From: Prevotella micans DSM 21469 = JCM 16134
Lineage (GTDB): Bacteria; Bacteroidota; Bacteroidia; Bacteroidales; Bacteroidaceae
Assembly (NCBI RefSeq): GCF_000614105.1
Contig: NZ_BAKH01000004.1
Location: 1 to 64,000 of the forward strand
Length of the DNA stretch: 64,000 bases
Direction: 5' to 3'
Positions 1 to 64,000 of the stretch are shown in pieces. Positions within the stretch are counted from its first letter, which is position 1. Every line of letters starts with the position of its first letter. The notes below the pieces were generated by a model. The model was not told where the DNA came from and searched no databases. It saw only the letters and a program-made list of their open reading frames with translations. The position numbers and the translations under genes are program-made.

Positions 1-96
1 CCCGTGTCTGTCCGCACCCGGACGATAGGACGAAATATTGTTATGCGGTCGGTAGACCGAGTTGGCATGGAGGCGGACAGACACGGGGTCTGTCCC
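1..96. repeat. Intergenic inverted repeat at window start
   Basis: Bases 1-15 (cccgtgtctgtccgc) are the exact reverse complement of 73-87. A second, nested hairpin pairs 75-82 with 88-95 around a 5-base loop. No protein-coding gene is convincing in bases 1-328. The short open frame across this stretch has no recognisable features. A smaller hairpin at 262-267/272-277 follows. The arrangement resembles an interspersed palindromic intergenic element, but with only one copy in view this is inference. Confidence 0.55.
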
Positions 97-328
97 TACA
101 TGCGGCTAACGCCCGAATTGGCATCCATTGTTTATTACCCATTGACTCCTCGGAGGCTTAAGCAGATTCTTAAACTGAACCCACGTAGTTGTGGTTTTGA
201 TAGTGGGTTTTCGCCCCTGTACTCTGCATCGAACATAAAAAATGAATTATGTTACTACCGTTTCAGTCTATACTGAACGGGGTTTAAAGAATGCACTGTA
301 CACTGGGTAATTGATATAAGATTATGGA

Positions 329-1429
329 TTATTCGTGGAAACGGTTAAGAGAATCGATTACGGCCGTGGTTTCTTCGTCGGTCATAGCAGGATGGCAGGG
401 TAGAGATAGTTCTTGATTGTGGATTTTTTCGGTTATTGGTAACGAAATGTTGTTCCATTCGGCGTAGGCTTGCTGACGATGAGGAGGAATGGGGTAGTGG
501 ATGAGTGTGCCAATTCCGTGGGTTTGAAGATGTTGTTGCAAACTGTTGCGATGTGGACACAGGATTGGAAAGATGTGGTTTACGTTATCGCGTCCGACGG
601 CCTGGGGTAGTATTATGCATCGATTCTTTATTTCTTCGACGAATCGTTGGGCAATTCGTTTCCGGTGAAGATTGTCGCGGTCAAGATATTTTAGTTTAAT
701 ACTCAGAACGGCGGCCTGTAATTCGTCCATCCTGCTGTTCATTCCTTTCAATGGGAATACGTATTTGCGCGATGACCCGTAGTTGGCGAGCGTTCTGATA
801 ATTTGTGCGAGTTGTTCGTTATTTGTTGTTATCGCTCCTGCGTCGCCCAGTGCGCCAAGGTTCTTTCCCGGGTAAAAACTGTGGGCAGCGGCATCGCCCA
901 GTGAGCCGGTGCGTTTGCCTTCAAAAGTGCATCCATGGGCTTGTGCATTGTCTTCGATGAGCCTGATTTTGTGTTTTTGACAAAGACGTGCAATGTTTGT
1001 AGTGTGGGCACAGCGACCGTAGAGGTGTACGATGAGTATTGCTCGGGTTCGAGCGGTTATGTGGGATTCGATTAGACGGTTGTCTATTTGTAGGGTGTCG
1101 ATGTCGGGTTCTACGAGCACGGGGATGAGATTGTTTTCGCTTATTGCCAAAATGGAGGCGATATAGGTGTTGGCGGGTACTATTACTTCATCGCCTGGGC
1201 GCATTATTCCCATTTCGATATAGGCTCGGAAAATTAACCTCAGGGCATCGAGTCCGTTTGCGCACGACACACAATGAGAGGTGCCGATGTAGTTGGCGTA
1301 TTCCTTTTCGAACCGGGCCACGCTTTCGCCTTGCAAATACCATCCGGAAGCCACGGTTTGGGCCACGGCTTGCTGGATTTCGTCGAGATGCATCGCCGTG
1401 ATGCGTTTTAGGGGAAGATAGTCAATCAT
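329..1429 (-). CDS. fdtB: DegT/DnrJ/EryC1/StrS sugar aminotransferase (FdtB/QdtB-like)
   Basis: PLP-dependent aminotransferase expected to put the amino group on a dTDP-3-keto-6-deoxyhexose in cytoplasmic nucleotide-sugar synthesis. The 366-residue protein has the family fold throughout. IEDNAQAHG lies at about residues 158-166. The Schiff-base lysine is in HSFYPGKNLGALGD, near residue 189. The start at 1429 is chosen because its ATG overlaps the upstream stop as ATGA; an in-frame ATG at 1456 would intrude into the neighbour. It is the last gene of the run, next to an FdtA-like isomerase and downstream of rmlB, which fits a dTDP-3-amino-3,6-dideoxyhexose pathway. The exact sugar (Fuc3N or Qui3N type) cannot be told from sequence. 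Confidence 0.88.
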   Translation of the reverse strand: MIDYLPLKRITAMHLDEIQQAVAQTVASGWYLQGESVARFEKEYANYIGTSHCVSCANGLDALRLIFRAYIEMGIMRPGDEVIVPANTYIASILAISENNLIPVLVEPDIDTLQIDNRLIESHITARTRAILIVHLYGRCAHTTNIARLCQKHKIRLIEDNAQAHGCTFEGKRTGSLGDAAAHSFYPGKNLGALGDAGAITTNNEQLAQIIRTLANYGSSRKYVFPLKGMNSRMDELQAAVLSIKLKYLDRDNLHRKRIAQRFVEEIKNRCIILPQAVGRDNVNHIFPILCPHRNSLQQHLQTHGIGTLIHYPIPPHRQQAYAEWNNISLPITEKIHNQELSLPCHPAMTDEETTAVIDSLNRFHE

Positions 1430-2367
1430 AATATCCATTCGTAAGTGTCGTAGCAAACGCCTCGGCCGCCGAACCCTTCTTTCTGGAAAATGAGCTGGGT
1501 GTTTAGGTCGTGGCCGTCGCCTTCGGACGATTTGCCGAAGTCAAAATATTCAACGTCTTTATATTCTTCAGTAAGCAAATGGTGGAACAATAGGTCGAGG
1601 GCGCCTTGGACTTTTCCTACTGGCGAAGCTGAAATATATTGCGTATGAACCACACGCGGAGTTTCGTATATCACGGTTCCTCCAAGCACTGTTCCGCTTG
1701 GATTTTCAACTTGAAAGAGACGTATTGCTTCTGGGAATCGCGATTTTAAGAGTACTATTTCATCGAGTGTGTGAACGGGGCGAACATGATATTTATTTTC
1801 GAGATTTTGAGTGAGAATCTTCCAAAAAGATTCGAAGCTAGTGGCTTCGCGCACCTTTAGGGCTTCGCGTTGAGCTTTTCGGATTCCGCTTTTGCGACTT
1901 TCTGTGAACGGTAGGCGATGGGTAGGACAAATTGTCGACGAAATGTGGCGGGCGATTAAATGGGCGTTGCAGATGGTGCTGATTGCATAAAGGTCTTCTT
2001 CGGCAGGCAGGAGGTGGTATATCCACGGCGTGGGCTTGTATATCAACCTCCTGATTCCTTCGGCTCGGAGATAGTTGTTTATTTCTTTGAATATTTGACA
2101 CACGTCGGCAGTTGTTGCCTTGTTGTCGGTTATGAGTCCGCCGTAGGTTAATCCTTGATGAGAATATAGCGTTTGACCGTCGATGTTGGCGGGCAGTAGG
2201 GCGTGTATTCGTCCGTTGCGCATGACAATGAGTGAGTTGTCGCGAAATCGTTGAGCATGATAGTCCATATAATCCCGCTGGAAGAGGAACGAGCTCTGCC
2301 GTGCACGGGCGGCAAACTTGTTCCATTGCGCCTTGTGAATGGCGGTATATCTGAATACCTCTAACAT
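1426..2367 (-). CDS. FemAB-like GNAT acyltransferase
   Basis: A 313-residue protein of the FemAB-like GNAT family (Acetyltransf_6 type). Recognisable parts are the N-terminal stretch with FLFQRDYMDYH and a C-terminal half with LGGTVIYE, followed by a QGALDLLFHHLL helix and YFDFGKSSEGDG. The ATG at 2367 shares one base with the previous stop (TAATG). Upstream in-frame starts would lie inside that gene. It sits between the ketoisomerase and aminotransferase genes, so a role in N-acylating the amino sugar or decorating the glycan is plausible. No hexapeptide-repeat acetyltransferase of the FdtC type is present, and this gene may fill that role; that is inference. Confidence 0.75.
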   Translation of the reverse strand: MLEVFRYTAIHKAQWNKFAARARQSSFLFQRDYMDYHAQRFRDNSLIVMRNGRIHALLPANIDGQTLYSHQGLTYGGLITDNKATTADVCQIFKEINNYLRAEGIRRLIYKPTPWIYHLLPAEEDLYAISTICNAHLIARHISSTICPTHRLPFTESRKSGIRKAQREALKVREATSFESFWKILTQNLENKYHVRPVHTLDEIVLLKSRFPEAIRLFQVENPSGTVLGGTVIYETPRVVHTQYISASPVGKVQGALDLLFHHLLTEEYKDVEYFDFGKSSEGDGHDLNTQLIFQKEGFGGRGVCYDTYEWIL

Positions 2368-2786
2368 TATTCTTTCGCTTTGATGAAGGCTATAAAGTCG
2401 TCGTAGTCTCGGATATAATCTTCCTCCGAGAATGGGTCTTCGGCAATGACCAGGCAAAGGGCTCCCGATGAAAAATCGTCGAGTGTTCGCCACACGTTTG
2501 TGTTTATGAGCAGTCCTTGATAGGGATGGTTCAGGAAGAAGGTTCGTTTTTCGTAACCGTTGTCGAGCGTAACATTAAATGAGCCGCTAGCCGCAACAAG
2601 AAGCTCTCGACAGTGCTTGTGTGCATGTCCACCGCGATTTTTCCCGCCGGGAACGTCATAAACCCAGTAGACACGCGAGATATTGAAAGGAATATCTTTC
2701 ATCTGTTCTACAACGGTGAGGTTTCCGCGACGGTCAATTTCTTTATGCAGGTCGATTATCCTGCCTGATTCGTTGATGTTGCTCAT
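2367..2786 (-). CDS. fdtA: dTDP-4-keto-6-deoxyglucose 3,4-ketoisomerase (FdtA/QdtA-like cupin)
   Basis: A 139-residue WxcM-like cupin that would isomerise the product of RmlB to a 3-keto sugar, the substrate of the adjacent aminotransferase. Visible family motifs are VYWVYDVPGG, then NRGGHAHKHCRELLVAASG (metal-independent cupin histidines), and NTNVWRTLDDFSSGALCLV. The length matches the family. It starts 12 bases after purT ends and overlaps the next gene by one base, so the three sugar genes are probably cotranscribed. Whether the product is the galacto or gluco isomer decides FdtA versus QdtA and is not resolvable here. Confidence 0.88.
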   Translation of the reverse strand: MSNINESGRIIDLHKEIDRRGNLTVVEQMKDIPFNISRVYWVYDVPGGKNRGGHAHKHCRELLVAASGSFNVTLDNGYEKRTFFLNHPYQGLLINTNVWRTLDDFSSGALCLVIAEDPFSEEDYIRDYDDFIAFIKAKE

Positions 2787-2798
2787 TTTATTGTTCGT

Positions 2799-3979
2799 TC
2801 ATTTGTCCATGTATGGACTTGTTCCTAGAACTGTTGCTGCCGCGCGCTTCGTTTTTTCACGAAGCTGGAGGATGTCAGCGTCAAGACTATCGTAGCATAG
2901 TGCAATGCCCATGCGACGCCCCACATGCGCAGTGGTTTTCCCAAATATGCGCAGTCGTGTGCGTTCCATGTTGCATGCGTCGTCGAGGTTATATTCGAGA
3001 GGCGTTCTTGATTCTTTGGGCGAGAGAATAACTGCTGAGCATCCGCTATGCTCGAGAGTTATTTCGGGGATAGACAAACCGAGAATGGCACGCAGGTGAA
3101 GCTCGAACTCATTGAGATTGGTTGTGTGCGCGAGCGTTACCATGCCTGTGTCGTGCGGACGGGGTGACAGTTCGGAGAAAATCACCTCGTTCTTCTTGGT
3201 GAGGAAGAACTCAACACCCCACAGTCCGCAACCAGTGAGAGCGGTAGTTACTTCGCGGGCAATATGCTCAGCTTGTTCGAGGGCTTCACGGCCAATACTG
3301 AATGGTTGCCAACTTTCACGATAATCGCCGCCTTTCTGAATGTGCCTATGGGTGGGCAGAAAAGCGTATGACCGTTATTTTGAGTGACCGTTAATAGAGT
3401 GAACTCACTCTCGAAATCTATGAACTCTTCGATTATTACTTCTTTCAGGTCGCCCCGACTATCTTCCATTGCCTCTCTATAGGCTTCAGACAGTTCGTCG
3501 TGGTTGTATACGTAGCTTTGTCCGTGGCCCGACGAACTCATCAGCGGTTTCACAACACATGGATAACCTATCTCTTCCGCGGCTTGTTCGAATTCATCGA
3601 ATGTTCTTGCGTAGAAATATTTTGCAGTACGCAAGCCAAGTTCTTTTGATGCAAGGTCGCGAATAGCGCGGCGGTTCATGGTGTAATTCACTGCGCGCGC
3701 TGATGGGACCACCTGTATACCTCGTTCCTCGTAATGGAAGAGGTATTCGGTTCGTATGGCCTCTATTTCCGGGACAATTATGTCGGGTTGGTACTTGTTT
3801 ATAACGAAATCGAGCTTGTCGCCGTCTAGCATGTTGAACACTTCTTGCTTGTCGGAAACCTGCATGGCAGGAGCGTTATTATAATGGTCGCAGGCAATGA
3901 CATAGAGTCCTGCCCGCTTGGCGGCAATAACGAATTCCTTGCCCAGTTCGCCCGATCCTAATAGTAGAATCTTTTTCAT
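2799..3979 (-). CDS. purT: Formate-dependent GAR transformylase PurT, broken by a -1 frameshift
   Basis: PurT makes formylglycinamide ribonucleotide from GAR, formate and ATP in purine synthesis. The N-terminal part ([19 protein letters not shown]-grasp core to LFCPPIG) runs from 3979 to about 3345. The frame is then lost and ends in unrelated residues at 3248. The next frame continues without a break: [15 protein letters not shown], then [25 protein letters not shown], ending YMDK at 2799. One base is missing near 3344-3346, where ATAGGCAC is expected to be ATAGGnCAC. With it restored the protein is of normal length (about 393 residues). Both halves are well conserved, which favours a sequencing deletion over decay. 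Confidence 0.9.
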
Positions 3980-3984
3980 AGTGC

Positions 3985-4022
3985 CGAAAAAAGAGAAGCC
4001 CGAAGAATTGTTTTTTCGGGCC
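3985..4022 (-). terminator. Terminator-like hairpin between rmlB and purT
   Basis: On the minus strand, GCCCGAA (4015-4021) pairs with TTCGGGC (3998-4004) around a 10-base loop and is followed by a T-rich run (TTCTCTTTTTT). It lies 16 bases past the rmlB stop and just before purT, so it may attenuate rather than fully end the transcript. No TAnnTTTG element is visible between it and purT. Confidence 0.6.
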
Positions 4023-4036
4023 TCGCTATTGTTGTT

Positions 4037-5188
4037 TTATCGGTTGCTGTACATCATTTCGTAGTACTTCTGATAGTCTCCGCTTGTAACCTCTTCTATC
4101 CATTTTTGATTGTCGAGGTTCCATTTGATCGTTTTTACGATACCGTCGGCAAACTTCGTTTCGGGGAACCATCCCAGCTCATTCTTAATCTTTGTCGGGT
4201 CGATGGCATAACGCTGGTCGTGACCAAGACGATCGGCTACGTGAGTGATTAGATCGTTGTTTATCCAACTGATGTCAATGTCTCCATTGGCATCGGTCTC
4301 CTGTTTTTTTAGTAGTTTGCGTAGATCTTTGTTGGCCTCCATCATGTCGTGAATGGTTTTGATAGTGAGCTTCACGATGTCGATATTTTTCATTTCGTTG
4401 TGGCCGCCCACATTATATATTTCGCCCTCGCGACCGTCTCTCACAACCATATCGATGGCTTTGCAGTGGTCTTCCACGTATAGCCAATCGCGCACGTTGA
4501 GTCCTTCGCCGTAAACCGGAAGTTGTTTACCTTCGAGGATGTTGTTAATGATTAGTGGGATGAGCTTCTCCGGGAAATGATATGGGCCGTAGTTGTTCGA
4601 GCAGCGGGTGATGCTCACTGGCATGTGATAGGTGTCGCGGTAGGCCATCACGAATATGTCGGCGCTGGTTTTACTGGCCGAATATGGACTGTGAGGTGCG
4701 AGAGGGGTTTCTTCTGTGAAGAATCCGTCGGGACCGTCGAGCGAACCGTAGACTTCGTCGGTCGACACCTGATGATAGCGTTTGCCGACTTTCCAGGTTG
4801 GATAACCCTTTTCGTCCTTTCCGTTTACCCATGCATGGCGGGCGGCGTCAAGGATATTCTGCGTTCCGAGAATATTCACGCTAAGGAAAAGTTGAGGGTC
4901 TTCAATGGAGCGGTCTACATGACTTTCGGCGGCGAAATTCACAACGTAGTCGATTCCGTAGTCTTCAAACAGCCTGTCGAGCAGTCCGCGGTCGCGAATA
5001 TCACCTTTAACGAACACGCAACGTTTGTCGTCGATATCATCTTTGATGGTGCCCAGGTTTCCGGCATAGGTGAGTGAATCGAGAATAATAACTTTGATGT
5101 CCTCATTTACATACTTTTTGTGAAGTAGATACTTGATGAAATTTGCGCCGATGAATCCGGCAGCTCCTGTAACTAAATAAGTTTTCAT
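4037..5188 (-). CDS. rmlB: dTDP-glucose 4,6-dehydratase
   Basis: Short-chain-dehydrogenase-type enzyme converting dTDP-glucose to dTDP-4-keto-6-deoxyglucose, the precursor for the amino-sugar genes downstream. In 383 residues it shows the NAD-binding TGAAGFIGAN (7-16), the catalytic STDEVYG (142-148, with the Asp-Glu pair) and YSASK (169-173, Tyr and Lys). The start ATG overlaps the stop of the preceding kinase-like gene as ATGA. No rmlA, rmlC or rmlD is in the window, so the dTDP-glucose supply must be encoded elsewhere. It is followed by a weak terminator-like hairpin. Confidence 0.95.
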   Translation of the reverse strand: MKTYLVTGAAGFIGANFIKYLLHKKYVNEDIKVIILDSLTYAGNLGTIKDDIDDKRCVFVKGDIRDRGLLDRLFEDYGIDYVVNFAAESHVDRSIEDPQLFLSVNILGTQNILDAARHAWVNGKDEKGYPTWKVGKRYHQVSTDEVYGSLDGPDGFFTEETPLAPHSPYSASKTSADIFVMAYRDTYHMPVSITRCSNNYGPYHFPEKLIPLIINNILEGKQLPVYGEGLNVRDWLYVEDHCKAIDMVVRDGREGEIYNVGGHNEMKNIDIVKLTIKTIHDMMEANKDLRKLLKKQETDANGDIDISWINNDLITHVADRLGHDQRYAIDPTKIKNELGWFPETKFADGIVKTIKWNLDNQKWIEEVTSGDYQKYYEMMYSNR

Positions 5189-5826
5189 ATCGATATGTTT
5201 GTTGTTTGATTTTCTGTTTTCATTCTTACGAAAGCGGTAATGAATTCTTTCGTTTTCTCTAGTCCTAACTGACTGGAGTCAATGCAGAGGTCGTAGTTTT
5301 CAGCGTTTCCCCAGGTTTTCCCCGTGTAGTAGTTATAGAATTTCGCGCGCTCGCTCTCTTTGTTCACTATGAACTTACGAGCCGTTTCTCGGTTGCATTC
5401 CAACCGTTTGGCAACGTTATCGATGCGAAATTCCATATTGGCTGTTATGAAGATATTTATTGCTTCCTCGTCGCGCAGTACATAGTCGGCTGTTCTGCCC
5501 ACAAACACGCAACGCTTATTTTCTCGGGCGGCTTGCCTGATGGCGTCGCTCTGGAATTGATATAAGCTTTCCTGTGAAAAAGTGCTCTGATAAAAATTGT
5601 TGGCGGACATAAGTGGTAGCTGCATGTGGAATACGTTTTTGAGGAATCCTTTTTGTTCGTCGTTCTGTTCGAAGAATTTTTCGGAGAAACCGCTCTCTTT
5701 TGCTGCGAGATTGAGAATTTCTCGGTCGTAGAGTCGACAGTCGAACTCCTCGGCTAGCATACTGGCAATGATGTGTCCGCCGCTTCCAATTTGTCGTCCG
5801 ATGTTCAGGATTAGTTTGTCGTTCAT
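5185..5826 (-). CDS. Cytidylate-kinase-like P-loop protein
   Basis: A 213-residue protein of the cytidylate kinase-like family (Cytidylate_kin2). Its P-loop region is the variant NIGRQIGSGGHIIA at about residues 8-21, followed by DREIL and a VFVGRTADYVL strand. This is distinct from the canonical Cmk encoded at 59661-60364, so it probably has another substrate or a regulatory role. It is stop-start coupled (ATGA) to rmlB and lies 8 bases after the MATE gene, which suggests cotranscription. The physiological substrate is unknown. Confidence 0.75.
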   Translation of the reverse strand: MNDKLILNIGRQIGSGGHIIASMLAEEFDCRLYDREILNLAAKESGFSEKFFEQNDEQKGFLKNVFHMQLPLMSANNFYQSTFSQESLYQFQSDAIRQAARENKRCVFVGRTADYVLRDEEAINIFITANMEFRIDNVAKRLECNRETARKFIVNKESERAKFYNYYTGKTWGNAENYDLCIDSSQLGLEKTKEFITAFVRMKTENQTTNISI

Positions 5827-5834
5827 AATGGTGT

Positions 5835-7211
5835 TTATTTTTTTGAATTGGTTTTATACATGGGTTCTTCCTGCTTGATTCGACGCATGTACACGACCAT
5901 AATTACCGCGGCCACTGTGGAAGCCATTACATCGCTGGTTGGAATAGATGCCCATACGCCGTTGAGTTCGAAGAATCGGGGTAGAACGATAAGCAGTGGA
6001 ATGAGAAATAGCAGCTGGCGCGACAACGAGAGGAATATGCTTATTCGCACTTTGCCGATGCATTGAAAGAAGTTTGTAACAACCATTTGGTAGCCTATGA
6101 TGGGATAAACCATCATATAGATTTTCATAGCTTTGGTTGATTGCTCAATCAGTCTTGCATCTTTTGTGAAAAGCCTTGCGCAAGTTTCTGGAATGAGGTG
6201 TGAAATGAGCCATGCGCTAATCATTATGCACGTTGCGACGAAGATGGAATATTTTACTACGCGCATCATACGGTTGGTTTGCTGTGCACCGTAGTTGTAG
6301 CTTGCTATGGGCTGCATGCCTTGGTTCAAACCGATAACAAACAGGATGAAAATCATTGCTATGCTATTTGCTATTCCGAATGCTCCCACGGCCATATCGC
6401 CACCATAGCTAACCAGCTGGTTATTGATGAAAATGATTACCACGCACGCACAAGCGTTCATCAGGAATGGCGAAACGCCGATGCCTACAATGTTCTTTAC
6501 TAAATGAGCCTTGAGTTTATAGATTCCTCGTTTCAGATGTAGAAGCTGCCGTTGGTCGGCAAAAAGTTTCATTTGCCAGCACAGGGCCATGATTTGTGAA
6601 AGAACGGTTGCGGCGGCTCCTCCGCGGATTCCCCAGCCGAGCCACCAGATAAAAACGATATCGAGCAGAATATTCATCACCACCGTGAAAATGGTGGCAG
6701 TCATTGCGTGCCATGGCTTCGATGCAGCTCGCAGTACGGCGTTCATACCGAAATACATGTGCGAGAAAACGTTCCCGACCAGTATTATTTCCATGAAACT
6801 CCGGGCATAGGGCAACGTTGCGTCGCTGGCACCGAAGAAGCGCAGAATTGGATCGAGAAATAGGAGGCATATCGCACCGAACGCGATGCCTATGATAATA
6901 TTCAGTGTGATGGTGTTTCCCAGGATATGTTCGGCCGATTGATAATCTTTCTGTCCCAGTTTCACGCTTATTGTTGTAGATGCTCCCACGCCGATGGCTG
7001 CTCCGAAGGCGGTTGCTAGATTCATGAATGGGAAGGTTATGGCTAATCCCGAGATGGCGAGGGGGCCTACGATATTGCCGATGAAGATTCTGTCGATAAT
7101 ATTATATAGTGAAGCGGCGGTCATTGCAACAATAGCCGGCATGGCATATTGTGCTAGCAATTTGCCTATGGGTTTGGTGCCGAGTTCTAATGTTGCTTTT
7201 TTATTATCCAT
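5835..7211 (-). CDS. MATE-family efflux transporter
   Basis: A 458-residue inner-membrane protein with about twelve hydrophobic segments and the duplicated six-helix organisation of MATE transporters. Family signatures include NIIDRIFIGNIVGPLAISGLA near residue 37, and in the second half NQGMQPIASYNYGA. It is expected to exchange cations for drugs or metabolites; the substrate is not predictable. It is first in the minus-strand run, and a TAnnTTTG element lies 26 bases upstream of its ATG. Confidence 0.9.
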   Translation of the reverse strand: MDNKKATLELGTKPIGKLLAQYAMPAIVAMTAASLYNIIDRIFIGNIVGPLAISGLAITFPFMNLATAFGAAIGVGASTTISVKLGQKDYQSAEHILGNTITLNIIIGIAFGAICLLFLDPILRFFGASDATLPYARSFMEIILVGNVFSHMYFGMNAVLRAASKPWHAMTATIFTVVMNILLDIVFIWWLGWGIRGGAAATVLSQIMALCWQMKLFADQRQLLHLKRGIYKLKAHLVKNIVGIGVSPFLMNACACVVIIFINNQLVSYGGDMAVGAFGIANSIAMIFILFVIGLNQGMQPIASYNYGAQQTNRMMRVVKYSIFVATCIMISAWLISHLIPETCARLFTKDARLIEQSTKAMKIYMMVYPIIGYQMVVTNFFQCIGKVRISIFLSLSRQLLFLIPLLIVLPRFFELNGVWASIPTSDVMASTVAAVIMVVYMRRIKQEEPMYKTNSKK

Positions 7212-7236
7212 CTCTGTTCTTTCGGATTATGTTTGG

Positions 7237-7244
7237 CAAAAGTA
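7237..7244 (-). promoter_or_regulatory. -7 element of MATE/amino-sugar operon
   Basis: On the minus strand this reads TACTTTTG, an exact match to the Bacteroidota -7 consensus TAnnTTTG, 26 bases before the MATE start. It is the only such match upstream of the minus-strand run from 7211 to 329. Confidence 0.6.
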
Positions 7245-7400
7245 AGTAAATAAGGTGAACTCGGGATAAAGAGACATCGACATATCGGGCAGCTCATTCA
7301 AGGTTGTTGAATACGTTGTTTCAGAATGGGATTTGGTATTGTTCCCAATCTTTATTTTGGTATGTTCAGATTTTTATCTTTAGTAGGCCTACATCTTGCT

Positions 7401-7460
7401 TGTCCTAGGACTAGACCTCATCTAAAGTAGGACCAGATGCTTTCTGTCCTAGGACTAGAC
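7401..7460. repeat. Two direct copies of a palindrome-containing 16-mer
   Basis: tgtcctaggactagac occurs at 7401-7416 and again at 7445-7460, 44 bases apart. Each copy contains the perfect 10-bp palindrome gtcctaggac. They lie in the 270-bp gap between the MATE operon promoter and the end of menB, which otherwise holds nothing gene-like. This could be a regulator binding pair or a fragment of an intergenic repeat family. Confidence 0.5.
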
Positions 7461-7515
7461 GTGACTCTTCCTACGCCCCATTGTAAAGAGGGTTTGTTTT
7501 GGGGCTGAAACAGAG

Positions 7516-8343
7516 CTAAACGAAATGGGGATATTTGTCGAAATCGGGCTTACGTTTTTCCAAGAAAGCTTTGCCACCTTCCTGGGCTTCGTCGAGCGTG
7601 TAGTAGAGCATAGTGGCGTCGCCGGCAAGTTGTTGTATACCGGCCTGTCCGTCAAGTTCGGCATTAAGTCCAGCTTTAATCATTCGTAGTGCTAGTGGCG
7701 AGTGTTCCATCATTCGTTCGGCCCATTCAACACATTCGTTTTCGAGCGTGGAGGGTTCTACAATTCGGTTTACGAGTCCCATTTGCTCGGCTTCTTCAGC
7801 AGAATATTGTCGGCAAAGGAACCATATTTCGCGTGCTTTTTTCTGACCTACGATTCTTGCAAGATAGGATGCGCCGAAACCGGCGTCGAAGGAGCCGACA
7901 CGCGGACCTGTTTGTCCGAAGATGGCATTGGTCGATGCTATTGTGAGGTCGCACATTAGATGCAACACGTGTCCGCCGCCGATTGCGTAGCCGTTTACCA
8001 TTGCAATAACAGGCTTGGGCAGACGGCGAATTTGCATTTGTACTTCGAGAACGTTTAGGCGAGGAACTCCGTCGCCGCCCACATATCCGCCTCGGCCTTT
8101 GACATTCATGTCGCCGCCCGAACAAAAGGCCTTGTCTCCAGCTCCGGTGAGAATAACCACGCGTATATTGGCGGCCTCGTTGCAATGAGCCAACGCCTGC
8201 GACATTTCCCACACAGTGAGAGGCGTGAATGCGTTTCGATAGCGTGGCCTGTTTATGGTGATTTTCGCGATGTGATTGAATTCTTCGAATAGGATTTCCT
8301 TAAAGTTGAATCCTTCGATGGGTTGCCAAGTTCTTGTTTTCAT
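7516..8343 (-). CDS. menB: 1,4-dihydroxy-2-naphthoyl-CoA synthase
   Basis: Crotonase-fold enzyme that cyclises o-succinylbenzoyl-CoA to DHNA-CoA in menaquinone synthesis. At 275 residues it has the family length. It shows the oxyanion-hole strand [10 protein letters not shown], the glycine-rich [20 protein letters not shown], and the MenB-specific [20 protein letters not shown]. It lies 6 bases after menD and is last in the operon. Confidence 0.96.
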
Positions 8344-8349
8344 TTATGT

Positions 8350-9945
8350 TTATTCTATTTCGATGAATACTTCCAGGAGCGCCGAGCGTTCTTTTCGGTT
8401 GAAGAATGATTCGAGCGCATTGTTGAATTCGGTTTTGTTGTGTGCCTCTAAATATTCGAGCTTATGCGCACAACACACTTCGCGTGCCGATGTTACATGG
8501 GCTGCGGCGATGAATTTGTCGCGGAAAGGCGATTGCTCTAAACCTGGTAGCTGACGGAATATGCCGCCACCGTGATTGTTGAGGAGAATTATACGGAGAT
8601 TGTTGCCTAGGTTTTGATTCCATAGGGCGTTCTGATCGTAGAAAAAACTGAGGTCGCCGATGATACAGCACACCTGCGTGTGTTTTACGGCAACCGAATG
8701 TCCCACAGCTGTTGAGAGCGAACCTTCAATACCGTTGACTCCGCGATTAACGAAGATATATCTGTCGGAATATTTATTTGCTAGGCGAATGGCGGTGCTG
8801 TTTCCACAAACCGTTTCGACGTTTCTAGGAAGTTGTTTGAACAGTTCGCGCACAGCCCATTCGTACGAATAGTCGAGCGGTTGTTGCATTATGGTTTGGC
8901 AGGCTTGTCTTATGGCGTCATGCCAGCTCTTGACGAACTTCCCTGGCTTTAACTTGCCGGCTATGCTGACTATTGTATCCAGAGCTTCGTCGGGCGAGGC
9001 TTCGACAACATGACTTAGATTCATAAATGTGTCGCGTATTTCGGCGCGGTCGTCTATCAAGATGCTCTTTACGTTGCTACAATTTCGTAGGAATCTTTTG
9101 AGTTGTTTGCTTACTATGGTTCCGCCTATATATATAATGACGTCGGGTTGCATACTTTCATCTATACCAGCAGAAAGTATCTGGTCGATTGGTTGGGGCT
9201 GTAAACTGTTGTTGGCAGGTCGTTCGCGCAATACGAGACAAACCTTTTCTATTGTTTCGATATTCCCAAGCATATACTTTGGAAGTTGACCGAGTACGAG
9301 CATGGGACGGTCGGCTTTCAGTATTTCTTCTTTCAGAATCGTTTCGAGAGCCGTTCTGTTGATAGTTGAATCATGGATCATGATTGTGCGTTCGCAGGGC
9401 AAAAAGGGCGTGGTATAGACAAAAAGCGGTTCGGATATCGGGACGTTTATGTGAACTGGGCCGCCGCCGTGCCGTCTAGTTTCGTTTAGAGCTTCATTAA
9501 TGAGCCGGTTGCAGAACCATCGTTCTTCGGCATTGGTCGGCTCGGGCAACGATACACTTTTTCTTATGTTGGGTTCGAGTGCTGATTGTTGTCGGATGGT
9601 TTGTCCGTCTGATTGGCTAATCCACTGTATCGGACGGTCGGCCGAAACGACAATCAGTTGAATGTTCCGATAATAAGCTTCTGCCACGGCGGGAGCTAGA
9701 TTGAGTAGTGCAGACCCCGATGTGACGCACACCGCAACCGGCATGTTGAGAGCTTCAGCTAATCCGATGGCAAAGAATCCTGCCGAGCGCTCGTCGGTCA
9801 CAGGATAACACTTCATTCTGCCGCACGAGCATAGGTTGTGTACAATCGGTGAATTGCGCGAACCGGGACAAACAACTGCCTTTTTGATTCCGAAGTCGAT
9901 GAGGAGTGAGGTGAGGATATTTACGTTTTCTTTGTTACTATACAT
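8350..9945 (-). CDS. menD: SEPHCHC synthase MenD
   Basis: Thiamine-diphosphate enzyme adding a succinyl semialdehyde unit from 2-oxoglutarate to isochorismate. The 531-residue protein has the N-terminal CPGSRNSPI, the substrate-domain DERSAGFFAIGLAEA (containing the conserved Glu), and a C-terminal ThDP-binding segment beginning IIGDLSFFYDQNALW and continuing into NNHGGGIF. Its start overlaps the end of menF by 8 bases, indicating translational coupling. Confidence 0.96.
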   Translation of the reverse strand: MYSNKENVNILTSLLIDFGIKKAVVCPGSRNSPIVHNLCSCGRMKCYPVTDERSAGFFAIGLAEALNMPVAVCVTSGSALLNLAPAVAEAYYRNIQLIVVSADRPIQWISQSDGQTIRQQSALEPNIRKSVSLPEPTNAEERWFCNRLINEALNETRRHGGGPVHINVPISEPLFVYTTPFLPCERTIMIHDSTINRTALETILKEEILKADRPMLVLGQLPKYMLGNIETIEKVCLVLRERPANNSLQPQPIDQILSAGIDESMQPDVIIYIGGTIVSKQLKRFLRNCSNVKSILIDDRAEIRDTFMNLSHVVEASPDEALDTIVSIAGKLKPGKFVKSWHDAIRQACQTIMQQPLDYSYEWAVRELFKQLPRNVETVCGNSTAIRLANKYSDRYIFVNRGVNGIEGSLSTAVGHSVAVKHTQVCCIIGDLSFFYDQNALWNQNLGNNLRIILLNNHGGGIFRQLPGLEQSPFRDKFIAAAHVTSAREVCCAHKLEYLEAHNKTEFNNALESFFNRKERSALLEVFIEIE

Positions 9946-10963
9946 AGTTGTGTGTTACTATCAATCGGGCCATCGTTTGCAGTTTAGCTTCAGTTTCGCG
10001 CCATTCGTTTTCTTCAGAGCTTTGGTTAATAAGTCCACCACCAGCAAAAAGTGTTGCATGATTCGAGTAGATTTTCATGCATCGCAACGATACATATATG
10101 TCAGTTTCACCGTTTACAGAAAGTCGGCCAGCAAATCCACTATAGTATTCACGATTATTGTGCTCGTTGGCTGCGATGAACTTCAAGGCTTCACTCTTAG
10201 GCAATCCACACACTGCCGGCGTAGGATGTAGCGAATCGAGCAATGTTCCGAGATGATTGTTGTTTGACAGAGTGAAGTTAAAATCGGTTTGCAGATGCTG
10301 CAAGTGGCCTGCTTTAACCGAGTAGGGACCACTTTCATCGATGTTGGTTGCGTGTTCTTTTAGACAGCTGCGAATGTATTCTGCTACATGTTCCTGTTCC
10401 AATATATTCTTTTTGCTCCACTGAGTTGTATCGTGACCCATTGTTCCGGCCAGTGCCATTGTGTGCCACAAATTCTTGCTTTTGCCTAGTAGAAGTTCGG
10501 GTGTAGCCATTAGCCATGCACCCGTTGCCGGAGTGTCGAAGCATGCCACGAATAGCTGTGGATAGAGTCGACACGCCTCTAAGAAAAAATTTTCGAGAGA
10601 AAGTTGGCTGTTTATAGGAATATTTATGGAGCGCGAAAGAACCAGCTTATCGAAATTTCCGCTTTGTAGTTCGGCGTGAAAGCGTCGGAAGTCAGCACTA
10701 TATTCTTTTCTGCCTATAGAAAGACTTGGTGAAAATGTAGAGTTAGAATCGTTCGATTTGTAGTTATCAATTTCTCGAATACAAACTTGATTATTTCGGA
10801 GAAGGACAATCGGGCAACTTTTCGACACGATGAAAGGTGCAATGACGAATCCTTCTTTGCCGTCAAGCTGCTTTAGGTTTGAGAAGAGTTGAGGCTTTTC
10901 GTCGTGCACAAGTTTTCGGTAAATCTTTTCAGAAGGCAGTTTGTAAAGAACAATCGAAGTCAT
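9938..10963 (-). CDS. menF: Isochorismate synthase
   Basis: Chorismate-binding enzyme that isomerises chorismate to isochorismate, the first committed step of menaquinone synthesis. The C-terminal catalytic domain is recognisable: ALAGTMG, then LHPTPAVCGLPKSEAL, then REYYSGFAG, and the final AGGGLI. At 341 residues it is a compact form lacking a long N-terminal domain. It overlaps menD, with the thioesterase gene 11 bases upstream. Confidence 0.93.
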   Translation of the reverse strand: MTSIVLYKLPSEKIYRKLVHDEKPQLFSNLKQLDGKEGFVIAPFIVSKSCPIVLLRNNQVCIREIDNYKSNDSNSTFSPSLSIGRKEYSADFRRFHAELQSGNFDKLVLSRSINIPINSQLSLENFFLEACRLYPQLFVACFDTPATGAWLMATPELLLGKSKNLWHTMALAGTMGHDTTQWSKKNILEQEHVAEYIRSCLKEHATNIDESGPYSVKAGHLQHLQTDFNFTLSNNNHLGTLLDSLHPTPAVCGLPKSEALKFIAANEHNNREYYSGFAGRLSVNGETDIYVSLRCMKIYSNHATLFAGGGLINQSSEENEWRETEAKLQTMARLIVTHNYV

Positions 10964-10974
10964 CAGATTTTATA

Positions 10975-11391
10975 TCATTTTGTAGGTACATCTACAACAT
11001 AATTCGTCACCTGTACGGTTGAGATAAGTTCATCGTCGTCGTTTTTCACGTCGATGTGCCACACGTGTAGTGTTCGTCCTTTGTGAACCAGTTTTCCGTA
11101 AGCTGTGACGGTTCCGCCATAAGGCATAGCCTTCACGTGATTTCCACTTACGTTTATTCCCATTGCCATCTTACCCGGGCAGGCACCCATTGAACCAATT
11201 CCAGCCAGATTCTCGGCTAGGGCAAGCGAAGCACCTCCCGCAAGAAATCCGAACGGTTGTTTGTTGCGGTCGTCCACGGCCATTTTTGCAATTAGCGTAT
11301 CGGGTTCAGGGGTCGAAATGAATTGCATTCCTAGCGTATGGCTTAACCCGTCCTGGTTCTCAATTATATTTAGCTGCTCTTCTATATTCAT
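10975..11391 (-). CDS. Hotdog-fold thioesterase (probable DHNA-CoA thioesterase)
   Basis: A 138-residue PaaI/EntH-like hotdog protein. The catalytic helix motif LAGGASLALAENLAG, including the acidic residue, is near residues 50-64. Residues after it (GINVSGNHVKA) match the second conserved strand. Its place in the men operon suggests it hydrolyses DHNA-CoA to DHNA after MenB. That assignment rests on context, because the fold alone covers many acyl-CoA substrates. Confidence 0.85.
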   Translation of the reverse strand: MNIEEQLNIIENQDGLSHTLGMQFISTPEPDTLIAKMAVDDRNKQPFGFLAGGASLALAENLAGIGSMGACPGKMAMGINVSGNHVKAMPYGGTVTAYGKLVHKGRTLHVWHIDVKNDDDELISTVQVTNYVVDVPTK

Positions 11392-11417
11392 TTGTTTTTC
11401 TTGGATTGAAAAGCGCT

Positions 11418-13085
11418 CTAAACCGCGCGCTGATAGAGATAACGTTTAATACTTTTCTTTGGAGTCTTTTTGAATTCTTCGTGACATACTTCAATTACTT
11501 TCAATCTACTGAAAGCTGGTAAAGATTCATTTAACTTTCGACGATTCTGTTCCATGATTTTGTTTATGTCTTCGGTTGTGAATCCCATGGCATATGCCTC
11601 TTCCATGTCGGGATATACTAGGCCAACTAGCTTATCGCAGTCTTGAATGATGATGCACTCACTCACCATCGTCATTGAAGCCAGTTTATTCTCGATTTCC
11701 TCAGGATAAACATTTTGGCCATTTGACCCTAGTAGCATGTTTTTGATTCTACCGCGGATGAAAAAGTGTCCCGTTTCATCAACAGTTGCCAAATCGCCAG
11801 TATGAAACCATCCGCCACTATCTATGACGGCTTGTGTTGCTTCTGGATTCTTGAAATAGCCTTGCATAACGTTCAGTCCACGGGCCACAATTTCGCCTGG
11901 AATATTCTTTGGGTCGGGACTTAATACCTTTGCTTCCATGTGAGGCACAACAGTTCCACACGAACCGCTCACAAAATCTTTATAATCGCTGAAAGTTATC
12001 ATCGGACCGGTTTCGGTTGTTCCATAACCCATAGTAATCGGGAATCCAATCTCGGTTAGGAAACGCTCTATTTCTTGATTCAGAGGTGCGCCACCCACCA
12101 TCACTTCATACACATTTCCACCGAATGCTTCCATAACTATCGCGCGAATGTGTTCTTTAATTTTCCGACTAATCACAGGCATCTTCATGAGCATAACAAT
12201 TGATTTGCTTTGTATGGAAGGGAAGATTTTTTTGCGTATGATTTTCTCAATAATCATTGGGACGGCTATTAGGACAGCCGGTTTTATTTCGGCACAGGCT
12301 TCGGATATGAACGACGGACTGGGCAATCGTGTGAGGAAGAAAATATGATTACCGGCACAGAATTCGAATAAAAATTCGCACATCAATCCATACATATGGG
12401 CCATGGGCAGAATGCTTACAACATTAGATCCACGCGGAACGTTCGGCCCGAATACGCTGAATGTCCAATCCAGGTTTCCCCACAGGGCACGATAGGGTAA
12501 CATCACTCCTTTCGAAAAACCCGTGGTTCCGCTAGTGTAATTGATGAGTGCAAGGTCGTTGGGTGAATCGATATAATAGTTTATGTGTTCGGAGTGGAAG
12601 AACTTAGGATATTTCTTTCCGAAAATGGCATTGAGATTATTGCGTGCATAAGTGAGATTTTCCGAGCGCGACATAACCAGCGAATAGTCCGGAATGTAAA
12701 CGATGCCCTCCAAGTTCGGCATACATTCGGCATCGAATGTTGGCGAAACAACATCGCCCACGAAAAGTAGCCGGGCTTCCGAGTGGTTCACGATGTTGTA
12801 GACCTGCTCGGTTGTGAATTCGTTCTGAATTGGTACAGCTACTGCCCCATAGGTGAGCACGGCTAAGAAAGCTGCTCCCCAGGCCGACGAGTTACGCCCG
12901 CAAAGAGCGATACGATCTCCCTGTTTGATGTTACTATGTTCGAAAAGGATGTGCAGTTTTTCAATCTTCCGCGCCACGTCACGATATTGCAACGTGGCTC
13001 CATGATAGTCGGTCAGGGCATCTCTATCCCAATTTTCAGTAATGCTTTTCTTGATGTAAGAATTAAAATTAGGCGTTGTTTTCAT
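11418..13085 (-). CDS. AMP-forming acyl-CoA ligase
   Basis: A 555-residue ANL-superfamily enzyme. It has the P-loop-like YTSGTTGFSKGVML, the A5 motif GYGTTETGP, the A8 region HTGDLATVDETGHFFIRGR, and the catalytic lysine near the C-terminus in KKTPKKSIKRYLY. It resembles long-chain fatty-acid CoA ligases more than the shorter o-succinylbenzoate CoA ligases. Heading the menaquinone operon, it could still supply OSB-CoA ligase activity, but no menC or typical menE is in view. The promoter lies 24 bases upstream. Confidence 0.88.
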   Translation of the reverse strand: MKTTPNFNSYIKKSITENWDRDALTDYHGATLQYRDVARKIEKLHILFEHSNIKQGDRIALCGRNSSAWGAAFLAVLTYGAVAVPIQNEFTTEQVYNIVNHSEARLLFVGDVVSPTFDAECMPNLEGIVYIPDYSLVMSRSENLTYARNNLNAIFGKKYPKFFHSEHINYYIDSPNDLALINYTSGTTGFSKGVMLPYRALWGNLDWTFSVFGPNVPRGSNVVSILPMAHMYGLMCEFLFEFCAGNHIFFLTRLPSPSFISEACAEIKPAVLIAVPMIIEKIIRKKIFPSIQSKSIVMLMKMPVISRKIKEHIRAIVMEAFGGNVYEVMVGGAPLNQEIERFLTEIGFPITMGYGTTETGPMITFSDYKDFVSGSCGTVVPHMEAKVLSPDPKNIPGEIVARGLNVMQGYFKNPEATQAVIDSGGWFHTGDLATVDETGHFFIRGRIKNMLLGSNGQNVYPEEIENKLASMTMVSECIIIQDCDKLVGLVYPDMEEAYAMGFTTEDINKIMEQNRRKLNESLPAFSRLKVIEVCHEEFKKTPKKSIKRYLYQRAV

Positions 13086-13108
13086 TGCGCAAATTAATAG
13101 TTTACGTG

Positions 13109-13116
13109 CAAAATTA
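13109..13116 (-). promoter_or_regulatory. -7 element of menaquinone operon
   Basis: Minus-strand TAATTTTG matches TAnnTTTG, 24 bases before the ligase ATG. The five genes downstream have gaps of 26 bases or less, so this is the likely operon promoter. Confidence 0.6.
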
Positions 13117-13169
13117 GTTGTTTAACTGCTCAAATCAAAACCAAAAGTAGTGTGCAGATTAATCTCGAT

Positions 13170-13211
13170 TCAAAAACAAGCCGGACAAAACTTTTCAGCG
13201 ATGTCCGGCTT
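13170..13211 (-). terminator. Intrinsic terminator of ansA
   Basis: A 10-bp perfect stem (aagccggaca at 13178-13187 with tgtccggctt at 13202-13211) is followed on the minus strand by GTTTTTG. It begins 27 bases past the ansA stop. Confidence 0.75.
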
Positions 13212-13237
13212 ATACAATTCAGAGAGAGAGATTATTT

Positions 13238-14280
13238 TCAGAATTCGTCGATGGTTATTTCTCCGGCAATCGACCTGTTCATATGTTTGCGAATAAGGTT
13301 TGGGTCGTTGAACTGTGCCTGGAGATACATCAGTTTGGTTACTGCAGCCTCGACAGTGCTGTCGTAACCGCTTACAATTCCGGAGTCTTTGAGTTGATAA
13401 CCTGCGCCATATCTGTTCATTTCAACTTTCCCGCTGATGCATTGGCTCACATTCACAACAACTGCTCCATTTTCGGAAGCTTCTTTGAGTAGCCTGGTTA
13501 GCCATGACGATTGTGGGGCATTGCCGCTTCCGTAGGTTCGCATTACAATGCCTCGCAATCCGGGAGCTTCCAGGATGTGGCGAGCTATTCGCTCCTCTAC
13601 ACCGGGGAAGAGCGAGAATACTGTTACGTTACTGTCGAGCTTTGTGTGCGGAACCATTGGCCGCTTATAATCGGGTTGCATGATGTTGTGCTCCTTAAAG
13701 GTGAAGTTGACTCCTGCCTCACATAGATGCGGATAGTTAAACGAGTCGAAAGCATTGAATTCCTCGGCATTTTGTTTCGTAGAGCGGTTGCCTCGCAACA
13801 AATGACCGTTGAAGTAGACGCACACCTCCGGTACCATCGGTCGACCGTCCGAATGATAGGCTGCAGCTAGTTCGATGCTTGTCATGAGATTTTCCTTTCC
13901 GTCGGTACGAAGTTGTCCTATGGGTAGTTGTGACCCGGTGAGGATGATGGGTTTGGTTAGGTTCTCAAACATGAACGACAGTGCCGAAGCTGTATAAGCC
14001 ATGGTATCGGTGCCGTGCAGAATCACGAATCCGTCGTAGTTATAGTATCGTTTGGTTATCAGTTTCACAATTTCGCCCCATCTTGCCGGTGTTATGTCAG
14101 ATGAATCAATGGCCGGTACGAACTGAAAGGTGTCAATGTCAGGTTGAATTTGCTCGAACTCCGGAACGTTCTTGGCAGATGATTGAAATCGAGCGGTTCG
14201 AGTGCTCCGGTTCTGGGGTCGCATCCCATTCCGATTGTTCCGCCCGTGTAGATGAGCAACACTTTGTTTGTTCTGTTCAT
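13238..14280 (-). CDS. ansA: Type I L-asparaginase, broken by a -1 frameshift
   Basis: Cytoplasmic asparaginase converting asparagine to aspartate and ammonia. The N-terminal part contains the nucleophile motif LLIYTGGTIGMG, and the other frame carries the second catalytic motif VILHGTDTMAYTAS. Reading from 14280 gives MNRTNKVLLIYTGG as far as DFNHL, then loses frame. The continuation KNVPEFEQIQPDIDTF runs to the normal end at 13238. One base is missing near 14171-14175, where CTGCCAAGAAC should have one more base. The start at 14280 is favoured because the longer in-frame start at 14319 falls inside the -7 promoter element. Both active-site segments are intact. Confidence 0.9.
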
Positions 14281-14316
14281 GTTTTTATTAATTATTAGCG
14301 CTTTCGTTAACGTGGG

Positions 14317-14324
14317 CAAAGGTA
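14317..14324 (-). promoter_or_regulatory. -7 element of ansA
   Basis: Minus-strand TACCTTTG, an exact TAnnTTTG match 36 bases before the chosen ansA ATG. It rules out the upstream in-frame ATG at 14319. Confidence 0.6.
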
Positions 14325-14400
14325 CGTCACTAGATATTGAAAAGTAGACCTATGTTTCCTTTTTTATCTCCTCTTGAACATCCTGATTTATCCTTTCATC

Positions 14401-14574
14401 AAAGACGATAGTACCTTTCGTCAAAAACGATAGTACCTTTTGCCAAAAACGATAGTACTTTTTGGGTAAAACGATAGTACTTTTTGGGTAAAACGATAGT
14501 ACTTTTTGGGTAAAACGATAGTACTTTTTGCCGAAAACGATAGTACCTTTTTGCAAAAACGATAGTACCTTTTA
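14401..14574. repeat. 22-bp tandem array, eight copies
   Basis: The core acgatagtac occurs at 14405, 14427, 14449, 14471, 14493, 14515, 14537 and 14559, an exact 22-bp period. Each core sits in A- and T-rich flanks (typical unit aaaacgatagtactttttgg). Copies 3-6 are nearly identical, and the outer ones vary in the spacer. The array lies between the divergent ansA and DUF1963 promoters. Two minus-strand frames stay open across it only because the repeat lacks stops in them, giving a 22-residue peptide repeat; these are not taken as genes. Confidence 0.9.
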
Positions 14575-14689
14575 TATTCCCAGTATCTATCCTCTTGTTT
14601 TGCGTATATTTCCTATGACGATTAGGATCGAAATGGACCGCATAATATGGCTCCATGCAATAGGATATGTTTAATTATGAACATCTACT

Positions 14690-14697
14690 TAACTTTG
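14690..14697 (+). promoter_or_regulatory. -7 element of DUF1963 gene
   Basis: TAACTTTG matches TAnnTTTG, 52 bases before the ATG at 14750 and about 115 bases after the 22-bp array. Confidence 0.55.
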
Positions 14698-14749
14698 TAG
14701 CACATAAACACATAATAAGTAAGCCCAGACATTGATAAATATTCAAAAA

Positions 14750-15589
14750 ATGAGACTCTGTGAAAAAACAAAAGAGATTATAGCTGAAATTGAGCGTCGT
14801 ACGGCCCGTGAATCCTATCGTATAAGCTTAGAAACAAAACGCAAACGCAAACCATTCATAACCGACTCGAAAATCGGAGGATTGCCCTATTGGCCGATTT
14901 CTATGGAATATCCAACCAATAGTAAAGGACAAAAACTGGTGTTGCTGGCACAGATAAACTTCGATAAGGAAAATGTAGAGACACCGTTACCGAAGAAAGG
15001 ATTATTGCAATTCTTTATCTCGAACGACGAAGATGATTTGATGATGGGGCTTGACTTAGAACACCCCGATGTTCAGGATGGTTTCAGGGTGGTTTATCAT
15101 GACGAGATAGACGATTCGGTAACGGCTGAACAAGTTGAGGAGCTGGGAATAAAAAGGGCTGAAGAATATTCGGCCGTGCCTGTGGAACGGGAATGTTTAA
15201 TCAAACTTGTTAAGAAAACATGTTATATCACGCCTGATTTTCCTGACGATTTCGACGCCATTGTGAACGCCATTCTTTTCGACATATTCCACGAAGATAA
15301 AGGCGAACTTGATGCGTATGATTATTTCGGCGACGAACTTGACGAAATAAGGCGGGTGCTGGGAGAAAATAGTTTGAATAATGTGCTGGGTTATCCTTAT
15401 TTCACGCAGAGCGACCCGCGTAACGATAATTACTACGATACTGTTTTGTTGCAGCTCGATTCGATTAGTGACGAGGACGAGGATATACTTTTATGGGGAG
15501 ACGTCGGAATCGGTAATTTCTTCATTAATTGGGAAGATCTTAAACGTCGCGACTTTTCGAAAGTGCTCTATAATTGGGATTGCCCATAA
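14750..15589 (+). CDS. DUF1963 (YwqG-like) protein
   Basis: A 279-residue soluble protein of the DUF1963/YwqG family. Recognisable parts are SKIGGLPYWP near residue 45, then LVLLAQINF, then GLLQFFIS, and a C-terminal LLQLDS with DVGIGNFFI. The ATG at 14750 is preferred to the TTG at 14732. It is very acidic in its middle third. The function of the family is not established. It is a single-gene unit with its own promoter and converges on panD. Confidence 0.85.
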   Translation: MRLCEKTKEIIAEIERRTARESYRISLETKRKRKPFITDSKIGGLPYWPISMEYPTNSKGQKLVLLAQINFDKENVETPLPKKGLLQFFISNDEDDLMMGLDLEHPDVQDGFRVVYHDEIDDSVTAEQVEELGIKRAEEYSAVPVERECLIKLVKKTCYITPDFPDDFDAIVNAILFDIFHEDKGELDAYDYFGDELDEIRRVLGENSLNNVLGYPYFTQSDPRNDNYYDTVLLQLDSISDEDEDILLWGDVGIGNFFINWEDLKRRDFSKVLYNWDCP

Positions 15590-15635
15590 AGTTTCTTTTA
15601 GTGTGGGTTAACCTTTTCTTCTTGGCGGCGTGGGG

Positions 15636-15980
15636 TTATAGTTTGTTTCCCGACTTGGGGAAAACAACTTTCGGCTCGAAATGTTTGGCCTCTTCAAAAT
15701 CCATCAGGGCATAGCTTATAATTATTAAAATATCGCCCACCTGAACCTTTCGGGCAGCGGCACCATTTAAACATATACAGCCCGAGTTGCGTTCACCTTT
15801 TATTATATAGGTTTCCAAACGCTCGCCGTTATTGTTGTCTACTATCTGAACTTTCTCGCCAGCAATCATTCCGGCCGCTTCTAAAAGGGCTTCGTCTATG
15901 GTTATACTGCCCATATAGTCGAGATTCGCTTCGGTAACAACAACGCGGTGCAGCTTGCTCTTTAATACTTCTATCATCAT
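15636..15980 (-). CDS. panD: Aspartate 1-decarboxylase
   Basis: Makes beta-alanine for pantothenate. The precursor is 114 residues from the ATG at 15980. The self-cleavage site is the Gly-Ser bond in YMGSITID, near residues 22-29, where the serine becomes the pyruvoyl cofactor. It starts 7 bases after panC ends, so the two are cotranscribed. The longer in-frame start at 16013 would overlap panC and is rejected. Confidence 0.95.
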
Positions 15981-15987
15981 TTTGTTT

Positions 15988-16839
15988 CTATCCTTTATAC
16001 TTGATGTGGTCAATCAGCCTGATTGGGGTTCGGCCGCAATAAACGGTTATGCAGCCCACAATGTAAGGGCTGTCGTTCCAAGAGTCGACAGGTAGGAGTG
16101 TGTTGCCGTCTACAATCTCAAAATATTCCACGTTGAGCATTTCTTCCGAATTTATGCCGCTTTCAACGTAATTGCGAACTTCCTCAACGGTGTGATCTTG
16201 GGCGTATGCCAAACTTTCGCTTAGAACCTGGTAGATTTTAGGGGTAATGAGGCGTTCGTCGGCACTAAGCAGAGTGTTGCGAGAGCTTTTTGCCAATCCG
16301 TCGGCGTCGCGTATAATGGGGCATTCAACAATCTGCGTAGTTGAGCCGATGTAGGGCACAAGGCGTTTGATTACGGCAATTTGTTGCCAATCTTTTTCGC
16401 CGAAATAAGCTTTGTCAGGCTTAATGATGTAAAATAATCGACTAACTATTTGGCAAACCCCGTTGAAATGCCCGGGTCGTTTAGCACCTTCCATAACGGT
16501 TGATTGAGGAGGAAACTCAAAGCGACGGGTGTCGGGCATAGGATATATTTCTTTTTCAGAAGGCGCGAAAACATAATCTACTTTACATTCTTTAAGCAGT
16601 TTGCAATCGTCATCCATTGTGCGCGGATACCGTTTCAAGTCATCCTTATCATTGAATTGTGTTGGATTCAGAAATATAGAAACAACTGTCACGTCGTTTT
16701 CTTTCGTACTCCTTTGAACAAGTGATGCGTGTCCTTCATGCAGTGCCCCCATGGTTGGCACTAAGCCCACAGTTTTTCTTTCTTTTCTAATGATAAAAAG
16801 CTCGTTTTGTAGATCTGAAATACTCTCGAATATTTTCAT
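15988..16839 (-). CDS. panC: Pantothenate synthetase
   Basis: Condenses pantoate and beta-alanine using ATP. The 283-residue protein has the nucleotidyltransferase motif [15 protein letters not shown] near residues 29-43, NPTQF, and the second conserved region FGEKDWQQ. The KMSKS-equivalent region is SSRNTLLS. The ATG at 16839 is preferred over the adjacent TTG at 16842. panC-panD form an operon, with the -7 element about 34 bases upstream. Confidence 0.96.
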
Positions 16840-16872
16840 CAATACTCACATTTTTCATTTGCAAAGGAACAA

Positions 16873-16880
16873 CAAAATTA
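16873..16880 (-). promoter_or_regulatory. -7 element of panC-panD
   Basis: Minus-strand TAATTTTG matches TAnnTTTG, about 34 bases before the panC ATG, in a divergent intergenic region. Confidence 0.55.
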
Positions 16881-16966
16881 TCTAAATGATTCAGCCTGCT
16901 TCTGAAAATATAGCTACCCTGACAAGGCTGAAAATAAGGCGTTTCACAATTCTGAACTTTTTTAGA

Positions 16967-16974
16967 TACCTTTG
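16967..16974 (+). promoter_or_regulatory. -7 element of short glycogen-synthase-like gene
   Basis: TACCTTTG matches TAnnTTTG, 24 bases before the ATG at 16998. It diverges from the panC promoter. Confidence 0.6.
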
Positions 16975-16997
16975 CAAACAATAATAAGTCAAAGAGA

Positions 16998-17810
16998 ATG
17001 GGAAAGAAAGTTTTATTTATCAATCAAGAAATCACACCTTACGTTCCGGAGTCAGAAATGTCTTTATTCGGCTGTAACATGCCAAATATCATGCAAGAAG
17101 CAGGATTTGAAATCCGTACTTTCATGCCAAAGTGGGGAACGATTAATGAACGACGTGGACAGTTACACGAAGTCATCAGACTTTCGGGAATGAACCTTAT
17201 AATAGGTAATACAGATCATCCGTTGATAATCAAAGTTGCGAGTATTCCGCAAACACGTATCCAGGTTTATTTCATCGATAATGAAGACTATTTTCAAAAA
17301 CGTTCATCGATGACTAAAGATAAGCTTGGACACGATTATGTTGACAATGATGAGCGTGCTGTATTCTTCGCACGAGGCGTCTTGGAAACTGTGAAGAAAC
17401 TACGTTGGATGCCCGACATAATTCACTGTCAGGGATGGATGACCTCTGTTATTCCTTTCTATATTAAGAATGCCTACAAAGACGAGCCACAGTTTGCTAA
17501 TGCAAAAATCATAACATCGCTATTTTCGGATCTACCGAAAGACAATCTGAATCCTAATTTCAAGAAATGTATGGAGTTCAGAGGTGCGAAGGCCAACAAG
17601 CTAGCTGAATACGGCGACGATTTCAACTATATGGAATTGGAAAAACTAGCAATCGACAACTCCGACGGAATAATAAAAGCCGGAGCAGACATCCCGTCCG
17701 AATTGATGGAATATGCCGAAAGCAAACATAAAAAAATTCTGCAGCAGCCTAACGACCACGAAGAGATAAAAATAAAATACACTGAATTCTATAATAATCT
17801 ACTTGGATGA
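16998..17810 (+). CDS. Short glycogen/starch synthase-like protein (GT5 N-terminal domain only)
   Basis: A 270-residue protein matching the N-terminal Rossmann half of GT5 glycogen synthases (VLFINQEITPYVPESEM at the start, then PDIIHCQGWMTSVIPFYI near residue 140). Full GT5 enzymes are about 480-550 residues with a nucleotide-sugar-binding C-terminal half, and none follows here. The residues after about 190 do not resemble that half. This short form is recurrent in Bacteroidales, from recall. Its last codons overlap the DUF4270 start (ATGA). It may be a non-catalytic or regulatory relative; glycosyltransferase activity is doubtful. Confidence 0.75.
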   Translation: MGKKVLFINQEITPYVPESEMSLFGCNMPNIMQEAGFEIRTFMPKWGTINERRGQLHEVIRLSGMNLIIGNTDHPLIIKVASIPQTRIQVYFIDNEDYFQKRSSMTKDKLGHDYVDNDERAVFFARGVLETVKKLRWMPDIIHCQGWMTSVIPFYIKNAYKDEPQFANAKIITSLFSDLPKDNLNPNFKKCMEFRGAKANKLAEYGDDFNYMELEKLAIDNSDGIIKAGADIPSELMEYAESKHKKILQQPNDHEEIKIKYTEFYNNLLG

Positions 17811-19246
17811 AAGCAAAGACAATAGCTTTAGTCGCCGCTTTGATTAGTATTTCTTTCATTTCGTGCGACGACACAACAGATTCAATCGGCTCTTCGCTGA
17901 TTGGCCAAACAGATAACCTAAAAGTAATGGTCGATACATTCAATGTCATATCAAGGAGTATCCTGGCCGATTCGGTTATAGCACGAACAGGGACGGGATT
18001 TCTTGGCCGTATGAAAGACCCAGAAACGGGCGCAACAATCACCGGTAATTTCATGGCGCAATTACATGTGCTTAACAACTATGGCTTGCCAACTCTCGAC
18101 AGTATCATGAGCCGTGATCAAAACAATGAAATTATCGCCGACTCGTGCGACATAAAGTTATTCTACGCCTCCTACAACGGTGACTCGACAAGTCAAATGA
18201 AACTCACCGCTTATGAACTCAATCATCCCGTTGAAGAAGGACAAATCTACTATTCCAACCTAGACCCACAGGCACTAGGCTACATCCGTATGGGGGGAAT
18301 AGCCGAAAAACGAACCTACACCCTCATTAACTTCACCGAACCGGAATCAGTGCGAAAAGATTCTACCTACGTGAAGAACATCGATATCAAGCTTAACAAG
18401 CAATACACCGACAAGAATGGGCAGACATATAACAACTATGGAACTTATCTAATTCGGAAATATCTACAAGACTCTACTGCGTTCCGTAACTCCTATCGAT
18501 TCCTTCACGAAGTTTGTCCCGGATTCTATTTCAAAACAACCTATGGAATTGGTTCAATGGCTCACGTAGAAGCTGTTCAGCTCAATATTTATTTCAATCT
18601 CCGAGTAAACAACAAGATTAGAGCAGCAAGCACTAACTTTAACAGTACAGAAGAAGTTCTGCAAATAACCAATTTCTCGCAAGACAGAGGTCAGCTCGAA
18701 CAAATGGCACAAACCCCCGGTTATACATTCTTAAAAACACCAGCCGGACTATTTACCGAACTAACTCTCCCAGTGGATAGCATAATGAAAGGACACGAAA
18801 AAGACACTCTCAATTCCGTGAAACTCGACTTGAAGCGAGTCAACAATACTAGCTTTTCGCACTTCCAGATGCCATTTCCAAAAGATATTCTGATTCTGCC
18901 GGCCGACAGTCTATCGTCGTTTTTTGCACGAAATAAGGTGATCGATTATCAAACATCTTTTACTGCCACCTATAGCTCGGCAACAAATAGCTATACATTC
19001 AACAACCTAGCAGCGCTTATAAAATATTTCCATCGTACAAAGCAAAACGCATCTTCGAATTGGGCTAAAGTCATTTTGGTTCCAGTGGACGTTCAAACAA
19101 CCAGTTCCCAATATGGCAGTAAAACTTTGACAAGGATAATAAAGATTTCAAACCTTATGGAACTGTCGAGCGTGAAACTCTTCGGTGGAGCGGCCAATCC
19201 CGATGCTATAAAACTGTCGGTTGTCTACAGCAAATTCAATGGCTGA
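17807..19246 (+). CDS. DUF4270 lipoprotein
   Basis: A 479-residue predicted lipoprotein. A hydrophobic signal (ALVAALISISFISC) ends in a cysteine at about residue 20 followed by acidic residues. DUF4270 members are Bacteroidota surface or periplasmic lipoproteins of unknown function; the GFLGRMKDPETG motif near residue 65 is typical. It overlaps the short GT5-like gene by 4 bases and a 43-residue gene by 8 bases, so all three are probably translated together. Confidence 0.85.
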   Translation: MKAKTIALVAALISISFISCDDTTDSIGSSLIGQTDNLKVMVDTFNVISRSILADSVIARTGTGFLGRMKDPETGATITGNFMAQLHVLNNYGLPTLDSIMSRDQNNEIIADSCDIKLFYASYNGDSTSQMKLTAYELNHPVEEGQIYYSNLDPQALGYIRMGGIAEKRTYTLINFTEPESVRKDSTYVKNIDIKLNKQYTDKNGQTYNNYGTYLIRKYLQDSTAFRNSYRFLHEVCPGFYFKTTYGIGSMAHVEAVQLNIYFNLRVNNKIRAASTNFNSTEEVLQITNFSQDRGQLEQMAQTPGYTFLKTPAGLFTELTLPVDSIMKGHEKDTLNSVKLDLKRVNNTSFSHFQMPFPKDILILPADSLSSFFARNKVIDYQTSFTATYSSATNSYTFNNLAALIKYFHRTKQNASSNWAKVILVPVDVQTTSSQYGSKTLTRIIKISNLMELSSVKLFGGAANPDAIKLSVVYSKFNG

Positions 19247-19370
19247 CAATTTCCTTGAGCGTAAACGTGATGACTACGAAGCCCGCAAACAAGCCTGGCT
19301 CAGAAAGAAAAAGCATCAAAAACAAATTCGTCGTCGGGATATACAAAAGTTCGACAACGAATTTTTATAA
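19239..19370 (+). CDS. Small basic protein (43 residues)
   Basis: Begins MADNFLERKRDDYEARKQAW and ends DNEFL, highly charged and lysine/arginine-rich, with no signal or membrane segment. The start overlaps the DUF4270 stop by 8 bases (ATGGCTGA). Small proteins starting MADN-[FY]-LE-[RK]-K are a recurrent Bacteroidales type, often misnamed in databases; that is recall, not a search. The clean end and tight coupling support a real gene. Function unknown. Confidence 0.6.
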   Translation: MADNFLERKRDDYEARKQAWLRKKKHQKQIRRRDIQKFDNEFL

Positions 19371-19858
19371 TTTCAACTCTTAGTCATATCTTTCTCTTGT
19401 TATAAATCAAGAAGAAATACTAAGTTTTAACGAAATGAATTGATTAATATTCCTTTCCAGCCGTGAGTTCTCACACATACCTATTTATATTAGTCCCAAT
19501 GCGATGCAGAGAAATTTTGTTTTCTCTGTGTTTTTTTCGTCTGATAATTTGATGTGTTCGGAAAAATGTTGCCCCACAAGGATATCTACTATCTAATAAT
19601 ACAATTTTTACCTAAGAGCGTATGAAACGTGTATGAATTGGAGAACTCTTGATACTCGATGACGCATGTGACAAAGCGCTTGATACGGTTATCATACGAT
19701 TCGCCGTGAATCATAAGAAGATTAAACCAATAGTTTTGAAGCTGGAAAAAGTTACATAAGTATATAAATACATATACTCAATGATGAATAAATAATTGTT
19801 ACTAACAAAAAGTTACATTAAAGGATTGAGTAGGATGAATAGGACAGAGGAATTTGAT
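19371..19858. other. Non-coding gap of about 490 bases
   Basis: No credible open frame is seen on either strand. It holds one terminator hairpin (19507-19537) and an A/T-rich stretch leading to the nucleoside phosphorylase promoter. No tRNA-like or riboswitch-like structure was recognised. Confidence 0.5.
19507..19537 (+). terminator. Intrinsic terminator
   Basis: cagagaaa (19507-19514) pairs with tttctctg (19521-19528) around a 6-base loop and is followed by a run of seven T. It would end the GT5-like/DUF4270/small-protein transcript, 136 bases past the last stop. Confidence 0.7.
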
Positions 19859-19866
19859 TATCTTTG
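19859..19866 (+). promoter_or_regulatory. -7 element of nucleoside phosphorylase gene
   Basis: TATCTTTG, an exact TAnnTTTG match 30 bases before the ATG at 19897. It overlaps an in-frame TTG at 19864, which therefore cannot be the start. Confidence 0.65.
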
Positions 19867-19896
19867 TTCATAATTAATAACCAAGAAACAAACAAC

Positions 19897-20772
19897 ATGG
19901 AGAAAAGAATCTTTGCACCATCGGAACTTATTCTCAACCCTGATGGAAGCGTGTTTCATTTACATTTAAAACCAGAACAGTTGGCTGACCGCGTGATACT
20001 TGTTGGCGATCCGGGACGCGTTAGTTTGATAGCTAAAAATTTTGATACAATCGAGTGCGAGGTCGAAAACCGAGAGTTTAAAACTGTAACAGGGGGGTAT
20101 CGAGGTAAGAGACTAACTGTGCAAAGTACAGGAATTGGTTGTGACAACATTGACATCGTACTAAATGAACTGGATGCATTATCCAATATCGATCTCGATT
20201 CGCGACAAGAGCGCGAGATGAAAACACAACTAACACTCGTTAGAATCGGAACTTGCGGAGGCTTACAACCCTATACTCCCATAGGAACATTTATTGCTTC
20301 TGTGAAAAGCATAGGGTTCGATGGCTTGCTAAATTTTTATAAAGGACGAAACGAGATATGTGACATTGAATTCGAACAAGAGTTCAAAAAACAAACCAAT
20401 TGGACGTTGGCTCTTGGAAATCCATATGTTGTCAATTCCGATGAAGAGCTACTACAAAAAATTGCGGGCGATGACATGGTGCGAGGAGTCACGATCTCAT
20501 GTGGCGGATTCTTTGGACCACAGGGAAGACGCTTGCGCATTCCGCTTGCTATTCCTGATTTGAACGAACGAATTGAAAACTTTGAATTCAAAGGTATGCG
20601 CATAACAAATTTCGAAATGGAATCGTCGGCGGTAGCAGGCCTTTCGTCACTTATGGGCCACCGTTCGCTTACATGCTGCATGGTTATTGCTAATAGGCTT
20701 GTAGGTGAAGCTAACTCAAATTATCGCAACACAATCGAGCAACTAATTGAGCGAGTTCTGGAACGTATATAG
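19897..20772 (+). CDS. Nucleoside phosphorylase (uridine phosphorylase-like)
   Basis: A 291-residue PNP/UDP-family protein. The phosphate-binding VILVGDPGRV is near residues 34-43. TGIGCDNIDIVLNEL carries the conserved glycine turn, LVRIGTCGG follows, and FEMESSAVAGLSSLMGH provides the ribose-binding MES motif. It splits a nucleoside (probably uridine) with phosphate for salvage. The substrate cannot be fixed by eye, and Bacteroidales have several paralogues. It is 21 bases upstream of mnmE. Confidence 0.88.
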   Translation: MEKRIFAPSELILNPDGSVFHLHLKPEQLADRVILVGDPGRVSLIAKNFDTIECEVENREFKTVTGGYRGKRLTVQSTGIGCDNIDIVLNELDALSNIDLDSRQEREMKTQLTLVRIGTCGGLQPYTPIGTFIASVKSIGFDGLLNFYKGRNEICDIEFEQEFKKQTNWTLALGNPYVVNSDEELLQKIAGDDMVRGVTISCGGFFGPQGRRLRIPLAIPDLNERIENFEFKGMRITNFEMESSAVAGLSSLMGHRSLTCCMVIANRLVGEANSNYRNTIEQLIERVLERI

Positions 20773-20793
20773 TCGACCTTTCGAAAAATAATA

Positions 20794-22134
20794 ATGCTTG
20801 AAAATGACACAATTTGCGCTCCAGCAACCCAATCGGGCGGAGCAATCGGCATAGTAAGAGTCTCTGGACCTGAGGCAATCGAAATCGTGAACAGTACGCT
20901 CTCAAAAGATATTATCCAAGCTAAAGGTGGTACTTTACATCATTGCGAAATTCTAGACAACGATGGAATAGCAATCGACGAAGTTGTTACATCTGTTTGG
21001 CGTGCTCCATATTCGTACACGGGCGAAAATAGTGTAGAAGTGTCGTGTCACGGTTCGGGTTACATCATGCAACAAATTGTTAACCGCCTCATCGCAGTGG
21101 GTTGTCGTGGTGCACGTCCCGGTGAGTTCACCGAACGTGCTTTTCTGTCTGGAAAAATGGATTTATCACAAGCCGAGGCCGTTGCCGATCTGATTGCATC
21201 GTCGAATAAAGCAAGCCACAAAATGGCAATCTCGGCATTAAAAGGGCATTTCAGCAACGAACTGTTTAGTTTACGCGAAAAACTTTTGAACATAACAACG
21301 CTACTCGAACTGGAGCTGGACTTTTCAGACCATGAAGACATCGAATTTGCCGATCGGAATACAATGCTCAAGCTTGCAAACGAAATAGATAGAAAGGTTG
21401 TAAAGTTAACCGACTCTTTCAAGATGGGTAGAGCAATAAAAGAAGGAATTCCAGTTGCGATTGTGGGACGGACGAACGTTGGAAAATCTACTCTTCTCAA
21501 TAGACTTCTACACGAAGAACGTGCAATCGTATCAGAAGTCGAAGGTACAACGCGAGATTCAATCGAAGATGTAGTCGACATTAAAGGTATCAATTTTCGC
21601 TTCATCGATACTGCAGGATTTCGAAACACAACCGATAAAATTGAGAAAATAGGTATAGAACGAACACACAGAAAAATTTCTGAAGCAAGCATAATTATTT
21701 GGTTAGTAGACGATGAGCCAACAGTTGAAGAAATTAGCAACATGAAATCACTTGTCGGCGAACGAACGCTGTTAACCGTTCTAAACAAAATCGACTTGAT
21801 TGACGAATCACGCTTTTCGCACATGCTCAAAATATCAGCCAAACACGGTCTAGGTATAGATAACTTGGAGAAAACTCTCTACGAAGCAGCTGGCATAGAT
21901 TCCATCACCGAAAACACCATCATCGTAACGAATGCCCGACATTACGACGCTCTTATACGCTCGCACTACGCTTTGGAGCGAGTTCGCTCGGCCATCGAAT
22001 CGCATTTGAGCGCCGACCTCGTTGCCGAAGAACTCAAAGATGTGCTCTACACGCTTGGCGAAATCACCGGCTCGCAAATAACTAGCGACGAAACGTTGAA
22101 AAATATATTCTCTTCTTTCTGCATCGGCAAATGA
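20794..22134 (+). CDS. mnmE: tRNA modification GTPase MnmE
   Basis: With MnmG, modifies uridine 34 of certain tRNAs. The 446-residue protein has the N-terminal folate-binding domain (APATQSGGAIGIVRVSG), the helical domain, and an inserted G domain. G motifs are GRTNVGKS (225-232), EGTTRDSI, DTAGFRNT and NKIDL, and the C-terminal CIGK carries the essential cysteine. All signature residues are present. Confidence 0.97.
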   Translation: MLENDTICAPATQSGGAIGIVRVSGPEAIEIVNSTLSKDIIQAKGGTLHHCEILDNDGIAIDEVVTSVWRAPYSYTGENSVEVSCHGSGYIMQQIVNRLIAVGCRGARPGEFTERAFLSGKMDLSQAEAVADLIASSNKASHKMAISALKGHFSNELFSLREKLLNITTLLELELDFSDHEDIEFADRNTMLKLANEIDRKVVKLTDSFKMGRAIKEGIPVAIVGRTNVGKSTLLNRLLHEERAIVSEVEGTTRDSIEDVVDIKGINFRFIDTAGFRNTTDKIEKIGIERTHRKISEASIIIWLVDDEPTVEEISNMKSLVGERTLLTVLNKIDLIDESRFSHMLKISAKHGLGIDNLEKTLYEAAGIDSITENTIIVTNARHYDALIRSHYALERVRSAIESHLSADLVAEELKDVLYTLGEITGSQITSDETLKNIFSSFCIGK

Positions 22135-22202
22135 AATCGGCGTAAATAAATTTTATAATCAACGCTGTGCAATATAATCCATGAACAATTCGTTATTGCT
22201 GC

Positions 22203-23141
22203 GTGTTTAATCGAATATCTTCCCTCACATTGTTCGCTATCCTGGCTGTTATGCCTCTTCGCGCGCAATACGACGCATCGTTCAGCCACTACTGGGCGAT
22301 GCAACCGAGTTTCAATCCAGCAGCCGTTGGCAAGGACACGAAGTTCAATGTTGTCGGGGCCTATTCGCTTGATTTTGCAGGTTACGAACATAATCCGAAT
22401 ACATTTTACGTGGGCGCTGACATACCGCTATATTCTATTAAGCATTATCATGGCGCGGGCTTATCCATCCAAAATGATAAGCTTGGTTTGTCTACCCATC
22501 AAAGAATCAGTGCACAATACGCATTCCGATATAACCTTTTCGGAGGCACAATATCGGCAGGCGTTCAATTGGGCATGCTGCTTGAAAATTTCGACGGGAC
22601 GAAACTAGATTTAGGTGATTCAGGCGATCGGGCATTCCCAACAACCAATGTGAATGGTAACGCGCTCGACATTGGTTTAGGAGTATATTATAGTGGACGG
22701 GAATGGTATGCAGGTGCGTCGGTTCAACACATCAATGTACCAACTGTTGAACTCGGTGAAAAAAATGAGTTGGAAGTGAAATCGACATATTATTTGACTT
22801 GTGGATACAATATAAAATTTAATAGTCCGTTTGTGAGCATACCGACTTCGATTTTGGCAAAATATGATGGCAACGGCTATCGCACAGACCTAACATTTCG
22901 AGTTGTATACACGAACGAGAATCGAATACTTTACGCCGGACTTGGATACAGTCCGACAAATTCGGTTACGGCCTATTTGGGAGGTCGATTCCATGGTATA
23001 AACATAGGCTACAGTTATGAAATGTATACCCGTAATGTCGGAATAGGAAACGGAAGTCACGGCTTGCTCATCATCTATCAAACCGACATAAACTTGCAAA
23101 AGAAAGGTCGGAACCTGCACAAGAGTGTTAGATTTTTATAG
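22203..23141 (+). CDS. porP: PorP/SprF-family type IX secretion outer-membrane protein
   Basis: A 312-residue PorP/SprF-family protein. It has a signal peptide ending in LRAQ, then the family start YDASFSHYWAMQPSFNPAAVG, then repeated amphipathic beta strands. PorP-type barrels are the first gene of the T9SS operon and link to the PorK/N ring. The start is a GTG at 22203. An ATG at 22181 would extend the signal peptide (MNNSLLLRV) but is out of frame by one base. It lies 12 bases before gldK. Confidence 0.92.
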   Translation: MFNRISSLTLFAILAVMPLRAQYDASFSHYWAMQPSFNPAAVGKDTKFNVVGAYSLDFAGYEHNPNTFYVGADIPLYSIKHYHGAGLSIQNDKLGLSTHQRISAQYAFRYNLFGGTISAGVQLGMLLENFDGTKLDLGDSGDRAFPTTNVNGNALDIGLGVYYSGREWYAGASVQHINVPTVELGEKNELEVKSTYYLTCGYNIKFNSPFVSIPTSILAKYDGNGYRTDLTFRVVYTNENRILYAGLGYSPTNSVTAYLGGRFHGINIGYSYEMYTRNVGIGNGSHGLLIIYQTDINLQKKGRNLHKSVRFL

Positions 23142-23153
23142 AAACATAGAAAT

Positions 23154-24629
23154 ATGAATATTAGAAAAATAATCGTCACCCTAGCTTTCTGTTCTCTCAT
23201 AGTAGTTGCTTTGAGCAGTTGCTTTGGCGGCAAGGCCTCTGTGTCTGGTCACGGCGGCGAAGTGACTGGTGTTGGCGGAGGTCGTCCTTTCCGTGAGCCA
23301 ACTCCTTACGGTATGACGCTGGTTAAGCGAGGATGGCTGAAGATGGGAATAGAGAAACAAGACAGTCTCTGGGGTAAACGAACTCCAGTAAAAGACATAT
23401 CGGTGGACGGTTTCTGGATGGATGAAACAGAAGTGACGAACTCTGAATACAAACAATTTATTGAATGGGTACGCGATTCAATACTCCGTACTCGATTGGC
23501 CGATCCTTCATACGGTGGAGATGAATCATATATGATTACCGAAAATAAAAACGGTGATCCGATAACTCCGCATCTCAATTGGAACAAACGTCTGCCTCGC
23601 AAACCCAATGAGGATGAACAGCGCGCAATAGAAAGTCTTTATGTAACCAATCCGGTTACGGGCGAGCGCAGTCTTGATGCAAAGCAACTGAATTATCGCT
23701 ATGAAATTTATGATTACACAACGGCCGCTCTGCGAAGGAATCGTTTGAATCCAAGTGAGCGTAATCTCAACACAGACATAGCTGTGAATCCGAACGAGGT
23801 TGTAATGATTTCTAAGGATACCGCATATATTGACGACGAAGGAAACATTCACAACGAAACTATAAATCGTCCGCTATCTGGTCCGTGGGATTTTTTGAAC
23901 ACCTATATAGTAAATGTTTATCCTGATACTACCTGTTGGGTGAATGACTTCCGCAATTCGGACAATGAAATCTATCTTCGAAATTATTTTAGCAATTCAA
24001 CTTATAATAATCATCCTGTAGTAGGTGTGACATGGGAACAGGCTAATGCTTTTTGCGCATGGCGTACCGATTATTTATTGAAAGGATTGGGACGGGAAGC
24101 GCGTTTTGTTCAACGCTATCGTTTGCCTACCGAAGCGGAATGGGAATATGCTGCTCGCGGTAGAAATCAAGACGAATTCCCTTGGGAGAATGAAAACGTG
24201 AAGAACGGCAATGGTTGCTTCTATGCCAACTTCAAGCCGGCACGTGGAAATTATACAAAAGACGGTAATCTGATAACAAGTAAAGTTGCAATTTATGGTG
24301 CAAATTCAAACGGACTTTTCGATATGGCTGGTAATGTAGCCGAATGGACAAGTACAATTTATACCGAAGCCGGAGTTGATGCAATGAACGATCTTAATCC
24401 GCAATTAGAATATAAAGCAGCTAAAGAAGACCCCTATAGACTCAAGAAAAAAAGTATACGCGGAGGAAGTTGGAAAGATCCAGAGAACTACATCCGTAGC
24501 GCTTGGCGAACTTGGGAATATCAGAATCAACCGCGAAGCTATATTGGATTCCGTTGTGTGCGTAGTTTGGCGAGCTCGTCGAGCGAAGCTGCAAAAGAAA
24601 TAAAGAAGAGTAGTAAAAAGAGGAAATAG
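23154..24629 (+). CDS. gldK: Type IX secretion lipoprotein GldK/PorK
   Basis: A 491-residue lipoprotein with signal LIVVALSSC, the lipid cysteine being near residue 23. A formylglycine-generating-enzyme-like (sulfatase-modifying factor) domain follows: GFWMDETEVTNSEYKQF, then RLPTEAEWEYAARG, NGLFDMAGNVAEWTS, IRGGSWKDP and IGFRCVRS. GldK/PorK with GldN/PorN forms the periplasmic ring of the secretion machine. It sits between porP and gldL. Confidence 0.95.
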   Translation: MNIRKIIVTLAFCSLIVVALSSCFGGKASVSGHGGEVTGVGGGRPFREPTPYGMTLVKRGWLKMGIEKQDSLWGKRTPVKDISVDGFWMDETEVTNSEYKQFIEWVRDSILRTRLADPSYGGDESYMITENKNGDPITPHLNWNKRLPRKPNEDEQRAIESLYVTNPVTGERSLDAKQLNYRYEIYDYTTAALRRNRLNPSERNLNTDIAVNPNEVVMISKDTAYIDDEGNIHNETINRPLSGPWDFLNTYIVNVYPDTTCWVNDFRNSDNEIYLRNYFSNSTYNNHPVVGVTWEQANAFCAWRTDYLLKGLGREARFVQRYRLPTEAEWEYAARGRNQDEFPWENENVKNGNGCFYANFKPARGNYTKDGNLITSKVAIYGANSNGLFDMAGNVAEWTSTIYTEAGVDAMNDLNPQLEYKAAKEDPYRLKKKSIRGGSWKDPENYIRSAWRTWEYQNQPRSYIGFRCVRSLASSSSEAAKEIKKSSKKRK

Positions 24630-24632
24630 ATA

Positions 24633-25436
24633 ATGACACAGTATAGTAAAATAAACTTCATCTACCGTCTACAAAAATGGATGGACAGTGTACCCGGACA
24701 AACATTTCTTACCTATGGCTACAGCTGGGGGGCATCGGTTGTAATCTTAGGTGCTTTGTTCAAGCTTACTCATCTGCCGGGTGCTAATATCATGCTTTAT
24801 TTCGGTATGGGTACTGAGGTGATTGTGTTCTTCCTTTCGGCTTTCGATCGTCCGTTCGATAAAACCGATGATGGAAAGGAAATACCGACGCACGTAAATA
24901 TTGAGAGAGATTCTTCTCCAGTTATTAAGAGACCTGCTAAACAAGTTCGAACAGTTGTGGAAAAGAATGAGGTTGCTTTTGAAAAAGAAAATATAGCTCG
25001 GCAAGTGCCCACTCAAATAATGCTTTCGGCCGATGAAATAGCAGCCGCTGTTGTTGATCAACAGAGTAAAGTTATAATTGACGCAAAGCAGCAAACTCCC
25101 GAAATGGTCGAAGCTCAAACCAATTATGTTGACGCACTGAAAAATCTCACAGAAATGCTTGGCAAAGTGAACGATCAAAGTCAACGTTTGGCTCGCGACA
25201 GTGAAGAAATGGAGAATCTGAATCGTACTCTCACTGGTATAGTCAAGGTTTATGAGATGCAGCTAAAAGGAGCAAGTCAGCAAATTGGAACTATTGACCA
25301 GATAAACGAGCAGACCCGTAAGATGGCCGGACAGATTGAGCAACTCAACAAGATTTATGCACGTATGATTGAAGCCATGACAGTAAACATGCGTGCCACG
25401 GCTCCAGTAGCTCCACAACAGCCAAATATAGAATAA
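24633..25436 (+). CDS. gldL: Type IX secretion motor protein GldL/PorL
   Basis: A 267-residue inner-membrane protein with two N-terminal membrane helices (around residues 25-42 and 50-68). The glutamate in the second (GMGTEVIVFFL) is the one implicated in proton-driven rotation. A long charged, helical cytoplasmic region follows, including LTEMLGKVNDQSQRLARDSE. With GldM it is the motor energising T9SS and gliding. It is 3 bases from gldK. Confidence 0.95.
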   Translation: MTQYSKINFIYRLQKWMDSVPGQTFLTYGYSWGASVVILGALFKLTHLPGANIMLYFGMGTEVIVFFLSAFDRPFDKTDDGKEIPTHVNIERDSSPVIKRPAKQVRTVVEKNEVAFEKENIARQVPTQIMLSADEIAAAVVDQQSKVIIDAKQQTPEMVEAQTNYVDALKNLTEMLGKVNDQSQRLARDSEEMENLNRTLTGIVKVYEMQLKGASQQIGTIDQINEQTRKMAGQIEQLNKIYARMIEAMTVNMRATAPVAPQQPNIE

Positions 25437-25442
25437 TAGAAG

Positions 25443-27032
25443 ATGGCGATCATAAAGAGAAAGATTTCCCCTCGCCAGAAGATGATCAATCTTATGTATG
25501 TCGTTCTAATGGCTATGTTGGCATTGAACATTTCTACTGAGGTGCTCAATGGTTTCTCTATTGTTGAGGAGAGTCTTAATCGAACGACAAGAAACTCATC
25601 TAAAGAGAACGAAGCTATATTCGACGAACTCGAAAAAATGATGCAGAAGAATCCACAGAAGGTGAAGGAGTGGTTCATAATGGCATCAACGGTACGTCAA
25701 ATGAGTGATTCTCTCTATAATTATGCGCAAGACCTAAAACTTCGCATAGTGAAAGAGTCAGATGGTACTAAGGGCGATCCCTTCAATATCAAGAATAAGG
25801 ACGATCTCGAGGCAGCCAGTTATGTCATGTTAAGTCCTGGTACAGGTGAAGGAGGTAAACTCTACAAAGCAATAAATCGCTATCGTGTTAGGATTTTGAA
25901 ATTTGTTAGCGACCCTGTACAGCGCAGTATAATTGCAAGCAATCTGTCCACCGAAGTCCCTAATAGTTCCATGGGAAAGAATTGGCAAGAATATATGTTT
26001 GAAGACATGCCTACCGCTGCTGCTGTGACTTTGCTTTCGAAACTACAGAGCGATGTGCGATATGCCGAGGGTGAGGTGCTTCACTCACTGGTTGCTAACG
26101 TTGGTTTGAAAGACATCCGTGTAAACAAGTTGCAGGCATTCGTCGTTCCGAGTCAAACTCGACTTTATCCCGGTGAAATAATGACAGCGCAAATGTTCAT
26201 AGGAGCTGTTGATTCAACACAACAACCCCAAGTTTATGTAAACGGGCAGCTTATACGAGGCAACAAAATAACCATCAAAGCTGGTACGCCAGGAAAGCAT
26301 ACGTTGAATGGATATATCTTGATAAAAGATTTATCGGGCAATGTTTTGAGACGTAATTTTTCGCAAGACTATTGGGTAACCGGTGGTCCACAACCGAAAC
26401 ACTACATCAGTCCCGATGGAATGCAGAAAAAGCCTCCATTCGATGGTATGGCAACTATTGCAGCCGACTTGATGAATGTTCTTTATGCCGGTTTTGATAA
26501 TCCGATAACTATTAGTATTCCCAACACTTCACAAGGCGATGTTCAGGCAACGATGTCGGGAGGCTCGCTAGTTTCGCGCGGAGGTGGTCATTTTATTGCT
26601 CGACCATCGGCAGTGGGACAGCCTGTTACGATAGCGGTGTCGGCCAAGGGACGTAAAGTGGGCGAATATAAATTCCGTGTAAGGAAACTACCAGACCCAT
26701 CGCCATATATCGCTATGGGAGGCGACAGATTTAAGAGTGGTGCACTCTCTAAAGGTGCTCTTATGTCAGCCCCGGGAATACATGCAGCTATCGACGATGG
26801 TTTGCTAGACATTCCTTTCACTGTGACGAGCTTCCGCGCCGTATTCTTTGATAACATGGGTAATGCTGTACCGATGGCAAGTAACGGCTCCAATTTCTCG
26901 GCGCAACAAAAGGAACAATTTCGCCATTTAAGTAGGAACAAACGATTCTATATAACAAATGTGGTTGTACATGGTCCAGACGGAACAACCCGAACTCTCA
27001 ACGGGCGTAACATGGAGGTAATTGTGCAATAA
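25443..27032 (+). CDS. gldM: Type IX secretion motor protein GldM/PorM
   Basis: A 529-residue protein with one N-terminal membrane helix (MINLMYVVLMAMLALNIST, residues 15-33) and a large periplasmic part of beta domains, including VPSQTRLYPGEIMTAQMFIG and a proline-rich PDPSPYIAMGG. The helix bundles with GldL and the periplasmic shaft contacts the GldK/N ring. It is 6 bases from gldL. Confidence 0.95.
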   Translation: MAIIKRKISPRQKMINLMYVVLMAMLALNISTEVLNGFSIVEESLNRTTRNSSKENEAIFDELEKMMQKNPQKVKEWFIMASTVRQMSDSLYNYAQDLKLRIVKESDGTKGDPFNIKNKDDLEAASYVMLSPGTGEGGKLYKAINRYRVRILKFVSDPVQRSIIASNLSTEVPNSSMGKNWQEYMFEDMPTAAAVTLLSKLQSDVRYAEGEVLHSLVANVGLKDIRVNKLQAFVVPSQTRLYPGEIMTAQMFIGAVDSTQQPQVYVNGQLIRGNKITIKAGTPGKHTLNGYILIKDLSGNVLRRNFSQDYWVTGGPQPKHYISPDGMQKKPPFDGMATIAADLMNVLYAGFDNPITISIPNTSQGDVQATMSGGSLVSRGGGHFIARPSAVGQPVTIAVSAKGRKVGEYKFRVRKLPDPSPYIAMGGDRFKSGALSKGALMSAPGIHAAIDDGLLDIPFTVTSFRAVFFDNMGNAVPMASNGSNFSAQQKEQFRHLSRNKRFYITNVVVHGPDGTTRTLNGRNMEVIVQ

Positions 27033-27066
27033 CATGAAGTATCAGCCCAAAACAAATATTCCGAAC

Positions 27067-28119
27067 ATGAAACGTTACTTATTCATATTATTCCTTGGCC
27101 TCGTAGCCGTTACCATTTCAGCGCAGCCTGCGCAACGACGAAATCAACCCCAGCGGCAATCTCCTAACAACACTATTTCAACGCGAGCCCAAATTTCATT
27201 CCCCACCGTAGCTCCGATGCGTGAAGACGTGGTTTGGCGACGCGACATATATCGTGAACTCAAACTCACTGACGATGCCAATGCAGGACTCTATTATCCA
27301 GTTGAGCCCATAGGTTCACAGATGAATCTCTTTACCTACATTTTTACGCTGGTTATGAACGGTCCGCTACGTGGAGGAATTTCAGCTTATCAATATCGAA
27401 TGGATGGCAATGAAGTGTTTGATGATTCGGCAAAAGTGAAGATGCTTGACTTCCTTGACAATTATCACATCTACTACGAACGAACAGGAAAAGGAATTCG
27501 CCTCGACAAAAGCGATATACCGTCGGCTGAAGTGAAGGGTTATTATTTGAAGGAAAGTGCCTACTACGATCAAGGTACAGCGACTTTTCATCGGAAAGTA
27601 ATAGCTCTTTGTCCAATCATGTACAGAAGCGATGACTTCGGCGACGGTGAAGTGAAATATCCTCTCTTCTGGGTGAAATATGACGACCTTGCGCCATTTC
27701 TCGCCAAGCAAGTCATCATGACAAGCAACCTCAACAATGCAGCAACAATGAGTGGTGACGACTATTTTACCATGAATCAATATAAAGGTAAGATCTATAA
27801 GACAACTAACATGCTTGGCCGAACACTTGCACAATATTGTCCAACCGATTCTGCAATGGCAGCTGAGCAAAAAAGAATAGAAAACGAACTCATTGAATTC
27901 GAGAAAAATATCTTTGGAAACGAAGCTCGTCCCGACACGACAAACAACATCGACAGCGTCCAAAAAGCAAATGCTCGAATGCCGCGGCAACGCAACCGAC
28001 GTGTACGACGGACAGAATCCTCGGAAACAACAGTAAGAGCTCCGAAACGCTCGCGAAATTCAGCAACATCGGCAAGCAGTTCCTCGGCACGTATCAGTGT
28101 TAGACGCCAACGCCATTAA
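27067..28119 (+). CDS. gldN: Type IX secretion ring protein GldN/PorN
   Basis: About 350 residues. The ATG at 27067 is chosen because it begins the signal peptide MKRYLFILFLGLVAVTISAQ; in-frame starts further up would precede a non-signal sequence. The GldN domain shows VVWRRDIYRELKL, NGLYYPVEP-like NAGLYYPVEPIG and MNLFTYIFTLV. The C-terminal 60 residues are strongly basic and low-complexity (RRVRRTESS). It partners GldK. Confidence 0.93.
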   Translation: MKRYLFILFLGLVAVTISAQPAQRRNQPQRQSPNNTISTRAQISFPTVAPMREDVVWRRDIYRELKLTDDANAGLYYPVEPIGSQMNLFTYIFTLVMNGPLRGGISAYQYRMDGNEVFDDSAKVKMLDFLDNYHIYYERTGKGIRLDKSDIPSAEVKGYYLKESAYYDQGTATFHRKVIALCPIMYRSDDFGDGEVKYPLFWVKYDDLAPFLAKQVIMTSNLNNAATMSGDDYFTMNQYKGKIYKTTNMLGRTLAQYCPTDSAMAAEQKRIENELIEFEKNIFGNEARPDTTNNIDSVQKANARMPRQRNRRVRRTESSETTVRAPKRSRNSATSASSSSARISVRRQRH

Positions 28120-28163
28120 TACAAGATATGAGAGTTAATAGATAATTTAAAGTTTAACCACGA

Positions 28164-28198
28164 TATCGCCTCTTTAAAGAACAATTGGAGGCGGTGTC
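28164..28198 (+). promoter_or_regulatory. Hairpin upstream of outer-membrane barrel gene
   Basis: atcgcctc pairs with gaggcggt (one G-U pair) across about 17 bases, just before the ATG at 28215. There is no T run, so it is more likely a leader structure than a terminator. Confidence 0.3.
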
Positions 28199-28214
28199 AC
28201 AAATCGATTTAAAC

Positions 28215-28832
28215 ATGAAAAAAAAGTTTTTATCAATCGCGCTCCTAGCATCAGCTATGATGATTCCAAACACAGCTACAGCGCAACAGAATCTTCACTT
28301 CGGAGTGAAAGCCGGACTTAATGTTACCGACATGAAATTAGATACCGATGTGTTCAAAAAGTCTAATCAAATCGGATGGTTCTTCGGTCCGACAGTAAAA
28401 CTAACCTTACCAATCGTTGGTCTTGGAGTAGATGGTTCCATACTTTACGACCATCGCGCAGCTAAAGTAACAACCGAAGGAGAAAGTAAGGATATCAAGC
28501 AAGACAAGATTGCTATTCCAATCAACGCTCGCTATTCCATTGGGTTGGGCAGTTCGCTAAATGTACTCCTATATGCTGGTCCGCAGTGGGGAATCAACGT
28601 TGGGGACAAGGATTTCAAATGGAAAGACAAGCGTAGCTACTCGCTCAATAAAAGCAGTTTCAGCGTTAACATAGGCGCTGGCGTAACTCTTGTCGAGCAT
28701 TTGCAAATAACGGCGAACTACAATATCGTACTCGGTAAATCAGCCGACGTAACCTTTGAAGAGGCAAGTAAAATTTTACATAAAGACAGCCGTAACAACT
28801 CTTGGCAGATAGGTGTAGCCTATTTCTTCTAG
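28215..28832 (+). CDS. Outer-membrane beta-barrel protein
   Basis: A 205-residue protein with signal peptide MKKKFLSIALLASAMMIPNT ending ATAQ, then porin-like strands (LHFGVKAGLNVTDM, WFFGPTVKLTLP, NARYSIGLGSS) and a terminal aromatic (VAYFF), typical of small OMP_b-brl barrels. The ATG at 28215 is chosen over the in-frame TTG at 28185 because it begins the signal. It follows the T9SS operon by 95 bases. A link to secretion (PorT-like) is possible but not shown. Confidence 0.8.
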   Translation: MKKKFLSIALLASAMMIPNTATAQQNLHFGVKAGLNVTDMKLDTDVFKKSNQIGWFFGPTVKLTLPIVGLGVDGSILYDHRAAKVTTEGESKDIKQDKIAIPINARYSIGLGSSLNVLLYAGPQWGINVGDKDFKWKDKRSYSLNKSSFSVNIGAGVTLVEHLQITANYNIVLGKSADVTFEEASKILHKDSRNNSWQIGVAYFF

Positions 28833-28858
28833 CCTTCGTATAAAAGACTCTCAAACTA

Positions 28859-28894
28859 AAAGGGCGTTTCCTCCGATGCGAGGAAGCGCCCTTT
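28859..28894. terminator. Bidirectional terminator hairpin
   Basis: aaagggcg and ttcctc pair with gaggaa and cgcccttt (28859-28894), leaving a 6-base loop and one T-G mismatch. A-rich and T-rich flanks make it usable on both strands between the convergent barrel and permease genes. Confidence 0.75.
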
Positions 28895-28913
28895 ACATTA
28901 ACTCGAGTTTTAT

Positions 28914-30118
28914 TTATTCCTCAGTATGTTTGTTCGGGAGTATGAGATTTAGAATTACGCCGACGACTGCTGACAAGCCGATTCCGCTTATCGCGAAACT
29001 GCCCCAACTCAGAATGGCGCCTCCGATGCCCATCGTAAGGGTAACGGAAATGATGATGGTGTTGCGAGTTATGTTGAGATTAACCTTGTGTTGCACTAAG
29101 TTTTGTATGCCAACAGAGGCAATCGTTCCGAAAAGCAATAGCATTATTCCGCCCAGTACGGCCGACGGGATGCTCTGCAACAATGCGCTAAGCTTTCCAA
29201 TCACGGAGAATATCACTGCCGTCAGAGCCGAGATTCTGATAACCTGCGGATGAGTCACTTTCGTTATGCTCATCGCTCCGGTTACTTCGCTATAGGTGGT
29301 TACAGGAGGGCCACCGAATAAGCTGGCAGCTAGACAAGCTAATCCATCGCCCAACATGGTACGATGTAAGCCGGGGTCTTTCACGAAATCTTTTTCGGCC
29401 ACTGCACTAACTACGTAAACATCTCCGATGTGCTCAATAACCGGTGCAATTGCAACTGGAATCATATAGAAAAACGGCTCCCAAGCAAATTGCGGCAAAT
29501 GAAATTCGGCCAATGCCTTAGGCAACGCAATCCATGGTGCGGCAGCCACGGGCTCAAAGTCGACTAATCCCATGCATATAGCCACGATATATCCCGCTAC
29601 TATTCCGCAAACAACAGGAACGAGCTTGATTAGTCCACGTCCAAGCGACAGCACGATGATAGCGACAATTAGGGAGATGAAGGCTAATAGCCAGTTTGTT
29701 TTGGCCATGTCGACGGCCGCAGTAGAGAGTGATAGACCGATGAGAATAATCACCGGACCAATAACTACCGGCGGGAATAGCTTGTTGAGCAGTTTGCGTC
29801 CTTGCCATTTGATGAGTGCCGACATGAGAAAATATACTACTGCCACACCGATTATCCCGGCTAGCGTACCGGGCATTCCCCACTGTTTAGAGGCTGCGAT
29901 GATTGGTGCGATGAATGCGAACGATGAGCCTAAAAAATAGGAACCTTTCCTTTCGTGACTAGATGAAAGATGAAGGTTCCTATTCCGGCTGTGAATAACG
30001 CTGTTGCAGGGTCGAGCCCCACGAGCAGCGGAACTAGAACAGTTGAACCGAAGGCAACGAAGAGAAACTGTATGCCTACGATGGTTCTGCGAAAAGGACT
30101 TAGTTGTGTTTGATTCAT
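28914..30118 (-). CDS. uraA: Uracil-xanthine permease, broken by a -1 frameshift
   Basis: NCS2-family proton symporter for uracil. The N-terminal piece ([20 protein letters not shown] as far as KGKVPIF) runs from 30118 to a TAG at 29930. The rest ([15 protein letters not shown], then [14 protein letters not shown], to HTEE) continues in the next frame to 28914. VPIF-LGSS needs seven T on the minus strand where six are present (29932-29937). With one T restored the protein is about 400 residues with the NCS2 signature ([19 protein letters not shown]). A homopolymer deletion is the simplest explanation. Confidence 0.92.
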
Positions 30119-30144
30119 TGTTATGTTGAAGTTTAAATTACATG

Positions 30145-30152
30145 CAAAAGTA
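30145..30152 (-). promoter_or_regulatory. -7 element of uraA
   Basis: Minus-strand TACTTTTG matches TAnnTTTG, 27 bases before the uraA ATG. Confidence 0.6.
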
Positions 30153-30298
30153 ATGTAGATGTGAATAATAATGCTGGCTCGGCATCGGAGAAATGGTAGT
30201 AACGGAAGTCGACGGAGTTCTTCAATCTTGTATCAACCTTTCTATGCCTGTAGGTGCAATACATTTTATAGTGGTCTTGAAAGCGATTTCAGGAAACG

Positions 30299-30340
30299 AG
30301 AAAAAAAGGCTGGCAACAAAGAATTATTGTTGCCAGCCTT
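30299..30340 (-). terminator. Intrinsic terminator of lipoprotein gene
   Basis: A perfect 14-bp stem (aaggctggcaacaa at 30306-30319 with its complement at 30327-30340) and a 7-base loop are followed on the minus strand by a T run. It lies 27 bases past the lipoprotein stop. The stretch from 30153 to 30298 has no gene. Confidence 0.85.
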
Positions 30341-30366
30341 ACTAATTAAAAATATGATTTGAGATT

Positions 30367-31332
30367 CTATCTTCGGGGAGATGAGAAGTTATGAAGGATT
30401 CTCATTTCGGGAAGTTTATGCAGCTTAGTGTTCTTTCCACTGAAAATTCGGCTAGCGGCAGATGATATACTGCGACTTACGCCATCGGCTGGTTTGATGT
30501 AGCTCGAACGAACGAGCTCGAAATCATCGTATTCATAAAGATTCTGTGTGTTACTTGTCATTCGACCTTTGAAGTTCTTATCCTCTAAAACAATCAGGTC
30601 TTTATAGAAAATCACCATTTCAACACCTTTACCTTGTCCGAGCTGGGCATCGTCGAAATCAAAGATAATGTTTCCGCGGTTGTCTATTTCCCAATTGAAT
30701 CTATTTTGATTGTCGGCACTTCCGTCGGACATATTGGTTCTCTTTTCCTCTCCTCGTCCGTAGGTTCCTCCAGTTTGTGCCAGGTCGAAATCGAGCTCTT
30801 CGTCGGCTGCTGTTTGCGAGTATTGGTCGTTCGGATTATTCTTGAAGTTCATCTTGATATTGCCTCGCCATGCTGCCCCCGAGAGTATGGCCGCCATCCG
30901 GGTTTTCGACCGCTGAATATCTTTCAACGCTTCCTGCCAGAAATAAACAAAATCATTTTCTATCGCGTATTCGTAATTCTTAAAGAACCATTGCCGGGCT
31001 TCGGCCTGGTCGGTTCCGAAAGTTCCGAACCCGCTATTGTTATCGAAATAAGCATCGAGCACTTTGTCGATGTTTAGAATATCGTTTACGATTCTCTGGG
31101 CGAATTCCTGATAGTCGGCCTCGTTGGCATCTCTGAAGTTCGCGAAGAACCAGTTTCTTGTCGACACCTCATCGGTTCCGAAAGCACCGAACTGCTTGAA
31201 ATATTCGTTACGTGCAAGTTGGTATTTTACAAAAGCTTTTCTCCAGGGGGCGTTTTCGCCGTCGCATGAGCTGAACATTAGCGGTAAAATTATCAGCGCG
31301 CTTGTCATTAATAGGGTTGCTAATTTTTTCAT
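30367..31332 (-). CDS. Lipoprotein with duplicated aromatic module
   Basis: A 321-residue predicted lipoprotein: signal MKKLATLLMTSALIILPLMF, then SSC with the lipid cysteine near residue 22. The first half contains two related segments, FGAFGTDEVSTRNWFFANF and FGTFGTDQAEARQWFFKNY, about 60 residues apart. Each is followed by an acidic helix. The second half has acidic beta-like stretches. The ATG at 31332 is chosen because longer in-frame starts reach into the -7 element. I do not recognise a named family. The function is unknown, with surface or periplasmic binding a guess. Confidence 0.75.
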   Translation of the reverse strand: MKKLATLLMTSALIILPLMFSSCDGENAPWRKAFVKYQLARNEYFKQFGAFGTDEVSTRNWFFANFRDANEADYQEFAQRIVNDILNIDKVLDAYFDNNSGFGTFGTDQAEARQWFFKNYEYAIENDFVYFWQEALKDIQRSKTRMAAILSGAAWRGNIKMNFKNNPNDQYSQTAADEELDFDLAQTGGTYGRGEEKRTNMSDGSADNQNRFNWEIDNRGNIIFDFDDAQLGQGKGVEMVIFYKDLIVLEDKNFKGRMTSNTQNLYEYDDFELVRSSYIKPADGVSRSISSAASRIFSGKNTKLHKLPEMRILHNFSSPRR

Positions 31333-31358
31333 AATAATCATTGTTATTTTGTTTTTGG

Positions 31359-31366
31359 CAAAAGTA
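31359..31366 (-). promoter_or_regulatory. -7 element of lipoprotein gene
   Basis: Minus-strand TACTTTTG matches TAnnTTTG, 27 bases before the ATG at 31332. Confidence 0.6.
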
Positions 31367-31456
31367 GCCATATTCAGCCTCGAGGCAAAATAATGGTTGC
31401 TATAATAGAAATAGGGAAAGTCCTGATATAAGCACTATTAATTGTGAACATCTCGC

Positions 31457-31464
31457 TACTTTTG
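31457..31464 (+). promoter_or_regulatory. -7 element of glutathione peroxidase gene
   Basis: TACTTTTG matches TAnnTTTG, 57 bases before the ATG at 31521, in a divergent region. Confidence 0.55.
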
Positions 31465-31520
31465 CAGCAATCCGGAACGTCCCGGGGATTTATTTTATAA
31501 TTGAAGAAAAAGAAATAGAG

Positions 31521-32075
31521 ATGAAAACAGTTTATGATTTCACCGTAAAGGACAGAAAAGGAAAGGAAATTTCGTTGAAGGAGTTTTCTAACGAAGTTCT
31601 TCTGATTGTCAACACTGCCACAAAGTGCGGCTTTACGCCCACCTATGATGAATTAGAAGCCACCTACAAGAAGTATCATTCGCAGGGATTCGAGATTCTG
31701 GATTTTCCTTGCAACCAGTTTGGTCAGCAGGCTCCGGGCACCGACGAAAGCATTCACGAATTTTGTAAGCTCAACTTCGGTACCGATTTCCCACGTTTCA
31801 AGAAAATCAAGGTGAATGGCGAGGATGCCGACCCGCTTTACAAGTTCTTGAAAAGCCAGAAGGGATTTGCAGGATGGGATGAGTCTCACAAACTTTATCC
31901 GGTGCTCGACAAGATGCTATCGGAGGCCGACCCGAACTACAAGGAAAATTCGGAGATTAAGTGGAACTTCACAAAGTTCCTCGTGAATAAAAAAGGACAA
32001 GTTGTTGCTCGCTTCGAACCGACGGAGAAAATTGAGCACATTCATGCTCAAATTGAGGAGTTATTGAAGCAATAA
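31521..32075 (+). CDS. Glutathione peroxidase-like (thioredoxin-dependent) peroxidase
   Basis: A 184-residue peroxidase that would reduce peroxides in the cytoplasm. The peroxidatic cysteine is in NTATKCGFTP (about residue 36). DFPCNQFGQQ (about 61-70) follows, and the conserved Trp-Asn is in IKWNFTKFLV. The enzyme is a cysteine, not selenocysteine, form, and bacterial members usually use thioredoxin. It is monocistronic, with its own promoter and terminator. It is the last chromosomal gene before the island. Confidence 0.92.
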   Translation: MKTVYDFTVKDRKGKEISLKEFSNEVLLIVNTATKCGFTPTYDELEATYKKYHSQGFEILDFPCNQFGQQAPGTDESIHEFCKLNFGTDFPRFKKIKVNGEDADPLYKFLKSQKGFAGWDESHKLYPVLDKMLSEADPNYKENSEIKWNFTKFLVNKKGQVVARFEPTEKIEHIHAQIEELLKQ

Positions 32076-32104
32076 GAATATTCGTTTTATATTTCTAGTT
32101 GAGT

Positions 32105-32135
32105 CCGGCATTTTTTTAAATGTCGGTTTTTTATT
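32105..32135 (+). terminator. Intrinsic terminator of peroxidase gene
   Basis: ccggcattt pairs with aaatgtcgg (one G-U) and is followed by a run of T. It begins 30 bases past the stop. Confidence 0.8.
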
Positions 32136-32139
32136 GTTC

Positions 32140-32357
32140 TTCGCTCTAGAGCGAAAGCGTGAAAATCAAAAAAACGAGGCTTCTCTCCGGAGCGAAACTA
32201 TGAAAATTGAAAAAACAGGTCTTCGCTCTAGAGCGAAAGCTTGAAAATCAAAAAAGCGAGGCTTCCCCCCGGAGCGAAACGATGAAAATTGAAAAAACAG
32301 GTCTTCGCTCTGGAGCGAAAGCTTGAAAATCAAAAAAGCGAGGCTTCCCTCCGGAGC
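32140..32357. repeat. 41-bp tandem array, about 5.3 units with 82-bp higher order
   Basis: Units start at 32140, 32181, 32222, 32263, 32304 and 32345 (partial). Odd units begin ttcgctctagagcgaa, a perfect 16-bp palindrome in units 1 and 3 (one change in unit 5). Even units begin with a ccggag-centred variant. Each is followed by a tgaaaat, A-rich stretch, and the two types alternate. An open frame on the minus strand across it is a by-product of the repeat. The array sits directly between the peroxidase terminator and the island. Bases 32358-32657 hold no gene. Confidence 0.9.
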
Positions 32358-32657
32358 ATAGTCAGTCATTAAGAATTAAGGGAAACAGAGGGAAATGTAA
32401 GGAATGTAACTATTTGAAATATCATCATTTAGCATTTTCTTGCTGTTTTGAGGGTAAGCGAAAACGAGCATCAAACGGCATGAGTTCAGTTACCAAATTG
32501 TAACCCATCAAGGAAAAAGCAAAAAGGGGTTATGAATTGAATTTAAACAACTGTGTCATAGGTTTTTATTCCTCATCTTTCATTTTTCTGCATCGCTCAG
32601 GAATACTTGTTCGTATGTACTTTGCAAGCAAAGGAAATTTAGAAAAACGACAGAAAA

Positions 32658-33878
32658 ATGAAAGAAAACAAACTGAAAGTATCGTTCTTCGTTCAGGCGA
32701 AACGAACCGACAAGAGAGGACTTGTGCCTATCATCGGGCGCATCTCCGTAGGCAGAACCCATTCGGGCTTCTCCACTAAGTGCAAGACTCCACTTGCTCT
32801 TTGGGACAGCCGCAAGCAACGGCTCATCGGCAAGAGTGCAATGGCAGTGTCCGTCAATCAGAAACTCGGAGAATGCACCGCACTCATCCACGCACGCTTT
32901 CACGAACTCAGTGAAAGGGAAGAATCTTTTACCGCTACCGATGTGAGGGATGCCTATCAGGGTCAAATTCACCGCCAAGCCCTGCTCTTGGAGAGTTTCG
33001 GGGACTATCTCACACAGACAAAGGAGCGCATAGGCATCGACCGAGCCTTGAAGACATTCAAACTCCGTACCTACCAGCTTTCCCTGCTCCGTGAGTATGT
33101 ACAAAAGAAACACAAGGTAAGCGACATTCCCCTTTCGCAGTTGGACAAACCCTTTATCGAGGGCTTCGAGTATTTTCTTACCATCGACCGTAAACTGAAG
33201 CGGAGCAGCGTATCAAGTGCCTTGTCCACCTTGCAGACCATCGTCCGCATGGCGGTGAAGAAAGGTATGCTGGACTTCTATCCGTTCTTAGGCTACAGTT
33301 ACGAGCGACCAAAGGGCGAACCGAGAAGCATTACGCAGGAAGAACTTGAGCGCATCATCGACTTGGAGATTGAGTGGGAGAACTACCGTGTTGTCCGTGA
33401 TTTGTTCGTCTTCTCCTGCTTTTCTGGCTTGGCAATCTCCGATGTCCGTAATCTTCGGGAAGAGAACATCGTCTTGGAAGAGGGCGAACTCTGCATAAAA
33501 GGCAGACGGATGAAGACCAAGACTCCGTACCGTGTGCAAGTTCTTCCCCCTGCTTGGGCGATAATGGAGCGGTACAGAGGAAAGCGTGCAGGTTTTGTCT
33601 TTGACGTGCCGACTACCGACATTATTCTCAATGGCATGCACCACATACAGAGAAACATCGGTATGGAAGCTCCGCTGACTTTTCATATGGCAAGACACAC
33701 CTTTGCTTCGCTTATCACACTCTCGGCAGGTGTACCAATTGAAACGGTGAGCAGTATGCTCGGACACACCAACCTGAGAACGACACAAGTCTATGCTGCG
33801 GTTTCCTCCGAGAGAATCCATCGGGACATGCAGAAAGTGCAGCAGCGAATACAAGATACATTCACCTTAAAACTTTGA
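32658..33878 (+). CDS. Tyrosine recombinase (integrase) 1
   Basis: A 406-residue site-specific recombinase of the Bacteroidales mobile-element type: N-terminal arm-binding domain, SAM-like core-binding domain, then a catalytic domain. The box II motif is HMARHTFASL, followed by LGHTNLRTTQVYA with the nucleophilic tyrosine. At the usual first-arginine position the sequence is FSGLAISDVRNL, with alanine where XerD-type enzymes have arginine; the CTnDOT integrase also lacks this arginine. It starts within 300 bases of the 41-bp array and is followed 4 bases later by a second integrase. Confidence 0.93.
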   Translation: MKENKLKVSFFVQAKRTDKRGLVPIIGRISVGRTHSGFSTKCKTPLALWDSRKQRLIGKSAMAVSVNQKLGECTALIHARFHELSEREESFTATDVRDAYQGQIHRQALLLESFGDYLTQTKERIGIDRALKTFKLRTYQLSLLREYVQKKHKVSDIPLSQLDKPFIEGFEYFLTIDRKLKRSSVSSALSTLQTIVRMAVKKGMLDFYPFLGYSYERPKGEPRSITQEELERIIDLEIEWENYRVVRDLFVFSCFSGLAISDVRNLREENIVLEEGELCIKGRRMKTKTPYRVQVLPPAWAIMERYRGKRAGFVFDVPTTDIILNGMHHIQRNIGMEAPLTFHMARHTFASLITLSAGVPIETVSSMLGHTNLRTTQVYAAVSSERIHRDMQKVQQRIQDTFTLKL

Positions 33879-33882
33879 CATC

Positions 33883-35151
33883 ATGGCACGAAGTACATTC
33901 AAGACACTCTTTTATATCAACCGTTCCAAAGAGAAAAAGAACGGCAAATGCCCGATTATGGGACGCATCACCATAGACGGTGAGCAGGTGCAATACAGCA
34001 CGGGCAAGGAAATCGCTCCCGAACTTTGGGACAGTCGTAAAGGACGATGCAAAGGAACAGGCGAAGAGACAAAGGAAATCAACCGCTATTTGCAAACCAA
34101 AGAGGAACAAACCAAAGCGAAGTATCAAGAGTTGGTCTGGCAGCGTGGCTATATCACTGCCGAACTCCTCAAGCGTGAACTTATGGAAGAAGACAAGCCC
34201 AAAGGCTTTCTTCTGGAGGAAGCACGACTTTTCATAGAGGAAAAGCGTCCTTGCGTAGGAATAACGGTAGCCAAACCTACCTTTGCCAACTACATCTATG
34301 CTACACAGCTCATAGAGTCTTATCTGCGTGAACGTTTAGGACAGGAGGATATTCGCTACTCTCTGTTGGACTACGGTTTTATCGAGGGGATGGACTTCTA
34401 CCTCAAATCAGAGCGCAACCTATCCCTTGCCACCATTCATATAGCGGTCATCTTCCTGCGTAAACTCATCGGCATCGGTCAGCAGAAGAAATATATCCGC
34501 ATCGATCCGTTTGCGGACTACAAGGCAGAACTGCCACACCGCACAAGGCGTTATCTCACAACGGAAGAATTACAACGGGTATTGCAAACACCCATCATTG
34601 ACAGGCAGTTTGAGCGAGCTAGACAACTCTTCCTTTTCTGCACCTTTACAGGATTGGCTCGTGTGGATATGCAACGGCTCAAGCCGAAGCACATCATCCG
34701 CAATGCTGACGGCACGGAGGAAATCCGTATCAAAAGGCAGAAGACGGACGTGGAAGCCATTATCCCACTTCTTCCTATTGCCAAGCAAATCCTTTCGCTC
34801 TATATCAAGGACAAAGAAGCAGACGAATTGATATTCCCCAATCTCACAACAAGGAAAGCATCCTTTGCGTGTGTGAACATCGGTCAGATATGCCGGATAG
34901 AGAAAGGCTTGACCTTCCACATGGCTCGCCACACATTCTCGACCACGATTTGCCTCTCCAACGGCATCACGATGGAAACGCTCAGCAAGATGCTCGGGCA
35001 CAGCAATATCGGCACGACACAAATCTACGGAAAGATAACTGACCACAAGATACATGAGGATATGACTGCACTCACTGACAGAGAGCATTCTGTATTTGAA
35101 AGTTATTGCAAGTCGATAGCACGGCAGAGTGCTGTGAAGCAACAAGCTTAA
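33883..35151 (+). CDS. Tyrosine recombinase (integrase) 2
   Basis: A 422-residue relative of the preceding gene with the same domain order. Its catalytic motifs are HMARHTFSTT and LGHSNIGTTQIYG. FTGLARVDMQRL again has alanine after Gly-Leu in place of the first arginine. Tandem integrases are usual in Bacteroidales integrative elements and may act together or at different sites. It is 4 bases after integrase 1, hence coupled. Confidence 0.93.
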   Translation: MARSTFKTLFYINRSKEKKNGKCPIMGRITIDGEQVQYSTGKEIAPELWDSRKGRCKGTGEETKEINRYLQTKEEQTKAKYQELVWQRGYITAELLKRELMEEDKPKGFLLEEARLFIEEKRPCVGITVAKPTFANYIYATQLIESYLRERLGQEDIRYSLLDYGFIEGMDFYLKSERNLSLATIHIAVIFLRKLIGIGQQKKYIRIDPFADYKAELPHRTRRYLTTEELQRVLQTPIIDRQFERARQLFLFCTFTGLARVDMQRLKPKHIIRNADGTEEIRIKRQKTDVEAIIPLLPIAKQILSLYIKDKEADELIFPNLTTRKASFACVNIGQICRIEKGLTFHMARHTFSTTICLSNGITMETLSKMLGHSNIGTTQIYGKITDHKIHEDMTALTDREHSVFESYCKSIARQSAVKQQA

Positions 35152-35192
35152 AAAAAGTGGTCAAATATTTATTATTCACGATTGAACCCCAA

Positions 35193-35666
35193 ATGATTAT
35201 GAAACAGAACAACAAACAGGAACTTTCTTACTTTCGATTGAAATTAAGAAGTTATATGGGTGAGCATCACCCTGAGAGATTGCAAGACACGGAGTTTATC
35301 ACCGCACGAGCAGATTTGGCTCTCACAGCTTACTGTGATGCCGTAGCGCAAGGTTTTACGCACCCCGAAGCGGAGAGCATGGCAAGCGAAGTCTTGTATC
35401 AGGGCTTGCACTTTTCCAAGTATGACACGCTTATATCCGTGTTGGAGAACGAGTTTGAGAGGGAACTGCCTGCACCACTCCCTGAGAAACTCGCACCCAT
35501 ACTGTTGTCGAACAAGGCTATTCAAGCCACATTCGACAAGTTCGGTTTGACGGACGAATTTGCCGCGATCGAGCAATATGTCCGTCTTTACACCGAACTC
35601 ACAGGCACGATAGTGCTGATCATGGAGAGCAACAATCTGGCGACTGTCGGCCAAGCAGACGGATAA
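35193..35666 (+). CDS. DUF1896 mobile-element protein
   Basis: About 157 residues. ATGs at 35193 and 35199 are both possible, and the longer in-frame reading from 35106 would overlap the integrase. The family signature is KQELSYFRLKLRSYM, then DTEFITARADLALTAYCDA, then VLYQGLHFSKYDTL, and YTELTGTIVLIME. DUF1896 proteins are found almost only in Bacteroidota conjugative or mobilisable elements and have no established function. Confidence 0.85.
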   Translation: MIMKQNNKQELSYFRLKLRSYMGEHHPERLQDTEFITARADLALTAYCDAVAQGFTHPEAESMASEVLYQGLHFSKYDTLISVLENEFERELPAPLPEKLAPILLSNKAIQATFDKFGLTDEFAAIEQYVRLYTELTGTIVLIMESNNLATVGQADG

Positions 35667-35765
35667 AGCCAACGCTTATTCTTTGCAAACAGCCTTACGC
35701 AAAGCCCCTGAAGCCGTAATCGGTCGGGCAAAGGTATGGCAGTTGTCTTGATTGCTCGCAAGGTC

Positions 35766-35809
35766 AAGCCCTGCGGATGGAGCAAAAAATCTCCACCGCA
35801 GGGCTTTTT
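35766..35809 (+). terminator. Strong intrinsic terminator after DUF1896
   Basis: aagccctgcgg (35766-35776) pairs with ccgcagggctt (35796-35806) and tggag with ctcca. One A bulges, the loop has 8 bases, and a T run follows. It ends the integrase/DUF1896 transcript. Confidence 0.85.
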
Positions 35810-36068
35810 CCCTATGCTTTGATACAATCATATTTGCCAAAATCCAATCTTTCGGCGGTCGTATTTTTCGCTCCAACCTTGCAGCAATAAGCTAACTGCC
35901 CAAAAGAAATGCCCGACGAATACGGCATACTCAGGCTCTTTGGACGCAAGCGACAGAACAAATATCCGGTCTATCAATCGTACGGACGATTTTTCAATCT
36001 CTTTGCGGTTCGGTAGATAATTCTCACATTCGTTCAATAGGTCTATCGTTCGGACAATCTATTTCTCG

Positions 36069-36114
36069 AACTCTCGAACGTTCGATATGTCGAATAATCG
36101 AACGTTCGAGAGTT
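36069..36114. repeat. 18-bp perfect inverted repeat with internal palindromes
   Basis: aactctcgaacgttcgat at 36069-36086 is exactly repeated in inverse at 36097-36114 across a 10-base spacer. Each arm contains the 10-bp palindrome cgaacgttcg, so four half-sites are present. It is about 155 bases upstream of the HTH gene promoter and has no T run. An operator or recombination accessory site is plausible. Confidence 0.75.
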
Positions 36115-36269
36115 ACCTGCTTATATATTCGCAAAAACGGTACGAACCGGCACCTCTTCTCATTACCGCAATCTCTTGTATCTTCCCATCATTTTCGTCT
36201 TTGACTTCCTTTGCTTTCCCTCTATTTCCCTGCTTTTCTCCATCCCTTTTTTCTATGCTGTCATAGACT

Positions 36270-36277
36270 TACCTTTG
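36270..36277 (+). promoter_or_regulatory. -7 element of HTH/DUF3408 genes
   Basis: TACCTTTG matches TAnnTTTG, 72 bases before the ATG at 36349. Confidence 0.55.
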
Positions 36278-36348
36278 CACACGACAATAACGGCAACAGA
36301 TTGTATATGAGCTTGTTTGCCGAGTAACAACAACGTAATCAAAACAAA

Positions 36349-36627
36349 ATGAATGCAATGAAACTTATCATCATCGACTGCAAGGCATGGGAGCGGCACT
36401 GCTCTGACTTCGCAAACTTTATCCACCGTATCGAACAGCTTATCGGCAATCCGCCCGAAACGGAAGAATGGCTCGACAACGAAGCCGTATGCCGCAGGCT
36501 CGGTATCAGCAAGCGCACCCTGCAATCCTATCGCGATACGGGTAAAATACCCTTCTCCATCATTGGGCACAAGTGCTATTACAAGGAGAGCGACGTCACG
36601 GAGTTATTGAACACAGGAAATGAATGA
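36349..36627 (+). CDS. Small HTH protein (excisionase-like)
   Basis: A 92-residue MerR/excisionase-type HTH_17 protein. The DNA-binding part is EEWLDNEAVCRRLGISKRTLQSYRD, continuing TGKIPFSIIGHKCYYKESDV. An ATG at 36358 is an equally good start. In Bacteroidales elements such paired HTH proteins regulate excision or mobilisation. It has its own promoter and lies 20 bases before a paralogue. Confidence 0.85.
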   Translation: MNAMKLIIIDCKAWERHCSDFANFIHRIEQLIGNPPETEEWLDNEAVCRRLGISKRTLQSYRDTGKIPFSIIGHKCYYKESDVTELLNTGNE

Positions 36628-36647
36628 ACTCAAACACTGAATGAATT

Positions 36648-36962
36648 ATGGCAGAGAACGAAATCATTACACAGAAAGACCCTCAGATGCAGATGTTTGC
36701 ACAGTTGATGGAGGGTACATTGAAGAAATTGGATCGTTATTGCGCAACGGCTCGCCCGATGTTGGGCGGAGAAGTTTATCTTACAGGCGAAGAAGTTTGT
36801 AAACTCTTACGGCTGGGTACCCGTACACTTCAGGACTATCGGGACAATGGTACGATTGCCTACTGTAAAATCGGCGGCAAGATACTCTATAGGCAGAGCG
36901 ACATACAAGCCATGCTCGAAAGACATTATTACCCAATACCCAAGAAGCCATGCCGACCATAG
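36648..36962 (+). CDS. Small HTH protein (excisionase-like) 2
   Basis: A 104-residue paralogue of the previous gene. Its HTH_17 region is TGEEVCKLLRLGTRTLQDYRD, then NGTIAYCKIGGKILYRQSDIQAML. The N-terminus is longer and the C-terminus ends PKKPCRP. Its end overlaps the DUF3408 start by 13 bases. Confidence 0.85.
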   Translation: MAENEIITQKDPQMQMFAQLMEGTLKKLDRYCATARPMLGGEVYLTGEEVCKLLRLGTRTLQDYRDNGTIAYCKIGGKILYRQSDIQAMLERHYYPIPKKPCRP

Positions 36963-37456
36963 ATGAAAAGAGAAAAGCCGTTTTAGAGCAAGCCATCAGA
37001 GATATGGGAAATTATGGCGTAAAACTCCGCAAGCCCGAGGAATTGCCCGATTTTGACCAGCCCATAGATTATGAGGAGGAGAAGAAAAGATTTGAGCCTG
37101 TTCAAGTGGAGGATATGGAAGAGAGGGAGGGCCACGAGGAGATTTCTCAAACATCATATCAAGAGACAGAGTTGTCTTCAACGGATAGGACTGTTTTTGC
37201 CGAAGAAACTCATCGGAGAGAAGGTAAATCTATTGTCAGGGAACGTTTAGCCGAGTTTCAAAGGAAATATCTCCAACCGCTTCATGTCAGCCACCGCAAA
37301 GCCGTATATGTATCTGAAGAAACTCAAAAGAGACTGAACTATGTGGTGCGGAAAATTGGCGAGCAGGGAGCGAGCATTTCGGGGTATGTGGAGCAGGTGC
37401 TTCAAGAACACCTTGACCAATACAAAAATGATGTAGAAACATGGCGGAAACTCTGA
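36950..37456 (+). CDS. DUF3408 mobile-element protein
   Basis: A 168-residue protein. The N-terminal 95 residues are charged and poorly ordered, and the conserved C-terminal domain is FQRKYLQPLHVSHRKAVYVS, then EETQKRLNYVVRKIGEQGAS, then ISGYVEQVLQEHL. DUF3408 proteins accompany transfer genes in Bacteroidales conjugative and mobilisable elements; a ribbon-helix-helix-like DNA-binding role is suspected. It is coupled to the HTH gene. Confidence 0.8.
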   Translation: MPTIDEKRKAVLEQAIRDMGNYGVKLRKPEELPDFDQPIDYEEEKKRFEPVQVEDMEEREGHEEISQTSYQETELSSTDRTVFAEETHRREGKSIVRERLAEFQRKYLQPLHVSHRKAVYVSEETQKRLNYVVRKIGEQGASISGYVEQVLQEHLDQYKNDVETWRKL

Positions 37457-37560
37457 ACTACTTCATTTACGGAACACAAGCCTATGCCGAGTTACCGCAT
37501 TCACAGAATGCAGTAACACGGCGGGGCTTATCAACCTCTTTCTTGATATTGGCAAGGTGT

Positions 37561-37598
37561 GTCTTTGTAACACAAACCGCAGTTTGTACCACAAAGAC
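37561..37598. promoter_or_regulatory. Candidate origin of transfer: interrupted inverted repeat before mobC
   Basis: gtctttgtaacacaaac (37561-37577) and gtttgtaccacaaagac (37582-37598) pair at 14 of 17 positions around a 4-base loop. A GC hairpin (taccccgaaaggggta) follows. The site is 63 bases upstream of the MobC-like gene, where oriT often lies in Bacteroidales mobilisable elements. This is a positional inference. The stretch 37457-37660 has no credible gene. Confidence 0.4.
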
Positions 37599-37660
37599 CC
37601 TTACCCCGAAAGGGGTATTTAATCACTCCAAAGTCGTGATTAAAGAAACAGAAAAAATAG

Positions 37661-38086
37661 ATGCCTATGAATAACGAAAAACCAAAGAAACGCATCTCTA
37701 AGAAGTGCGGCGATTTCCCTGACAAGTGGGAAGATTGGCACTTCCGTCTACCCGAAGAGAAAAACCAACTGAGAATTATTGACCTTTACAGGAAATCAGG
37801 CTGTCGCTCCAAATCTGAATTTGCACGGGCAAGGCTATTGGGAGAAAGCTTTAAGGTGATAACAGTGGATAAATCTGCAATAGAGTATTATCGTAAGCTC
37901 TCATCGCTTACAGATGAGGTACACAAGATTGGGGTAAACTACAATCAGTTGGTGCGCATCCTGTACACCACAGAGCGACTGCAGATTTTCGAATCCATTC
38001 TAAAAGAGATATGCTGCCTAACAAAAGAACTCCACGATCTGCAAAAGCAAGCCGTGGAGTTGACAAATGAATTTAGATGGCGATAA
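37661..38086 (+). CDS. MobC-like mobilisation accessory protein
   Basis: A 141-residue relaxosome accessory protein. Typical motifs are WHFRLPEEKNQ, then SGCRSKSEFARARLLGESF, then KLSSLTDEVHKIGVNYNQLV. The family binds oriT and assists a relaxase encoded just downstream. Here the relaxase is missing: after a 58-base gap the sequence runs into the convergent defence block. Mobilisation would need a relaxase in trans. Confidence 0.8.
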   Translation: MPMNNEKPKKRISKKCGDFPDKWEDWHFRLPEEKNQLRIIDLYRKSGCRSKSEFARARLLGESFKVITVDKSAIEYYRKLSSLTDEVHKIGVNYNQLVRILYTTERLQIFESILKEICCLTKELHDLQKQAVELTNEFRWR

Positions 38087-38144
38087 TTGCGAATCCTATA
38101 GTACTAGATAGTAAAGAACTTTGTTTACTTGCTATGCCTCAAAA

Positions 38145-40184
38145 CTATTTTTCTGCTTTATTTTGCCACTCATCAGCAAGATTTTCCCAGTTTATTTCTC
38201 TCGTTTTTTTACCAGTCCAAACATCCCAGTAATCAGGATCATTAGACTGTGGGCGTTGTTCATCACGCAATGTTCGCATTTTTACCATAATAGGCAACTC
38301 TGATGCCCAGCCTAACAACACTGCATATTGCGAGGGAAGCGATGGCATTTCACGGAGAATCCCCCTCATATTGTCTGGCAATAAACGATGAATTAGTTCT
38401 TGATCTCGGTCATTAGATATACGATGCAATAAGAAAGAATTGCATTGAGACAAGACAGTAGGAGATAATTCTGATGGTCTTTGTGATGACAAAACAAGCC
38501 CTAGTCCGAATTTTCGTCCCTCTCGGGCAATCTTTTCAAAAATTTTACAACATTGAATAGTTGGTCCTGTATTTTCTGTATCATCATTGTATCGCTTGAT
38601 AAAATAGTGAGCTTCTTCCATAACCAAAACGGTCGGTAGACATTGCTTATTCAGTTTAAGGTAACGTTGTTGTGTTTCAAATATCATACGAGCTACAACT
38701 GCCGTAACGATACTCGTTACATCAGATGGAAGTAAAGACAAGTCAATTATTGTCAGCGATTCTTTATTATTAGCTCCTATATAGTTATCTAGCCAATCAC
38801 TTAACTTGAGAGAATCATTATCAATGACTTTCTTGACGCGTACATCTGTCAGTAATGTTTTGATACGAGGCATTAGAGTCACGATATAATCTGTTGTTTT
38901 GAGTATTTCTGCATTAGCCTCTATGGAACGTACAAAATTATCACCAGTGAATGGGATAGGACTATCTTCATCTGTAGGCAAAAACTCTTCCTCCCGACCA
39001 CCAGATTTAATATAGACATCCTTTAATCTGGCTATTAAATCATCTATTTCCTTTTTCGTGTAATCATAATGAGGAAATTTTCCTGACCTAGCATTTGTTA
39101 GTGTTTCAACTAGTTCTTGAAATGCTTGAATCGCCGTATTTAGTTCTTCTGAGTATTCTTGTGCACCTGTAATTCCACTTGCCCATTTTTCGACGGATTG
39201 ATGAAAATTCTTTGGGAACGGAAATTTTCCCCAAGGGTTACCAGATGCTTTGTGGACCTCAATAGCATCAATAACAGTGCGAACATAGTTTGCCAGCTCT
39301 CGCTCTTGTGTCTGCCCTTCAAAAGCGTTTCCACTTCTTACCGACTTTAGTGCATGAACGATTGTCGTCCTGTGTGTTTTCGGAGAGGCTTTGGTGAATC
39401 CACACCACTCGTCAGTATTCCAAAACCACAGTGGAACTTCAAGTTGTTTTTCAGCCTCCCCTTCTACATTTACCGTGTAGATATTTGCATTAGGCTTATC
39501 CGCAAAGGCTTTGCTATACTCCCCATTCGGATCTAATACAATAAAGCGACTATTTACATCCCCTTCCATATCAACAAGTTGCTCTCTGGCACCTTCAATA
39601 GACCATCGTATCAAACCTGCTACAGAACAAGATTTTCCACTACCAGTATTTCCAAGCACAGCAAGATGACGTCCAAACAGACGATCAGGGTCAATCATCA
39701 CCTTGGCATTACCGACTAACGGGCTGTTGCCAATATACACTCTTCGGTTATCTCCTGATTCGACAATAGAACGCAACTGTTCATCTGTGGGCAATATGAC
39801 TATATCACCAACAGAAGGAAAGGACTCTAAGCCACGCTTAAATTTATAACCACCTTCGGAAGAACGAAGGGTACCCACAGGTTGAAGTTCCATTTTTCTT
39901 AGAGGAAAAGGCAAATCAATCAGCCCAAAGTCTTGAAAGCCTCTTCGTTTAGGATAAGGAGAACGTTGGATTGTAATCCATGACACTTGTCCGACTACAA
40001 AGCCAAGGTCAATAGGAATCATAACATAGCCATTGATGCGTGGAAAACTTCGAGGTGTACCTGTATTCAAAGCTACACTCTCTGGAGACTCTACATCAAG
40101 TTGTATTTCTATTCTATCTGGAGATATATATTCTACAGTTCCTATACGCAGTGAAGCAAGGTACTCAATGGGCGTTGTAGACAT
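38145..40184 (-). CDS. herA: HerA-like ATPase of SIR2-HerA defence system
   Basis: A 679-residue HerA/FtsK-superfamily ATPase. The order is an N-terminal HAS-barrel-like beta region (about 10-80), Walker A GNTGSGKS (178-185), a long helical insertion, Walker B VLVMEEAH (519-526), and the sensor region VLSSQRPSEL (564-573), followed by SFLLHRISNDRD with the arginine finger. HerA proteins form hexamers and, paired with SIR2 nucleases or NADases, make a known antiphage complex. It is 16 bases downstream of the SIR2 gene and last in the block, converging on mobC. Confidence 0.92.
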   Translation of the reverse strand: MSTTPIEYLASLRIGTVEYISPDRIEIQLDVESPESVALNTGTPRSFPRINGYVMIPIDLGFVVGQVSWITIQRSPYPKRRGFQDFGLIDLPFPLRKMELQPVGTLRSSEGGYKFKRGLESFPSVGDIVILPTDEQLRSIVESGDNRRVYIGNSPLVGNAKVMIDPDRLFGRHLAVLGNTGSGKSCSVAGLIRWSIEGAREQLVDMEGDVNSRFIVLDPNGEYSKAFADKPNANIYTVNVEGEAEKQLEVPLWFWNTDEWCGFTKASPKTHRTTIVHALKSVRSGNAFEGQTQERELANYVRTVIDAIEVHKASGNPWGKFPFPKNFHQSVEKWASGITGAQEYSEELNTAIQAFQELVETLTNARSGKFPHYDYTKKEIDDLIARLKDVYIKSGGREEEFLPTDEDSPIPFTGDNFVRSIEANAEILKTTDYIVTLMPRIKTLLTDVRVKKVIDNDSLKLSDWLDNYIGANNKESLTIIDLSLLPSDVTSIVTAVVARMIFETQQRYLKLNKQCLPTVLVMEEAHYFIKRYNDDTENTGPTIQCCKIFEKIAREGRKFGLGLVLSSQRPSELSPTVLSQCNSFLLHRISNDRDQELIHRLLPDNMRGILREMPSLPSQYAVLLGWASELPIMVKMRTLRDEQRPQSNDPDYWDVWTGKKTREINWENLADEWQNKAEK

Positions 40185-40200
40185 AAATATGTAATTAGGA

Positions 40201-41628
40201 TTATGAATTAGTGTTTGTTGTGTAAGCAGATACCTCTGTTATAGGGGAGTCAGAATGAACCGTTGTGGTAGATTTGTCTATATTTGAGACTGCTCCCATA
40301 CGGTGTTGTAGTAGTTCTGCCATTCTAATTGTAGCTCTGTCAATGGCTGATTTCGGTAGGTAGTCATTGGCAAGATTCGTAATATCCCCCAAATTATTCC
40401 CTATCAATACTGACATCTGAGCTTTATGTGCTGACTCCAAATAAAACTTTAAGATGCGACCTATTGGGTCATTGTATGAAATAATGACCAGATGCGTTGA
40501 AGGTATTGCGAGCATATCATGAATGACTCTATTTATATGCTCGTCCGCAAAGCCATAGCCATAAGTAACCAAAGTACTATTAGGTCTACAAATAGAAGCC
40601 GCAAAATCTCGGAACAATTCCACGTATGGATATTCGGATGTTTCTCGATCTTTAGCGGAGTTGGGATAAATCATTAACTTCAATGCATCTGCACCATGTA
40701 ATCCAGGAGCCTGTAGATAAGGATCAATGCTATTTGCTCCAAATGGAAGCCCTATACGGCGTATCTCTTCACCATTCTGCACCCAATCAACAGAGCCATG
40801 AAGCTTTGTTAGACGTGCTACGCCTTCCAAATAACGAGGCTCTCCCCTAATGCCTGGAGGATTGTAATGAATATCTAAATTGAGCCTTGAAGAGCGAAAA
40901 ATAGGCATCATAGTCCCTACGAAACGATCCATGAGATGAATCCCAGCCAATTCTGCTCCAATTTCTATAAGTCGGTCGTAATTTGTTGTGAAGATGTTAA
41001 GCCGTTCTTTGTTTCCTGTGCGACTTGCAAAACTTAGAAGAAAATTAACTAATACCCGATAGGCGTTCTCTCGCTTTTCTTCCACAGCAACTGCAATACC
41101 TTTCTCTGACTTTAGTATGGATATTGCAAATTCTGAAACAATAGAGTTCAATTCCTGTTCTAATGTCTGCGCTTTGTCTGTTTCTCCTAAGATCTTTAAG
41201 CCTCTGAGCAAATCATTTGCTGTTCTTATTTGGTCCTCAATATTACCATTCTCACGACCACTAGCTTTCGCTGATTCCTGAGCTGCAGTTTCTATCTCAT
41301 TTTTGTAGTTAGTAAATGTAGCCCCACCCATTGTAGTACCAGAGCCTGCTCCTGCTAAGATACTGATGGCATTTGTTATCCCAGACCCACACAACAGCGA
41401 CAAGTGTTCTGATTGGAAAAGAGAAGTTAGCCAAGGTTCTATACGTGAACGGAAAATGTTGTTGTTTGCAACAGAATCCTCAGTATCGGGCAACCAACCG
41501 CAATCTTTCGTATTAAGCACTTTTCCATCTTTATCAAAACTTATCAATTCGCGATCATCTCTTGTTTTAATAACATTGCCACCATTTTTCAGAATCTCTT
41601 GTAGAGTCTCTATTTGTAACTCTTCCAT
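40201..41628 (-). CDS. SIR2-domain protein of SIR2-HerA defence system
   Basis: A 475-residue protein with a SIR2-like NAD-binding domain. Motifs are LLCGSGITNA (78-87), IFTTNYDRLIE (212-222), KLHGSVDW (275-282) and TYGYGFADEHINRV (355-368). Residues 1-60 are an unassigned N-terminal extension, and the last 30 are a Ser/Thr-rich tail. SIR2 proteins in defence systems typically degrade NAD on phage sensing and stop growth. Pairing with HerA identifies the two-gene SIR2-HerA type. The catalytic state cannot be confirmed by eye. There are 84 bases to hsdR upstream. Confidence 0.92.
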   Translation of the reverse strand: MEELQIETLQEILKNGGNVIKTRDDRELISFDKDGKVLNTKDCGWLPDTEDSVANNNIFRSRIEPWLTSLFQSEHLSLLCGSGITNAISILAGAGSGTTMGGATFTNYKNEIETAAQESAKASGRENGNIEDQIRTANDLLRGLKILGETDKAQTLEQELNSIVSEFAISILKSEKGIAVAVEEKRENAYRVLVNFLLSFASRTGNKERLNIFTTNYDRLIEIGAELAGIHLMDRFVGTMMPIFRSSRLNLDIHYNPPGIRGEPRYLEGVARLTKLHGSVDWVQNGEEIRRIGLPFGANSIDPYLQAPGLHGADALKLMIYPNSAKDRETSEYPYVELFRDFAASICRPNSTLVTYGYGFADEHINRVIHDMLAIPSTHLVIISYNDPIGRILKFYLESAHKAQMSVLIGNNLGDITNLANDYLPKSAIDRATIRMAELLQHRMGAVSNIDKSTTTVHSDSPITEVSAYTTNTNS

Positions 41629-41712
41629 ATGAACAAAATATTATGTGTTTATCGAACTAATTTATATTACCTTGATTGCAAGGGGGCTTTATTGTATATC
41701 CCAAAATCTCAT

Positions 41713-44700
41713 TTACTCCCCTCCATAGCTCTTGAAGTGCTCCACTTGCTCCATCACTTGATTGAAGACCTCAGTGTTGTATTGAGGAGGATAGCCATTG
41801 GCACGCAGGCAGAAGAAGATCTTTTGATTGAGGTCGGCACGTATCTTGGCATTGTTGAGCCAGTCGGTGAAGGAGGATTGTACGTCTATCAGTTCCTTAA
41901 TCTTCTTAGCCAAGGTCTTGCACTTGTCGTTAATGATGACTGAGCCTTCTTGTCTATCCTCACCATACTCAAAGTTATACTTATCTCTGAGATGCATCAA
42001 GATGTCGTAGAAGGCTTTTTCCTCAAAGGTCAGTCCCAGTCCGCGGAAACTTTCCTTGTCTTTCCCTAGCTTATCGAGCAAGTCAAAGGCCTGTTTCGTC
42101 GCTTCGCCAATAATGGCACTAACGGCTTCGCTCTGTGTGGCTGTAGCCTCTGCATCCGAGAGCGCCGCCCTGCGGCTGTGATACTCGTCTAGCGTCTTCC
42201 GAAGTAGCTCCTCATATTTCTCTGCCATCACCTTGTTCGTATTCTTATAGGCTTGGATACTTTTGCGAAGCATCTTAACGAGCAGTTCGAGCCGTGTAGC
42301 AGGGAGCTTGATGCTATTGAGTTGCTCCGTAAACTCAGGACTGAAAATCCGTTCCTCTACGTCTGTATCAAGGATACTCACCACGGCATTGCAGCGCAAA
42401 GCCTCTGCGACCATACGTTCCACAGCACGATTCATACTAGCCACATCGTGTTTCTCGCCCGATGTCTTGCGCACATACGACGCCACTGCCATGTAGCATT
42501 GCGAGAGGGAGAGTTCTTCGTGACTCAGCACATTCGAGGGCTGACAAATGTCGTAAGCCGCTCGGAGACGTTTCACATGAGCCAGGAAGAAGGTCTTGGC
42601 ATCCACCTTCTTGGGTAATCCCTTTTCGCTCTCGATATGTAGCATCTCATTCATTGTGATGATATGTTCAGCCGCAGCCGAAAGGCATTCCAAGCGCACC
42701 AATGGTTTCACATCCTTGCTGGTGAAGGGCGTGAGATCAAAGCCAGCAAACACTTGACGGATTAGCTCCAACTCAATGCGCAAGGCTTCCAAGGACTGTG
42801 CCACATCATCATCACTCGGACCGAAGTCGTCACCTCCAAACCGCCGCATCGCCTCCATCATATTCTTGTGTATGCCGATATAGTCGATGACATAGCCAAA
42901 GTCTTTGCCGGGATAGTTGCGATTCACGCGACTGATGGTCTGCACCAAGGTCTGCTTCTGTAGGGGTTTATCGTTGTAGAGATACGTCAGGCAGGGCACA
43001 TCGAAGCCCGTAATCCACATATCCACCACGATGACGAGGCGGAAGTTGCTCTGCTCGGCCTTAAAGGCATCGTCAAGTTGCTTCGTCCGCTTCTTGTCTC
43101 CCAGATACTGCCACATATCCGCAGGGTCGTTGGCACTGCGGGTGGCGACCATCGCAATGGTGGGCATAGGGCTTAGCCTGCGTAGCTCTTCTGGGGGAAG
43201 CTTACTATCATCGGGCGACTTGCGTTCCTTAAACCATTCAGGGCGGAGTTTCTCGAATTTCTTGAGGAGTCTATAGGCAATCTGCCGTTTGCTACACACG
43301 ATCATTGCCTTCTGCACCACATCGGCTTTGTTGTCGCAAGCCTTGGTGTAGTGTTCTATGATGTCGCTGGCCAATCGTTCCAGTCGCTCGTCATCACCCA
43401 GAATCACTTCCATCGCACTCATCGCTTTCTTGCTCTTGGCAACATCTTCGTCGGTGGCTCCTTCATCGGCACACTGCTGATAGTAGGTATCTATCTCTTT
43501 GACCTTATTACTATCAAGTGTTACATTAGCGATGCGAGGGATATACTTAATGTCTCTCGTGATGCCATCTGCCACAGCCTGCTGCATGGTGTAGCTATCC
43601 ACAATCTCACCAAAGACCTGAATAGTCTCATCAATGGGCGTACCTGTAAAGCCTACAAAGGTTGCGTTGGGGAAGGCGGTGCGCAGCAGTTCAGCATAAG
43701 GCTTCGTGACGAACGCTCCCAATTGTTCAGCCTCCTTGCCTTTCTCGACCTTGTCTTTCACCTTGAGTTGGCTGTTCAAGCGCACTTGCGTGCGGTGCGC
43801 TTCGTCCGAGAAGCACACGATGTTGCGTCGCTCGTTGAGCAGTCCTGTATCCTCACAGAACTTCTGGATGGTACAGATGAAGAAGCCTCCTGAGGGACGC
43901 AGGCTCATCTCGGCTTTTAGTTCGGCTCTACTCTCTATGATCTTTGCCGTACCCAGCGAGAGGAACTCTTCCGAACGGAGAAAGAGCTTACCTGCCTGTG
44001 TTTGCAGGTCTTCTCGGTCTACAATCATCACAATCGTAGGCGAACCCAAGTCCGAACAGCGCAACGACAACTGCCGAGCCAAGAACATCATGGTGTAGGT
44101 CTTCCCACAGCCTGTAGCTCCGAAGTACGTTCCCCCCTTGCGTTCTCCCCTTTTGTAAGCTTCGACAACGTGGTCGCGCAGCATGCGTGTAGCGAAGAAT
44201 TGTGGGTAGCGACACACCACCTCTTCTTCCCGCTCACTTCTGGCGTCAGGGAAGTAGACATAGTCACGCAAGATTTCCAAGAAACGCTCCGTCTCATACA
44301 CGCCTCCCACGATGGTACGCACTTGGTCTATGCCACTCTGTGCCGCAGGGTCTTCGTTGCGCACCTTCTTCCACGCATAATAGTGTTCATAAGGCGTATA
44401 GGTGGTGCCGAGCTTAGTATTGTTCTTCGTGGCATCGCTGATGCACGATAGGGGGCAATAGTGCAGCAGATGAGGAATGTCTCTTCTGTAGCGTGTGTGT
44501 ATTTGTTCGTAGGCATCGGCAATGGTGGCGTGTTCGTCCGTAGGGTTCTTGAGTTCGAAGATGCAGAGGGGCACGCCATTGACAAAGAGCAACACGTCGG
44601 GGATGCGAATGTCGCTCCCTTGTCCGTAGCCCACTTCAAACTGATTGACCACTCGGAAGATGTTGTTCTGCTGTGGCTCGTCGAAGTCTATATAATTAAT

Positions 44701-45000
44701 GTCGAAGGTTTTTCCATCGCTATGGCGCACATAGCGATAGCCGTTGCAGAGCAATTGATATGTGGCGCGCAAGAGGGCAAAGTGCGTCTGCCCACTCATG
44801 TGCCGCAAGTGGTTCACGATCTCATCAATATCTTCCTGCTCAAGCTCGCTATGCTGCCTGCCGAGGAACGCTCTCAGATCTTCCTCTATCAGCACTTCAC
44901 GGTTGTTGCGATGCAGCGTGCTACCGTGCGTATACTCCCAACCTGCATCGGTAAGTAGGTTGATGAGTGCTTCTTCATATTCGCTTTCGTAGAACTTCAT
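41713..45000 (-). CDS. hsdR: Type I restriction enzyme R subunit
   Basis: About 1095 residues. The N-terminal nuclease core has IRIPDVLLFVNGVPLCIFEL followed by Lys (PD-ExK-type Asp and Glu-Leu-Lys near residue 150). The translocase shows Walker A GATGCGKT (about 294-301), Walker B-type FSDEAHRTQ, FTGTPI, and the late motif MWITGFDVPCLTYLYND. A helical C-terminus contacts the methylase. The ATG at 45000 (MKFYESEYEEAL) is preferred to one 9 codons up. It is complete, with no visible break. It lies between a YhcG-type nuclease and SIR2. Confidence 0.95.
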   Translation of the reverse strand: MKFYESEYEEALINLLTDAGWEYTHGSTLHRNNREVLIEEDLRAFLGRQHSELEQEDIDEIVNHLRHMSGQTHFALLRATYQLLCNGYRYVRHSDGKTFDINYIDFDEPQQNNIFRVVNQFEVGYGQGSDIRIPDVLLFVNGVPLCIFELKNPTDEHATIADAYEQIHTRYRRDIPHLLHYCPLSCISDATKNNTKLGTTYTPYEHYYAWKKVRNEDPAAQSGIDQVRTIVGGVYETERFLEILRDYVYFPDARSEREEEVVCRYPQFFATRMLRDHVVEAYKRGERKGGTYFGATGCGKTYTMMFLARQLSLRCSDLGSPTIVMIVDREDLQTQAGKLFLRSEEFLSLGTAKIIESRAELKAEMSLRPSGGFFICTIQKFCEDTGLLNERRNIVCFSDEAHRTQVRLNSQLKVKDKVEKGKEAEQLGAFVTKPYAELLRTAFPNATFVGFTGTPIDETIQVFGEIVDSYTMQQAVADGITRDIKYIPRIANVTLDSNKVKEIDTYYQQCADEGATDEDVAKSKKAMSAMEVILGDDERLERLASDIIEHYTKACDNKADVVQKAMIVCSKRQIAYRLLKKFEKLRPEWFKERKSPDDSKLPPEELRRLSPMPTIAMVATRSANDPADMWQYLGDKKRTKQLDDAFKAEQSNFRLVIVVDMWITGFDVPCLTYLYNDKPLQKQTLVQTISRVNRNYPGKDFGYVIDYIGIHKNMMEAMRRFGGDDFGPSDDDVAQSLEALRIELELIRQVFAGFDLTPFTSKDVKPLVRLECLSAAAEHIITMNEMLHIESEKGLPKKVDAKTFFLAHVKRLRAAYDICQPSNVLSHEELSLSQCYMAVASYVRKTSGEKHDVASMNRAVERMVAEALRCNAVVSILDTDVEERIFSPEFTEQLNSIKLPATRLELLVKMLRKSIQAYKNTNKVMAEKYEELLRKTLDEYHSRRAALSDAEATATQSEAVSAIIGEATKQAFDLLDKLGKDKESFRGLGLTFEEKAFYDILMHLRDKYNFEYGEDRQEGSVIINDKCKTLAKKIKELIDVQSSFTDWLNNAKIRADLNQKIFFCLRANGYPPQYNTEVFNQVMEQVEHFKSYGGE

Positions 45001-45078
45001 CTTAGCTGTCTTTATCTTTTTATACACATCAATAAATAGAGATGACCTCGGAAATATACAACAAGCTTATCTTTACGC

Positions 45079-46128
45079 TTAGTCTTTAGCTTGATTGAGT
45101 AAGTGGTCTAATTGTTTCTGAAGTTCTTCTCTATTGGGTAGATAGAGTTGGTAGCGTGCAGCAAAGAGATGATTGTCTATACCTTCAAGAGCATACTCCA
45201 TCAATAGTTCATCCTTGTGCGCTCCTAATACAATGCCAATTGGAGGATTGTCATCTGCCTGACAAACCTCGTTTTTGAAATAGTTTAGATAGAGGTTCAT
45301 CTGCCCTATGTCCCCATGCTTTATCTCTGCACGTTTTAAGTCTATCAGCACATAGCATTTCAAGATGGTATGATAGAACACCAAGTCAACTTTGAAACGT
45401 CTTGTTCCAATGGGAATTACATACTGACGCCCCATAAAAGCAAAGCCTTTTCCTAATTCAAGCAGAAACTGTTCCATGTTGGTTTTCAGAGCCTTCTCTA
45501 GATCAGTTTCTTTATAACGCTTTTGCTGTGAGATACCTGTAAACTCTAGCACATAGGGATCTCGGAGAATATCTGTGGGCGAAGACATCTGCTGTCCTTT
45601 TTCTGCAAGAGCAAGTACACTTTCTTTGTCTTTACTGATAGCAAGCCTCTGAAAAAGAGCAGAGCTTATTTGGCGTTTCAGCTCTCGTACACTCCAATTT
45701 TCAGCTATACTCGTCTTCAGATAGAACTGCATTTCTAGCTCATCAGAACACTTGAGTAGCTCCAAATAATGGCTCCAACTTAATTTGTGCGACACTGTCT
45801 CACAAATTGGGAAGGCAAGATAAAACTTGCGCATATAGTGAAGAGCCGAGCGACTAAATCCTTTACCTCTTAATCGAGTTAGATCTTTAGATAAATTGGG
45901 CAATAAGCGTTCACCATACTTTGCCTTTGCATTACCCTTTTGTTCAAACTCAACGATATATCTACCTGTCTCCCAATTGGCATTGAGCAGTTCTATATTA
46001 ACAGCAATGGCAGCCTTTGCTCTTGCACCATTCCAAGTGTCTGAAATATGTGCGACTAGTTGCACATATTCAGAATCATTCGTTTGCAATCCATTTACTG
46101 ATTGAACTAAGCTATTATTCTCTTTCAT
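45079..46128 (-). CDS. YhcG/DUF1016 PD-(D/E)XK nuclease-domain protein
   Basis: A 349-residue protein of the YhcG family. The N-terminal DUF1016 region has NWETGRYIVEFEQ, GERLLPNLSKDL and GFSRSALHYMRKFY. The C-terminal nuclease fold has FKVDLVFYH (Asp near 248) and YVLIDLKRAEI (Asp-Leu-Lys near 263-265). Such genes are common inside type I restriction loci of Bacteroidota. Their role is uncertain, possibly repair or an accessory defence nuclease. It is 13 bases downstream of hsdS. Confidence 0.9.
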   Translation of the reverse strand: MKENNSLVQSVNGLQTNDSEYVQLVAHISDTWNGARAKAAIAVNIELLNANWETGRYIVEFEQKGNAKAKYGERLLPNLSKDLTRLRGKGFSRSALHYMRKFYLAFPICETVSHKLSWSHYLELLKCSDELEMQFYLKTSIAENWSVRELKRQISSALFQRLAISKDKESVLALAEKGQQMSSPTDILRDPYVLEFTGISQQKRYKETDLEKALKTNMEQFLLELGKGFAFMGRQYVIPIGTRRFKVDLVFYHTILKCYVLIDLKRAEIKHGDIGQMNLYLNYFKNEVCQADDNPPIGIVLGAHKDELLMEYALEGIDNHLFAARYQLYLPNREELQKQLDHLLNQAKD

Positions 46129-46141
46129 ACATCTTCATATT

Positions 46142-46750
46142 TCATCCCTTGATCGACTTTTGCACCAGTGCGGGGCAGAGCGTGCGCAGCTCCGCACGTG
46201 CCGCCTCCGCTATGCGCTTCGCCTCCTCCATACCATGATACAGGTTCACAATAGACTGCTGCACCGAAAGCGGAGGGAGGGGGATGCGCGATTCACACAA
46301 TGCTACCCAGGAAAAAACTTCTGTGGAACTACCCCAAGAACGAAAGCAGGCGTTTCTATCCCACTCATCTCTGCAGAAAAGCATAAATAAGTATTCAGGT
46401 ATCAGGAGATTATCTGACACCTTGAAAGCTGTATTATTCCAACTGGTGATGAAGGGATTTAGAGTAGAATTGAATCCTAATCCTATTTTCTTTCCATGTG
46501 TTCGCGGATTGTAGATAAATTCATTGGGCTTGACAACTTTGAATTTGGACAAATCGCTATTGACAAGATCTGCTTTAGTGGGAATGACTTCCTTTGTAAT
46601 TGTCATTCCTCGCACATCCTCTATGCCATACTCACCTGCATAGTTCCTTTCATCCACCTCCTCAATATACTCGCCTAGCGTCACTTCAGGATACTTGCGT
46701 TTGCAGTCAATGATGAAAGCTTGGCAGGCTTCGGAGAGCGGTGCCATCAT
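46142..46750 (-). CDS. hsdS: Type I specificity subunit, C-terminal half
   Basis: 202 residues carrying the second target-recognition domain. It starts with a helical connector (MMAPLSEACQAFIIDCKRKY), then LGEYIEEVDERNYAG (25-39), a variable DNA-recognition region, and RIPLPPLSVQQSIVNLYHGM leading to a final helix. It overlaps the N-terminal half as ATGA. One extra base at about 46750 would fuse the two into a normal HsdS of about 370 residues. So this is either a split subunit or one more single-base deletion. Confidence 0.88.
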   Translation of the reverse strand: MMAPLSEACQAFIIDCKRKYPEVTLGEYIEEVDERNYAGEYGIEDVRGMTITKEVIPTKADLVNSDLSKFKVVKPNEFIYNPRTHGKKIGLGFNSTLNPFITSWNNTAFKVSDNLLIPEYLFMLFCRDEWDRNACFRSWGSSTEVFSWVALCESRIPLPPLSVQQSIVNLYHGMEEAKRIAEAARAELRTLCPALVQKSIKG

Positions 46751-47259
46751 GCTTCGTTCGTCTCTGCCAATTGCTTTAAGCGCTCATACGTGGCTACCAA
46801 CTCGCGCTGTACCGAGAGAGGGGGGAGGGGAATCTTTATCTCGGTGAATCTGTCCCAATCAAGATTTGAGCGAATACTACCATCACTCAAGAACCAGCCT
46901 AATCTATCCATTTCAAGACGATTGAATTGCAGGAACAGATACTGAGGTAAGACTTCCGAAGCGTCTTTTATCTTGAATGTCGTATATGCAGGCGATACGA
47001 GTATTGTTTCATCATTGCCTTGCAACGCTATTCTAATACAAATGTCTCGCCCAGTCTGCATACCACTAAACACAAAGGTGTCTAGCTTTACCAACTTGTA
47101 CTTCCTATTATCAAGGTTGTTCGTATCCGTCACAGTGGGCATGAACTTCTTATCCTTATTCACACCACAAAAAGGATAATCCGTCCCCGCATAGTTCCTT
47201 TCGTCCACCTCCTCGATATAGTCCCCGAGGCGCACCCACTTTGTTTTACTCACATTCAT
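46747..47259 (-). CDS. hsdS: Type I specificity subunit, N-terminal half
   Basis: 170 residues with the first target-recognition domain: LGDYIEEVDERNYAG (11-25), a variable region, then KIPLPPLSVQRELVATYERL and the start of the central helix, cut at AETNEA. The opening motif and the closing proline motif recur in the other half, giving the circular half-repeat layout of HsdS. It overlaps hsdM by 14 bases. A single half-subunit could still function as a homodimer in principle. Confidence 0.88.
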   Translation of the reverse strand: MNVSKTKWVRLGDYIEEVDERNYAGTDYPFCGVNKDKKFMPTVTDTNNLDNRKYKLVKLDTFVFSGMQTGRDICIRIALQGNDETILVSPAYTTFKIKDASEVLPQYLFLQFNRLEMDRLGWFLSDGSIRSNLDWDRFTEIKIPLPPLSVQRELVATYERLKQLAETNEA

Positions 47260-48844
47260 AGCCTAATTGTTTTAATGCCTTGCGCAGGGTTTGAGCATTG
47301 GTTTCTTGGCGTTGGAGGAGCTGCGCCACGGTAGAGGCGGTGTGGCGCAAGGTCGCGTCGTAGTCGATCTCGGTGTCTCTGTCCTTAAACTCGATGTAGC
47401 GACTAGGTACGAGGGAGAAATTGTTTTTGCGCAGTTCATCGATGCCTACAGAGCGGAAGAGTTCGGGCTCGGCATAGCTCGTGCCGTCCGTACCTTCGGC
47501 TTGCCAAGTGTGATAGATGCTCACGGCATGGGCTATTTGCTCGTGGGAGAAGAGAGTTTTCTTCTTCTGCTCTCCCTTGACAGCATGCTCCGTCCATTGG
47601 CGCAAGTCCATAAAGAGGATCTCGCCCGTGCGCTTGCGCAGCTTGCGCCCGTGCCAGCGTCCTCCACCCTTGTTCTGGTTGAGGATCCACAGTGTGACGG
47701 ATATATCGGTGGTGTAGAACAATTCACGAGGCAACACCACGATGGCCTCCACCTTATCGGCCTCGATAAGCTTTTGCCGAATAGTCACCGTGTCGCCATC
47801 GCCCAAGGCGCCATTGGCCAGGAGGAAGCCAGCCACACCCCGTTGAGGTTTCAGTTTGGAGAGAATGTGCAATATCCACGCATAGTTGGCATTGCCCTCG
47901 GGTGGCAAGCCGTAGTCTGCCCAACGTGCATCGTTACTCAGCTCGGGACTGTACCACTTCTTGAGGTTGAAGGGCGGATTCGCCATGATATAGTCGCAGG
48001 TCAAGCCCCGGTGCATATCCTTCGTGAAGGTCGAAGCGTTGCGCTCACCCAGGTGGTGGGAGATGCCCCGCATAGCCAGGTTCATCTTCGCCAGTCGGTA
48101 GGTGGCTGGATCCTGCTCCTGCCCGTAGACATTGACCTGCATGATGTCGCCTTGCTTCTCCTCGACATACTTAGCACACTGCACAAACATCCCACCCGAG
48201 CCACAGCAAGGATCGTAGAGAGTGCCATCGAAAGGCTCAATGAAGGCAGCGATCAGCTCCACAATGTCATGAGGCGTGTAGAACTCTCCCTCCTCCTTAG
48301 TGGCATTCACGGCAAAACTCTTGAGGAAGTATTCGTAAACACGCCCAATGAGGTCGCGTTCCGTGCCGAAGGTCTTATGCGAAATCTTGCTCACCTCGTC
48401 CACCACTTGTTTCACTACGTTGGGCGAAAGGTTAATGCTCGAGAAAAGCCCAAGGCGCACACAGCTCCTGAAAGTATCTCCACTTTCCTCCAGTGCTTGC
48501 AAGGCATCATCCAGTGCGGCATTGAGCTTCGTCCCTGGTTGTTCGACTAGCTTATCCCATCGAGCAGCTTCCGGCACAAAGGGCGCACCGCTATACATGC
48601 TTGGTTCATTAACGAAAGCTTGTATTTCCTCCTCATCGGTCATCCCATTATCGAGTGCCATCTTGTACAACCGCTGCTGCTCATCCACGAACTTCTCGCC
48701 GATGAAGCGCAGGAAGACGAGCGTGAGCAGGAGGTCACGCTTATCGTTGAGTGAAGCATTACTGCGCAAATACTCTCGGCAGTTAAATAGTATGGTTTCA
48801 AGGCTGGGCATACCAGCATCTTCTTTCTTCTTTTTCTTAGCCAT
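47246..48844 (-). CDS. hsdM: Type I DNA methyltransferase M subunit
   Basis: A 532-residue N6-adenine methyltransferase. It has an N-terminal helical HsdM_N domain (ETILFNCREYLRSNASLNDK), SAM-binding motif I DPCCGSGGMF (211-220), and catalytic NPPF (289-292) in DYIMANPPFNLKKW. It modifies the site recognised by HsdS and is needed for restriction. It starts 13 bases after the small HTH regulator and overlaps hsdS. Confidence 0.96.
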   Translation of the reverse strand: MAKKKKKEDAGMPSLETILFNCREYLRSNASLNDKRDLLLTLVFLRFIGEKFVDEQQRLYKMALDNGMTDEEEIQAFVNEPSMYSGAPFVPEAARWDKLVEQPGTKLNAALDDALQALEESGDTFRSCVRLGLFSSINLSPNVVKQVVDEVSKISHKTFGTERDLIGRVYEYFLKSFAVNATKEEGEFYTPHDIVELIAAFIEPFDGTLYDPCCGSGGMFVQCAKYVEEKQGDIMQVNVYGQEQDPATYRLAKMNLAMRGISHHLGERNASTFTKDMHRGLTCDYIMANPPFNLKKWYSPELSNDARWADYGLPPEGNANYAWILHILSKLKPQRGVAGFLLANGALGDGDTVTIRQKLIEADKVEAIVVLPRELFYTTDISVTLWILNQNKGGGRWHGRKLRKRTGEILFMDLRQWTEHAVKGEQKKKTLFSHEQIAHAVSIYHTWQAEGTDGTSYAEPELFRSVGIDELRKNNFSLVPSRYIEFKDRDTEIDYDATLRHTASTVAQLLQRQETNAQTLRKALKQLGYECE

Positions 48845-48857
48845 GGTGGTAGGTAGC

Positions 48858-49067
48858 TTATATCAACTTATCTTTTGTGGGGGTGATAAGTATTCTCACC
48901 TCTATATCTAATACTTTGGCAATCTCTACAAGATTTTCCAAAGAAGGCTGTACCTTATTGGAACACCAACGGGAAACAGTATTCTCAGCCTTCCCCAGTT
49001 CTTGGGCAAGCCATTTACTTGTTAGTTGTTTCTCTGCTAATACAGCCTTAATCCTATTCATTGCCAT
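48858..49067 (-). CDS. XRE-type HTH regulator of the defence block
   Basis: A 69-residue protein that is almost only a helix-turn-helix: LTSKWLAQELGKAENTVSRW, then VQPSLENLVEIAKVLDIEV. Small XRE proteins ahead of hsdM act as controllers of restriction-modification timing. It is first in the minus-strand block and is the only gene with a clear promoter there, so it may control the whole run down to HerA. Confidence 0.9.
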   Translation of the reverse strand: MAMNRIKAVLAEKQLTSKWLAQELGKAENTVSRWCSNKVQPSLENLVEIAKVLDIEVRILITPTKDKLI

Positions 49068-49109
49068 AATATGGTGATTTTATATAGTAATAATATAAGT
49101 AGTTATATG

Positions 49110-49117
49110 CAAAGGTA
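49110..49117 (-). promoter_or_regulatory. -7 element of defence block
   Basis: Minus-strand TACCTTTG matches TAnnTTTG, 43 bases before the HTH gene ATG. Confidence 0.6.
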
Positions 49118-49588
49118 CAGCATTAAGAGCATTATAGCGAAAGATTTAGAGAATTATTTATCCTAGACTATTATTTTCTTTGATTTCAGGTGTTTTTCAT
49201 CGAATAATCAGTATCTTTGCAACATAGAACAACGTGTTCTTTGAAGCAATGCAGAATAAAGAAAGGAAAAGAAACTCGCTCGTTTCCAACTCGTAACCCT
49301 TTTGTCCTTTATCCTTTCTTAGGTTATTGATTATCTGAAAGATATAAACTTATTGAATCTTTTGCGGGCGAAGCTTTGAAAATTATCCCGACAACATTTT
49401 TATATCATCAGGGAGCACTATCCGAGAAGAAGTTGTTCATCCGAGGCTTCGGATGAGTTATCAGAATTCCTATATAACCGCTCGAGGGCGAGATGATATG
49501 GGCTTTTAACTACCTTTGCCACGGTTTCTCGACAGGCTGGGAGGAAGGCTTTTCCAACGATTGGAGAAATAATGAAAATGAAACTACG
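49118..49588. other. Gene-free region at the island's right edge
   Basis: About 470 bases without a credible gene. It contains TATCTTTG at 49212-49219 (possible murF promoter, also inside gtatctttgc) and a hairpin catccga/tcggatg near 49439. The island probably ends in this stretch. Confidence 0.45.
49212..49219 (+). promoter_or_regulatory. -7-like element, possible murF-alr promoter or att core
   Basis: TATCTTTG matches TAnnTTTG but lies 370 bases before the murF-alr ATG. The ten bases 49211-49220 also fit GTAnnTTTGC, the published CTnDOT integration core. Either reading is tentative. Confidence 0.4.
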
Positions 49589-52066
49589 ATGATTTATTCT
49601 ATAGACAAAGTGGCGCAGCTCATTGGCGCCAAGCGAGTGGGGAAGGGCCATGACAATGTTATTGCCTTTTTGCTCACTGACAGTCGCTCGCTGTGTTTTC
49701 CCGAAGAAACACTCTTTTTTGCTCTGCGTTCGGCACGGAGCGACGGTCACCTTTATATAAAGGAACTTTATGATAGAGGAGTTAGGAATTTCGTTGTGGA
49801 AAAAGTACCGACCGATAACGAAGAGAATTATCGACTGGCTAATTTCCTCCTGGTCGATAATTCCCTGCAAGCCCTTCAGCTTTTGGCCGAGCGACATCGA
49901 GAAATGTTCAATATTCCGGTCGTAGGAATCACGGGGTCGAATGGAAAAACAGTTGTGAAAGAATGGTTGAGCGAGTTGTTGGTGTCGAAATACACGGTCA
50001 CACGGTCGCCCCGCAGCTATAATTCCCAGGTTGGAGTTCCGCTGTCGGTTTGGCTGCTCGGCAACAATTCCGAGGTTGGAATTTTCGAGGCAGGCATAAG
50101 TCAACCCGGCGAGATGGTAGCCTTGCAGAGAATTATTCGCCCCACGGTTGGAATATTCACCGGTTTGGGCGACGCTCATCAGGAGAATTTTTCGACTATG
50201 GAAGCGAAATGTAAGGAGAAACTCGAACTTTTTCGTGGTGCGAAGGCGGTGATATATCCTTTCGACGACCCGATAGTTCGGAAATGTATGGTCGATAGCG
50301 AAAGTGAACGAGTGGACTGGTCGCTCACCGACCGACACGCGGCCTTTTGGGTTGAATCAATTGAAAAGAGCGACGATTCAACCTGTATCAACTTTGTTTG
50401 GCGTGGCACTACGAGCGGAAGTTATGTTTTGCCGTTCATCGACGAGGCCAGCATCATCGACTCGTTTGCCTGCGCTTCGGCCGCCTTATGGATGGGGGTC
50501 ACGGTCGACATGTTGAAAGAAAAAATGTCTACGCTCGAGCCTGTGGCTATGCGACTCGAGGTTATCGAGGGGCGGAACGGATGCACGCTAATCAACGATT
50601 CATATAACTCCGATTTCAATTCGCTCGATATTGCACTCGACTTCATGAATCGGCGTCCCGACCATGCCGGCCGGCGGCGTACACTTGTGTTGAGCGACAT
50701 TCTTCAAAGCGGCCAGGCCGAAGAACAACTCTATGAGTCTGTGGCCGAACTCTGCGAACAACGCGGCGTGGAGAAGTTTATCGGTATCGGGCCGAAACTG
50801 TGTGCGAATAAGGAAAAGTTCAGAAGAGTGGGGGAGAGAGTCTTCTTCCCGTCGGTGTCCGATTTTATTGGTAGCAAGGCGTTCGCAAAATTGCACGATG
50901 AGGTTATACTTCTGAAAGGTGCACGGGTGTTTGGTTTTGAGAGGCTCACAGATTTACTTGTGCGCAAGGTTCACGAAACGGTTTTGGAAGTTAATCTCAC
51001 CGCCGTAGTGGCAAATCTGAATTTCTATCGCTCGTTTCTTCGCCCCGAAACAAAACTGGTTTGCATGATAAAGGCCGACGGATATGGCGCCGGCGCAGTA
51101 GAGATTGCCAAAACTTTGCAGGAACATCGGGTTGACTATCTGGCCGTGGCCGTGGCCGACGAGGGCGTGACACTGCGCAAGAACGGAATCACGAGCAATA
51201 TAGTGATTATGAACCCGGAAATGAGCTCGTTTAAAACGCTGTTCGACTATGAACTCGAACCCGAAGTCTACAGTTTCCGCCTGCTCCACGCGCTCGTAAA
51301 GGCCGCGCAACACGAAGGCATAACGGGCTATCCGGTTCATATAAAACTCGACACGGGAATGCACCGGTTGGGATTCAACCCAGAGAGAGATATGCCTGAA
51401 TTGATTGGCTGTCTGAAAGGACAAAATGCAATAATCCCGCGGTCAGTGTTTTCACATTTCGCTGGGGCGGACAGCGACAACTTCGATACATTTTCCGACG
51501 AGCAATTCAGACTTTTCAAGATGGGTAGCGATATGCTTTGCAATGCTTTTTCGCATCGAATTTTGCGCCACATGGATAACTCGGCCGGCATAGAGCACTT
51601 TCCTGAGCGGCAACTTGACATGTGTAGGCTCGGCCTGGGACTCTACGGTATAAACCCGCGCACGAACTCTATAATAAACAATGTCGCCACGTTGCGCACA
51701 ACAATCCTGCAACTCCGAGAAGTGAAGGCCGGACAAACCGTAGGATATTCGCGGCGCGGAACAATCGAACGCGACAGCGTCGTTGCAGCTATTCCGATTG
51801 GATATGCCGACGGATTGAATCGTCACCTGGGTAACCGTAACTGTTATTGCCTGGTAAACGGTAGGCCGGCGACCTATGTAGGCAACATATGCATGGACGT
51901 GGCTATGATTGACGTTACTGGAATACCCTGTAAGGAGGGCGATAGCGTTGAAATCTTCGGCGACAATCTGCCAGTCACCGTGCTTAGCGACGTGCTCGGA
52001 ACGATACCCTATGAGGTTCTCACAACAATCAGTAACCGCGTGAAACGAATGTATTTCCAAGATTAA
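49589..52066 (+). CDS. murF-alr: Bifunctional MurF / alanine racemase
   Basis: A fusion of about 825 residues. The N-terminal half is UDP-MurNAc-tripeptide:D-Ala-D-Ala ligase, with the ATP loop VVGITGSNGKTVVKEW near residue 113 and NSQVGVPLSVW. The C-terminal half is a PLP alanine racemase, with KADGYGAGAVEIAKTL carrying the cofactor lysine, HIKLDTGMHRLGF, and IPIGYADGLNRHLG. The fusion is characteristic of Bacteroidales and couples D-alanine supply to cell-wall precursor synthesis. The ATG at 49589 (MIYSIDKVAQLIGA) matches the usual MurF start; the upstream in-frame extension is rejected. Confidence 0.95.
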   Translation: MIYSIDKVAQLIGAKRVGKGHDNVIAFLLTDSRSLCFPEETLFFALRSARSDGHLYIKELYDRGVRNFVVEKVPTDNEENYRLANFLLVDNSLQALQLLAERHREMFNIPVVGITGSNGKTVVKEWLSELLVSKYTVTRSPRSYNSQVGVPLSVWLLGNNSEVGIFEAGISQPGEMVALQRIIRPTVGIFTGLGDAHQENFSTMEAKCKEKLELFRGAKAVIYPFDDPIVRKCMVDSESERVDWSLTDRHAAFWVESIEKSDDSTCINFVWRGTTSGSYVLPFIDEASIIDSFACASAALWMGVTVDMLKEKMSTLEPVAMRLEVIEGRNGCTLINDSYNSDFNSLDIALDFMNRRPDHAGRRRTLVLSDILQSGQAEEQLYESVAELCEQRGVEKFIGIGPKLCANKEKFRRVGERVFFPSVSDFIGSKAFAKLHDEVILLKGARVFGFERLTDLLVRKVHETVLEVNLTAVVANLNFYRSFLRPETKLVCMIKADGYGAGAVEIAKTLQEHRVDYLAVAVADEGVTLRKNGITSNIVIMNPEMSSFKTLFDYELEPEVYSFRLLHALVKAAQHEGITGYPVHIKLDTGMHRLGFNPERDMPELIGCLKGQNAIIPRSVFSHFAGADSDNFDTFSDEQFRLFKMGSDMLCNAFSHRILRHMDNSAGIEHFPERQLDMCRLGLGLYGINPRTNSIINNVATLRTTILQLREVKAGQTVGYSRRGTIERDSVVAAIPIGYADGLNRHLGNRNCYCLVNGRPATYVGNICMDVAMIDVTGIPCKEGDSVEIFGDNLPVTVLSDVLGTIPYEVLTTISNRVKRMYFQD

Positions 52067-52071
52067 ATAAT

Positions 52072-53340
52072 ATGGCTATAATAACCTACATCATCCTCGG
52101 AGCAGTATTGGGCGCAATATTCGTGTTCCTGCTCATGCGAAACAAAAATATCCAAACGCTTTCAGAAGCTAACTCCCGACTGGCTGTAGCTGAAAATCAA
52201 CTTCAAACAGAGCGTAAGCACAGTGAAGAATTGCGAGTCGAACTAACCAAACAGATGGAGGCAGATAAACGTCTGATGCAGGAAGAAGTGCGGAACATGA
52301 CGACCAAGCTGCTCGACGAAAGTCGCGACCGACTGAATTCTGTCGATAAGGAACGGCTTGACAATCTTTTGGCTCCGCTCAAAGAACGGCTTGAGGCTTT
52401 CAACCAAAACGTGACGAATAATAGTAAGGAAAATGCGTCGAATAAGACCGAAATAAAAACCGCTTTCGAAGAGGCAATGAAGCGCCTCCACGCCGAACAG
52501 GAAAACACCGTGAAAGCCATGCGCGAAGAACAGCAACGTACCGTGAAAGAATTGCGCGAACAAACTGAACGCATCGGTAATGATGCCGCGTCGCTCACAA
52601 AAGCTCTCAAAGGCGACTCGAAAATGCAAGGCGATTGGGGCGAAATGATTCTAGAAAAAACACTTGAAGATTGCGGACTCATTAAAGACCAGCAATATTT
52701 CCTTCAGGAAAATTACAAAGACGAAGACGGAAACAATTTCCGTCCTGATGCGGTGATAATGTTTCCTAACGACGAAAAGGCCGTTATTGATTCAAAGGTT
52801 TCGCTCACTGCCTATCAAGTCGCTCTCACGGTTGACGACGAAAAGGAACGCAACCGCCTTTTGCACGAGCATTCTCTTTCCATGCGCAGGCACATCGATG
52901 AACTGTCGGCCAAGAACTATGAGAAACTTGTCCCCGGTTGCATCGGCTACGTGCTTATGTTCGTGCCATACGAAAGCGGCTACTCCGCTGCTCTTAAAGC
53001 CGATCCAGGCATTCTGCAATATGCCTATAGAAAGCACATCATTCTTCTCAGTCCGAGCAATCTGCTCATGGCTCTGCAGCTTACGCACACCATGTGGCAA
53101 AACTTTAGGATGAATAAAAACGTGGAAGAGATTCTCCGTCAGTCGAACGACCTTTACGATAAGTTCGTTTCTTTTGGTGAAACTTTTCTCAAGCTCGGCA
53201 ACGGCATACAGCGCATTCAGCAGGATTTCGACAAGGCTCGTAACCAGCTTAGCGAGGGTAAGGGTAACATTGTGCGCCGTCTCGACGGAATGAAATCACT
53301 CGGAATAACTCCTAAAAAACAAATCCCCGAAGAATTATAA
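52072..53340 (+). CDS. rmuC: DNA recombination protein RmuC
   Basis: A 422-residue protein with one N-terminal membrane helix (IITYIILGAVLGAIFVFLLM). A long coiled coil follows (about 25-180). The RmuC nuclease-like domain has GDWGEMILEKTLEDCGL, RPDAVIMFPNDEKAVIDSKV and LMFVPYESGYSAAL. The family limits DNA inversion at short inverted repeats. It is 5 bases after murF-alr. Confidence 0.94.
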   Translation: MAIITYIILGAVLGAIFVFLLMRNKNIQTLSEANSRLAVAENQLQTERKHSEELRVELTKQMEADKRLMQEEVRNMTTKLLDESRDRLNSVDKERLDNLLAPLKERLEAFNQNVTNNSKENASNKTEIKTAFEEAMKRLHAEQENTVKAMREEQQRTVKELREQTERIGNDAASLTKALKGDSKMQGDWGEMILEKTLEDCGLIKDQQYFLQENYKDEDGNNFRPDAVIMFPNDEKAVIDSKVSLTAYQVALTVDDEKERNRLLHEHSLSMRRHIDELSAKNYEKLVPGCIGYVLMFVPYESGYSAALKADPGILQYAYRKHIILLSPSNLLMALQLTHTMWQNFRMNKNVEEILRQSNDLYDKFVSFGETFLKLGNGIQRIQQDFDKARNQLSEGKGNIVRRLDGMKSLGITPKKQIPEEL

Positions 53341-53370
53341 GTGTAGGATGGAGTGCGTAATTCTATGGTT

Positions 53371-53751
53371 TTAATCGTATATGTGGAAAATGCGCTCCAT
53401 CATTTTCCATTTGTCGTTTGAAGTGTCGGTTGCTTTGCACTGTTGGAAGGCGGCGACGAAGGCTTCCCACTCCTGTTGGCGGGGAAGGGTGGCGAGTTTT
53501 GCCATGGCTGAATCCCAGTCGAAATCTAGGGGTGTTTCGACAATCATGAAGAGCTGGTTGCCGGAGAGATAGATTTCCATTTCGAGGATGCCTACAGAGC
53601 GGATGCCTTGGCCTATTTCTTTCCAGAAATGCTCCGGACTGTGGGCTTTTTTGTATTTGCTGATTAGTTCGGAGTCGTTTTTGAGCGTCATTGTCTGGCA
53701 ATATCTTTTCACTGGGACGCTGTGAGATTTTGTATTGTTTCCTTGTATCAT
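53371..53751 (-). CDS. rhaM: L-rhamnose mutarotase
   Basis: Interconverts the anomers of L-rhamnose. The family pattern is KRYCQTMTLKND, the catalytic-histidine region AHSPEHFWKEI, GIRSVGILEMEIYLSGNQLF, and a C-terminal KWKMMERIFHI. It is 126 residues from the ATG at 53751; a GTG nearer the conserved part would give the usual length of about 110. It lies 8 bases after ygiQ, last in the run, with no other rhamnose genes in the window. Confidence 0.9.
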   Translation of the reverse strand: MIQGNNTKSHSVPVKRYCQTMTLKNDSELISKYKKAHSPEHFWKEIGQGIRSVGILEMEIYLSGNQLFMIVETPLDFDWDSAMAKLATLPRQQEWEAFVAAFQQCKATDTSNDKWKMMERIFHIYD

Positions 53752-53759
53752 GTTGTGTT

Positions 53760-55621
53760 TTATTTTTTGCGGGTTTGCTTGTTGTCGTAGAGTTGTGGGA
53801 TGAGGTCGGGGCGACCGATTCGGCGGAGTTCGCGTTCGATATTTTTTCGTTCTCTGGGTTTATACCAGAAGAAGAATTGTCGTTGGGCCAGTTTCTGGGC
53901 TGGTGTCTTGGCCGAGTAGACGGGTTGGAGTGTGTAAGGGTCGTAGCCGGTGTACCATGTCTCGGTGGCGACAGTCATTGGCGTTGGGGTGAAATCTTGT
54001 ACTTGTTCGAGGTGGAAGTCTAGGTTTTTGGTGATGATGGCTAGTTGGGCCATGTCTTCTTCCTTGCAGCCGGGTGGGAGGAGATGAAGTAGGGTATGAT
54101 TTGTTGGTTCAGATTTTCTTGTTTGTTTATTCTGTCGAAGATTTTCTTGAATTGATAGAATTGTTTGAAGGTTGGTTTACGCATTAGTTGCAGCACTCGG
54201 TCGGAGGTGTGTTCGGGTGCGATTTTGAGTCGGCCGCTCACGTGGTTGCGGATTAGTTCGCGTGTGTATTCTCGGGCGGCTTGATTGCTTGTTTCGTCTT
54301 TGCTTTGGTGGAGCAGGAGGTCATAGCGTACACCGGAGCCGATGAAGCTTTTCTTGATTCCGGGTAGGGCGTCGACGGCTTTATAGATTTCTAGTAGTGG
54401 TGTGTGGTTGGTATTTAGGTTTGGGCATATTTCGGGGTGGATGCAGCTTGGGCGTTTACAGTGTTCACAGGCTTTGAGGTTGCGACCGGCCATACTGTAC
54501 ATATTGGCCGATGGACCGCCGAGGTCGGAGAGATAGCCTTTGAAGTTGGGCATTGCTATTATTTTTCTGACTTCTCTCAGTATGTTTTCTTTTGAGCGAC
54601 TACTGATGAATTTGCCTTGGTGGGCCGAGATGGTGCAGAAGGCGCATCCGCCGAAGCATCCGCGGTGTATGTTGACGCTGTATTTTATCATTTCGTAGGC
54701 TGGGATGGTTTTTCCGCGGTATTTTGGGTGGGGTTGGCGAGTGTAGGGAAGGTCGAATGATGCGTCGAGTTCTTGTGTGGTCATGGTGGGATAGGGTGGG
54801 TTTACTACGGTGTAGAGGCCGTTGACTTCTTGGAGGATTCTTTGGGCGTGCATTTTGTTTGATTCTTCTTCGATGTGGCGAAAGTTTTCGGATTGGTGTT
54901 TGGGATTGCGCAGGCAGTCGTGGTGTGGGTGGAGTATTATGTCGTTGGCGGTTATTCCGCCTGGTATTTGGTTTTTGGGACATAGGTAGACGGTTTGTGG
55001 CAGGTTTTTTATGTTGCTGATGGGTTGTCCGGTTTCGAGTTCTCGGGCTAGGGCTATGACGGGTTTTTCGCCCATTCCGTAGATTATCATGTCGGCTCCG
55101 GAGTCGCAGAGGATACTTTTTCGGAGTGTATTTTTCCAGTAGTCGTAATGTGTGAGGCGTCTGAGGGAGGCTTCGATTCCGCCGAGGATGACGGGTGTTT
55201 CGGGGTAGAGTTGTTTGAGGATTTGTGTATATATAATAGTGGGGTATTCGGGTCGGAGGTCGTGTCGTCCGTCGGGCGAGTAGGCATCTTGTGAGCGGAG
55301 TCGTTTGTTGGCTGTGTATTTGTTCACCATTGAGTCCATACATCCTGGTGCTATTCCGAAATAGAGTCGTGGTTGTCCTAGTTTTTTGAAGTCTCGGTAG
55401 TCGCCGTGCCAGTCGGGTTGTGGAACGATGGCTACTTTGTAGCCTGCTGCTTCGAGTGTTCGTCCGATTACGGCTACTCCGAATGATGGGTGGTCTATGT
55501 AGGCGTCGGCCGAGAAGAGGATTATATCGAGCTGGTTCCATCCGCGTAGTTGTACTTCTTTTTTTGTTGTTGGGAGAAAGTCGGTGAGTTGGTGTGCTTG
55601 TTGTGTGTTGCTTTTTTCCAT
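53760..55621 (-). CDS. YgiQ-family radical SAM protein, broken by a -1 frameshift
   Basis: A radical-SAM protein of the YgiQ/UPF0313 type. FLPTTKKEVQLRGWNQLDI lies near the N-terminus, a B12-binding-like region follows, and the iron-sulfur cysteines are in HRGCFGGCAFCTISAHQGK. The main frame ends abnormally after IPYFISSHP at 54041. The expected GCKEED-MAQLAIITKNLDFHL continues in the next frame to 53760. One base is missing in the CCCGG near 54070-54074. Restored, the protein is about 620 residues. The physiological reaction of YgiQ is not established. It is cotranscribed with its neighbours. Confidence 0.9.
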
Positions 55622-55699
55622 GTCGGACTTTGTGTTGCTTTTGGGGTGGCGTGCGGATTGATTGTGATCATTCCTGATTTTTTTCGTTTGGTGTGCGGA

Positions 55700-55998
55700 T
55701 TATCTGTGGGTTTTATGCCAGTCGTTATATAGGCTGACGAGATTTTGGAGACCGAGTGCTTTCATGTTGGGGTGGTAGATGATGTCGAGGCAGAGGTTGA
55801 GTAGTTCTTTGTCGGCGCGACTTCGGTTTCGAGCATACTGCGAATGTTGAGTTTGAGCTTTAGGAGTATGTCTTCGTCTATGATTCCGTTGGAGTCTACG
55901 AGGTTCGAGAGGAGTGAATATTTTTCGATTGTAGCTAGGTGTTGCGGGCTTACTTCTATGGTTCGTGTACCTTTTTGGTTGGCTTGGATTTTATACAT
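55700..55998 (-). CDS. Small conserved-looking protein, broken by a -1 frameshift
   Basis: The start reads MYKIQANQKGTRTIEVSPQH as far as NIRSMLET. The annotated frame then turns to a low-complexity Ser/Thr tail ending at 55762. One extra C near 55825 (CCC for CC) instead gives RSRADKELLNLCLDIIYHPN, then MKALGLQNLVSLYNDWHKTH, ending at 55700, a far more protein-like sequence of about 99 residues. No family recognised. It is 12 bases after the amidase gene and 78 before ygiQ. Confidence 0.6.
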
Positions 55999-56010
55999 GT
56001 GTTTGCTTTT

Positions 56011-58602
56011 TTATTTCATTAGATGGGTTATGAGGCCGCGCATTATTCGGTTCCGCTGTTGTGGAGAGGTTATGCATTCCCATGGGAAGGCGAGGATGAT
56101 GGCGGCTTGTGGGGCGTTGTTCCATGCTAGGGCTGCGGTGGAGCCGTCGGCATAGGTCATGATGGGGTTTATGTTGGTTGCGAGTGTGTCGGCGGGTTGG
56201 ATTATATTGGGATTGTAGGCGCCGTAGTGCTCGGAGTTTATTGTTCGGTGGATGTTGAATTGCATTCCTAGGCCGGTGATTTGTGGGCTGTTATTGTCGG
56301 CGTTGATTCCGGCTGCTTTTATTTTGAGGGTTTGTGCTAGCCATTGTTCTTCTTCGGGTGTTTTCATGTCGGTTGCGAGATAGGCTCCGGATATGAGGAG
56401 TTTTCCGCCTTGATAGAGGTATTCTGTGAGTTGGCGGCGGGTTTCGGGGGCGATGGTTTTGTAGAGGTAGAGGCTGTGCCCGTCGTCTTTCTCGAGACCT
56501 AGGGCCAGGTCGATGAGGGCGTATTTTTTGAGGTTTATTTTCCCTGCTTCGATGGTTTTGCCGGATGTGCTCGCAATGTTATATTTCTGTAGGGTTTGGA
56601 TGGCTTCAACGTGCACTGGGACGTAGTTGAGATTATTTCCGGCTACGAGGGTTCCGGTGAGTTCTTCGCCGCCGTATCCTAGACTACCTTGGCCTTCTTT
56701 GCCCATTTGCTGTTTGTCGAAATTGCTCTGGCGGCCACTCCATCCAAGGGTCGGACCGAGCGTTATTCCGGGGTCGGTTTCGATATCGAATCCTTGTTCG
56801 ATATTGGTGTTGATGATCGCGGGTGAGGATAATCGGTCGAATCCGTTGACTACAAGGATTGTTTCGGTTGCGCCTGGCTGTGAGCATGCGGCGAGTGTTT
56901 CGGTTGGGAAACTTTCGCCACCTGCGTTGCAGGCTGTGATGCGGAAGGAGTATGAAATGCCGGGGGTGATAGGAATTTCGAGGTTTGTTGTGGTTATATT
57001 CTGGCCGTTGTTGAATCCGGCTTTTCCTGCGGCAATGTAGACGTTGTAGGATGTTGGGGTGGCTGATGGTTCGGTTGCGTCTGGGGTAGGGTCCCAGCTT
57101 AGGCGTACTTTTCCGGGGGCAATTATTTCAGCGCTAAAGTTTCTGGGTGCTAGGGGTTGAACTATGCTTGTTGTGCCATGCATGGCTGCGGTATAGCGCA
57201 AAATTGTTTTGTAGATTGAGCGGGCTAGGATGAATCTGAAGTTGGGGTCTTGAGCGAGGCGCATGTCTGGGAAATTCTGGTGGGAAAGTACTTCCAGAAT
57301 GGCTGACGGCTGTGCGGGGAGCCTGGTTTCACTGTAGTTTTGGTCGCGTACAGAGCGTGTGTTCCAATTTACCCCGAAGGTTGCTTCGATGTCTTTTTTC
57401 ACCCCCTGAACGAGTGCTTCGGCGAGGGTTCGGGATGCTTGGCGGGATAATCCGGTGCCTAGTGTTGGTTCGCCTTGTTGCGTGGTGCATATTCCGAGTG
57501 TTCCCACAACGGAGCCGTCGGCCTTCACGCCGGCATCGCTGTGGATGGCTAGGGTGAGTTCTATGGGCACGTTTTTGCCTTGGTGATCTGGCAGATAACA
57601 TGAGCCGCCAGCAAGCCAGTTGGTCATTAGTGAGCGTACGTTTATGTCGTCGGTATAGTCGTTACTGCCGCCGCTTTTGCTTACAATTTCGCGTGGTGCA
57701 CCGGCCCATTGGGCGTAGTAGCGGGCTCCTTCGAGTGCTCGAGGAAGCTGGCTGGTTTGAGAGCCTCGCTGAATGTTTCCCATTCCGCCTCCGAAGCGCA
57801 CGGCGTCGGCTGTGACGATTCCTTTCTTTGTACTGTGATTGGTTAGGATAACACAGTTTCGCTGGTTCTGCCCTTTGTCGAAGTCGAATGTTCCGAGATA
57901 AACCCATGTTCCGCCGCCCATTTGCTGGTTCACGTGGAAAATTGTTTGCGAACCTTTGTGGCGAACAATGTATTGGGCTTCTTCAGTGCTCTTTTTCATA
58001 GTTTGATAGCTCACGTAAACAGCATATCGTCCCTCTTCTGGGAAGTTGGGCTTATATACTATGGAACTGAGCTTGGTGTCTTTCTTTCTGGTCTTAATTT
58101 GCCTGGAGGTACCGGCTGTAAAGGGATTCTCGCCGTCGGCATAGGTGCCTTTATGAAAAGCGAATCCAGGCTCTTCAGTAGATTTCCATTTTTTCTTTGC
58201 GTTGTTCTCGGCATACGATGATAATGGCGTGTCATTGTCGACTATGACTTCGTTTGCCTGCCAATCGCGTTCGCGAGGACTGAAAACAATGGCTCCGGCG
58301 TTTTCGAGCATAGGCATTAGGTATGGTACAACGATGGTTGGGGTGAAAAGGTCTTCGGTTGTTCCGAAAAGAATCGGGCGCTGCCATTTCCAGATACATT
58401 TAGCGTTGTCGAAATATCGGCCGTGCGAGGCCCAGATTGAAAAGTGTCGTCCTTGTAGTCCGTTGGTGATTTTATTCGGACGAGATGTATTTTCAACCCA
58501 TGGTTTTCCTTTATGTTCGGTTTTTCCCCATGTCGTGGTGTTTTGTGCGCAGATTCTGCCTGCTAAGAGAAATATCAGGGTAGTAAGTGTGAATTTTTTC
58601 AT
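56011..58602 (-). CDS. Secreted N-acetylmuramoyl-L-alanine amidase-like protein (golvesin/Fn3)
   Basis: An 863-residue secreted protein with signal MKKFTLTTLIFLLAGRICAQ. A golvesin-like beta domain (AVYVSYQTMKKSTEEAQYIV, then GTFDFDKGQNQRNCVILTN) is followed by an amidase_3-like zinc hydrolase region (LTLAIHSDAGVKADGS, then YSETRLPAQPSAILEVLSHQNF). A fibronectin III domain comes next (KVRLSWDPTP as far as SYSFRITACNAGGESF), and the last 280 residues are an uncharacterised domain ending in a basic helix. Such proteins are often labelled xanthan lyase in Bacteroides. Wall hydrolysis is the likelier role. Its start overlaps the acyltransferase stop by one base. Confidence 0.8.
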   Translation of the reverse strand: MKKFTLTTLIFLLAGRICAQNTTTWGKTEHKGKPWVENTSRPNKITNGLQGRHFSIWASHGRYFDNAKCIWKWQRPILFGTTEDLFTPTIVVPYLMPMLENAGAIVFSPRERDWQANEVIVDNDTPLSSYAENNAKKKWKSTEEPGFAFHKGTYADGENPFTAGTSRQIKTRKKDTKLSSIVYKPNFPEEGRYAVYVSYQTMKKSTEEAQYIVRHKGSQTIFHVNQQMGGGTWVYLGTFDFDKGQNQRNCVILTNHSTKKGIVTADAVRFGGGMGNIQRGSQTSQLPRALEGARYYAQWAGAPREIVSKSGGSNDYTDDINVRSLMTNWLAGGSCYLPDHQGKNVPIELTLAIHSDAGVKADGSVVGTLGICTTQQGEPTLGTGLSRQASRTLAEALVQGVKKDIEATFGVNWNTRSVRDQNYSETRLPAQPSAILEVLSHQNFPDMRLAQDPNFRFILARSIYKTILRYTAAMHGTTSIVQPLAPRNFSAEIIAPGKVRLSWDPTPDATEPSATPTSYNVYIAAGKAGFNNGQNITTTNLEIPITPGISYSFRITACNAGGESFPTETLAACSQPGATETILVVNGFDRLSSPAIINTNIEQGFDIETDPGITLGPTLGWSGRQSNFDKQQMGKEGQGSLGYGGEELTGTLVAGNNLNYVPVHVEAIQTLQKYNIASTSGKTIEAGKINLKKYALIDLALGLEKDDGHSLYLYKTIAPETRRQLTEYLYQGGKLLISGAYLATDMKTPEEEQWLAQTLKIKAAGINADNNSPQITGLGMQFNIHRTINSEHYGAYNPNIIQPADTLATNINPIMTYADGSTAALAWNNAPQAAIILAFPWECITSPQQRNRIMRGLITHLMK

Positions 58603-59159
58603 TAATCAATATTTCCTACGGTGAATAGTTCAGGTCGTTTGCCTTTGAAATCTTTAAAATACAGTTTAATCTCTCTCATATCCTCGTTGATGTTTCCAGT
58701 TGGGAGAATCGCCTTAGTGCAACAAATTAGTTTTTGTTCATAGTCTACTCCGTAGAGTAGTATTGGTAATTTTGCTTTCAGGGCGATGAAATAGAAGCCT
58801 TTTTTCCAATCGGGATTGGGCGAACGTGTTCCCTCGGGTGTTATACACAGTTGGAAAGAGCTAGCTTTCGTGGCGTGCTCGGCAAGAATATCGGTCAGGC
58901 TTGTTTGCTTTGAGCGCCACACGGGAATTCCTCCCATGCTTCTAAACAATGCACCCAAAGGCCAGAAAAACCATTCCTTTTTCATTAGGAAATTGCTTTT
59001 CAGTCCCTCGGCATGCGAATATAATTGGCCTATTAGGAGATCCCAATTACTTGTGTGCGGGGCAAGACATATGATGCATTTTTCGGGAAAATCGACAGTG
59101 ATGGCTTTGTGCCATCCCATTAGTCTGTAAAGAATCCATTGAGATAGTTTCTTCAGCAT
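58602..59159 (-). CDS. Phospholipid/glycerol acyltransferase (PlsC-like)
   Basis: A 185-residue membrane-associated acyltransferase. The catalytic HxxxxD is in LAPHTSNWDLL near residue 34. The acceptor-binding motif is TPEGTRSPNPDWKKGFYFIA. It probably acylates lysophosphatidate or another lipid. It is 7 bases after the small gene upstream and shares one base with the amidase gene. Confidence 0.9.
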   Translation of the reverse strand: MLKKLSQWILYRLMGWHKAITVDFPEKCIICLAPHTSNWDLLIGQLYSHAEGLKSNFLMKKEWFFWPLGALFRSMGGIPVWRSKQTSLTDILAEHATKASSFQLCITPEGTRSPNPDWKKGFYFIALKAKLPILLYGVDYEQKLICCTKAILPTGNINEDMREIKLYFKDFKGKRPELFTVGNID

Positions 59160-59166
59160 CGTCCCC

Positions 59167-59439
59167 CTAACTGATGTTATTGATTTGGTCGATGGTTTCG
59201 ATGACCTCTTTGTTAAAACTGGTGATGAGGTCGGAAAAATACTTTTTTGGGGGCATACCCGGTTCTACGTGAGACACCCGACTGATATAGTTATTGTGAA
59301 TGATGAGAATTGAAGAGAGTACTTGCTCTATGCTTTCCTTGTTGTTTATGTCGCCATAGAGTGATGTTGCCAGAGCTTCGGCGAAGAGGTCGCTACAAAT
59401 GTAATTGATAGTGCGCTTTAATTTTCTTTTGTTGCTCAT
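59167..59439 (-). CDS. Small protein of unknown function
   Basis: 90 residues from the ATG at 59439 (MSNKRKLKRTINYICSDLFA). It is predicted mostly helical and mixed-charge, with no signal or membrane segment. A longer in-frame start at 59481 overlaps the -7 element and is rejected. It heads the run of small protein, acyltransferase, amidase, small protein, ygiQ and rhaM. I do not recognise the family. Confidence 0.7.
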   Translation of the reverse strand: MSNKRKLKRTINYICSDLFAEALATSLYGDINNKESIEQVLSSILIIHNNYISRVSHVEPGMPPKKYFSDLITSFNKEVIETIDQINNIS

Positions 59440-59478
59440 AGTTGTCTTCAAATTAAAATTATTGGATTTTTTGCCAGC

Positions 59479-59486
59479 CAAAGATA
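59479..59486 (-). promoter_or_regulatory. -7 element of acyltransferase/amidase run
   Basis: Minus-strand TATCTTTG matches TAnnTTTG, 40 bases before the ATG at 59439. Confidence 0.6.
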
Positions 59487-59660
59487 AGGAAAAAAGCTAA
59501 TGGGCAAATTTAGGTGCCAGAAAAAAGAGTTAAAACCCTCGTGTACGGTTTTTAAGCGTTTAAAGTAAAGCTTTTTGTGAGTTTGGGTCGGCGAAAACCG
59601 TTTTTACGTAGCTTTTTGTTTCGGGGATGGATAATTCAGGAGATAAAGAGCAGAGAGTGA

Positions 59661-61319
<1,659 letters not shown>

Positions 61320-61340
61320 CTAAACGCTTTATTTTAGGGG

Positions 61341-61348
61341 CAAAGATA
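61341..61348 (-). promoter_or_regulatory. -7 element of porQ-cmk
   Basis: Minus-strand TATCTTTG matches TAnnTTTG, 22 bases before the porQ ATG. Confidence 0.6.
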
Positions 61349-61369
61349 CACTTTTCCCTAAGTTCTTCT

Positions 61370-61377
61370 TACTTTTG
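61370..61377 (+). promoter_or_regulatory. -7 element of tonB operon
   Basis: TACTTTTG matches TAnnTTTG, divergent from the porQ element and 79 bases before the TTG start. Confidence 0.55.
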
Positions 61378-61455
61378 CGATGTGAAAAAGGCGGCTCTAT
61401 CAAAGGCTTCGAGCTACTTGTTTTTCCCTTCATTTTTCTCCCTCATTTTTAAGTC

Positions 61456-62250
61456 TTGGAAATAAAAAAATCAAACAAAGCGAATCTCGAGAACAAGCGT
61501 TGGATCGGTTTTATTTTAGGACTGATAATTGCGCTGTCATTTTTCTTTGTCGCTATGGAATATTCCGACACGGACAGCGTCGACAATGATGAAAAGGTTG
61601 ACCTGCTAAAGAATCTTGTAGTTCAGAATCTCGATATGCTTCCGGCGATAGACCAGCAGGATATGGCGCAGAAGAAAGACGACCGGAAACCGACGATAGA
61701 CGACCTACTGAATTTGAAACGGAAAGAAAATCCGCCTAGAGTGACGCCTAAAACAGCTGGGAATATGGATTCGAACGACAAGAAAACCGCTGCTCCGCAG
61801 ATGAACGACGTGCCTGTGGTGAGTACCCAGGCAACCGAACTACCCGAGGAATCGAAAGTGAAAGAAGAGGATAAAGAGATTAAAAACAAAATGACCGATG
61901 ACAAATCCGACGAAACCATCGAACGATATGATGATAAGGTGAGCAAGAGAATCCTTTCAGATACACCCACACCGCCTGGCGGATGGGTGGAATTCATGAA
62001 ATGGCTCACGAAGAACCTCAAATATCCGGACGCTGCAAAAACAGCAGGAAAAGAAGGAAAGGTGAGTGTTACATTCATTGTGAATATCGATGGCTCGGTG
62101 AGTGACATAAAAATTAAGCAATCAGCCAACCCATTCATGGAGCAAGAAGCTCTACGAGTGCTCACCACGATGGGCCGCTGGAAACCGGGAATTAGTAAGA
62201 ATAAACCGTGCCGGTCGCTTGTAGAAATCCCGATAGTATTTAAACTCTAA
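61456..62250 (+). CDS. tonB: Energy transducer TonB
   Basis: A 264-residue protein. Cytoplasmic start MEIKKSNKANLENKRW matches the typical Bacteroidales TonB start. One membrane helix follows (IGFILGLIIALSFFFVAM), then a charged, proline-poor linker and the C-terminal TonB domain (LKYPDAAKTAGKEGKVSVTF, GSVSDIKIKQSANPFMEQEA, VEIPIVF). It transmits proton-motive energy to outer-membrane receptors. A TTG start is used; the frame is closed by a stop two codons upstream, which supports it. It is 17 bases from the next gene. Confidence 0.9.
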   Translation: MEIKKSNKANLENKRWIGFILGLIIALSFFFVAMEYSDTDSVDNDEKVDLLKNLVVQNLDMLPAIDQQDMAQKKDDRKPTIDDLLNLKRKENPPRVTPKTAGNMDSNDKKTAAPQMNDVPVVSTQATELPEESKVKEEDKEIKNKMTDDKSDETIERYDDKVSKRILSDTPTPPGGWVEFMKWLTKNLKYPDAAKTAGKEGKVSVTFIVNIDGSVSDIKIKQSANPFMEQEALRVLTTMGRWKPGISKNKPCRSLVEIPIVFKL

Positions 62251-62267
62251 ATCGATTTAAGCATATT

Positions 62268-63239
62268 ATGTACACAGCCAACGAACTCCTCGGAATGGTT
62301 AATCATTATATCGACACACTGCCATATAATCGCAAGCCTGAAAGTCTCTACGCCCCTATACGCTATGTGCTTTCGCTTGGCGGAAAACGCATTCGTCCTA
62401 TTCTGATGCTTCTGAGTTATAATCTTTTCAAAGACAATCCGGAGCAGATTCTATCATCGGCTTGTGCCCTGGAAACCTATCACAACTACACTCTTTTGCA
62501 CGATGATCTCATGGACAAAGCGCCTCTTCGACGTGGGAAACCGACAGTGCACTGCCAATGGAACGAAAATATGGCCATACTTTCTGGCGATTCGATGCTC
62601 GTTCTGGCATATGAACGAATGGCGCAATGCGAACAGCAACTTTTGCCTGAAGTGCTCGAACTGTTCACACAAACTGCGCTCGAAATAGGTGAAGGACAGC
62701 AATACGATATGGAGTTTGAAACGCGGAACGACGTAACCGAACAGGAATACATAGAAATGATACGCCTAAAAACCAGCGTACTTCTTGCCTGTGCTATGAA
62801 AATGGGAGCAATATTAGCTCACGCACCCAAAGAGGATGCTGATTTGCTTTACAAAGCGGGCGAACAAATAGGACTTGCTTTTCAGCTTCAGGATGACTAT
62901 CTCGATGTCTACGGTGATTCCAAAGTATTTGGAAAGAAAATAGGCGGCGATATTGTTTCCAACAAAAAAACCTACATGCTCATTAATGCACTTCATCTCG
63001 CCGACGAAGAACAACGTCTCCAACTCAACAAATGGCTTAGCAAAACAAACGACGACAATCGGAAAATCCGCGCAATTACCCGCCTCTACAACAAACTTGA
63101 AATCGATAAACTGGCAAAAGCTAAAATCGATTATTATTTCGACCTAAGTAAAGACTATCTTAACGCGGTTTATCTGCCCGAAAAACAAAAAATGCAGCTA
63201 AGAAACTACCTTGACCGAATGTTGAAACGAAAAAGATAA
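62268..63239 (+). CDS. Polyprenyl diphosphate synthase
   Basis: A 323-residue trans-prenyltransferase. The first aspartate-rich motif is LLHDDLMDKAPLRRG (DDLMD at 79-83), the second is QLQDDYLDVYGD (DDYLD at 209-213), and GGKRIRP is near residue 38. It extends isoprenoid chains, probably for the menaquinone side chain, which fits the men operon in the same window. Chain length cannot be read off. Confidence 0.93.
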   Translation: MYTANELLGMVNHYIDTLPYNRKPESLYAPIRYVLSLGGKRIRPILMLLSYNLFKDNPEQILSSACALETYHNYTLLHDDLMDKAPLRRGKPTVHCQWNENMAILSGDSMLVLAYERMAQCEQQLLPEVLELFTQTALEIGEGQQYDMEFETRNDVTEQEYIEMIRLKTSVLLACAMKMGAILAHAPKEDADLLYKAGEQIGLAFQLQDDYLDVYGDSKVFGKKIGGDIVSNKKTYMLINALHLADEEQRLQLNKWLSKTNDDNRKIRAITRLYNKLEIDKLAKAKIDYYFDLSKDYLNAVYLPEKQKMQLRNYLDRMLKRKR

Positions 63240-63246
63240 TTCTCTC

Positions 63247-64000
63247 ATGATAGATACCCACGCACATCTCGACGGTGAAGAATTTGCAGCCGATTTACCC
63301 GAAGTCATATCAAACGCTACTAGAGCCAGAGTTGAAAAAATATTTCTTCCTGCAATAAATCTCGAAAACGTTTCCAAAGTGCTTAGCATAAGCCAGAATT
63401 ATCCAGGGATATGTTATCCGATGATAGGTCTTCATCCTGAAGAAGTGCGGGCAGATTATGAAGAGATTCTTGCCGAAATGCACCGTATACTATTCGAAAA
63501 CCTTGCTTCTACTACCGTACCGCACTTCATTGCTGTGGGAGAAGTGGGACTGGATTTCTATTGGTCGCGCGAGTTCGAAACCCAACAACTCCGAGCTTTT
63601 GAAGAAGCTGTTCGTTGGAGTGTTGAAACACGTTTACCGCTCATGATTCACTGTCGCAAAGCTCAAAACGAACTCCTAGGCATCATGCGTCCTTATAAAA
63701 ACGAACTCCCCGGTGGCGTATTCCACTGCTTTACTGGAAATCAAAAAGAAGCTGCCGATTTTCTGGCCTTCGATAACTTCGTGCTCGGAATAGGTGGCGT
63801 GAGTACTTTCAAAAGTAGTAAACTGCGTACCGACCTGCCCGCAGCTGTGCCTCTTGACAGAATAGTACTCGAAACCGACAGTCCCTACATGGCTCCGGTT
63901 CCTCACCGCGGTAAGCGCAACGAAAGTGCTTTTGTTGTTGAGGTTCTCCACACTCTTTCCCAGGCTTATGGTGTCAGCGACTCCGAACTCGAACACCAAA
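63247..64000 (+). CDS. tatD: TatD-family metal-dependent DNase, 3' end outside window
   Basis: 251 residues are visible before the window ends. Family motifs are the metal ligands in MIDTHAHLDG (HxH at 5-7), IGLHPEE, GEVGLDFYWSREFETQQ, PLMIHCRKA, GGVFHCFTGN and ETDSPYMAPVPHRGKRN. Length and order match TatD, and only the last few residues appear missing. It starts 7 bases after the prenyl synthase and is likely cotranscribed. Confidence 0.95.
   Translation, partial: MIDTHAHLDGEEFAADLPEVISNATRARVEKIFLPAINLENVSKVLSISQNYPGICYPMIGLHPEEVRADYEEILAEMHRILFENLASTTVPHFIAVGEVGLDFYWSREFETQQLRAFEEAVRWSVETRLPLMIHCRKAQNELLGIMRPYKNELPGGVFHCFTGNQKEAADFLAFDNFVLGIGGVSTFKSSKLRTDLPAAVPLDRIVLETDSPYMAPVPHRGKRNESAFVVEVLHTLSQAYGVSDSELEHQ

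Follow-up and report, generated by a model that had tools for sequence, protein, structure and literature searches.

A 64,000-nucleotide stretch of Prevotella micans DNA (the window) carries eight defence genes in a row on one strand, which raises the question of whether they form a single ordered and coregulated system or a set of modules brought together by exchange. An ordered response with suicide as the last layer follows a general hypothesis set out in the available part of Makarova et al. 2012 (PMC3506569). The reading favored here, with a probability of about three in four, is that a type I restriction-modification (RM) operon on a seemingly mobilizable element is the chassis, and that YhcG and SIR2-HerA are cargo in its slots.

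Gene content and expression of the block

The sequence-only reading had claimed a block of eight minus-strand frames at 38145-49067, and this description is confirmed by the open-frame listing, where XRE, hsdM, hsdS in two pieces, yhcG, hsdR, SIR2 and herA are co-directional, with intact motifs. In XRE-to-herA order, a gap of 13 bases is followed by overlaps of 14 and 4 and by gaps of 13, 51, 84 and 16, the largest being that between hsdR and SIR2. Pfam names seven of the eight proteins, the exception being HsdS part 2, with no Pfam match at E 0.001. The block, its flanking mobility genes and a candidate promoter are:

32658-33878, plus strand: tyrosine recombinase, first of a tandem pair (Phage_integrase, E 6.8e-17)
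33883-35151, plus strand: tyrosine recombinase, second of the tandem pair (Phage_integrase, E 3.1e-16)
37661-38086, plus strand: MobC-like mobilization gene, converging on herA (MobC_2, E 1.2e-32)
38145-40184, minus strand: HerA-type ATPase, SIR2 partner, 679 aa (PADLOC HerA, E 7.4e-246)
40201-41628, minus strand: SIR2-family NADase of the SIR2-HerA kind, 475 aa (PADLOC SIR2, E 3.1e-164)
41713-45027, minus strand: HsdR, type I restriction subunit, 1104 aa (T1RH-like_C, SWI2_SNF2, HSDR_N)
45079-46128, minus strand: YhcG/DUF1016 PD-(D/E)XK nuclease, 349 aa (YhcG_C, E 6.2e-58; DUF1016_N, E 1.7e-43)
46142-46750, minus strand: HsdS part 2, 202 aa (PADLOC Specificity_I, positions 174-376, E 1.9e-66)
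46747-47259, minus strand: HsdS part 1, 170 aa (Methylase_S, E 2.6e-6; PADLOC Specificity_I, positions 1-172 of 384)
47246-48844, minus strand: HsdM, type I methyltransferase subunit, 532 aa (N6_Mtase, E 3.3e-88; HsdM_N)
48858-49067, minus strand: XRE/Cro-type HTH protein, 69 aa, first gene and probable regulator (Pfam HTH_3, E 3.2e-10)
49110-49117, minus strand: candidate -7 promoter box TACCTTTG, just before the XRE start (pattern search)

Pattern searches found DPCCGSGG and NPPF intact in HsdM and Walker A, DEAH and PD...ELK intact in HsdR; DLVFY...DLK is present in YhcG, TTNYD (N216) and LHGS (H277) in SIR2, and Walker A and Walker B in HerA, motifs whose functional meaning we take to be the usual one. 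The asparagine and the histidine of SIR2 are conserved in all 46 aligned SIR2 rows. HsdM, HsdS and HsdR are adjacent with their catalytic motifs present, as in type I RM, although HsdS occupies two frames; SIR2 and HerA are an adjacent pair with the NADase N/H and the HerA Walker motifs, as in Nezha; and YhcG joins DUF1016_N to a PD-(D/E)XK domain. By sequence, the SIR2 protein resembles a solved SIR2 chain (8j4u_A, E 2.9e-23) from an entry that also includes a HerA-like chain, and YhcG matched no solved structure at E 0.001. The activity of each module is predicted from its sequence. GC content changes in steps at the module borders, yhcG having 39.5% versus 51-52% in hsdR.

Judged from gene spacing, the block may be co-transcribed, and the XRE protein would be its probable regulator. 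An XRE-like frame precedes hsdM in 10 of 23 relatives of the same HsdR clade, some of these being cut off on that side. The box TACCTTTG follows a -7 consensus of the Bacteroidales kind, and such boxes occur 55 times over the window versus 45.3 +/- 6.8 by chance, a near-chance number. Other minus-strand boxes fall within hsdR (at 41970, 342 bases ahead of SIR2) and within herA; the pattern search gave none in the gaps of the block, where no minus-strand terminator-like site was called either. A sigma-70 scan, with a model not made for Bacteroidales, returned chance level only. A promoter missed by pattern scans could lie in the 84 bases that separate hsdR from SIR2.

Recurrence and exchange of modules in relatives

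The HsdR search found 36 places, one of them the window's own, and the 17 of the other 35 with at least 50% identity were taken. From 41 HerA places, the window's own and G200 (already included as L083) were left out, G1086:C105 was not retrieved, and L097 (two broken pieces in one genome) and L123 (without a called HerA frame) were excluded, giving 35 counted regions, 18 with SIR2 and 17 without. Porphyromonas circumdentaria has the window's gene order minus yhcG, with identities to the window of 75% for HsdR, 79% for SIR2 and 90% for HerA. In a quick tree, the two HsdR proteins are sisters, both with SIR2-HerA behind hsdR (SH-aLRT 98), and a separate acquisition of SIR2-HerA by each was rejected for this reason.

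Across Bacteroidota, the pair belongs to a same-strand chain with hsd genes in 7 of 31 loci other than the window and is unlinked in the remaining 24. Wherever a retrieved stretch includes hsd genes (seven loci), they are inside the chain and never just loosely nearby. Four loci (L084, L089, L111 and L113) have the pair inserted between hsdS and hsdR, at a spacing of a few bases or with overlaps. RM-linked SIR2-HerA spans five diverged HsdR groups, and the SIR2 tree requires seven linkage changes (bootstrap range 7-8). This tree leaves out 7 of the 46 rows (six with long branches and one member of a close pair), and all 46 also give seven changes. A single clade for all RM-linked SIR2s was rejected (p-AU 0.0002).

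The sequence-only reading had proposed a combined and possibly coregulated block, to be checked by gene order in relatives, and had named independent promoters together with unlinked occurrence of the modules as evidence to the contrary. The combined block keeps the support of its operon-like row and of RM recurring beside SIR2-HerA, in P. circumdentaria, in the seven loci and in the locus L033 described below. However, a fixed ordered multilayer system is not supported, and the modules are also found apart: the stretch retrieved from Xylanibacter rarus contains SIR2-HerA but no hsd genes, as do the 24 unlinked loci, and only 2 of the 23 HsdR-clade relatives carry the pair behind hsdR.

How the modules come and go is seen in two comparisons. 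In L033 and L074, the DNA between a point ahead of XRE and the stop codon of hsdR is 95% identical once the two specificity regions of hsdS are set aside. Right after this stop, L033 continues with SIR2-HerA (Pfam and PADLOC), whereas the L074 frame found there encodes 1422 aa and includes a phosphoesterase domain; the two loci become similar again (84%) within a frame for a Mob_Pre relaxase. The two loci part exactly at the hsdR stop, and the block looks like a set of exchangeable modules, not an obligate layered machine. Also, the SIR2-HerA genes that L084 carries between hsdS and hsdR share 87% DNA identity with the pair of L085, for which no hsd gene was recognized in the retrieved 20 kb, and the similarity extends no further than the pair itself. 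Pfam identifies different cargo in these slots too, including AAA_13, Fic, RhuM, AbiH, GmrSD and AAA_15/21 with an OLD-like TOPRIM, among others.

According to the chassis reading, the XRE-hsdM-hsdS-hsdR operon would offer cargo slots, that between hsdS and hsdR holding yhcG and that behind the hsdR stop holding the Nezha-type SIR2-HerA. The RM system would methylate self DNA and cut unmodified DNA, and SIR2-HerA, by likeness to studied relatives, may form a separate NADase complex triggered by infection. Expression of both probably starts at a single leader promoter close to the XRE gene. The carrier looks like a mobilizable element, with recombinases and mobC, whose relaxase would now be missing.

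Second systems embedded in type I RM are known (PrrC, TgvAB, and DarTG2 under RptR). The RptR-RMS-DarTG2-M48 island of E. coli, as described in the accessible sections of PMC12255303, resembles the window in a small regulator placed first, a type I RM and an embedded toxic defence module; that source also considers the site between hsdS and hsdR to be a potential hotspot of recombination. There, the regulator is not XRE and DarTG2 lies between hsdS and hsdR, a place that YhcG takes in the window, with SIR2-HerA behind hsdR. The window shares the overall layout, namely a small DNA-binding protein upstream, here of the XRE family, and modules inside or behind hsd on the same strand. In Vibrio cholerae VPI-2, the portion of PMC11411939 at hand describes TgvAB, likewise a two-gene defence module inside an RM cluster, which protects without the type I RM, though less than the whole cluster for several phages; it is a type IV restriction system and not an NADase. 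What is new, as far as our literature searches reach, is that SIR2-HerA recurs as cargo of slots whose content can be swapped. A brief literature remark on Sir2 enzymes linked to type I RM becomes a set of countable cases with natural comparisons, between a near-identical RM locus with and without SIR2-HerA and between related pairs inside and outside RM operons, which permit testing whether an NADase in this position guards the restriction enzyme encoded ahead of it or is a mere passenger.

Clustering, mobility and possible decay

The alternative that survives best, although we consider it less probable than its opposite, is plain defence-island clustering, in which unrelated systems adjoin through shared mobility and are tied neither in function nor in regulation. 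The recombinase and mobC genes beside the block agree with it, as do the separate occurrence of the modules and their different GC, but the tight insertion of the pair between hsdS and hsdR in four loci and the invariable same-strand chain (7/7) do not. Linkage to hsd is found in 7/31 SIR2-HerA loci versus 0/17 HerA loci without SIR2 (Fisher p 0.041), and in the phylum sample alone in 4/18 versus 0/17 (p 0.10). Among these controls, two are HerA-DUF4297 defence pairs (L109 and L116, the only ones in 349 genomes), five have a SpoIIE-type neighbour and one a histidine kinase. With known defence pairs making up just 2 of the 17 controls, the comparison leaves room for general defence-gene clustering.

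Regarding the flanks, no relaxase gene follows mobC at the locus; in the genome itself, Relaxase PF03432 has two matches over cut-off, on two other contigs, and MobA_MobL has none. A search for the empty insertion site in the 17.5 kb upstream of murF-alr in nine same-genus genomes found no left-flank gene of the window there. A similarity between 32577-32671 and 49171-49265 on opposite strands (score 38, the highest of 300 shuffles being 31) was rejected as terminal repeats, being too weak to call element ends. Close SIR2 relatives in viral contigs gave no pattern match.

It is unlikely that the block is a decayed island being lost, with only some modules working, as the split hsdS and the missing relaxase could mean. 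In 19 of the 23 HsdR-clade relatives, HsdS is encoded whole by a single frame (367-396 aa). The four exceptions are L066 and L073, both truncated by contig ends, L079, with an HsdS-HsdM fusion, and L080, which lacks a called HsdS. The split means that the RM system may be altered or inactive, and MobC has no adjoining relaxase. Nonetheless, the remaining frames are similar in length to those of relatives, with motifs intact. Moreover, the hsdS halves overlap by 4 bases (ATGA), the model match of part 2 beginning directly after part 1, and this overlap could allow coupled translation of two HsdS half-subunits, an arrangement with precedent. An assembly error at hsdS is also possible.

SIR2-HerA as a possible guard of restriction

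A slightly more doubtful reading is that SIR2-HerA is restrained by, or triggered through, the linked RM and brings about cell death once restriction has failed, in the manner of PrrC with EcoprrI, with phage antirestriction proteins inhibiting HsdR or DNA ends from restriction as possible triggers. In its broader form, held to be equally improbable, Bacteroidota type I RM would be a chassis whose abortive effectors are swapped with precision at two places, the hsdR stop and the hsdS-hsdR interval, SIR2-HerA being recruited repeatedly as guard, so that when HsdR is blocked or evaded, HerA would sense persisting or cut phage DNA and SIR2 would deplete NAD. The placement inside hsd operons, which involves seven linkage changes in the SIR2 phylogeny and five diverged HsdR groups, and the near-zero spacing or overlaps in L084, L089, L111 and L113 are in line with a guard, and PrrC is a precedent in the parts available of PMC12707154 and PMC3506569. 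These and PMC2610378, to the extent of their available text, describe PrrC/EcoprrI and Campylobacter rlo, where a translation-blocking gene is linked to hsdMSR under a last-layer model; PrrC, however, is an anticodon nuclease with regulation by RM reported there, whereas the window is read from sequence.

Against a guard, the pair occurs without hsd linkage in 24/31 loci and, by gene names, in nine annotated plasmid stretches. The accessible text of PMC11559045 presents a Nezha SIR2 and HerA pair with the same conserved N and H, which in that island figure is not inside a type I RM operon, unlike the pair appended to one in the window; the V. cholerae SIR2-herA is protective there with the rest of the island deleted. 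Finally, diverged SIR2-HerA lineages accompany one RM family in L084 and L113 (HsdR 65% identical), which opposes specific protein contact.

The defence block and its setting

Eight co-directional minus-strand frames had been claimed at 38145-49067 in the sequence-only reading, and all of them are present there, none lying more than 84 bases from the next. The families proposed for them (XRE regulator, HsdM, HsdS in two frames, YhcG, HsdR, SIR2 and HerA) are borne out by Pfam or PADLOC profiles. Moreover, a pattern search found catalytic motifs in HsdM, HsdR, YhcG, SIR2 and HerA. The two HsdS halves (46142-47259) match adjoining stretches of one PADLOC model and overlap by four bases, reading ATGA; a single HsdS frame of 367-396 aa is found in 19 of the 23 relatives of the HsdR clade shared with the window. 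Also, the halves resemble each other at their conserved starts (86% identity over 44 nt, 46635-46678 versus 47186-47229), a possible site for the exchange of specificity regions. The GC content is 50-52% in the hsdM and hsdR regions, about 39.5% in yhcG and 38-42% in SIR2 and herA, and this difference between modules indicates that the block is a mosaic.

The window belongs to contig C104 of a 2.42 Mb genome that is 92% complete. The block adjoins a MobC gene and a tandem pair of tyrosine recombinases, with no relaxase found next to them, and immediately left of the recombinase genes lies a tandem array of 41-nt units in two alternating versions (32138-32383). The same genome has a second, diverged type I locus (L059, contig C68), in which HsdM and HsdR are separated by a recombinase-like frame and the HsdR match contains a stop; this locus may switch specificity.

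Cargo carried by the HsdR clade

Of the 393 genomes searched in the order, 30 encode HsdR relatives (31 places), and of the 399 searched in the family, 34 do so (36 places), own genome included in both counts; all 30 non-own places of the order and 17 of the 35 of the family were examined in context. A clade cut at about 47% identity or more comprises 23 relatives, 24 loci with the window. Same-strand genes of at least 250 aa start within 250 bases behind hsdR in 10 of the 24, several of the other 14 being cut by contig or sampled-stretch borders.

Cargo behind the hsdR stop and between hsdS and hsdR (L-numbers denote loci of other genomes)
Behind hsdR, SIR2-HerA: window, L002, L033
Behind hsdR, 954-aa protein with SIR2_2 domain: L079
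Behind hsdR, AAA_13, then AlbA-like protein: L065
Behind hsdR, GmrSD: L069
Behind hsdR, AbiH: L071
Behind hsdR, phosphoesterase domain: L074
Behind hsdR, AAA_23: L076
Behind hsdR, PHP domain below Pfam's cut-off: L078
Between hsdS and hsdR, Fic: L031
Between hsdS and hsdR, AAA_15 ATPase with OLD-like TOPRIM: L034
Between hsdS and hsdR, RhuM: L070
Between hsdS and hsdR, AAA_13: L069
Between hsdS and hsdR, frame similar in size to the L069 AAA_13, family unassigned: L071
Between hsdS and hsdR, AAA_14 and AAA_21 proteins: L072
Between hsdS and hsdR, 262-aa frame without family name: L076
Between hsdS and hsdR, YhcG: window only, among the 24 clade loci

Given this variety of genes in both slots, SIR2-HerA is one cargo among many. 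In 10 clade relatives, a YhcG relative is found between hsdM and hsdS instead, and L072 and L080 also have one, in a cut or broken form; no study titled for YhcG within restriction-modification (RM) operons was found in the open-licence literature.

A comparison of L033 and L074, from genomes of different families, reveals a cargo swap. From a point before the XRE gene to the first hsdS specificity region, the two loci have about 95% DNA identity, and so they do again from the hsdS end to the hsdR stop. Past this stop, SIR2-HerA follows in L033, and in L074 a frame of 1422 aa that includes a calcineurin-like phosphoesterase domain. The two loci become similar again (84%) in a Mob_Pre frame of converging orientation. 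Both target-recognition regions of hsdS also differ between these 95% identical flanks, a natural specificity swap in one chassis. In another locus, L084, just 5 and 2 bases separate the SIR2-HerA pair from hsdS and hsdR on either side of it; this pair shares 87% DNA identity with the pair of L085, around which no hsd gene was recognized in the 20 kb examined.

Other arrangements are seen in the clade. In L079 (8379-16264), HsdM and HsdS are apparently fused, and the SIR2_2 protein is followed by an AlbA/Schlafen-like protein and by MobC-like and recombinase-like frames. A DUF2971-like protein of 254-258 aa (Pfam assignment made on the L033 copy) lies between the XRE regulator and hsdM in L033, L034 and L074-L078, being intact in L033, L034, L074, L076 and L078; the copies of L075 and L077 are short or fragmented.

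Linkage of SIR2-HerA to restriction-modification

SIR2 matches were obtained in 12 of the 393 genomes searched at order level and in 3 of 60 relatives, and HerA matches in 33 of the 355 searched at phylum level (41 places), always counting the own genome. The proposal of one combined block holds in part: besides the window, 7 of 31 SIR2-HerA loci are chained to hsd genes on the same strand (L084, L089, L092, L101, L105, L111 and L113, with L092 and L105 reaching contig ends, so that their operons are partly visible), but the stretches examined for the other 24 contain no recognized hsd gene. L033 and Porphyromonas circumdentaria, found by other routes, stand outside this count. The SIR2 tree requires seven changes of RM linkage (bootstrap range 7-8), which may be gains or losses, and a single clade of RM-linked SIR2s is rejected. 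The RM enzymes whose HsdR is available fall into five groups, with a mutual identity of about 23-31% where alignable. Outside Bacteroidota, no type I hsd gene appears by name in nine annotated plasmid stretches, whose gene tables are incomplete (chosen from 469 matching records; a tenth, without annotation, was left out); in one of the nine, from Xanthomonas, genes for a methyltransferase and a helicase lie upstream, behind an IS element.

HerA loci without recognized SIR2, from the same search, served as control: 0 of 17 are hsd-linked versus 7 of 31 (Fisher p 0.041), and in the phylum sample alone 0 of 17 versus 4 of 18 (p 0.10). Among the 10 control loci whose neighbours were scanned, the partners are DUF4297 in two (L109, L116), SpoIIE-type in five, a histidine kinase, a DUF6901 protein and one without family. 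Most control HerA genes therefore have no defence assignment, and the comparison is compatible with general defence-gene clustering.

Two probably separate layers and the closest relatives

Most likely, restriction and NAD depletion would act as two separate layers that share one leader and are swapped as cassettes. It is also possible, with PrrC as model, that SIR2-HerA guards the restriction enzyme; however, diverged SIR2-HerA lineages within one RM family argue against a specific contact, L084 and L113 sharing an RM family (65%) with SIR2s from far-apart branches. Makarova et al. (2012, PMC3506569) describe type I and III RM systems as encompassing Sir2 and other toxin-like domains, and propose suicide or dormancy once immunity fails. 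Modules embedded in type I RM are known experimentally, namely TgvAB (PMC11411939) and DarTG2 under RptR (PMC12255303). By title or opening abstract, no description of SIR2-HerA inside type I RM operons was found in the open-licence literature.

Of the 11 loci with SIR2 relatives recovered by a genome-collection scan, two are close (77-79%), and the identity of the other nine does not exceed 33%. P. circumdentaria has the order HipA-HsdM-HsdS-HsdR-SIR2-HerA, after which come, on the opposite strand, genes for a relaxase and a MobC/NikA-like protein, and farther along a recombinase-like frame. In Xylanibacter rarus, SIR2-HerA has an integrase-like frame in its vicinity but no hsd genes, and the HsdR relative there (42%) sits on a different contig. 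In the HsdR tree, the window and P. circumdentaria are sisters (SH-aLRT 98, quick method), so that this RM-SIR2-HerA unit dates back far enough for the HsdR identity to have dropped to 75%, and we infer that it moved between host families. The DNA alignment of both loci breaks inside SIR2 at 41079-41102, where P. circumdentaria has extra residues; mean identity is 72% towards the RM genes and 84% towards the SIR2 end and HerA, recombination inside SIR2 being one possible cause.

Beyond L109 and L116, no further HerA-DUF4297 pair was found in 349 genomes. In five Bacteroidota genomes (L114, L119, L121, L126 and L128), a HerA-like ATPase gene lies directly behind a SpoIIE-type gene.
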